DNA of 35,020 nucleotides from Bacteroidales bacterium (lineage in GTDB: Bacteria; Bacteroidota; Bacteroidia; Bacteroidales; B18-G4): contig JAUXCL010000003.1 of NCBI GenBank assembly GCA_030618905.1, forward strand, positions 1-35,020, in the 5' to 3' direction. Position numbers and translations under genes: made by a program. The notes beneath the pieces were generated by a model. It was not told the DNA's origin and made no database searches. It saw nothing but the letters and a program-made list of their open reading frames with translations. Positions 1-35,020 of the stretch are shown here, piece by piece; position 1 is the first letter of the stretch, and each line of letters begins with the position of its first letter.

Positions 1-39
1 ACGTTTTATCAACATCAAATTTTAAAAATAATAAGAATT

Positions 40-1962
40 ATGACTAAGAAAATTTCAAATTTTGCTGAATACTTCCAGAAGTACCAGGAAAGTGTTAATG
101 ATCCTGAAGGTTTTTGGGGAGAGATTGCAGAGGATTATCAGTGGCATAAAAAATGGGACAAGGTACTTGAGTGGTCATTCACCGGACCAAAAGCACCCGA
201 TGTAAATTGGTTTATTAATGGCAAGCTCAATATCACAGAAAATATTTTTGAACGTCATCTGCCAGAAAGGAAGGACCAGATTGCATTGGTATGGGAGCCT
301 AATGATCCCAAAGAAGATGTCGTCAATTACACTTATGGTGAACTCTATGAGAAAGTCTGTCAGTTTGCCAATGCCCTTAAGGGTCTTGGTATAAAAAAAG
401 GTGACAGGGTAGCTATTTACCTTCCCATGGTTCCGGAATTAACTATCGCCATGCTGGCCTGTGCAAGGATCGGAGCTATTCACTCTATCGTTTTTGCCGG
501 ATTCTCTGCCAATTCATTATCCGACAGAATCATTGATGCTGAATGTAACCTGGTGATCACTTCTGATGGCGGTTATCGTGGTGCCAAGAGCATTTCTTTG
601 AAATCAATCGTAGATGATGCCCTCAAATCATGCCCGACAGTTAAGCATACAGTTGTCCTCAAGAGAACTGGTGATGACATTAACTTTGTTGAAGGCAGAG
701 ATATCTGGTGGGATGATTTCATTGCCGGAGTGGATACAAAAAATGAAGCCGAGGTCATGGATGCTGAAGATACACTTTTCGTACTCTATACTTCAGGTTC
801 GACAGGAAAACCAAAAGGAGTACTCCATACTACTGCCGGATACATGATTTTTGCAGAGTATACCTTCAAGAATGTATTCCAATATAACGATGGAGACATT
901 TATTGGTGTACGGCCGACATTGGTTGGGTAACAGGACATACCTATATTGTTTACGGACCGCTGTTGGCAGGAGCCACTTCGGTCATGTTTGAAGGTGTTC
1001 CCACATGGCCGGATGCAGGCCGCTTCTGGGAAATAGTCAACAAACACAAAGTCAACCAGTTTTACACAGCTCCAACCGCCATCCGTGCTTTGATCGTTCA
1101 TGGCAATGAGTTTGTGACCAAACATGATTTGAGTTCTCTTAAGGTTCTTGGAACCGTCGGTGAACCCATTAATGAGGAAGCCTGGCGCTGGTACCATGAT
1201 GTGGTAGGAAAAGGCAACTGCCCAATTGTGGATACCTGGTGGCAAACTGAAACAGGCGGAATCCTGATCACTCCATTGGCAGGGATCACGCCAACCAAAC
1301 CATCATTTGCTACTTTACCATTGCCTGGCGTACAACCTCTTTTGGTTGACAATGAAGGCAATGAACTAAAAGGCAATAGTGTGGAAGGCAACCTCTGTAT
1401 CAAATTCCCATGGCCGGGAATGATCAGAACAACTTATGGCGACCATGACCGTTGTTACCAGACCTATTTCTCAACTTATAAAGGATTGTATTTCACCGGT
1501 GACGGTGCCAAGCGGGACGAAGAAGGTTATTACAGGATCATGGGGCGTGTGGATGATGTGATCAATGTATCCGGACACCGTCTGGGAACTGCCGAGATCG
1601 AAGATGCCATCAACCAGCATCCTAAAGTCAATGAATCAGCTGTGATCGGCTATCCACATGAGATTAAAGGACAGGGCATTTATGCATATGTCACATGTGA
1701 GGCATTATCTGCTGATGAGGCTGATAGTATTGAAAATGACATCAGGGCTACTGTCAACAAGATCATTGGACCCATTGCCAAGCCTGATAAGATCCAGATC
1801 GTAAGCGGACTTCCCAAGACACGTTCAGGTAAGATCATGCGTCGTATCCTGCGTAAAATTGGTGAAGGTGATGCAACGAATCTTGGTGATATTTCAACAT
1901 TGCTTGATCCGGGTGTGGTTGATGAGATCGTTACCGGTGCCAAAGTAGAAGTCAAACGCTAG
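40..1962 (+). CDS. acs: Acetyl-CoA synthetase (AMP-forming)
   Basis: 640 aa ORF. AMP-binding motif YTSGSTGKPKGVLHT, WWQTETGG, YFTGDGAKRDEEGYYRIMGRVDDVINVSGHRLGTAEIE and the C-terminal PKTRSGKIMRR acetylation-site motif. Confidence 0.97.
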   Translation: MTKKISNFAEYFQKYQESVNDPEGFWGEIAEDYQWHKKWDKVLEWSFTGPKAPDVNWFINGKLNITENIFERHLPERKDQIALVWEPNDPKEDVVNYTYGELYEKVCQFANALKGLGIKKGDRVAIYLPMVPELTIAMLACARIGAIHSIVFAGFSANSLSDRIIDAECNLVITSDGGYRGAKSISLKSIVDDALKSCPTVKHTVVLKRTGDDINFVEGRDIWWDDFIAGVDTKNEAEVMDAEDTLFVLYTSGSTGKPKGVLHTTAGYMIFAEYTFKNVFQYNDGDIYWCTADIGWVTGHTYIVYGPLLAGATSVMFEGVPTWPDAGRFWEIVNKHKVNQFYTAPTAIRALIVHGNEFVTKHDLSSLKVLGTVGEPINEEAWRWYHDVVGKGNCPIVDTWWQTETGGILITPLAGITPTKPSFATLPLPGVQPLLVDNEGNELKGNSVEGNLCIKFPWPGMIRTTYGDHDRCYQTYFSTYKGLYFTGDGAKRDEEGYYRIMGRVDDVINVSGHRLGTAEIEDAINQHPKVNESAVIGYPHEIKGQGIYAYVTCEALSADEADSIENDIRATVNKIIGPIAKPDKIQIVSGLPKTRSGKIMRRILRKIGEGDATNLGDISTLLDPGVVDEIVTGAKVEVKR

Positions 1963-1985
1963 TTCATGAATCAAAAAAAACACAC

Positions 1986-3230
1986 ATGGAAAAACAAAAA
2001 GTTATGAACCGTGGCCTGGTAGTGTTGGGTGCAATACTTATTCAACTTGCACTCGGTGCCATTTATGCATGGTCAGTATTTACACCATCACTTGCTGAAG
2101 CTGGCTGGACTAAAGAAGAGACCCAATGGGTTTTCGCTATCGGGCTTGTGTCTTTCGCTGTCTTCATGGTTTTTGCCGGCAAAAGGTTGAATGCCTGGGG
2201 CCCGCAAAAATTAGCTGTTATTGGTGGACTTGTACTTGGACTGGGATATGTTCTGGGTGGCATGATCGGCGGAACCAGTTTCTGGGCCTTACTGGTCCTT
2301 ATTGGATTGGTCGGAGGTGCAGGTATTGGATTTGCATACGTGGTACCCATCGCAGTGGGTATGCGCTGGTTCCCTGATAAAAAGGGTATGATTACCGGAT
2401 TGGCCGTGGCCGGATTCGGTTTTGGTGCCATGCTGTGGGTAAAACTCGCCGGATCATGGGGGCACCTGATTGAAAACATGGGATTGTCTTCGACATTTAT
2501 GGCTTATGGAGTTGCATTCGCCGCAATGGTGATCATTGGCGGCCTGTGGATGAAATTCCCCCCGGCAGGATGGAAACCTGAAGGGTATGAAGAAAAGCAA
2601 GCTGCTGCTTCAGTTAAAGCTGACATTGAATTCAACAGCAGTGATATGCTTAAAAAGCTTCAGTTTTATCTTATCTTCTTCACTTTTGTTTTTAGTGCAG
2701 GAGCCGGGCTGATGTCGATCGGGTTGATGAAACTGTATCCCATGGAAGCACTGCAAAATGCGGGCATGAGTGCACTGGAAGCCAGCGCCATTGCAGGAAC
2801 AGCCATGGCGGTTTTCTTCAGCCTGGCCAATGGACTGGGAAGAATTATCTGGGGAATGATGAGCGATAAACTGGGTAGAAAGACATCCATCATCATCATG
2901 ACCGCTACTCAGGGTATTATCGTTATCCTATTCACCTTTATGGCAGGCAACGAATACCTGCTGTACCTTGGTGCAACCCTTATCGGATTTAACTTTGGCG
3001 GTAACTTTGCTTTATTCCCAACGATCACTGCCGATACTTTTGGTGCCAAGAATGTTGGACAAAATTATCCCTTTATCTTCCTGGCTTATGGTGTTGGGGG
3101 TATCATCGGACCTATCCTCGGGGGTAAAATGGGTGATATTGGCAACTTCCCAATGGCATTTACCATCTCCGGTATAGCAGTTCTGGTAGGAACTCTACTT
3201 ATCATTATGGTAAAACCGGCCAAGAAATGA
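1986..3230 (+). CDS. OFA-family MFS transporter (oxalate/formate antiporter-like; possible monocarboxylate carrier)
   Basis: 414 aa polytopic protein with N-terminal RGLVVLGAILIQLALGAIYAWSVFTP, typical of the OFA subfamily; 23 bp downstream of acs. Confidence 0.85.
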   Translation: MEKQKVMNRGLVVLGAILIQLALGAIYAWSVFTPSLAEAGWTKEETQWVFAIGLVSFAVFMVFAGKRLNAWGPQKLAVIGGLVLGLGYVLGGMIGGTSFWALLVLIGLVGGAGIGFAYVVPIAVGMRWFPDKKGMITGLAVAGFGFGAMLWVKLAGSWGHLIENMGLSSTFMAYGVAFAAMVIIGGLWMKFPPAGWKPEGYEEKQAAASVKADIEFNSSDMLKKLQFYLIFFTFVFSAGAGLMSIGLMKLYPMEALQNAGMSALEASAIAGTAMAVFFSLANGLGRIIWGMMSDKLGRKTSIIIMTATQGIIVILFTFMAGNEYLLYLGATLIGFNFGGNFALFPTITADTFGAKNVGQNYPFIFLAYGVGGIIGPILGGKMGDIGNFPMAFTISGIAVLVGTLLIIMVKPAKK

Positions 3231-3243
3231 CACTTGTAATCTT

Positions 3244-3281
3244 AAAAAAAAAGATGCTTGTTTCCAGGCATCTTTTTTTTT
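3244..3281 (+). terminator. Rho-independent terminator after the MFS gene
   Basis: Inverted repeat aaaaaaaaagatgc-ttgtttccag-gcatcttttttttt followed by a T-run. Confidence 0.85.
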
Positions 3282-3296
3282 GTCCAGGTGAAAAAA

Positions 3297-3330
3297 TTTG
3301 TTGCGCAAATGATATTGTTTTCTACTTTTG
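3297..3330 (+). promoter_or_regulatory. Candidate Bacteroidota-type promoter upstream of the acyl-CoA synthetase/GNAT gene
   Basis: TTTG/TTG at 3297-3303 and TACTTTTG at 3323-3330 (consensus -33 TTTG, -7 TAnnTTTG), spacing about 19 bp. Confidence 0.45.
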
Positions 3331-3398
3331 TGAACTGTTTAACAGAGCCTGACCGGAGGGGCTTTCACTGAATATAATATTATAAATATCAATATATT

Positions 3399-6080
3399 AT
3401 GGCGCTTAAAATATTAGATAAAATATTCAAACCTCAACGTATTGCCATCGTCGGGGTATCATCCAATGCACAAAATGTTGGAAATATCGCTTTAAAAAAC
3501 CTGGTTGCGGGAGGTTTTAATGGAGTGGTTTACCCGATTAACCCAAAACATGAAGCCGTGATGGGCATTCAATGTTATCCTGATATAGATAATCTGCCCA
3601 AAGTGCCTGATCTGGTCGTTATCTGCACGGCAGCAAAGTCTGTTCCAGGACTGGTGAAACAGTGTGGAGAGGCAGGAATCCTTGGTATTATCATTATGTC
3701 TGCAGGTTTTAAGGAGTCAGGCGAAGCGGGAAGAAAACTTGAGGCACAGGTGCAAGCAGAGGTCAATATGTATCCGGGAATGCATGTGATCGGGCCGAAC
3801 TGCCTTGGAGTGATCGTTCCTGGCATGAATATGAATGTCAGTTTTGCAGCCAACATGCCCAGGAAAGGGAATGTAGCTTTCATATCACAATCCGGAGCCT
3901 TGTGTACTTCGGTATTAGACTGGGCCATAGAGCAAAAGGTTGGGTTCTCCAATTTCGTTTCTATTGGAAATACAATGGATGTAGGATTTGGTGACCTGAT
4001 CGACTATTTCGGACAGGATCCCAACACGAAGTCCATTGTACTTTATGTTGAGTCCATCACCAGGTCCCGGGAATTCATGACTGCGGCAAGAGCATTTGCC
4101 CGCAAGAAACCAATCATCGTGTACAAAGCCGGACGTTTTCCTGAATCAGCAAAGGCTGCCGCATCACATACAGGTGCCATGGCTTCTGAAGACAATATTT
4201 ATGATGCCGCATTCGAAAGAGCCGGTATCGCCAGGGTATACGACATCGGTGATATTTTTGACTTTACAGATCTGATTGCACGACGGAATATTCCAAAGGG
4301 AAGAAAGATTGCTATCGTCACCAATGCAGGCGGGCCGGGTGTAATGGCAACGGATACTTTAATTTCCCTTGGTGGTAAACTGACCGAGTTATCCGAAGAG
4401 ACCATGGAGAAGCTGAATGCAGTCCTGCCACCTTTCTGGTCGCACGGTAACCCCGTGGATGTTATCGGAGATGCACCCCCGGAAAGGTTTTCAAAAGCCA
4501 CTGAGATCGTGTTGGAAGACCAGAATGTGGATGCGGTACTGGTAATCCTTACCCCACAGGCCATGACTGCCCCCACGGAAACAGCCTCAGCCATATCAGA
4601 ACTTGCCAGGCATACGTCCAAGCCAATTATGGCTGCCTGGCTGGGCGGTAAAAGCATGCGGGAAGGCCTTCAGGTTTTCAATGATAATAATATTGCGGCT
4701 TATGCTACCCCGGAACAGGCCATCCGTGCTTTCATGACACTGGCAAAGTATTCCAGAAACCTGGAGATCCTTTATGAAACACCAAAATCGGTACCTGTTG
4801 ATTTTACAATTGACAGGAAAAAAGTAAGGAAAGAGTTTGAGAAAAAATATTTCAACAAAGAAAAAATACTCTCTGAGGATGTTTCCAAAAAGCTGATTGA
4901 TGCTTATGGCATTCCTGTGACCCAGCCACAACCTGCACATTCAGCATTAGAAGCGGCAGATATAGCCAATAAAATTGGTTACCCGGTAGTCATCAAAATA
5001 TTATCTCCCGACATCACACATAAGTCCGACATGGGAGGAGTGGCCCTGAACATTAAAGATGAGAACGCTGTGTGGATGACTTATAAAAACATGACAGAGA
5101 CCATTGCCGGGAAAATGCCAAAAGCAAAGATTGAAGGGGTAACCGTTCAGCCAATGTTTAACAAGAAAGATGCCATTGAATTGATACTTGGCATCAAAAA
5201 GGATCCGATTTTCGGTACCTGTATCATGGTTGGTATGGGGGGTACTGCGGCTGAGTTGCTCAAAGATAAATCCCTGGGATTTCCCCCCTTAAATGAGCGC
5301 CTGGCCAGAAGGATGCTTGAGAACCTTAAGATGTATCCACTGCTACAAGGGTATCGTGGGTCCAAGCCTCAAAACGTCGACAAACTGATTGAAGTGATGA
5401 TCCGGCTGTCTTATCTTGCTGCAGATTATCCGGAAATTGAAGAATTGGATATAAATCCATTGCTGGTAACCCCGGAAGACGTGATCGCCCTGGATGCAAG
5501 GATCGTGATAGATCAGGACATTAACGTTGCCGATATGATACCATTCTCACATCTGGTATTGCGCCCTTATCCTGAGCGCTATGTAAAGAAAAGCAAACTC
5601 CGTGATGGACAGGAGATAATACTCAGGCCAATCAAACCGGAGGATGAACCATTATGGCTGGAAATGCTAGGCAGTTGTTCTAAGGAGTCAATCTATTCCC
5701 GGTTCCGTTATAACTTTCATTTTGATTCCCATGAAGTAGCCACTCAATTCTGTTATATTGATTATTCCAGGGAAATAGGAATCGTCGCAGAAATTGAGAA
5801 AAAAGGAAGAAAACGCCTGATTGGTGTTGGAAGATTAATCACCGATGCCGATTTTGAAGTTGCAGAATATGCTGTATTGATAATTGATGAATACCAGAAA
5901 AAAGAACTTGGAACAATCCTGACAAAATATTGTACAGAGATAGCAGCAGAAAATAAATTAAAGCGGGTGATTGCTTATACCACAAAAAATAATCAACCCA
6001 TGATCCAGGTCTTCAAAAAGATCGGCTTCCAGGTTGAATATAATGAAGATAATATTGTCAGTGTCATTAAAGACCTGTAA
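3399..6080 (+). CDS. ADP-forming acetate/acyl-CoA ligase (fused alpha/beta) with C-terminal GNAT domain (Pat-like architecture)
   Basis: 893 aa. CoA-binding region IAIVGVSSNAQNVGNIALKNL, NCLGVI, catalytic-His motif AAASHTGAM, ATP-grasp region YPVVIKILSPDITHKSDMGGVALNI, C-terminal GNAT region LRPIKPEDEPLWLEML...NNQPMIQVFKKIGFQ. Confidence 0.9.
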   Translation: MALKILDKIFKPQRIAIVGVSSNAQNVGNIALKNLVAGGFNGVVYPINPKHEAVMGIQCYPDIDNLPKVPDLVVICTAAKSVPGLVKQCGEAGILGIIIMSAGFKESGEAGRKLEAQVQAEVNMYPGMHVIGPNCLGVIVPGMNMNVSFAANMPRKGNVAFISQSGALCTSVLDWAIEQKVGFSNFVSIGNTMDVGFGDLIDYFGQDPNTKSIVLYVESITRSREFMTAARAFARKKPIIVYKAGRFPESAKAAASHTGAMASEDNIYDAAFERAGIARVYDIGDIFDFTDLIARRNIPKGRKIAIVTNAGGPGVMATDTLISLGGKLTELSEETMEKLNAVLPPFWSHGNPVDVIGDAPPERFSKATEIVLEDQNVDAVLVILTPQAMTAPTETASAISELARHTSKPIMAAWLGGKSMREGLQVFNDNNIAAYATPEQAIRAFMTLAKYSRNLEILYETPKSVPVDFTIDRKKVRKEFEKKYFNKEKILSEDVSKKLIDAYGIPVTQPQPAHSALEAADIANKIGYPVVIKILSPDITHKSDMGGVALNIKDENAVWMTYKNMTETIAGKMPKAKIEGVTVQPMFNKKDAIELILGIKKDPIFGTCIMVGMGGTAAELLKDKSLGFPPLNERLARRMLENLKMYPLLQGYRGSKPQNVDKLIEVMIRLSYLAADYPEIEELDINPLLVTPEDVIALDARIVIDQDINVADMIPFSHLVLRPYPERYVKKSKLRDGQEIILRPIKPEDEPLWLEMLGSCSKESIYSRFRYNFHFDSHEVATQFCYIDYSREIGIVAEIEKKGRKRLIGVGRLITDADFEVAEYAVLIIDEYQKKELGTILTKYCTEIAAENKLKRVIAYTTKNNQPMIQVFKKIGFQVEYNEDNIVSVIKDL

Positions 6081-6085
6081 ATCTA

Positions 6086-6652
6086 TCAGGCTTCGATAAC
6101 ATTACAGAGGTTCGTAAATATATCTTCAATAGAACCCACACCGTTTATTCCGGCAAACAGCCCCTTTTCGTCATAATAATTGATCAGGGGCCGGGTTTGT
6201 GTTTTATAAACATTTAGCCTGTTGCTGATCACTTCTTCATTATCATCACTGCGCCCTTCCAACTCAGCACGTTTTAAAAGTCTGCTGATCACTTCCTGGT
6301 CGTTCACCTCCAGGGCCAATACATTCGTGATTTCAGCATGCAATTCGGGCATCAGCTTATCCAGGTCTTCCGCCTGTGGGATGGTCCTTGGGAAACCATC
6401 AAAGATGAAACCTTCAGGATTCACATGCTTTTCCATTTCACTTCGGAGAATATCGATCAGTAGTTCATCAGGGACAAGCTCACCTTTTTCCATGTAGCCT
6501 TGTGCTTTGATGCCAAGAGGTGTTTTTTCTTTCAGTTCACGCCGAAATATATCCCCGGTAGATATATGTACCAGGCCATATTTTTCAGCAACTTTTATGG
6601 ATTGCGTGCCTTTCCCTGATCCGGGAGGGCCAAAGAGAATAATGTTCATCAT
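6086..6652 (-). CDS. adk: Adenylate kinase
   Basis: MNIILFGPPGSGKGTQSIKVAEKYGLVHISTGDIFRRE and GFIFDGFPRTIPQAEDL. The listed ORF starts at 6712, but conserved homology begins at MMNIILFG (6652/6649). Confidence 0.95.
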   Translation of the reverse strand: MMNIILFGPPGSGKGTQSIKVAEKYGLVHISTGDIFRRELKEKTPLGIKAQGYMEKGELVPDELLIDILRSEMEKHVNPEGFIFDGFPRTIPQAEDLDKLMPELHAEITNVLALEVNDQEVISRLLKRAELEGRSDDNEEVISNRLNVYKTQTRPLINYYDEKGLFAGINGVGSIEDIFTNLCNVIEA

Positions 6653-6742
6653 AAACCAGAAATTTTTGTGGTGATCAATAGAACTTAATACTGACAAAAA
6701 TAGCCAAATCAAAGGAATAGCAATAGGAAATATTCACTAAAT

Positions 6743-7597
6743 TTGCCGTATCTGACGAATTCCTCACATGCATTGCTAGCACAACAAAGCATAAATACAA
6801 GCATGGATACAGCAAGTCAAAACACTTTGCTGACAGGTACAGACTCGACACTTCTGCGCGACACTGATACTTTAGAGCTTGCTGTTGAACCTGTATATTC
6901 CCTGTTTAGCGATCAGGATGTCCCTGTAATTCCAAGGGCACTTAAAAAGCCGGAAGCCATTCATAATGATTGGGTTTTCGTCCTGATTATCCTTGGTTTT
7001 GCCTTGTTGGCTTTTGTTCAGGTATTCTATAAGCGGCGACTCAAAATGATTTTCCAGGGGGTCTATGCACGACATTATGCATCACAATTATTACGTGAGG
7101 GAAATATCTTCAATGAAAGAATTTCCATTTTTCTATTCCTGATTTACCTTATCTCCTTTTCGGTTTTTCTCTATGAAGGATTCAAGATTTTCAGTCTCCA
7201 TACAGGGTTTATTCCCGACTTCATTTTTTACCTGGAATTATTGGCCGTCATTTTCGTCTATTGGATATTAAAAGCCGTATTGATACAGGTATCGGGTATT
7301 ATCTTTACCACCCGACAACGCTCCTTCGAATACTTACTTAATTTATTTATGATCAACCTGGTAATCGGGCTTTTCTTCCTTTGTATCCTGCTTCCTATGA
7401 TCTATTTAAATGGCAAGGTTTTCTTTTTCACAGGCCTGGGATTCCTCTTCATAATGTTCGTGTTTAAACTGGTCAAGGGTCTTGCAATTGGATTTTCTTA
7501 TACAAAATTTTCCAGATTCCATTTATTTTTATATCTTTGCACCCTCGAAATTTTACCTCTGGTACTGTTGTTAAAGTTTCTGTCAACTAAAATATAA
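6743..7597 (+). CDS. DUF4271 domain-containing membrane protein
   Basis: 284 aa with several predicted TM segments after the W(V/I)F...F(A/L)Q(V/L)FY(K)RRL region; sits directly before hemD as is common in Bacteroidota. Confidence 0.75.
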   Translation: MPYLTNSSHALLAQQSINTSMDTASQNTLLTGTDSTLLRDTDTLELAVEPVYSLFSDQDVPVIPRALKKPEAIHNDWVFVLIILGFALLAFVQVFYKRRLKMIFQGVYARHYASQLLREGNIFNERISIFLFLIYLISFSVFLYEGFKIFSLHTGFIPDFIFYLELLAVIFVYWILKAVLIQVSGIIFTTRQRSFEYLLNLFMINLVIGLFFLCILLPMIYLNGKVFFFTGLGFLFIMFVFKLVKGLAIGFSYTKFSRFHLFLYLCTLEILPLVLLLKFLSTKI

Positions 7598-7642
7598 TAA
7601 ATTAAGGTACTGGGGTTTAACTAAGTTGTTGAACAAAATTTC

Positions 7643-8398
7643 ATGACAGTGAAGGTGAAAAACATTCTGGTTTCACAACCAAAACCTGCAGATCTTGATA
7701 AATCTCCTTACGGAGAACTCTCAAAAAGGCACAATTTAAACATTGACTTTTATAAATTCATTAAGATTGAGGGGGTACAATCCAAAGATTTCAGGAAAGA
7801 GAGGATAAGTATTCTTGATCACTCGGCGATTATTTTCACAAGCCGGAACGCGGTTGACCATTTCTTCAGGATGAGTAAGGATATGCGGCTTGAGATACCT
7901 GATACCATGAAGTACTTTTGTATTTCAGAATCTACAGCTTTCTATCTTCAAAAATATGTTCAATATCGCAAGCGTAAGATCTTTCATGGCAGGCAAAGTT
8001 TTGATCAGTTGATGGAGATGATCAAGAAACACAAGGATGAGAAGTATCTTCTTCCTTGCTCTGAGATTCACAAAGAGAGTATTTCCAGGCTGCTTGAGTC
8101 AAACAATATAGAATTTACAAAGGCAATCCTGTATAAAACCCTTGCCAGTGATCTTTCGAGCATTGTTATTGACAAGTACGACATGTTGATATTCTTTAGT
8201 CCCCTGGGTGTAAAATCATTGTTTAAGAATTTTCCTGAGTTCAAACAGAATTCAACCCTTATTGCTGCTTTTGGTCCTACTACTGCCAAAGCGGTTAAAG
8301 AAGCAGGATTGACACTTGATATTCAGGCCCCGACTAAAACCGCTCCATCAATGACCATGGCCATTGATCAGCACATTCAGAAGAAGGGCAAAAAATAA
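7643..8398 (+). CDS. hemD: Uroporphyrinogen-III synthase
   Basis: 251 aa. ILVSQPKP, AIIFTSRNAVDHFF, YDMLIFFSPLGVKSLFKNFP, AAFGPTTAKAVKEAGL motifs. Confidence 0.88.
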   Translation: MTVKVKNILVSQPKPADLDKSPYGELSKRHNLNIDFYKFIKIEGVQSKDFRKERISILDHSAIIFTSRNAVDHFFRMSKDMRLEIPDTMKYFCISESTAFYLQKYVQYRKRKIFHGRQSFDQLMEMIKKHKDEKYLLPCSEIHKESISRLLESNNIEFTKAILYKTLASDLSSIVIDKYDMLIFFSPLGVKSLFKNFPEFKQNSTLIAAFGPTTAKAVKEAGLTLDIQAPTKTAPSMTMAIDQHIQKKGKK

Positions 8399-8439
8399 AA
8401 AGCACATTCACTTGTTATAACCTTTAGTCCTCCACCTGC

Positions 8440-8820
8440 ATGCACAAATTCCGAAAAGAAGAAAGGCTGTGTGGAAAAAAAAACATACAAGGTCTTTTTT
8501 CCCGGGGAAAATCTTTTTATTTACATCCATTTAAGGTATACTGGATCGATGGAGACGCTGACAGTTCCTACCCCGCCCGTGTTTTAATCTCTGTGTCTAA
8601 AAGAACTATTCGCTTAGCCGTTCGTAGAAACTTGTTAAAAAGACGGATGCGGGAAGCATACCGCAGGAATAAAGCATTTTATTATGACTTTTTAACAAGC
8701 CGGGATAAACATTATTATCTGGGCATAGTTTATATTGGCAAGGAAAGCATTTCTTATGCTGAAATTGAACAGAAAATAATTCAAATTCTGAAACGTTTGT
8801 TAGCTGAGTGTAAAGGCTAA
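8440..8820 (+). CDS. rnpA: Ribonuclease P protein component
   Basis: 126 aa. SVSKRTIRLAVRRNLLKRRMREAYRRNK signature. Confidence 0.92.
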   Translation: MHKFRKEERLCGKKNIQGLFSRGKSFYLHPFKVYWIDGDADSSYPARVLISVSKRTIRLAVRRNLLKRRMREAYRRNKAFYYDFLTSRDKHYYLGIVYIGKESISYAEIEQKIIQILKRLLAECKG

Positions 8821-8863
8821 ATAAAACGAGCTTACTTATATTAACATATACACTGATCAACAT

Positions 8864-10552
8864 ATGAATATCCTGAAGCAATACCTGACCATAATTTTTC
8901 TGTCCGGGCTAATCTCTTTTAATGCACTGGGCCAGAACAACAATAACTTCGAAATATCAAAGAACCTTGACATCTACTTGAGTTTATTCAAAGAGCTGAA
9001 TGCTAATTATGTAGATGATATTAATCCGGGTGACCTGATGGAGTCCGGTATAGAAGCCATGCTGGAATCACTTGATCCTTATACTGTTTACATCCCCGAG
9101 TCAAGGGTTGAAGATTATAAGCTGATTACCACTGGTCAGTATGGAGGGATCGGGGCACTGATCCATACCCAGGATGGTTATGTGATCATATCCGAGCCAT
9201 ATGAAGGTTTCCCGGCAGAAAAAGTCGGTTTAAAAGCCGGTGACAAGGTCCTGTCAGTTAATGGGAGAGAAACCCTTGATAAGAATTCCAGTGAAGTCAG
9301 TGAAATTCTAAAAGGACAACCTGGAACCACTGTTAACCTCAAGATTGAACGGATCAAAGAAGAAAACCCCCTGGAATTTGAGATTATTCGTGAGAAGATT
9401 AAAATTGACAACATTCCTTATTATGGCATGCTCAATGACCATGTGGGGTATATCAAATTAACAGGGTTTACCCAGAATGCCGGTAATGAGGTTAAAAAAG
9501 TATTGCTTGAGCTGAAAAAGGATGAAAATCTCAATGGGATCATCCTCGATTTACGGGGTAATGGAGGTGGCTTGCTGACAGAGGCTGTGAATGTTACCAA
9601 TATATTTGTGGATAAAGGGAAGTTGGTTGTCAGCACCAAAGGGCGGCTAAAAGCAAGAAACAAGGATCATTATACGCGGTATGCATCAATCGATAAAAAT
9701 ATCCCACTGGTCGTTCTGGTTAACAGAGGATCTGCTTCAGCATCAGAAATTGTTGCCGGTGCAATACAGGATCTGGACCGTGGTGTTGTTGTGGGTCAGA
9801 AGACTTTCGGAAAAGGCCTGGTTCAAAATGTGATACCACTCAGTTATAATGCACAGATTAAAATTACGGTGGCCAAATATTATATCCCTTCCGGAAGATG
9901 TATTCAAGCCATTGATTATTCGCATAAAAACGGTAACGGTAAATACGACAAGATACCAGACTCTCTTATTAGTGAATTTCAGACCCATAATGGAAGAAAA
10001 GTTTATGATGGAGGTGGCATTGACCCCGATGTAAAGATCGAGGCACAGAAGTTCAGCAATATTTCCACCATTCTATTTACAAATTACCTGATCTTTGACT
10101 ATGCCACTGTGTTTGCCGCAGAACATAGCGAGATCCCTCCTCCCGAACAATTCCAGATCTCTCCGAAAATCTACAATGAATTTGTTGCTTACATTGCTGA
10201 CAAAGATTATGAGTACACCACGCAATGCGAAGAAAAGCTCAATGCTCTTAAAAAAGCTGCCAGGCGGGAACATTATTTTACAGCTATTGAAAATGAATAC
10301 AATACATTAATGAGTGCATTAATGTGTAATAAAGAAGAGGACCTGAACACATTCCAGGATGAAATTAAAGAGTTGCTCAAAATAGATATCATATCACGAT
10401 ACTATTATCAGGAAGGCAAGATCATATCTACCCTCTATGATGACCCGGAGATTGAAAGGGCTATCGAAGTACTGGATAATAATTCTATGTATGATGCTAT
10501 TCTGGTAGGGACTTATGAAGAAAAATCTGAGGAGGATCCTAAAGAAGGTTGA
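8864..10552 (+). CDS. S41 family C-terminal processing peptidase with PDZ domain
   Basis: 562 aa. N-terminal signal sequence, PDZ GGIGALIHTQDGYVIISEPYEGFPAEKVGLKAGDKVLSVNG, catalytic GSASASEIVAGAIQDLDRGVVVGQKTFGKGLVQ. Confidence 0.95.
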   Translation: MNILKQYLTIIFLSGLISFNALGQNNNNFEISKNLDIYLSLFKELNANYVDDINPGDLMESGIEAMLESLDPYTVYIPESRVEDYKLITTGQYGGIGALIHTQDGYVIISEPYEGFPAEKVGLKAGDKVLSVNGRETLDKNSSEVSEILKGQPGTTVNLKIERIKEENPLEFEIIREKIKIDNIPYYGMLNDHVGYIKLTGFTQNAGNEVKKVLLELKKDENLNGIILDLRGNGGGLLTEAVNVTNIFVDKGKLVVSTKGRLKARNKDHYTRYASIDKNIPLVVLVNRGSASASEIVAGAIQDLDRGVVVGQKTFGKGLVQNVIPLSYNAQIKITVAKYYIPSGRCIQAIDYSHKNGNGKYDKIPDSLISEFQTHNGRKVYDGGGIDPDVKIEAQKFSNISTILFTNYLIFDYATVFAAEHSEIPPPEQFQISPKIYNEFVAYIADKDYEYTTQCEEKLNALKKAARREHYFTAIENEYNTLMSALMCNKEEDLNTFQDEIKELLKIDIISRYYYQEGKIISTLYDDPEIERAIEVLDNNSMYDAILVGTYEEKSEEDPKEG

Positions 10553-10574
10553 TTCCCAAAAAAAATTCGTTACT

Positions 10575-11444
10575 ATGAAAAAATTTACCTTGTTAATACT
10601 TCCTCTTGTCATATTGTTAATGGCATTCACATCCGACAAAGAGGCTTATCAAATCTATTCTGCCAAAGGCCAAAAAGTTAAATACAAGGCCTTAATAAAG
10701 GCTGCACTTGAAGCAGATATTATTTTATTTGGAGAATTGCATAATGATCCTATTTGTCACTGGCTCCAATATGAACTGACAAAAGATCTCTTCGAAATAC
10801 ATTTGGATAAACTTGTATTGGGAGCTGAGATGTTCGAAACAGATAATCAATTGCTCCTTGATGAATATATTTCAGGAAAGATCAGTGAAAAGAGTTTTAA
10901 GAATGAAGCCAGGTTATGGCCAAATTATGATACGGACTATGAAGTCCTTGTAAAATTTGCCAGAGAGAATCAGCTGGAATTTATTGCTACTAACGTCCCG
11001 CGAAGGTACGCCTCTGTTGTACACAAGCAAGGATTTGAGGGTCTCGACAGCCTGAGTATTGCAGCAAAAAGGCTATTGCCTCCATTGCCGGTTACATACG
11101 ACCCTGAATTGAAATGTTATAAGGACATGCTTGAAATGATGGAAGGTATGGGCGGCCATGCCAATGATAACTTTCCAAAAGCACAGGCCATCAAAGATGC
11201 AACAATGGCCTACAATATTCTCAAGAACTGGTATCCACAAAAGGTATTTCTTCATTATCACGGAACATACCACTCCAATAACCGGGAAGGCATCACATGG
11301 TATCTGATGCAGGAGAAACCCACTTTAAATATCCTCACCATTGCTACCGTTGAACAAGCTGAAATCGATGAATTGGATGAAGAGCATCTCGGGTTGGCAA
11401 CTTATATTATTTGTGTACCGGAAGATATGACCAAGACCCATTAA
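10575..11444 (+). CDS. ChaN family (haem-uptake/lipoprotein-like) protein
   Basis: IILFGELHNDPICHWLQYEL...LGAEMFETDNQ...; the upstream ORF start (10515) overlaps the S41 gene, and MKKFTLLILPLVILLMAF at 10575 looks like a signal peptide start. Confidence 0.82.
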   Translation: MKKFTLLILPLVILLMAFTSDKEAYQIYSAKGQKVKYKALIKAALEADIILFGELHNDPICHWLQYELTKDLFEIHLDKLVLGAEMFETDNQLLLDEYISGKISEKSFKNEARLWPNYDTDYEVLVKFARENQLEFIATNVPRRYASVVHKQGFEGLDSLSIAAKRLLPPLPVTYDPELKCYKDMLEMMEGMGGHANDNFPKAQAIKDATMAYNILKNWYPQKVFLHYHGTYHSNNREGITWYLMQEKPTLNILTIATVEQAEIDELDEEHLGLATYIICVPEDMTKTH

Positions 11445-11447
11445 AAG

Positions 11448-12215
11448 ATGATCTCCAGGAGCCAGGTCAAGTATATCAATTCTTTGAAAATAGGGAAATT
11501 CAGAAACATCAGCCGCACATTTATTGCTGAGGGTCCCAAGCTTTTTGATGAGATCCTCAATAGTGACCTGGAGATTAAAAGCATTTTCGCCCTTGGCAGT
11601 TGGCTTCAGGATAATGAAAAAGTTCTTGGCCAACTGGAATCTTATGAAGTCAATGAGCAGGAACTCAAGAAGATCAGCACACTCAGCACGCCCAACCAGG
11701 TATTGTTTATCGTTAAAATACCTGAATTTGATTTTGATCAGGATGACCTGAATAATAATCTTGTACTGGCCTTACATGACATCAGGGATCCGGGTAACCT
11801 GGGTACCATTATCAGGACGGCCGACTGGTTTGGCATTAATCAGGTCATCTGTTCAAAAGAATGCGTTGACATCTATCACCCAAAGGTGATACAGGCCACC
11901 ATGGGTTCTATTGCAAGAATAAAAATACAACGTATTAATCTGACTGACCTGCTCGGGCAATATGCTCAGGGAGTTAGCGTTTATGGTGCCTCTGCTGAAG
12001 GTAAAAATATTTACCAGGAGCGTTTGCCAGCCAATGGGATCATTATCATTGGCAATGAATCACATGGCATTGCGGCACATTTAAACAAATACATCAATAA
12101 GCATCTCTCTATACCTTCCGGTGGATCAGTAACTGAGTCGCTTAACGCCGGTATTGCAACGGCGATTATTGTTTCAGAATTCAGAAGGCAAAATGCCCGG
12201 GTAAAACAAAAATGA
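11448..12215 (+). CDS. TrmH/SpoU family RNA 2'-O-methyltransferase
   Basis: 255 aa. ALHDIRDPGNLGTIIRTADWFG, IIIGNESHGI, IPSGGSVTESLNAGIATAII motifs. Confidence 0.94.
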   Translation: MISRSQVKYINSLKIGKFRNISRTFIAEGPKLFDEILNSDLEIKSIFALGSWLQDNEKVLGQLESYEVNEQELKKISTLSTPNQVLFIVKIPEFDFDQDDLNNNLVLALHDIRDPGNLGTIIRTADWFGINQVICSKECVDIYHPKVIQATMGSIARIKIQRINLTDLLGQYAQGVSVYGASAEGKNIYQERLPANGIIIIGNESHGIAAHLNKYINKHLSIPSGGSVTESLNAGIATAIIVSEFRRQNARVKQK

Positions 12216-12231
12216 AGTATTTTTGCACAAT

Positions 12232-12429
12232 ATGTGGAAGTTAATGATATTATCCGTTATAATCATATCGATTGCCATTGCGGCTATCGCCATTAAAATG
12301 TTTGTCAAAAAAGGCGGTGAATTTAAAAAATCCTGCTCCAGTATTGATCCTGTTACAGGGCAGCCTTTTGGATGTACCTGTGGAAATGCTGAGAAGGGTA
12401 CCTCCTGTGATAATGAAGTTTCGGCTTAA
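12232..12429 (+). CDS. Small single-TM Cys-rich protein, NqrM-like (candidate Na+-NQR maturation factor)
   Basis: About 65 aa from ATG 12232 (the listed ORF begins at a TTG). One N-terminal TM helix followed by KKSCSSIDPVTGQPFGCTCGNAEKGTSC; adjacent to apbE-nqr. Confidence 0.55.
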   Translation: MWKLMILSVIIISIAIAAIAIKMFVKKGGEFKKSCSSIDPVTGQPFGCTCGNAEKGTSCDNEVSA

Positions 12430-13454
12430 TTCAATTCTTTCAAAGATTTCTTCAGGCCTTCTGTCATCAAAGTTTTATATGTTCCATCTTCACCGGAATA
12501 AATAAAATATATTTCCAGTTCTACCTTTTTCTCTTTGATAAACAGTAATGCATCTTCCAAACCCATTACCATGATTGCCGTGGCATAGGCATCAGCATAA
12601 GCGCATTTATCAGCAATAACCGTAACACTGAGTAAGGCATGTTTAACAGGAAAGCCCGTTTTGGGATTGATGGTGTGGGAATAGCGTACTCCATCTTTCT
12701 CATAGAACTTTCTGTAATTGCCGGAAGTAGCCACTGCCAGGTCGGTAAGGGGCAACTCAGCTTTTAATTCCCGTGTTGAGAATTGTTCATCAGATGGCTT
12801 TTCTATGCCAATTTTCCATCTTTTTCTACGGGGCTTTTTTCCCCTGGCATAAACTTCACCCCCGATATCAACAAGGTAATTCCTGATCCCTTTTGATTCC
12901 AGAAAGTTGGACACCAGGTCGACCGAATAGCCCTGGGCCACTGCATTAAAGTCAAATTTTATTCTCGGGTCAGATTTGACCACTTTCCTTCTATTAATTC
13001 CCACCTGTCGGTAATTGACCAGGGGCAGAAGGCTATCTACAGTTCCGGAACTGATACTTGGCGAATTATTTGCACCAAATCCCCATGCATTAACGAGTGG
13101 GCCAACAGTCATGTCAAAGTAGCCATTGGTATTTTCAGATACCTCCAAGGATATCCGGAAAAGGTCGATGAATACATCGTTGACAGTCACATCCTCATTA
13201 TTGTTAACCCTGTTGATCATGGAATTTTCCACCCATAAAGAAGCCGTTTGATCAAATTGGTCTAACAATGAATCTATTGATTCCTGAAAATTTTGTCCAC
13301 CAGAAGTATAATAGGTAATGGCATAATAGGTCCCCTGGGTTTCACCGGAAAACTGGATTTTCTCCATTGAGCTCTTTGGGGCACAGCCTTGGATTACAAT
13401 GAAAAATAATAAAAGAAATTCCGGTTTTTTGAATCGTTGCACAGTGAAATACAA
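12426..13454 (-). CDS. apbE: FAD:protein FMN transferase
   Basis: 342 aa. Lipoprotein-like N-terminus (IQGCAPKS), GTYYAITYYT, FDFNAVAQGYSVDLV, YLVDIGGEVYARG, SHTINPKTGFPV. Confidence 0.94.
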   Translation of the reverse strand: MYFTVQRFKKPEFLLLFFIVIQGCAPKSSMEKIQFSGETQGTYYAITYYTSGGQNFQESIDSLLDQFDQTASLWVENSMINRVNNNEDVTVNDVFIDLFRISLEVSENTNGYFDMTVGPLVNAWGFGANNSPSISSGTVDSLLPLVNYRQVGINRRKVVKSDPRIKFDFNAVAQGYSVDLVSNFLESKGIRNYLVDIGGEVYARGKKPRRKRWKIGIEKPSDEQFSTRELKAELPLTDLAVATSGNYRKFYEKDGVRYSHTINPKTGFPVKHALLSVTVIADKCAYADAYATAIMVMGLEDALLFIKEKKVELEIYFIYSGEDGTYKTLMTEGLKKSLKELN

Positions 13455-13483
13455 TTTAATTTGAGCCAGGTCAAGAATATCAT

Positions 13484-14728
13484 TTATCCTCCGAAATCAT
13501 CGAAGGCAATCATTTCATCCGGCACGCCATAATCATCAAGCATTTTTAAAACAGCATCATTCATCATTGGCGGGCCACAGATATAATATTCAATTTCTTC
13601 CGGTTCAGGATGTTGCTTGAGGTAATTGTCCATGACCACCTGGTGAATGAATCCCACGGGCCCGTTCCAGTTATCTTCCGGAACCGGTTCCGACAAAGCG
13701 ACATTGAAGGTAAAGCTTGGATTATCTTTGGCGATTTCCTCAAACTCATCAATATAAAATAATTCCCTTAATGATCGTCCCCCGTACCAGAAGGTAGCCT
13801 TACGGGTTGAACGCCTGGTCTTGTACTGATCAAAGATATGGGAACGCATAGGGGCCATGCCGGCTCCACCACCGATAAACATCATTTCCCTTTCGGTATC
13901 TTTGATAAAAAATTCACCATATGGGCCGGAGATGGTCACCTTATCACCTGGCTTTCTGGAAAAGACATAAGAGGAGCAGATACCCGGGTTCACTTTCATG
14001 AATCCACCGGTTTTACGGTCAAATGGAGGTGTTGCTATACGGATATTCAGCATGATGATATTACCTTCCGCAGGTTGGTTGGCCATGGAATAGGCACGGA
14101 ATATGGGTTCGGGGTTTTTCATCTTCAGGTCCCACATCTTGTATTTATCCCATTCATCACGGTATTCTTCTTCCACTTCAACATCTTTGTATTCTACTTC
14201 ACATTTAGGAACATCGATCTGAATATATCCACCGGACTGAAATTTAAGGCTTTCTCCTTCGGGTAGTTTAACCACAAATTCTTTGATAAAAGTGGCCACA
14301 TTACGGTTTGACACCACTTCGCACTCCCATTTCTTGATCCCAAATATCTCTGGTGGAATGGCTATTTTCATATCCTCCCTGACTTTCACCTGGCAGCCTA
14401 ACCTCCAATCGCTATGCTGTTCTTTCCTGGTAAAGTATCCAACTTCGGTAGGCAGTATGCTACCGCCACCTTCCAGCACCTGGCATTTACACATGGCACA
14501 TGTTCCACCACCCCCACAGGCTGATGGAAGGTAGATTTCGTTAGCAGACAAGGTTGTAAGTAAGGTTGATCCCGGGTTAACGACCAATTCCTTTTCATCA
14601 TTGATCATGATCTTCACTTCCCCCTGCGGTGTAAGCTTTTTCCGTGCATACAGCAGCATAGTTACCAGGAACATTAAAACGACAAGAAATACAACGATGC
14701 TAGATAATATGACGATTCCTATACCCAT
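13484..14728 (-). CDS. nqrF: Na+-translocating NADH:quinone reductase subunit F
   Basis: 414 aa. N-terminal TM, 2Fe-2[28 protein letters not shown]-binding [34 protein letters not shown]. Confidence 0.97.
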
Positions 14729-14761
14729 TTTAAAGTAATATTTTGTTTGTTTTTACAGCGC

Positions 14762-15379
14762 TTAAATTTTAATCCCCATAAACATCATGAATGCTATTCC
14801 CATCAATCCGGTGATAATGAATGTGATCCCCAGGCCTCTTAAAGGAGCGGGCACATTGGAATAGCGGATTTTCTCCCTGATCGCGGCGATGCCTATGATA
14901 GCCAGGAACCAGCCCACACCGGATCCAAGTCCGAAGGATGTGGCTTCAGCCAGTGACTGGTATTCCCTTTCCTGAATGAAAAGCGAGCCTCCCAGGATAG
15001 CACAGTTCACAGCAATCAGCGGAAGAAAGATTCCCAATGAATTATACAAAGCGGGGGAAAACTTTTCTATGACCATTTCAACCAATTGGACCATTGATGC
15101 GATCACGGCAATGAATACGATAAATGACAGGAAGCTGAGGTTCATGTCAATGAAGGAGGATCCCAGCCAGGACAATGCACCAGGTCCAAGCAAGTATTCA
15201 TTGATCAGGTAATTCACCGGAACAGTAATACCCAAAACAAATATCACGGCAATCCCCAATCCCACAGAAGTCTTTACTGTTTTCGAAACGGCAAGGTAAG
15301 AGCACATGCCCAGAAAATAGGCAAAGACCATATTGTCGATAAAGATGGATCTGACGAATATACTGGTAATTTCTTGCAT
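14762..15379 (-). CDS. nqrE: Na+-translocating NADH:quinone reductase subunit E
   Basis: 205 aa polytopic protein, [37 protein letters not shown]. Confidence 0.96.
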
Positions 15380-15405
15380 TATATGATGACTTAAACGGTT
15401 TTACA

Positions 15406-16065
15406 TTAATTCTCTTCGATAAGGTCACGCACCTTTGAGCGCTGCACCCAGATAATGACTCCCACGGTGATCAAAGCCATTGGAGGAAGGATCATCATGC
15501 CATTGTTGACATAGCCTACCTCAAACAGTCCAATTTTTTCCAAAACCGGATATCCCCAAATGGTACCCGCACCTAAAAGTTCCCTGAAAAAGCTGACCAC
15601 AATCAGGATCCAGCCATATCCCAGGGCATTTCCGATACCGTCAAGAAATGAAGGCCAGGGTTTTTGGGCCATGGCAAAAGCTTCGAACCTACCCATGATG
15701 ATACAATTGGTAATGATCAACCCCACAAAAACCGAAAGTTGTTTGCTTACATCATAAGCAAATGCTTTCAGGACCTGATCCACCAGGATCACCAGCGTAG
15801 CAATAACGGTAAGCTGGACAATGATCCTGATCCTTGGGGGGATGGTCTTACGCAACAATGAAATTAAAACGTTTCCAACGGCAAGCACAAAAATGACAGA
15901 CAATGTCATCACAAACGCCGGTTCCAATTTGGCTGTGACTGCCAATGCAGAACAGATTCCCAATACCTGGATAGTAATTGGGTTATCCCGTCCCAAAGGA
16001 GCTGAAAGCAGTCTCTGGTTCTTTAGAGAAAATAAAGGTTCTCTTTCTTTGATTTCCGAACTCAT
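15406..16065 (-). CDS. nqrD: Na+-translocating NADH:quinone reductase subunit D
   Basis: 219 aa polytopic protein, [35 protein letters not shown]. Confidence 0.96.
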
Positions 16066-16068
16066 ATC

Positions 16069-16809
16069 TTAGATGTTTTTTTTGATATACGACACATAAT
16101 TTTCAAGACAATCGTCTAACATATCTGTAACACTGTTACTTGTAATTGTTCCTCCAGAGACGGCATCGACACCGTGGATCTGGCGATCATCTGGTAATGT
16201 AGAGGCTCCGCCTTTCACCACCGCAATAGAGACAAAGTTGCCATTGGCATCAAAAATGCTTTTCCCGATAAATTGAGCTGCAAATTCTTTAGTGGAAATT
16301 TCAGCACCAAGACCGGGTGTTTCTTTATCATGACCAAAGTCAGCGCCCACTACCTTGTTAAAATCCGTACCAAAAGCAATATTTCCATAAACCGGGCCCC
16401 AAAGCCCTTTCCCAAGTAATGGAACAATATATGTGATATTGCCATCAATTTCAGCAATGTAAAGCGGGATTTTGAAAGGCTTTCCCATCATTTTGTTGTA
16501 CAACTCTTTTTTGAGGTTAAGGTCAAATGCTCTTTCCTCCCCCGTCTCAAACGCAGCATTTTTATACAGGCTGATCACATTTCCTTCAGAGTCAATGATC
16601 AATTCCTCTTTAATGGCATCCTTATATAGCTCTTCTGCATCATCAGCGGTAGATTCGATATCTGCCGAAGCAAGGATGCCCTGGATCTTGGCAATGGCAA
16701 AATTTTGCTCCTGAAACGGTTGAAGCATCATAGCTGTAGTAGACAGCAGTGCCGCAACGATGATCACCATGACCGTTGAATAGATGAATATATACCGATT
16801 GCTAAACAT
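16069..16809 (-). CDS. nqrC: Na+-translocating NADH:quinone reductase subunit C
   Basis: 246 aa. N-terminal TM, FMN-binding domain, covalent flavin motif DAVSGGTITSNSV. Confidence 0.95.
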   Translation of the reverse strand: MFSNRYIFIYSTVMVIIVAALLSTTAMMLQPFQEQNFAIAKIQGILASADIESTADDAEELYKDAIKEELIIDSEGNVISLYKNAAFETGEERAFDLNLKKELYNKMMGKPFKIPLYIAEIDGNITYIVPLLGKGLWGPVYGNIAFGTDFNKVVGADFGHDKETPGLGAEISTKEFAAQFIGKSIFDANGNFVSIAVVKGGASTLPDDRQIHGVDAVSGGTITSNSVTDMLDDCLENYVSYIKKNI

Positions 16810-16837
16810 ATGATTATGACTTTTTTAAGATTTTCAA

Positions 16838-17989
16838 TTATGCTTTAACGACTGCTCTTTGCCATCTTTTTCTTCTCTTCCTCACATTTGCCTGGATCAC
16901 ATAATGATCGATCAGCGGGGCAAATACATTCATAAACAGGATGGCCAGCATCATTCCTTCCGGATAGGCAGGATTAAAGACCCTGACCATGACTGCAAAG
17001 AAGCCAATTAGGAATCCATAAATATATTGTCCTTTAAAGGTTTGAGTTGCAGATACCGGGTCGGTGGCCATAAATACAGCACCGAAAGCAAAGCCACCCA
17101 TGATCAGGTGATACCAGGCCGGTATTTGCATGTATTCATTCAATGCCACCAAATTAAATATCAAGCCCATCAAAAGACCTCCCACTACAACGGAAAACAT
17201 GATCCTCCAGCTAGCCACTCCGGTAAAGATAAGGATGATTGCACCGAGGAGAATAGCAAGGGTAGACGTTTCACCGATTGAGCCTGGCATATAACCCATG
17301 AACATATCCATAGGACTGGGGATCTTGTCGATTTCTCCAACCATAGCATCACCAAGTGGCGTGGCACCGGAAAAAGCATCCGGCTTGTCAACGATCCATA
17401 CCTTATCTCCTGACATATCCTTGGGATAAGCAAAAAACAGGAATGCCCTGGCAGTCAATGCCGGGTTGAGAATATTCATACCTGTGCCTCCAAATACTTC
17501 TTTCCCAAAAATAACGGCAAATGCTGTGGCCACTGCGACCATCCATAATGGCACATCCGGAGGCATGATCAGTGGGATGAGCATCCCAGATACCAGGAAG
17601 CCCTCGTTCACTTCATGTCCTCTTGCCTGGGCAAAGGCAAATTCAATACCTAAACCGACAACATAGGATACGATAACAATAGGCAGCACCTGCAAAAACC
17701 CAAACCAGAAGTTTTGCCACAAATCGGCTTCCTGTCCTATGGCCAGGAAATGTTGATATCCTACGTTCCACATCCCAAAAAGCAAGGCAGGAATTGTTGC
17801 CAATACAACAATACTCATGGTCCGTTTCATATCAACCGCATCCCGAATATGGCTTCCTGAAAAGGTCACCTTATTGGATACAAAGAGGAAACTTTCAAAA
17901 GCCTCAAAGGTTGATTGAAGTTTTGCAAACCTCCCTCCTTTTTCAAAGTTGGGCTTGATCCTGTCAATAAAATTCCTCAATCCTTTCAT
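16838..17989 (-). CDS. nqrB: Na+-translocating NADH:quinone reductase subunit B
   Basis: 383 aa polytopic protein with flavinylation motif DAFSGATPLG. Confidence 0.96.
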   Translation of the reverse strand: MKGLRNFIDRIKPNFEKGGRFAKLQSTFEAFESFLFVSNKVTFSGSHIRDAVDMKRTMSIVVLATIPALLFGMWNVGYQHFLAIGQEADLWQNFWFGFLQVLPIVIVSYVVGLGIEFAFAQARGHEVNEGFLVSGMLIPLIMPPDVPLWMVAVATAFAVIFGKEVFGGTGMNILNPALTARAFLFFAYPKDMSGDKVWIVDKPDAFSGATPLGDAMVGEIDKIPSPMDMFMGYMPGSIGETSTLAILLGAIILIFTGVASWRIMFSVVVGGLLMGLIFNLVALNEYMQIPAWYHLIMGGFAFGAVFMATDPVSATQTFKGQYIYGFLIGFFAVMVRVFNPAYPEGMMLAILFMNVFAPLIDHYVIQANVRKRRKRWQRAVVKA

Positions 17990-18033
17990 TATAATCGCTG
18001 ATTAATATTTTTACTATAAGCGTATCAGGCTCA

Positions 18034-19383
18034 CTACATCATTTCTTTGCGCATAAGATCCAGGCCGTCCCTGACGATAGTTTGAATCTCGGTCTTGGAA
18101 GTATCAATAAACTCACAAAGGGCAAAGTCTTCATCATCAATTTCATAAATACCCAGGTTCTCCATCTGGTCAATGTCTTCAATCATGATAGCCTTGACCA
18201 GCTGCATAGGATAGATGTCAAATGGAAATACCTGCTCAAACTTACCGGTCATCACAAAGGCACGTTCACCACCATGAAGATTGGTATCGAGATTATACTT
18301 TTTCTTCGGCCACAGCCAGGAGAAAAACTGATGAGAAAAACTAAACTTATTCAGACCGGGCAATGCCCATCCAATAAATTCATAATAATCTCCCTCAGGC
18401 ACCACTGTAACCTGGGAATCATAAAAGTCGACATAGCCCTCTTTGATGATCTTTTTCCCGGTGAGGACATTTCCACTGATAAATCTCTTTTTACCTTCAG
18501 TGATATTATCTTTGACCATCTCCACGATACATGCACCGGCCAGGCTCTTAAAATAGGATGGTTTTTTAACACCAGGCCCTGCTAATGCATATATTTTAGC
18601 AGCATCATACTTGCCGGTGATGAATAAACGGCCAATGGTCAATACCTCCTGCGGCCTTAAGTACCAAATCACCTCTCCCCTGTTCAATGGGTCAAGCTTA
18701 CTGATCTGTGTGCTCACATTTCCTGTGGGATGAGGACCACTAAAACGATTTATCTGCACGCCTTTGGCATTCAGGTAAACAGCTGAAGTGTCCTGACGAT
18801 CAGGCACATTCAGGTGAACGTTTCCTGATGTCAGTTTGCGCAATGCGTCAATACCTGCCTGGAATGCAGATGATTCTCCTTCTACGAGGAAATTATAATC
18901 CGGAGCTAAAGGATGCGTGTCAAAAGCGGAAATGATGATCGCTTTCGGATCATCCTTTGGATTGGCAATGATACTGTAAGGTCTTTGCCTGAGGACAGGC
19001 CAGACTCCGCTTTTCAGCATTTTTTCTGTCACCTGTTCCTTACTGAGATTGCCGGGGTCGCCCTGACCAAAATCGACATATTCCCTTGTCTCGCCTGCTT
19101 CAATAACAATTTCAAGCAATACTCGTTTGGCCCCCCTTCGGATCTCTTTTACCTTACCGCTAACCGGTGCGGTAAAAAGGATCTCTTCCCTGTACTTATC
19201 ATAATATAATGGTGTTCCTGCCTGTACTTCATCACCTTCCTGGATGAGGACTTTCGGAAATACACCAATAAAATTAATGGGTTTTGATGCAAATGTCCTG
19301 GGGAAGATTTCCGTAATTTCTTTTACAGCTTCGCCAACAAGTTTAATATCAAGGCCTTTCCTGACTTTTATGGTTGCAGACAT
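18034..19383 (-). CDS. nqrA: Na+-translocating NADH:quinone reductase subunit A
   Basis: 449 aa. IKVRKGLDIKLVGE, GDEVQAGTPLYYDK, first gene of the nqrABCDEF order. Confidence 0.95.
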   Translation of the reverse strand: MSATIKVRKGLDIKLVGEAVKEITEIFPRTFASKPINFIGVFPKVLIQEGDEVQAGTPLYYDKYREEILFTAPVSGKVKEIRRGAKRVLLEIVIEAGETREYVDFGQGDPGNLSKEQVTEKMLKSGVWPVLRQRPYSIIANPKDDPKAIIISAFDTHPLAPDYNFLVEGESSAFQAGIDALRKLTSGNVHLNVPDRQDTSAVYLNAKGVQINRFSGPHPTGNVSTQISKLDPLNRGEVIWYLRPQEVLTIGRLFITGKYDAAKIYALAGPGVKKPSYFKSLAGACIVEMVKDNITEGKKRFISGNVLTGKKIIKEGYVDFYDSQVTVVPEGDYYEFIGWALPGLNKFSFSHQFFSWLWPKKKYNLDTNLHGGERAFVMTGKFEQVFPFDIYPMQLVKAIMIEDIDQMENLGIYEIDDEDFALCEFIDTSKTEIQTIVRDGLDLMRKEMM

Positions 19384-19518
19384 AATAATTATATATCTAA
19401 ATAATTTAAAAACACAATTTTACAAAATTTTATCGTTAGTCAGATAAAAATAATGCTTTTTAAATCAGTTAAAAAAGCCGTGAAAATCATATTTTTGACT
19501 GATCTAATACAGGTATTT

Positions 19519-20859
19519 ATGTTATTTACCAAATTATCAGGATTGAGAGCAATTCATACATATTTCATCTGCATATTAATTGCCCTGTCCTCCTCTTTGG
19601 TCGTTTTTTCACAGGACACTGAAGATCAGGATTATTTCAAGGAATTATTTATCCGAAACGAAGATTTTATTTATAAACCAAACATCAAAACGGTCTTACT
19701 GTACAAGGCCGGATGGGAAATGTCGCAACCAATCATCCAATTGAACACCGATGATAAAATGATCCTGACTTTTGATGATCTTGATGCTGACGACAAATAT
19801 TTTGGATATACCATTATCCACTGCAATGCCAACTGGCAGGAATCGGAGCTTAAGCAAAATGAATATATTGATGGATATTATGAGGATGAGATCTGGGATT
19901 ACGCCTTTTCATACAACACCACCAAAGCCTATACGAATTACAGGATTGAATTACCAACTGATTATTTACGCTTAACCAAATCCGGTAATTATATCCTGCG
20001 TGTTTATGAAGATGAAAATAAAGATGAAAATGTGATCTTCACCAGGCGTTTCATGGTCCTGGATCCAAAAGTCAGTGTTAATGCCAGGGTAAATCCAACG
20101 TCCAATGTTGCCGACAGGCAGACCAAACAAGCGGTAGACTTTACCATTTACAAGAACAATTACCTCATCCCCTTTCCATTTGAAAAGCTTAAAGTAGTAA
20201 TTACACAGAACCGGCGATGGGACAATGCCATCACAGACCTTAAACCCAGGCTGGTGAGTTACGACAAGTTAAGCTATGATTATGATGATGGTAATGTCTT
20301 TGACGGGGGCAATGAATTTCGGCATTTGGACATTAAAAGTACGATCTACCAAACTGAAAATATGAAGAACAAGTTCTACGACGCCACCGGTTATCATGTC
20401 TTTCTTTTAGCGGATGAGCGCAGGACTTTCGACAGGTATACTTTCCAGGAAGACCTGAACGGCAAATTGTACATAGAGGCTGAGAACGCCGGAGATGCCA
20501 ATATTGAAGGTGATTATATTTTTATACATTTCAAGTTTCCTTATAAAGTTCCCCTGGTTAATGGCAATCTCTACATTATGGGGGCCTTGACGAACTGGCA
20601 ATTCACGGAGGAAGGACGGCTAACCTATAACTTCCAGGAAAAGGCCTATGAAACCATCATGTACCTCAAACAGGGATACTACAACTATGTGTATGTCTTT
20701 CTCGAAGATGGGTATCCGGGAGCAGATATTACCTTAATGGAAGGTAATCATTGGGACACTGAAAATGATTATACCATTTTCGTTTACCACCGTGAAGAAG
20801 GGACTTATTATGATCAGTTGATCGGATTACAGTTCCTGAATTCCCTTTACAAGGATTGA
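19519..20859 (+). CDS. DUF5103 / type IX secretion system plug-like protein
   Basis: Secreted beta-rich protein (signal ICILIALSSSLVVFSQ) with QPIIQLNTDDKMILTFDDLDADDKYFGYTIIHCNANW and NGNLYIMGALTNWQF. ORF opens at 19453, signal peptide more consistent with ATG 19519. Confidence 0.8.
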   Translation: MLFTKLSGLRAIHTYFICILIALSSSLVVFSQDTEDQDYFKELFIRNEDFIYKPNIKTVLLYKAGWEMSQPIIQLNTDDKMILTFDDLDADDKYFGYTIIHCNANWQESELKQNEYIDGYYEDEIWDYAFSYNTTKAYTNYRIELPTDYLRLTKSGNYILRVYEDENKDENVIFTRRFMVLDPKVSVNARVNPTSNVADRQTKQAVDFTIYKNNYLIPFPFEKLKVVITQNRRWDNAITDLKPRLVSYDKLSYDYDDGNVFDGGNEFRHLDIKSTIYQTENMKNKFYDATGYHVFLLADERRTFDRYTFQEDLNGKLYIEAENAGDANIEGDYIFIHFKFPYKVPLVNGNLYIMGALTNWQFTEEGRLTYNFQEKAYETIMYLKQGYYNYVYVFLEDGYPGADITLMEGNHWDTENDYTIFVYHREEGTYYDQLIGLQFLNSLYKD

Positions 20860-22101
20860 TTATTCGTAACGCAGGGATTCAATAGGATCCAGTTTGGCTG
20901 CTTTGGCAGCAGGCAGAATTCCGGACAGCAGGGCAACAATAAAGCATAGAACGACACCCAGGATGATCCATGCCCAGGGTACAATAAATGCACTTCCGAT
21001 AATCAGGGACAATAAATTCCCTATTCCAATCCCCAGGACGATGCCAACGATTCCGCCCAGTTGTGCAATGACCACGGATTCTATCAGGAATTGATTCCGG
21101 ATACTGATTCTGTTAGCTCCAATCGCCTTTCGAATCCCAATCTCCCGGGTTCTTTCCGTAACAGAAACCAGCATGATATTCATCAGTCCGATGGCTGCAC
21201 CCAATAAGGTGATCAAGCCAATCAGCGTAGCCCCTATCCTGATGTATTTCAGAAAATCTATTAACATTTCGGCTATGGAATCACTTTTTACCATACTGAA
21301 AGTATCTTCCTCCGTGACCGGTACATTTCTGATGATCCTGAAAAGCCCGGTAGCTTCACCAATGGCAGCATCCAGATCTTCAGCTTTGATGGCCATGACA
21401 TTAACGGAATAATTCATATTGGGCCGTGGAAAATATTGCCGTACATTGGTAATGGGCACTACACATCGCCGGTCGCCGGCAAACCCGATACCTGACCCCT
21501 TTTCCTTCATCACCCCGATTACCCGGTACTTACCCGGGCCAATTGAAATGACCTTGCCAATGGGATCTTCATTTGCCTTAAAAAGCTTATTGGCGATCTG
21601 ACTTCCAAGGATAACCACATGATTCCCATATTGTATTTCCGTGTCGGAGAAATTACGTCCTTTAGCAAGCTCAAAACCACTGGTCACCATATAATTTTCA
21701 TCAGTGCCAACAACGCCAACATTGGGATCAGTTTTCTCAGATTTATATTTTGCAGTAGCAATCCCGGTACCCCAGATATAAACGGAAGTATAGGCAGGAA
21801 AATTAAAATTTTCCTTAAAGGTCATGGCCTGATCGAAGCTGATGCGTTCGTAATATTTAGGGCGGCTGGAATCATTACCGATATGAATACGTAAAGTACG
21901 GTTCCTGATGGTAAAAGTATTGGCACCCATCATGGCAAAATTTTGGTTCAGGTAATACTTAATAGAATCAATTGCAGTCAATATCCCAACAAGGGCCATG
22001 ATCCCAAAAGCAATGATCATCACTGTAAGAACCGTTCTCAGGAAATGTCCCCTGATGGATTCCAGTGATTGCCGTATATTTTCAAAGAGGAGTTTGTTCA
22101 T
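20860..22101 (-). CDS. MacB-like ABC transporter permease (MacB_PCD + FtsX domains)
   Basis: 413 aa. RTVLTVMIIAFGIMALVGILTAI, SVTERTREIGIRKAIGANRISI, GILPAAKAAKLDPIESLRYE. Confidence 0.92.
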   Translation of the reverse strand: MNKLLFENIRQSLESIRGHFLRTVLTVMIIAFGIMALVGILTAIDSIKYYLNQNFAMMGANTFTIRNRTLRIHIGNDSSRPKYYERISFDQAMTFKENFNFPAYTSVYIWGTGIATAKYKSEKTDPNVGVVGTDENYMVTSGFELAKGRNFSDTEIQYGNHVVILGSQIANKLFKANEDPIGKVISIGPGKYRVIGVMKEKGSGIGFAGDRRCVVPITNVRQYFPRPNMNYSVNVMAIKAEDLDAAIGEATGLFRIIRNVPVTEEDTFSMVKSDSIAEMLIDFLKYIRIGATLIGLITLLGAAIGLMNIMLVSVTERTREIGIRKAIGANRISIRNQFLIESVVIAQLGGIVGIVLGIGIGNLLSLIIGSAFIVPWAWIILGVVLCFIVALLSGILPAAKAAKLDPIESLRYE

Positions 22102-22160
22102 TAACTATAAGCGTTAGTCTGTACCTTTACCTGCTCATACAAAGTTAAGTATTTTCATAC

Positions 22161-23093
22161 TTACCTGAATTTCTTTATCATTTTAACTGCAGATTTCACC
22201 AGGCCCGGAAGATTATTCCGATGAATCCTCAAATAATGACATTCCGTGGAACCAAAACCTTTATAAAACCTGGCAAGGTCAGTATCGTTGGAGCCATCAA
22301 AATCAAAGACCAGGTGCTGGTGGGCATGATCTTGTATATAAGCATCTATGATCATAAACATTGCACTATGTTCCCTGCCTTTGGTGTCCAGGCCTGAAAA
22401 AAGGAATATGCTCTTTTTATTGCTGTGCACGAACACGGCCCCGGCACACAGTTCATTGTAATCGGTAAAAGCCCCGTAAATCTCTGCCAGGCCTTTATAA
22501 ATGCATACATAAATAAGCTTCCGGAGCATCATGTAGTCTTTATCTTTAAGATGTTGTATTTCACGACCCTTATTTTGCCGGAACATTTCAATCAGCACAT
22601 CGGGTTTTTGGTTTTTCATGATGGTCAGACCCGACTTTTGTGCTTTTTTTATGTTTCTCTTTGTATTCTGAGAATAATGCTTACTGATGTTATCGTAAGC
22701 ATTGATCAGATCGAGTTCATGATTCAACTGGGGTGTGACTTCAAATCCATCGGAATCAATTTTATTCAGTGTGTTTAAGTTTATCTCGATATACCTGTAT
22801 TTTTTCGGAATGGCTTGCAAAAAATTCTCCACCACTTCAGCCGAGAGGATGCTGCGGGAAAATATTCCAAGCTGTTGTGTGAAATAAGGCTGGAACAGGT
22901 AAGATATTCCGTATTTCTTTCTTCCGGTAAGTGGAAAAACCCTTTCGTAATCATTTTCTATCAGTGCTTCCCAGCCATCGCAAACGATGTCAAGATACCA
23001 GCTGTAGGCATAAATTATTCCATTGAAAGCCGAACGGATGCTCTTATCCCATCTGGTCTTATCAATTTCATCATTTTTAAGGTACTTGATCAT
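22161..23093 (-). CDS. FemAB/BioF2-like GNAT-fold acyltransferase
   Basis: 310 aa. HYSQNTKRNIKKAQKSGLTI and FLFSGLDTKGREHSAMFMIIDAYIQDH...FDFDGSNDTDLARFYKGFGS are typical of FemAB/Acetyltransf_6 proteins. Start overlaps the upstream gene by 4 bp. Confidence 0.65.
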   Translation of the reverse strand: MIKYLKNDEIDKTRWDKSIRSAFNGIIYAYSWYLDIVCDGWEALIENDYERVFPLTGRKKYGISYLFQPYFTQQLGIFSRSILSAEVVENFLQAIPKKYRYIEINLNTLNKIDSDGFEVTPQLNHELDLINAYDNISKHYSQNTKRNIKKAQKSGLTIMKNQKPDVLIEMFRQNKGREIQHLKDKDYMMLRKLIYVCIYKGLAEIYGAFTDYNELCAGAVFVHSNKKSIFLFSGLDTKGREHSAMFMIIDAYIQDHAHQHLVFDFDGSNDTDLARFYKGFGSTECHYLRIHRNNLPGLVKSAVKMIKKFR

Positions 23094-24385
23094 TGAACTG
23101 CTTCTTTGATGATCTCTATAAAAGCATGGTGTTTGGCTTCATCATCCGACAGGGCATAATTATGCCAGATTCCAATCAATTCACCATTAACCTGTTTTAC
23201 AGATTGGATCAGGGGTCTTACAAATTTAATATAATCTTCCGGTAAAACCTGCATATAATCACTTAAAGCAGAATCCATAAATGCAAAAGGATGGATCCTG
23301 ATGGGAAGTTCCTTGTCCTGAACCAGGTCATAAGCATTGAAAGGACTGCTGATACTGGCTCTGAATCCCAAACCGGAAGCATAGCCCATTGAATATTCCC
23401 CTTGTATATCCTGGTTCATGAGGCGGGAATAGCTCGCAGGCAAATCAAGCATCAGGAAATGCTGCCGGCTGATCACAACAGGTTTGCTAATGATGGTGCT
23501 TAATCTTTTGACTTCAGCATGGATCTTGTCCGGATCTTTGGAAGATCCATAAGATGGATGAATTCCAAGTTCTGCCCGGGTCGATAATTTTTTTAATAAT
23601 TTTCTAAAACGCGTATTACGGTACGAGCTATTTTTATCATAGGCACCATAATCACCGATCAACACAAAATAAAGCGGGTGCAAATTATACTCATTAAAGA
23701 TATTCAGCTGCAAATCAAAATTATCAAAAGGATCATCCTGCATACCTGACAATACCCTGAGTTTTTCAATGCCTTCCTTGAAATTCAGTTTGAACAGCAA
23801 TTTGGCTAATCCCCCAAGAGATCTGATCAAGCCTTTCCCTTTGTGCGCAAAAGCCTGATCAATATCAACACTCGGTATAAATTTGTACTGCTGTTGAGGA
23901 AATTTAAATTCCGGATGATGAATCAGTAGCTGCTCCTTAATTTTCAAGGCCAGGATATTGATGAGGGGTTTGTCAAGAAACGCATTTTGACCTGCCAGGC
24001 TGTATTCCGGTATAAAACGGCCATGCCTGTCCCTTTCCCCGGGGATATATTCCTCATACCTTGAGGCCAGGTAAAAGGTCATCGCCAGTGGATCAAAAGG
24101 GAAAGGTAATACATTCTCCTGAATGAAAAATACGGGCAGGTCATTCCAGTTATCCACTGTGATGATTTGATTCTGGATATCACTCTCAAAGAGTATTTCA
24201 GCCGGCTTAAAGTGGATACCGCTACCCAGTGATGTCCCTGAATAATTAATTTTGAGTGCTGATGAGCTAATGTATTCCTCCAGGTTTGTGGTATAATGCA
24301 CCTCAACACCCAAAATGTCTGTAAAGATTATCCGGGAGGCATACCTGAGCCTGGGACTGTCTTTTTCACTGTATATCAGCACCAT
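23090..24385 (-). CDS. Polysaccharide deacetylase-like protein, DUF7033-type (paralog 1)
   Basis: 431 aa. FIPSVDIDQAFAHKGKGLIRSLGG, LGIHPSYGSSKDPDKIHAEVKRL, GFRASISSPFNAYDL, IHPFAFMD; aligns by eye with the 28763-30055 product. Confidence 0.75.
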   Translation of the reverse strand: MVLIYSEKDSPRLRYASRIIFTDILGVEVHYTTNLEEYISSSALKINYSGTSLGSGIHFKPAEILFESDIQNQIITVDNWNDLPVFFIQENVLPFPFDPLAMTFYLASRYEEYIPGERDRHGRFIPEYSLAGQNAFLDKPLINILALKIKEQLLIHHPEFKFPQQQYKFIPSVDIDQAFAHKGKGLIRSLGGLAKLLFKLNFKEGIEKLRVLSGMQDDPFDNFDLQLNIFNEYNLHPLYFVLIGDYGAYDKNSSYRNTRFRKLLKKLSTRAELGIHPSYGSSKDPDKIHAEVKRLSTIISKPVVISRQHFLMLDLPASYSRLMNQDIQGEYSMGYASGLGFRASISSPFNAYDLVQDKELPIRIHPFAFMDSALSDYMQVLPEDYIKFVRPLIQSVKQVNGELIGIWHNYALSDDEAKHHAFIEIIKEAVQ

Positions 24386-25232
24386 AATTAATCTTATCCT
24401 GTGTTGTTTTATACAAATTGAAAATCTGCAAAAATGATTTCAACTGATCCCGTAAATATAGCTTAGTATCGAAGCGGGCAATATTCATTGCATTATTTTG
24501 TGTGATGTCTTTGTGGATAATCTCGTGGGCATCAGCAATGCGCAGCATCGAAAATTCAACCTTGTTGATCACCTGCGTATTCAATATAGCAACTTCCAGT
24601 TTTTCCTGAAGTAATTCCAGGTTCATGGTCCAGCCATGGAGTTTTCGATAGAATAGCAATTTCTTCTCACCAGCTTGAGCACCGTCATTGTAATAACGTA
24701 TCAACAAGGGTTTGAAGTGCCTGTAAGGAACCTTATCCTGCTCTTCAACATAGTGTGTATATGTAAATGCTTCCGCAACATTGGTCCCGATAAACAGCAT
24801 TTTGGCATTCCATTCCAGGAACTTTGCAAATGGAGAATCGCTTCCAAAGGAGCTTTTATTTTGAAGGTTTTGCAGGGCCTCCGATTCCTTCCCCCATACC
24901 ATAAATGAATGCAGGGGATGCCAGGTTCTTTTAAAATCACCGCCCCGGAATGCAGCCAGTGCCATTGCCCCTGTTATAGGTTCAGTTTTTTTTACATCAA
25001 AGGTCTGGCCTGATCTAAGGTAAAAATTATAGGCCGGAAAGATCAGGGTTCCCTGAACCGTTAATTTGCGCTTAAAGCTATCAATTAAGGCATCAACATC
25101 AAAGGAGCGTTCATTCCGTTTAGCATTAAAGGCAAACCTGGTTATATCAGATGCGATGATCAGGACATCCGAGGCCTGGATATCCAGGTGATCAACAATT
25201 TCCTGATAAGGTATGTATGAAGTCGCTGTCAT
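24366..25232 (-). CDS. AAC(3)-fold N-acetyltransferase
   Basis: 288 aa. GTLIFPAYNFYLRSGQTFDV, RTWHPLHSFMVWG, FTYTHYVEEQDKVPYRHFK motifs of the aminoglycoside 3-N-acetyltransferase fold. Confidence 0.82.
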   Translation of the reverse strand: MTATSYIPYQEIVDHLDIQASDVLIIASDITRFAFNAKRNERSFDVDALIDSFKRKLTVQGTLIFPAYNFYLRSGQTFDVKKTEPITGAMALAAFRGGDFKRTWHPLHSFMVWGKESEALQNLQNKSSFGSDSPFAKFLEWNAKMLFIGTNVAEAFTYTHYVEEQDKVPYRHFKPLLIRYYNDGAQAGEKKLLFYRKLHGWTMNLELLQEKLEVAILNTQVINKVEFSMLRIADAHEIIHKDITQNNAMNIARFDTKLYLRDQLKSFLQIFNLYKTTQDKINYGADIQ

Positions 25233-25258
25233 ATTTATAATAACCAGGGTTTGATGAA

Positions 25259-25738
25259 CTAGACCATTTTACGAAACTGTATTAACTCGTTTGCATAACC
25301 CATCTCCTTCCAGAAGTCAATGGCAGTTGTATTTTCTGATAAGGCCTGTAACTCAATGGAGTGGACTTGCTGTTCAATAAACCAGTGCTCAAGTTTTTCC
25401 AGCAATGCCTTAGCGATTTTTTGTTTCCGGTATTCCGGTCTGACATAGATATGGGTGACTACCCCAATCTTTTTATTTCCCAGGTAATCCGGTGCCATGC
25501 TCAAAGCGCCGTGTGCGAATGCAATCATATCACTACCATGGAAAGCAACCTCCACGGTTGTAAATCTTTTCAAGGTTCGTTTCAGGGAAAGCATCCATTT
25601 ATCAACGCCATCCTTTTCCAATTGCAGCATTAAGCCATATTCCTGCATATAAGTATACATTTCAGCAAAAAGCAGGGCTACCTGTTTCAGGTCCTGATCC
25701 TCCGGATCCTGAATCTGTTTATAATGGATCTTATTCAT
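25259..25738 (-). CDS. GNAT family N-acetyltransferase
   Basis: IGVVTHIYVRPEYRKQKIAKALLEKLEHWF motif A; likely start MNKIHYKQ at 25738, overlapping the carrier-protein stop codon (ATGAATAA). Confidence 0.85.
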   Translation of the reverse strand: MNKIHYKQIQDPEDQDLKQVALLFAEMYTYMQEYGLMLQLEKDGVDKWMLSLKRTLKRFTTVEVAFHGSDMIAFAHGALSMAPDYLGNKKIGVVTHIYVRPEYRKQKIAKALLEKLEHWFIEQQVHSIELQALSENTTAIDFWKEMGYANELIQFRKMV

Positions 25739-25994
25739 TTGATGCTTGCATAAATAAATCAATAATACCGGAAACTGTCGTAAGACCTTCTTCCTCCATG
25801 ATCTTTTCGAAATCGATTTCTACCTTTACTATTTCTTCCATAGCGCCGATCAGGTCGACAAAAGTCATAGAGTCAAGCAAACCGCTTCTGACCAGGTCAA
25901 AGTCCTGTTTGACTTCCCCAGGTTCAATCCCAAAACGGAGAAGCCGATCATCAATTAGTTGCAAAAGCAGTTTCTTTATTTCCTGCTCATTCAT
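25731..25994 (-). CDS. Acyl/peptidyl carrier protein
   Basis: 87 aa. VRSGLLDSMTFVDLIGAMEEIVKVEIDF with phosphopantetheine-site Ser in DSM. Confidence 0.9.
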   Translation of the reverse strand: MNEQEIKKLLLQLIDDRLLRFGIEPGEVKQDFDLVRSGLLDSMTFVDLIGAMEEIVKVEIDFEKIMEEEGLTTVSGIIDLFMQASNE

Positions 25995-27532
25995 AGGAGT
26001 TCAATCAGTTTATTTCGGTCTATCTTACCATTATCGTTCAAAGGCAAATGCGCTATCCGGATGATCTTCTGCGGAACCATATACCAAGGTAATTGTTTTC
26101 TGCAAATTTCGAGCAAGCGCTGCTCATTAAATTCTTCCTCATCGTTCTCCACAAATGAAACCAGGGATTGAGTGCCTGTACTTTGATCCTCGACAGCTAT
26201 GGTAGCCAGGTTATTGATTTTTCCGAGCTGCCGCAGCGTCTCGTCAATTTCCAACAGGTTGACCCGGTAACCACTGATCTTCACTTCCGCATCGGCCCTG
26301 CCGAGGAAGAAAAGATCATGGTCAGCATCTTCAAGCACAAGGTCTCCTGTATTATACCATGATATGTCACTTTTTGGATCCAGTTTCACAAAACTCATGG
26401 ATTCATCCTCCCGGGCCTGCAAATAGCCATCAATCACCTGTGTACCAGAAAGGTGCAACAATCCCTGTGATTTCGCTTCCAGGGCTTGTTTTTCATCATC
26501 CAGGATACGATATTGCTGATCTTTAAAGATCTTGCCGATGGAAACAATGCCATTCCCGGATTTGTTTTTATCAGGAGACTTCTGCCATTCGTAAGCTGCT
26601 ATGGCAATTGTCGTTTCTGTCGGACCGTACAAATTGATCAGCCTTGATGAAGGGGCAGCCTGTTGCCAGTGATGCGCCGTCTTTTCGAGTAAAGGTTCAC
26701 CGCAGAAGAAGCTCCATTTTAATGAAGGGAAAAAGGCCGGACGCAAGAGACGCATTTTATCCATCATGACAGCCATAGAAGGTACCGAGAACCATACAGT
26801 GATCTTGTGCTCATTGATGTATTTTGGGTATGCAAAAGGCTTATCGGCTGCAGGGACACAAAGGCATCCTCCGCTCAGCCAGCAGACAAATAAGTCATGC
26901 ACGCTAAGGTCAAAGGTCAGGTCAAATGTCTGTGAGAAGCGATCAGATTCATGAAATTTATACATCCCCATCAGGTTATCCAGGTAGGCAGTAACATTCC
27001 GGTTGCTGACCGGAACCCCTTTGGGCGCACCGCTTGTACCAGAGGTAAAAAGAAGGTATGCTGTCTGGTCTTTGGTCGATTGAATTTCGGGGACAATCCC
27101 GGCAGGTTCAATATAACCTGATTCCTTCAGATCAGGATTGATGATATTCAATGCGCCATTATGTTGTTGTATGATATCATCCATCAGGTCCAGTTGATCA
27201 TTGGCCACGATAATCGTGCCGGCTGCAGATCTTTGGATCATTTCCAGGTTCCTGTTCAGCGGAAAGCGTGGATTCAGGGGGAGGTAAGGCCGGGAAGCCA
27301 TTAAAGCGCCAAGAATGCCGGCATATGCTGTAATGCCTTTTGCTGCCAGGATGGCCACCGGGGATGATTCATCACTTATTGACATTATCCTGCGGGCAAT
27401 TCCGGCACTTAAGCTCAACAATGCTGAATAGGACCATACCTCTCCGCCAACTTCCAGGGCCGGATTTTCACTGTATATTTCGGCTGATGAAAGAAATCGA
27501 TGTATTAATATATGGGTGGTTCCCTGTTTCAA
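25991..27532 (-). CDS. Stand-alone amino-acid/acyl adenylation enzyme (DltA-like)
   Basis: 513 aa. A-domain motifs YLLFTSGTSGAPKGVPVSN, NLYGPTETTIA, YNTGDL, GRADAEVKISGYRVNL, NDNGKIDRNKL; ATGA overlap with the downstream carrier protein. Confidence 0.9.
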   Translation of the reverse strand: MKQGTTHILIHRFLSSAEIYSENPALEVGGEVWSYSALLSLSAGIARRIMSISDESSPVAILAAKGITAYAGILGALMASRPYLPLNPRFPLNRNLEMIQRSAAGTIIVANDQLDLMDDIIQQHNGALNIINPDLKESGYIEPAGIVPEIQSTKDQTAYLLFTSGTSGAPKGVPVSNRNVTAYLDNLMGMYKFHESDRFSQTFDLTFDLSVHDLFVCWLSGGCLCVPAADKPFAYPKYINEHKITVWFSVPSMAVMMDKMRLLRPAFFPSLKWSFFCGEPLLEKTAHHWQQAAPSSRLINLYGPTETTIAIAAYEWQKSPDKNKSGNGIVSIGKIFKDQQYRILDDEKQALEAKSQGLLHLSGTQVIDGYLQAREDESMSFVKLDPKSDISWYNTGDLVLEDADHDLFFLGRADAEVKISGYRVNLLEIDETLRQLGKINNLATIAVEDQSTGTQSLVSFVENDEEEFNEQRLLEICRKQLPWYMVPQKIIRIAHLPLNDNGKIDRNKLIELL

Positions 27533-27536
27533 TTCG

Positions 27537-28739
27537 TTAAGATTTCTTTAGGTTTTGTTCCAGGATCAGTGCATCCGCAAAATACTTTGTAGCCCAGTTT
27601 GGGAATGCAAATGGTTCATACTTTCCCCAGATCGGGAATGAACCGGGTATGGCCCCTTTGGTATTGTCAGAGCCACTTAGCTGCCGGTTCTGTATGTTGG
27701 CCAATAAAGTATTCATGCCCAGGGCCGCATCAAAGAATTGTTGATCGCCGGTCAGCACAAATAGTTTTTGCCAGATGATGCTCATTTGGGCACAGCCTGT
27801 AAGGATCATGTATTCACTACCTGCCCAATTGGCGTCATACCTGCCATGCAATTTACCATCCCTTATAAAAATATCCCTCAACCTGATGGCAGGTTGGAGT
27901 GCCGCTTGTTTATATTTATCATTTCCCAGGTGAATTCCTGAATCCAAAAGCCCATCGATAGTATAAGCAATGGTATGGAGGATTGGTCTGTCGTTATGCT
28001 TGATCGTGTTGTCACAATCCTCAAACCAGGCATTAGCATGTTGCTTGTGATCAACGACCCAATCCAGGTTCTTAATGGCATGTTGAGCATATTTCTTATC
28101 CTGGGTATGATCGGAAAGCATCAACAGGGGTGCATCCACGTATGTGTCATATACCCGCTCATTTTCCATCAAAGCATGCATTTTCCAATATCCCTGTTTG
28201 GATTGAACCTGGCAAAGCCAGTCGCCAGCCTTTGTTGCAGCTTTAAGAAACCTGTCATCCTGTGTATGTGCATATGCTGCCAGCATCCCCCTTATGACCT
28301 GCCCTGTATTAAACACAATTTCAGGTTTCTGCTCACTCACCCTTCCCCCCTGCCATCCTCCGGATTCCTTTTGGATAGAGAGCAACCATTCAGCGACTTT
28401 TAGGGCTGTTTGGATACTTTCATCATTACCTGTAAGTCCTCCATAAACCATCAATGTAGGGATGATGTACCCGGATGTTTCCGGATATGAAGAAGACCAG
28501 CCGTCTACCAGGTGATATGAGCCCATGCCATCATCACTCATATTTTTTTGTGCAATCATCAACCATCGAATCGCATCGTCAAGGGCCTGGCTTTTATCCA
28601 TCTTTTTGTGAGACCCGGGCTTAATGAAATTACCTTTTTGGAAATACAGGCGTTTTACATCGAGCACAGCGATATTCCGCTCTTTCCGGAAAGCAAGGGA
28701 ACTGATGTTTTTGGTATATAAATAGAGGCTGTTGAGCAT
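27537..28739 (-). CDS. Alpha/alpha-toroid-like protein of unknown function (possible carbohydrate-active enzyme)
   Basis: 400 aa with repeated helical segments (GYIIPTLMVYGGLTGNDESIQTALKVAEWLLSIQKESGGWQGG; GQVIRGMLAAYAHTQDDRFLKAATKAGDWLCQVQ; HTIAYTIDGLLDSGI). Confidence 0.55.
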   Translation of the reverse strand: MLNSLYLYTKNISSLAFRKERNIAVLDVKRLYFQKGNFIKPGSHKKMDKSQALDDAIRWLMIAQKNMSDDGMGSYHLVDGWSSSYPETSGYIIPTLMVYGGLTGNDESIQTALKVAEWLLSIQKESGGWQGGRVSEQKPEIVFNTGQVIRGMLAAYAHTQDDRFLKAATKAGDWLCQVQSKQGYWKMHALMENERVYDTYVDAPLLMLSDHTQDKKYAQHAIKNLDWVVDHKQHANAWFEDCDNTIKHNDRPILHTIAYTIDGLLDSGIHLGNDKYKQAALQPAIRLRDIFIRDGKLHGRYDANWAGSEYMILTGCAQMSIIWQKLFVLTGDQQFFDAALGMNTLLANIQNRQLSGSDNTKGAIPGSFPIWGKYEPFAFPNWATKYFADALILEQNLKKS

Positions 28740-28762
28740 TTACAGTAGCTTAATATGGAACA

Positions 28763-30055
28763 TCATGTCAGGATCATTTGTATCATCTTTTCATAGAAAG
28801 TCAATCCGAAAGGTGCGCCCGGGTTTTTGATTAATGCATCATTGCTCCACATACTGATAAGGGTTGCATTTACCTTCTTTACTTCATCGCGTATTTGTCT
28901 GAATTGCTCCATAGGAGAAATGTCGCTTTGGATATCGACATCCAGGATGGCAAAAGGATGAATGCGAAGCTTGGTCTCCACATCCAGGTCCAGGTCATAA
29001 AAGTTAAATGCATTGCTGATGCCTGCCCTGAACCCGGGATGGTTGACATAACCCATTGAATAATCATCACTGATATCAAGGTTAACCATGTTCCTGTATG
29101 TGACCGGCATATTCAATACCAGGAAGTGCTGCCTGATTTTAGAAATCTCCCTGTTCAATACTTTTGAGAGCCGGTTAAGTTCTATTTGCAATAAATCAGG
29201 ATCACGGATGGATGAGAATGAAGAATGCAGGCCTACTTTACAATAATCAGCCAGGGATTTGATCAGCACCTGGAAGCGCCGGCTGTTTACACTTATATTC
29301 TTGTCATTATGGCCATAGTCGGCAAAAAGGATAAAATAGATGGTTTTCAGGTCATATTTTTTTTGCAGCTCCAGTTGATCCTTATAAGTATCAATCGGAT
29401 CGGGATGTGTGCCCATGATGACTTTTGTCCGTTGCAGCATTCCGCCAAAATCAAGGTCACCCACTGATTTAAGATAACCACCAATAGTCCGTACCAGGCC
29501 TTTGGACCTCATTGCATAAGCTGCATTGATATCTATGGATGGGATGAATTGAAATCGTTGTTCAGGCATTTTCATGCCTGGAAATTGCTTAAGCAACAAT
29601 GATTTGATCTGTTGCGCCCAGATATTGACGATGGGTTTGTGCAGGAAGCCATTTTTAAACGCCAGGCTGTCCTTTGCCTGAAATCTTCCATGTTCATCTT
29701 TGACATAGGGGAGATATTCTTCATAGCGGGTAATCAGGTAAAACGCGGCAGCAAAAGGGTCAAAAGGCATCGCCGAAACATGGTCATAAACCGGGAAGAA
29801 AGCCGGGTTGCCTTCATCATCAATAACAACTATTTCCTGCCCGCCAATGCCCCGCTCATGCAACAAGTTTTCGCTATGAAAGAATATACCCTTTTCAAGC
29901 GTTGTGGTGGAATAATTTATGGCAGGTCCTTCATAAGCCAAATATTCTTCAGTGTTTTCCGTGAAGGCATATTCCACATCCAGGATATCACTAAAAAACA
30001 CTTTAAAAATATACTTAATCCGGTTGCAAAGTTTAGGAGTGTATATCAGCAGCAT
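28763..30055 (-). CDS. Polysaccharide deacetylase-like protein, DUF7033-type (paralog 2)
   Basis: 430 aa. LIYTPKLCNRIKYIFKVFFSDILDVEYAFTENTEEYLAYEG, FIPSIDINAAYAMRSKGLVRTIGG, VGLHSSFSSIRDPDLLQIELNRL, GFRAGISNAFNFYDLD, LRIHPFAILD. Confidence 0.75.
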   Translation of the reverse strand: MLLIYTPKLCNRIKYIFKVFFSDILDVEYAFTENTEEYLAYEGPAINYSTTTLEKGIFFHSENLLHERGIGGQEIVVIDDEGNPAFFPVYDHVSAMPFDPFAAAFYLITRYEEYLPYVKDEHGRFQAKDSLAFKNGFLHKPIVNIWAQQIKSLLLKQFPGMKMPEQRFQFIPSIDINAAYAMRSKGLVRTIGGYLKSVGDLDFGGMLQRTKVIMGTHPDPIDTYKDQLELQKKYDLKTIYFILFADYGHNDKNISVNSRRFQVLIKSLADYCKVGLHSSFSSIRDPDLLQIELNRLSKVLNREISKIRQHFLVLNMPVTYRNMVNLDISDDYSMGYVNHPGFRAGISNAFNFYDLDLDVETKLRIHPFAILDVDIQSDISPMEQFRQIRDEVKKVNATLISMWSNDALIKNPGAPFGLTFYEKMIQMILT

Positions 30056-30170
30056 AACACAACAAATATACGATAAAAAATCAGGGTGATAATTTAGCAG
30101 AATGCCATGTCACATTTTAAAAGTTTAGTACTTTTGATGTGCATATCTACTAATTACTGAACCCAATTCC

Positions 30171-31895
30171 ATGGAAAATTTTATTGTTTCGGCAAGGAAA
30201 TACAGGCCAATGACTTTCAATACGGTAATTGGTCAGCCTTCTATCACAGCAACCCTTAAAAATGCCATTAAAAACCAGCAGATCGCACAGGCCTTTCTTT
30301 TTTGCGGTCCCAGGGGGGTTGGCAAAACGACCTGTGCAAGGATCCTGGCCAAAACGATCAACTGTACGAATGTTACTGCGGATACTGAGCCTTGCAATGA
30401 ATGTGAATCTTGTTTGTCGTTTAACAGTTCCGCTTCATTCAATGTCCATGAGCTGGATGCTGCATCCAATAATTCGGTGGATGATATCAGGACCCTGGTA
30501 GATCAGGTCAGGATACCACCGCAGGCCGGTCAGTACAAAGTATATATCATTGATGAGGTCCATATGCTTAGCGCCCAGGCATTCAATGCTTTCCTGAAGA
30601 CACTGGAAGAACCTCCGGCTTATGTCAAGTTTATCCTGGCTACAACAGAAAAGCACAAGATCATACCCACCATACTTTCCCGATGCCAGGTTTTTGATTT
30701 CAAAAGGATAAACGTAGAAGACATTGCCAATCATTTAAAATTTGTTGCAAGCAACGAAGGTGTCGATGCAAGCGAGGATGCTTTGCATATAATTGCTCAA
30801 AAAGCGGATGGTGCCCTTCGGGATGCTTTATCCATTTTTGATCAGCTTGTCAGTTTTTCCGGTGACACACTAAGCTATGAAACTGTCATTCAAAACCTGA
30901 ATATCCTTGATTATGATTATTTTTTCAGGATCACGGATTCCATCCTTCAAGGTCAGATACCAGAGACCCTGGTTACAATCAACGAAATCATTGACAATGG
31001 TTTTGAAGGTCAGCATTTCATTATTGGGATGGGTGAGCACCTGCGCAACCTGCTCGTGTGCCGCGACAAATCCACTGTTAAACTGTTGGAGGTCAGTCCC
31101 GGTCTCAAAGACAAATACCTCGGGCAATCATCTCGTTGTGCAGATCATTTTCTATTTAAAGCGCTGGAAATCAATAACCAATGTGATATTGACTACAAAA
31201 GCAGCAACAATAAAAATCTGCATTTAGAGATTGCGCTATTGCAGATGTGTGCTTTATCAGGTATTAAAGTTCATCCTGAAAAAAAAACGCCTGATCTCCC
31301 CACTCCGGCAGTAAAGATTAAACCGGGTATTGTTCCCACAGGAAAGCAAGCCAATGTAGTTGAGGAGCCCCCGCCAGCACCGGTTCCCAGTGCTGCGACG
31401 AAAGTACCTAAAGCTGGAAAAAAAGTACCCGGCACTTATTCTATCAAACAGGCCGTAAACGGAAAAGAGGATTCAACTGAAAAAGAAGAAATCCCCGAAC
31501 AGTTAAATGGCATGCAAGAGCGTCCTGAGGAATCATTTGAACAGCAAGACCTGGAAAAAGCCTGGCTCCTGTTTACAGAGTCGGTACATAAAGACTCGCC
31601 TAACTTATACAGTACCTTAACCAGGAGAAAGCCTCAGCTCAAAGAAGAATACCTGGTTGTACTGGAAATTGACAACAAAGTTCAGGAAAGAGAAATCCGC
31701 GAAAGAAGAGCAGATATTCATGATTTCCTGCGAGAAGAGTTAAAAAATTTCAAGTTAAGATTAGAAACCAGCATCCTTGAAAACAAAGAAGAATCCAAGG
31801 CCTATTTCCCTGAAGAGATATACCAGAAAATGGCTGAAAAGAATCCCAACCTTAAGAAATTGAAGGATCAGCTGGATATGGAAATCGATCAATAA
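30171..31895 (+). CDS. dnaX: DNA polymerase III subunit gamma/tau
   Basis: 574 aa. RPMTFNTVIGQ, FLFCGPRGVGKTTCARILAKTINC, zinc-binding Cys set, YIIDEVHMLSAQAFNAFLKTLEEPP. Confidence 0.97.
   Translation: MENFIVSARKYRPMTFNTVIGQPSITATLKNAIKNQQIAQAFLFCGPRGVGKTTCARILAKTINCTNVTADTEPCNECESCLSFNSSASFNVHELDAASNNSVDDIRTLVDQVRIPPQAGQYKVYIIDEVHMLSAQAFNAFLKTLEEPPAYVKFILATTEKHKIIPTILSRCQVFDFKRINVEDIANHLKFVASNEGVDASEDALHIIAQKADGALRDALSIFDQLVSFSGDTLSYETVIQNLNILDYDYFFRITDSILQGQIPETLVTINEIIDNGFEGQHFIIGMGEHLRNLLVCRDKSTVKLLEVSPGLKDKYLGQSSRCADHFLFKALEINNQCDIDYKSSNNKNLHLEIALLQMCALSGIKVHPEKKTPDLPTPAVKIKPGIVPTGKQANVVEEPPPAPVPSAATKVPKAGKKVPGTYSIKQAVNGKEDSTEKEEIPEQLNGMQERPEESFEQQDLEKAWLLFTESVHKDSPNLYSTLTRRKPQLKEEYLVVLEIDNKVQEREIRERRADIHDFLREELKNFKLRLETSILENKEESKAYFPEEIYQKMAEKNPNLKKLKDQLDMEIDQ
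31278..31314 (+). promoter_or_regulatory. Candidate dnaX slippage site: A9 run with nearby stops in both alternative frames
   Basis: GAA AAA AAA ACG in frame 0. The -1 frame reads AAC GCC TGA (stop 31292-31294); the +1 frame reads CGC CTG ATC TCC CCA CTC CGG CAG TAA (stop 31312-31314). Confidence 0.5.
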
Positions 31896-31902
31896 ATCTC
31901 TC

Positions 31903-31960
31903 GTGATGCGTGACGCGTGACGAGTAACCAGAGATTTTCGATTTTCGATTTTCGCTCTTC
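31903..31960. repeat. Two adjacent degenerate 7-bp tandem arrays
   Basis: gtgatgc-gtgacgc-gtgacga-gtaacca (31903-31930) then gattttc x3 + gctcttc (31933-31960). Confidence 0.9.
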
Positions 31961-31964
31961 GTTT

Positions 31965-34829
31965 TTACCTCTCCTGCTGTTCCATTACCGGGTTTGCTGT
32001 ATTGTCCTCAATATTCTCTGGTAATAGAATAACTTCAACAATGTTTTCACCAAAGAAATTATTGGCGGCTTTCTTCAGGTTTTCTATGGTCATGCTGTTA
32101 ACGGCATCTTCATAGCCCTCTAATTCACCGGGATCCCGTTGATCATAATCCATGCTCCTGATGGTGCTCATCCAGAAATTGTTTTCTTTCAATTGCTCTG
32201 CCCTGGTTTTCAGTTTATTCTCCTTTACGTTGTTCAGGTCTTTCAACAGGGGTCCTTCAGCTTTGATCTTTTCAATCTCTTCGTAAGCGATTCCTTTCAA
32301 CTTGTCTATATTACCGGGATCACAATCAAACTGTATCTGTACCCTGTACTTTTCAAGCGGGTAGTGGGCTTGCATGGGCCGAACAGAAACACCATAAGTT
32401 CCTCCCTGTTCTTCACGAATAGACTCAGTATAGCGAAGATCCAGGATAGCACATAAGGCAGTCAGGTTCATCCTCTCCTGGAAATTATCATAATCATACT
32501 CACCAGTATAAGTTATAGAAACGCTACCCTTTGGCACCTCCATCTCCCGGCTGAGAACCTTATCGATCTCACCTGCGGGAGGACGTATACCATTATCTCT
32601 CCAGGTTTCATTCCTTTTTACCTTTGGCAGCCCACCCAGATAGGTTGCTAACAAAGGTTCAATGGTTTCAAGATCCAGGTTTCCCACGAAGTAGAAATTA
32701 AAACCACCGGGATCTCCAAAGCGTTCTTTAAAGATGAAATTCAGCCTGTTAAAATCAGCTTCGTCCAGAACCTCCACTGTCAATGGCCTGACCCGGGGAT
32801 GGTAATCCGCCAGAGTCACACGGATGGTATCCTGGAATGCGACAGCCGGGTTATTGGCACGGTTTTCAAGGAAGCCTCTGATCCTGGTCATGTATGCATT
32901 GTATGCTTTCTCGTTTTCCGGGGGAGCTGTATAATACAGGTATATCATTTGGAGTAATGTTTCAAAATCCTTAACCGAAGAACTGCCTCTGAAACCTTCG
33001 TCAACACCTCCCACATACGGATAGATAGATAAGATCTTACCGGCAAGCATTTTATCAAGCTCTATCTTGTCGAAATTGGCAATTCCGCTTTCACCAATTA
33101 CGGAGGATGAAAAATCAGCTGATGTCAGGTCATCAAGCTCATAGAGTGAAGAACCACCAAAGCTGTATGCACGCATCAATATCTCATCTTCTTTGAAATC
33201 CGTCGGTTTCAAAACGACCCTTACCCCATTGCTGAACATCCATTCTTCTGTTCCCAGGATTTCATTCTTCTCTTTACTTACAATTTCACCGGGGCCTGGA
33301 ATATCAGCCAGCAATGGCTGGTCGCTTACCTTGTCAATATATGGTTCTATCTCTTTATCGCCGATAGATTCAACCATAATGATGAGCTCTTCGGCCGGAG
33401 GTATAATGACATCCTCATTTTCCGGGGCAGTAATGACAAGCACCCTGTTATTATCCCGGAGCCATTTAGGTGCAAGGTCATTGATCTCATCCAAAGAAAT
33501 CATTGGCACTATACCCTGCATGAACGCAAAGTCAAATTCAATCCCCGGCACAGGTTCTGCATCAAGAAAATGGCTATAATACTGCCAGACATAAGCATCT
33601 GATTTTTGTTTATCGCGTTCATTATATTGCTTTTCGACCTGGCTCAACAATTCTTTCTTAGCCCGTTCCAGCTCAGTGTCGGTGAAACCATAGCGCTTTA
33701 CGCGTTCATTTTCAGTTAACAGGGCATCGATCGTCCTGCTGACACCATCGTTTTTAGCAACGGCAAAGGAAAAATATGAATCTTTCGTTCTTACCAGGTT
33801 TGAATAACCGGTATAGCCATAAATAAATGGCGGGTTTTCTTCCTGCAACAGTTCCTGCAGGCGTTTGTTGAGCATGCTATTGTATAATTGGTGCACAAGC
33901 GATTCACGGTAATACCCCATATTTTTCGTGGATACCGGATCATGCTTGTAGTGGATCTGGATCAGCAGGTACTGTGCTTCCGGATCTGTTTCAATGGCCA
34001 CCCGTGTTTCCTGGTGATCAGGGATTGTAAAATCTTCACGTTCACGAGGATTCTCCCTGGCCGGAACCTGTCCGAAAATTTCTGTAATTTTCTTTTCGAT
34101 CAGGTCAATATCGAAATCGCCCACAGCAATGATTGCCTGAAGATCCGGGCGGTACCAATCATAATAATAACGTTTGAAGGCTTCATACGGAGCATTATCA
34201 ATAATGTCGATATCACCGATCACGTCATGTGTAGCATACTTGGAATCCTGAAATAATATCTTATTGGTTTTTGTCTGCATTCTGAACATCGCTCCCCTGC
34301 GTGTCCGCCATTCTTCATGCACCACACCCCGTTCTTTATCGATCTCTTCATCCAGGTATGATACATTATTTGCCCAATCATATAATATCATCAGTGATGT
34401 ATCAATATTCTCAGGTACATCGGTAGGTACTTTTTGAAGCATGTAATTGGTCACATCATGACTGGTAAATGCATTAATCTCAGGCCCGAACTTCATTCCG
34501 ATAGATTGCAGGTAATTGATGATATCATGCTTTTCAAAATGTTCGGTGCCATTGAAAGCCATATGTTCGCAGAAGTGAGCCAGGCCATTCTGGTCTTCAT
34601 CCTCCAATACAGAACCGGCGTTGACCACCAGGTAAAATTCAGCCCGGTTTTCGGGCAGCGCATTGTAACGGATATAATAAGTTAATCCATTGTCCAGCTG
34701 TCCAAGTCTGACATCAGGGTCAAGGGGGACATCTGCCGACAAATCAACAGGCTCCTCCTGGGCGCTAAGGGCAAATGCCATGAACAGGCACAATACGAAG
34801 GTCGAAAGAGATAATGCAAGATTTTTCAT
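31965..34829 (-). CDS. M16 family (pitrilysin/insulinase-like) metallopeptidase
   Basis: 954 aa, signal peptide, HFCEHMAFNGTEHF (HxxEH), downstream E in GVVHEEW, tandem M16 domains. Confidence 0.95.
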   Translation of the reverse strand: MKNLALSLSTFVLCLFMAFALSAQEEPVDLSADVPLDPDVRLGQLDNGLTYYIRYNALPENRAEFYLVVNAGSVLEDEDQNGLAHFCEHMAFNGTEHFEKHDIINYLQSIGMKFGPEINAFTSHDVTNYMLQKVPTDVPENIDTSLMILYDWANNVSYLDEEIDKERGVVHEEWRTRRGAMFRMQTKTNKILFQDSKYATHDVIGDIDIIDNAPYEAFKRYYYDWYRPDLQAIIAVGDFDIDLIEKKITEIFGQVPARENPREREDFTIPDHQETRVAIETDPEAQYLLIQIHYKHDPVSTKNMGYYRESLVHQLYNSMLNKRLQELLQEENPPFIYGYTGYSNLVRTKDSYFSFAVAKNDGVSRTIDALLTENERVKRYGFTDTELERAKKELLSQVEKQYNERDKQKSDAYVWQYYSHFLDAEPVPGIEFDFAFMQGIVPMISLDEINDLAPKWLRDNNRVLVITAPENEDVIIPPAEELIIMVESIGDKEIEPYIDKVSDQPLLADIPGPGEIVSKEKNEILGTEEWMFSNGVRVVLKPTDFKEDEILMRAYSFGGSSLYELDDLTSADFSSSVIGESGIANFDKIELDKMLAGKILSIYPYVGGVDEGFRGSSSVKDFETLLQMIYLYYTAPPENEKAYNAYMTRIRGFLENRANNPAVAFQDTIRVTLADYHPRVRPLTVEVLDEADFNRLNFIFKERFGDPGGFNFYFVGNLDLETIEPLLATYLGGLPKVKRNETWRDNGIRPPAGEIDKVLSREMEVPKGSVSITYTGEYDYDNFQERMNLTALCAILDLRYTESIREEQGGTYGVSVRPMQAHYPLEKYRVQIQFDCDPGNIDKLKGIAYEEIEKIKAEGPLLKDLNNVKENKLKTRAEQLKENNFWMSTIRSMDYDQRDPGELEGYEDAVNSMTIENLKKAANNFFGENIVEVILLPENIEDNTANPVMEQQER

Positions 34830-34870
34830 AATTATTTTGATTTTAATGATTATTCAAATATAGTACAAAG

Positions 34871-34919
34871 TATTGAGTATTGAGTACTGAGTATTGAGTA
34901 CTGAGTATTGAGTATTGAG
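34871..34919. repeat. 7-bp tandem array, 7 units of TAT/CTGAG type
   Basis: tattgag tattgag tactgag tattgag tactgag tattgag tattgag. Confidence 0.95.
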
Positions 34920-34928
34920 ATTTTTTCC

Positions 34929-35007
34929 GTTCACTGTTCACTGTTCACCGTTCACCGGCTTCGTCATCCGTAGCGCAGCGTAGGATGATCACCGTTCACC
35001 GTTCACT
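34929..35007. repeat. 7-bp tandem array (GTTCACT/C) interrupted by a 30-40 bp unrelated segment
   Basis: gttcact x2, gttcacc x2 (34929-34956), then cggcttcgtcatccgtagcgcagcgtaggatgatcacc, then gttcacc-gttcact (34994-35007). Confidence 0.9.
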
Positions 35008-35020
35008 CCCGATAATTATC

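Follow-up and report, generated by a model that had tools for sequence, protein, structure and literature searches.

A conserved Bacteroidales operon that joins a Vim-related gene pair with a stand-alone adenylation enzyme and carrier protein

Eight consecutive minus-strand genes at 22161-30055 of the window (the whole 35,020-nucleotide stretch of DNA that was analyzed) set a stand-alone adenylation enzyme (A-domain) and a carrier protein (ACP) among three transferase folds, two deacetylase-like proteins and a toroid, raising the question of what such a set makes and whether it belongs to a named pathway. The preliminary description, made from the sequence alone, had proposed that an amino or acyl acid is activated, loaded onto the carrier and transferred to a deacetylated amino sugar, and had recognized no named pathway. 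The ORF listing confirmed all eight ORFs as real and as closely spaced as had been described, and Pfam backed every fold named earlier (DUF7033 twice, AMP-binding with AMP-binding_C, PP-binding, Acetyltransf_1, Antibiotic_NAT, FemAB and, for the toroid, (alpha/alpha)6-barrel families). The features are as follows.

30063..30070, minus strand: candidate Bacteroidota -7 promoter box, TATATTTG, preceding the first gene (pattern scan)
28763..30055, minus strand: first gene, VimE-like DUF7033 protein b, 430 aa, probable pseudo-deacetylase (Pfam, NCBIfam, residue loss)
27537..28739, minus strand: toroid, a cytoplasmic-looking (alpha/alpha)6-barrel, 400 aa, putatively sugar-acting (AlphaFold2, Foldseek)
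25991..27532, minus strand: stand-alone adenylation enzyme, TTG start, 513 aa (TIGR01733, E=1e-88; DltA models, E=3e-75)
25731..25994, minus strand: acyl/peptidyl carrier protein, 87 aa (PP-binding above the Pfam cut-off)
25259..25738, minus strand: GNAT-fold acyltransferase, 159 aa from ATG (Acetyltransf_1, E=3.7e-14)
24366..25232, minus strand: AAC(3)-fold (Antibiotic_NAT) acyltransferase, 288 aa (PF02522, E=7.5e-23)
23090..24385, minus strand: VimE-like DUF7033 protein a, 431 aa, probable active N-deacetylase of CE4 fold (Pfam, NCBIfam, residues, model)
22161..23093, minus strand: VimA-like FemAB-family aminoacyl transferase, 310 aa (Pfam FemAB, E=9e-7; BLASTP)
22140..22147, minus strand: candidate -7 box, TAACTTTG, that would serve the downstream ABC permease separately (pattern scan)

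ORF coordinates reproduced the overlaps read earlier, which are 4 bp between A-domain and ACP (25991-25994), 8 bp between ACP and GNAT (25731-25738), 20 bp between AAC(3) and deacetylase a (24366-24385) and 4 bp between deacetylase a and FemAB (23090-23093); the remaining gaps are 23 bp (deacetylase b/toroid), 4 bp (toroid/A-domain) and 26 bp (GNAT/AAC(3)). A search for co-occurrence across genomes, as the preliminary description had advised, found the gene order in ten other Bacteroidales genomes, which argues against a chance arrangement: five relatives carry the complete eight-gene set in identical order, and five more carry seven genes, with the first gene the sole one missing. The relative positions of the deacetylase and AAC(3) genes are kept across five families, and in relatives the operon always lies on the same side of dnaX. 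The eight-gene set is thus a conserved operon. As noted earlier, its eight genes include no glycosyltransferase, flippase or thioesterase, and the ORF listing likewise showed no capsule-locus polymerase, condensation gene or export gene within it. Because the -7 motif is not enriched in the window (35 found versus 32 expected), the box at 30063..30070 is suggestive only, and inspection by eye found no clear -33 box before the first gene. The box at 22140..22147 is also suggestive only as a -7 element of the ABC permease, and it may mark the end of the operon.

Homology ties half of the operon to a named pathway. In Porphyromonas and Tannerella, VimE and VimA produce the aminoacylated sugar by which type IX secretion system (T9SS) cargo is anchored, and WbpA/B/E/D make UDP-2,3-diacetamido-glucuronate. 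The FemAB protein aligned with the syntenic VimA of a bcp-recA-vimA-vimE locus (L067:10837-11796; BLASTP E=1e-23, 26% identity over ~300 aa), identifying it by sequence as a distant VimA homologue. Both deacetylase-like proteins matched DUF7033 (E=1e-35 for paralogue b and E=1.1e-27 for paralogue a), a family that Pfam lists as of unknown function and for which our literature search found no paper. They scored 127.5 (b) and 128.4 bits (a) against the NCBIfam VimE model (NF053580; cut-off, 440) and are therefore homologous to VimE while lying outside its equivalog, at ~21-24% identity to VimE proteins above the cut-off and in a separate clade of the tree. Alignments of the VimE-like and FemAB proteins against solved structures yielded no sequence match.

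The two paralogues are both DUF7033 proteins, as had been described, but they are not equivalent. Paralogue a keeps the VimE-type fold and the metal and catalytic residues (D174, D176, H276, R307, H309 and H408 conserved in the alignment), and its model (pLDDT, 93.6) matched ArnD and polysaccharide deacetylases in Foldseek, all consistent with a probable active N-deacetylase. Paralogue b departs from this at three conserved active-site positions, with the substitutions D176N, Y279F and H408N/S in six of six members (numbering of the gene at 23090-24385), and is probably a pseudoenzyme. It forms its own clade with 100/100 support; since the tree places the two proteins in different clades, we rejected a recent tandem duplication.

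The VimE-like/VimA-like pair occurs widely in Bacteroidales; its two genes are inherited together, and it follows the T9SS sortase PorU in its distribution. Both genes occurred in 106 genomes, one or the other alone in 4 and 6, and neither in 33 (p=1e-22), and they lay within 3 kb of each other in 48 of the 74 genomes in which both were located. Counts for VimE-like proteins versus PorU were 209/3/58/25 (p=1e-12). As T9SS is common in Bacteroidales, shared ancestry confounds this association. All operon genomes of that sample contain PorU. In G000, where presence and absence refer to searches of an 82%-complete genome, PorU gave two matches above the NF033707 cut-off, and a search for WbpE through DegT aminotransferases found three, none of which could be named WbpE. 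The operon consists of two layers, this widespread pair and a rarer add-on comprising the toroid, A-domain, ACP, GNAT and AAC(3)-fold protein. Among 151 Bacteroidaceae genomes, PorU occurred in 111 and AAC(3) in 3; since AAC(3) is missing from nearly all PorU-bearing members, T9SS does not generally require the add-on. On these counts, and with two of the three AAC(3)-bearing genomes lacking PorU, we rejected an A-ACP-AAC(3) cassette as the source of Prevotella intermedia's N-alanyl linking sugar. The VimA-like FemAB protein is probably ACP-independent, given its presence where no A-domain exists.

Against the Wbp/Vim system of Porphyromonas gingivalis and Tannerella forsythia, the operon shares adjacent, homologous deacetylase and FemAB-type transferase genes in PorU genomes. 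It differs in that its proteins are only ~21-26% identical to true Vim proteins, in lacking Wbp genes and in adding the A-domain, ACP, AAC(3), GNAT, toroid and second, probably inactive deacetylase. The earlier view that this is not a named pathway consequently holds for one half only, the other being a distant form of Wbp/Vim. Published findings that favor a Vim-type reading are that VimA decides between Ser and Gly on the linking sugar (PMC7468200) and that linking sugars vary between species (PMC11969387).

The add-on centers on the A-domain, for which every full-length member of the main operon shows one specificity code, D L H F F C L I A K, varying only by F/L at one position. The code retains Asp235 and Lys517, of which the Asp binds the alpha-amino group, and the enzyme is thus predicted to activate an alpha-amino acid; of the substrates entertained earlier, the code points to an amino acid and not to an aryl or hydroxy acid. 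In every ACP aligned, the phosphopantetheine Ser lies within an invariant D-S-[ML] motif. Like DltA/DltC of teichoic acid D-alanylation, the operon pairs a stand-alone A-domain near the DltA models with a small separate carrier, and its code has Asp235 and Cys301 in common with DltA. In contrast, it departs from the DltA code at H239, F278, L322, I330 and (mostly) F299, scores 250.6 bits against a cut-off of 559.85, includes no DltB/DltD gene and is proposed to act on an amine inside the cell. FemAB and acyl ligase proteins of PEP-CTERM/XrtA systems, for which an amino-sugar anchor of sorted proteins has been proposed (PMC7468200), belong to the same superfamilies, whereas the operon proteins reach only 17.8 of 260 bits (TIGR03019) and 176 of 592 bits (TIGR03098) and sit in a Bacteroidales T9SS context.

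For the toroid, the AlphaFold2 model (pLDDT, 89.8; pTM, 0.92) best matched unsaturated glucuronyl hydrolase and sugar 2-epimerases in Foldseek (TM, 0.6-0.7). Pfam GH88 was just at the cut-off; in a by-eye alignment with a GH88 sequence, D198 was kept and the other catalytic Asp was not, and alignment against solved structures found only repeats of squalene cyclase and similar barrels. In L024, toroid and A-domain are fused into one 937-aa protein. The GNAT gene always sits between ACP and AAC(3), including in the cassette outside the order. The AAC(3)-fold protein has an invariant H160 and E163-E164 in the alignment, and its homologues adjoin A-domains and ACPs in several phyla. Both partners are adjacent in Prevotella, Campylobacter and Succinivibrio; in two Brevibacillus the neighbor is an A-domain, joined in one of them by an ACP. 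The A-ACP-GNAT-AAC(3) unit also occurs without Vim genes in L099, L166 and L167 and, in L098, alongside a VimE-like gene from a different lineage. We propose that the AAC(3)-fold protein is a carrier-dependent N-acyltransferase.

From gene content, conserved order, VimE/VimA homology, the A-domain code, the residue loss of paralogue b and the co-occurrence of the pair with PorU, we infer all catalytic steps, the substrate and the T9SS role. Our preferred reading, which we hold with evenly balanced confidence, is that the operon is a Vim pathway variant placing a carrier-bound aminoacyl group onto a deacetylated amino sugar, probably a T9SS linking sugar. Deacetylase a would N-deacetylate a nucleotide- or lipid-linked amino sugar, as proposed for VimE, while the A-domain would use ATP to activate a small alpha-amino acid and load the ACP, from which the AAC(3)-fold protein would transfer the aminoacyl group to the free sugar amine. 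The VimA-like FemAB protein would add an amino acid to a second amine or onto the first residue, as in FemX/A/B chains. The GNAT would contribute a further acyl group somewhere in the route, and the toroid and probably inactive deacetylase b would bind or shape the sugar substrate. The free amine of the resulting amino-acid-bearing linking sugar would resolve the PorU sortase intermediate and tie type IX cargo to LPS. The general chemistry proposed in the preliminary description fits every test made, and its genes indeed occur together. More tentatively, and with confidence short of even, this may be a second route to a T9SS linking sugar, with A-domain/carrier charging, a pseudo-deacetylase as dedicated helper and AAC(3)-fold transfer beside a VimA-type transferase, and hence a sugar with two aminoacyl groups or a short peptide.

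Alternatively, the operon may serve an ordinary surface glycan (O-antigen, capsule or exopolysaccharide) by N-aminoacylating one of its amino sugars, with no relation to T9SS anchoring, a serious contender that we nonetheless consider doubtful. The L099 cassette adjoins a ManC-like nucleotidyl transferase gene, and in Flavobacteriales, VimE-like/AAC(3) pairs adjoin UDP-GlcNAc 2-epimerase genes, in one case together with sugar transferases. AAC(3) homologues are also plentiful in Lachnospiraceae, from which we know of no T9SS. N-alanyl sugars are known from O-antigens (PMC11969387), which favors the same explanation, whereas the co-inheritance of the deacetylase/FemAB pair, its tracking of PorU and the lack of glycosyltransferase, flippase and capsule-locus polymerase genes argue against it.

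A small diffusible metabolite, made by an A-domain/ACP/AAC(3) module merely cotranscribed with Vim genes, appears improbable. Natural-product pathways often pair stand-alone A-domains with carrier proteins. As described in PMC4351081, lincosamide synthetase (lincomycin, celesticetin) uses an adenylation domain and carrier to link an amino acid to an amino sugar through an amide, a precedent for such a metabolite that differs from the operon in belonging to an antibiotic pathway. Lincosamides were the only relevant result of our literature search for an A-domain and carrier acting on nucleotide sugars, and their condensing enzyme is not known to be related to AAC(3). Against this alternative, the deacetylase and AAC(3) genes overlap, the former keeps its place across five families, and the operon has no condensation, thioesterase or export gene. 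Aminoglycoside detoxification by AAC(3) and GNAT, suggested by the Pfam family name and weak model matches, is very improbable given scores of 34.7 versus 270 bits for AAC(3) and 38.6 versus 140 for AAC(6'), an A-domain and ACP as partners, and the fixed chromosomal place beside dnaX, which favors a housekeeping role over resistance.

To our knowledge, T9SS cargo attachment in Bacteroidota is known from only a few oral species. The authors of PMC11969387 expect several linking-sugar pathways to exist. Our analysis shows VimE-like/VimA-like pairs to be widespread in the order, offers a likely role for DUF7033 and identifies carrier-dependent acyl transfer, not resistance, as the likely function of AAC(3)-fold proteins of this kind. 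The joining of a Vim-related pair with an NRPS-type module in uncultured Bacteroidales bacteria suggests a second way of charging a linking sugar with an amino acid, and it points to a compact, testable operon as the possible maker of a different linking sugar.

The eight minus-strand genes of the operon, with their coordinates and four overlaps, match the preliminary description exactly when compared with the window's ORFs, and Pfam bore out the folds that it had named for the encoded proteins.

28763-30055, minus strand: deacetylase b (Pfam DUF7033)
27537-28739, minus strand: toroid, an (alpha/alpha)-barrel protein (Pfam)
25991-27532, minus strand: A-domain (Pfam AMP-binding and its C-terminal domain)
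25731-25994, minus strand: ACP (Pfam PP-binding)
25259-25738, minus strand: GNAT (Pfam GNAT)
24366-25232, minus strand: AAC(3)-fold protein (Pfam Antibiotic_NAT)
23090-24385, minus strand: deacetylase a (Pfam DUF7033)
22161-23093, minus strand: FemAB protein (Pfam FemAB)
30063-30070: candidate Bacteroidota -7 box directly before the operon's first gene
22140-22147: candidate Bacteroidota -7 box directly before the downstream ABC permease

The boxes are only suggestive because the -7 motif is not above chance frequency across the window. Two genes downstream of the operon, a T9SS plug-protein gene (19453-20859, plus strand; PF17116, E=3.5e-41) adjoins a MacB-type permease that has no accompanying ATPase gene, a position kept in many relatives.

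DEACETYLASES, i.e. both DUF7033 proteins, matched VimE as their sole NCBIfam model (a UDP-2,3-diacetamido-2,3-dideoxy-glucuronate deacetylase), with E about 1e-37 and 127-128 bits against an equivalog cut-off of 440 bits, and thus fall outside the VimE equivalog. The Wbp/Vim pathway, including VimE and VimA, makes the linking sugar through which type IX-secreted cargo is anchored, with VimA determining serine versus glycine addition (PMC7468200); we propose that the operon works alike. Locus L067 from another genome (peroxiredoxin-recA-FemAB-LmbE-VimE) encodes a VimE above cut-off and a FemAB protein that is VimA by position, and the window FemAB protein matched the latter near full length (BLASTP E=1e-23, 26% identity). 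The AlphaFold2 model of deacetylase a (pLDDT 93.6) has a CE4-type fold closest, at modest TM-scores, to ArnD and polysaccharide deacetylases.

VimE-family matches, mostly single copy, occurred in 212 of 295 genomes of the order, only 9 of them passing the VimE cut-off. VimE-like proteins were associated with the PorU sortase (209 genomes with both, 3 with VimE-like only, 58 with PorU only, 25 with neither; Fisher p=1e-12), as were VimA-like FemAB proteins with the VimE family in a set inferred to comprise 149 genomes (106/4/6/33, p=1e-22), both tests ignoring phylogeny and so overstating significance. The VimE-like and VimA-like genes lay <=3 kb apart in 48 of the 74 genomes with both positions listed. 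Many genomes of the order carry two PorU-family genes, often in tandem; the window genome has two above the curated cut-off (G000:C189:3677-7003 and G000:C20:2-3292).

With the AAC(3) protein as tracer, 11 of 149 relatives, the window not counted, gave a strong match (seven from the same family, and four each representing a further family of the order). The AAC(3)-centred add-on occurs in about 8% of relatives, whereas the VimE/VimA-like pair is commoner. The common order was dnaX, deacetylase b, toroid, A-domain, ACP, GNAT, AAC(3), deacetylase a, FemAB, ABC permease. Of these relatives, five (L017, L018, L020, L021, L022) had all eight operon genes and five had seven, without deacetylase b (L023, L024, L026, L087, L096). 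In L024 toroid and A-domain are fused in one protein of 937 aa, suggesting that they act together. Named records with the operon were uncultured Bacteroidales MAGs only, and the window genome is itself a MAG (82% complete, 245 contigs); that other MAGs share the gene order speaks against a chimeric contig. We found no description of such an operon in the open literature searched, most subscription papers lying outside that scope.

The best models for the A-domain were amino-acid adenylation and DltA. Using a GrsA ruler aligned through core motifs, we read the ten-residue code D L H F (F/L) C L I A K, with Asp235 and Lys517 retained, in every complete main-operon A-domain; the DltA ruler gives D L M T L C T V A K. 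This conserved code predicts one conserved small alpha-amino acid as substrate. The ACP serine was invariant among aligned ACPs. The window GNAT has R-K-Q-K-I-A versus the acetyl-CoA motif R-x-x-G-x-G/A of most relatives, so its function may be reduced or changed in this single genome. The toroid model (pLDDT 89.8) is similar, at TM 0.6-0.7, to unsaturated glucuronyl hydrolases and to sugar 2-epimerases, and inspection by eye revealed no evident signal peptide; the natural, though unproven, reading is that it binds or modifies a sugar in the cytoplasm.

Among 36 DUF7033 proteins, D174, H276, R307, and H309 were nearly always retained. Deacetylase b is probably catalytically dead, carrying D176N, Y279F, and H408N or S in 6/6 members, positions at which D, Y, and H are almost always present in deacetylase a and in other members of the family. 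It is no recent tandem copy of a, since the two form separate, well-supported clades and b sits among single-copy proteins with intact residues.

AAC(3) homologues have both A-domain and ACP genes as neighbors in Prevotella, Campylobacter, and Succinivibrio; in two Brevibacillus the neighbor is an A-domain gene, joined in one of them by an ACP. The A-ACP-GNAT-AAC(3) block occurs without Vim genes in L099, L166, and L167; in L098, whose A-domain code reads D L Q L M C L V A K, a VimE-like gene from a different lineage accompanies it. In Flavobacteriales, VimE-like, AAC(3), and FemAB genes adjoin a UDP-GlcNAc 2-epimerase (L108), or an epimerase, toroid, AAC(3), and partial VimE-like gene occur (L112). 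This repeated association with carrier and deacetylase supports the AAC(3)-fold protein, far from resistance AAC(3) by sequence, as a putative carrier-dependent transferase onto a freed amine. Other neighbors include a 328-aa protein without a family match between the AAC(3) and FemAB genes (L108:10792-11778), and a DUF4910/DUF2172/HTH_47 protein one to three genes from AAC(3) in Brevibacillus, Campylobacter, and a Bacteroidota genome (L102:10793-12088, L126:2-1372, L167:6602-7873), possibly a third partner of the acyltransferase. Prevotella aff. ruminicola Tc2-24 carries consecutive genes for an A-domain, a glyoxalase-like protein, an ACP, and an AAC(3) protein (L137:7822-10786); the A-domain code differs there (D I F F W A L L D K).

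In the best-supported account, deacetylase a would deacetylate, the A-domain would charge the ACP, the AAC(3)-fold protein would carry out transfer, and the VimA-like protein would add a further aminoacyl group, with GNAT, toroid, and deacetylase b as helpers. The VimA-like protein should not need the carrier because it is present without an A-domain in most genomes. A WecE-type dTDP-4-amino-4,6-dideoxygalactose transaminase above cut-off, encoded in the window genome (G000:C193; L189:432-1565), makes a 4-amino-deoxyhexose another possible acceptor sugar. We also tested whether this account extends to Prevotella-type linking sugars and rejected that idea. The likeliest product is the T9SS linking sugar, with an ordinary surface glycan as a serious competitor, and the add-on most likely supplies a second or alternative aminoacylation.
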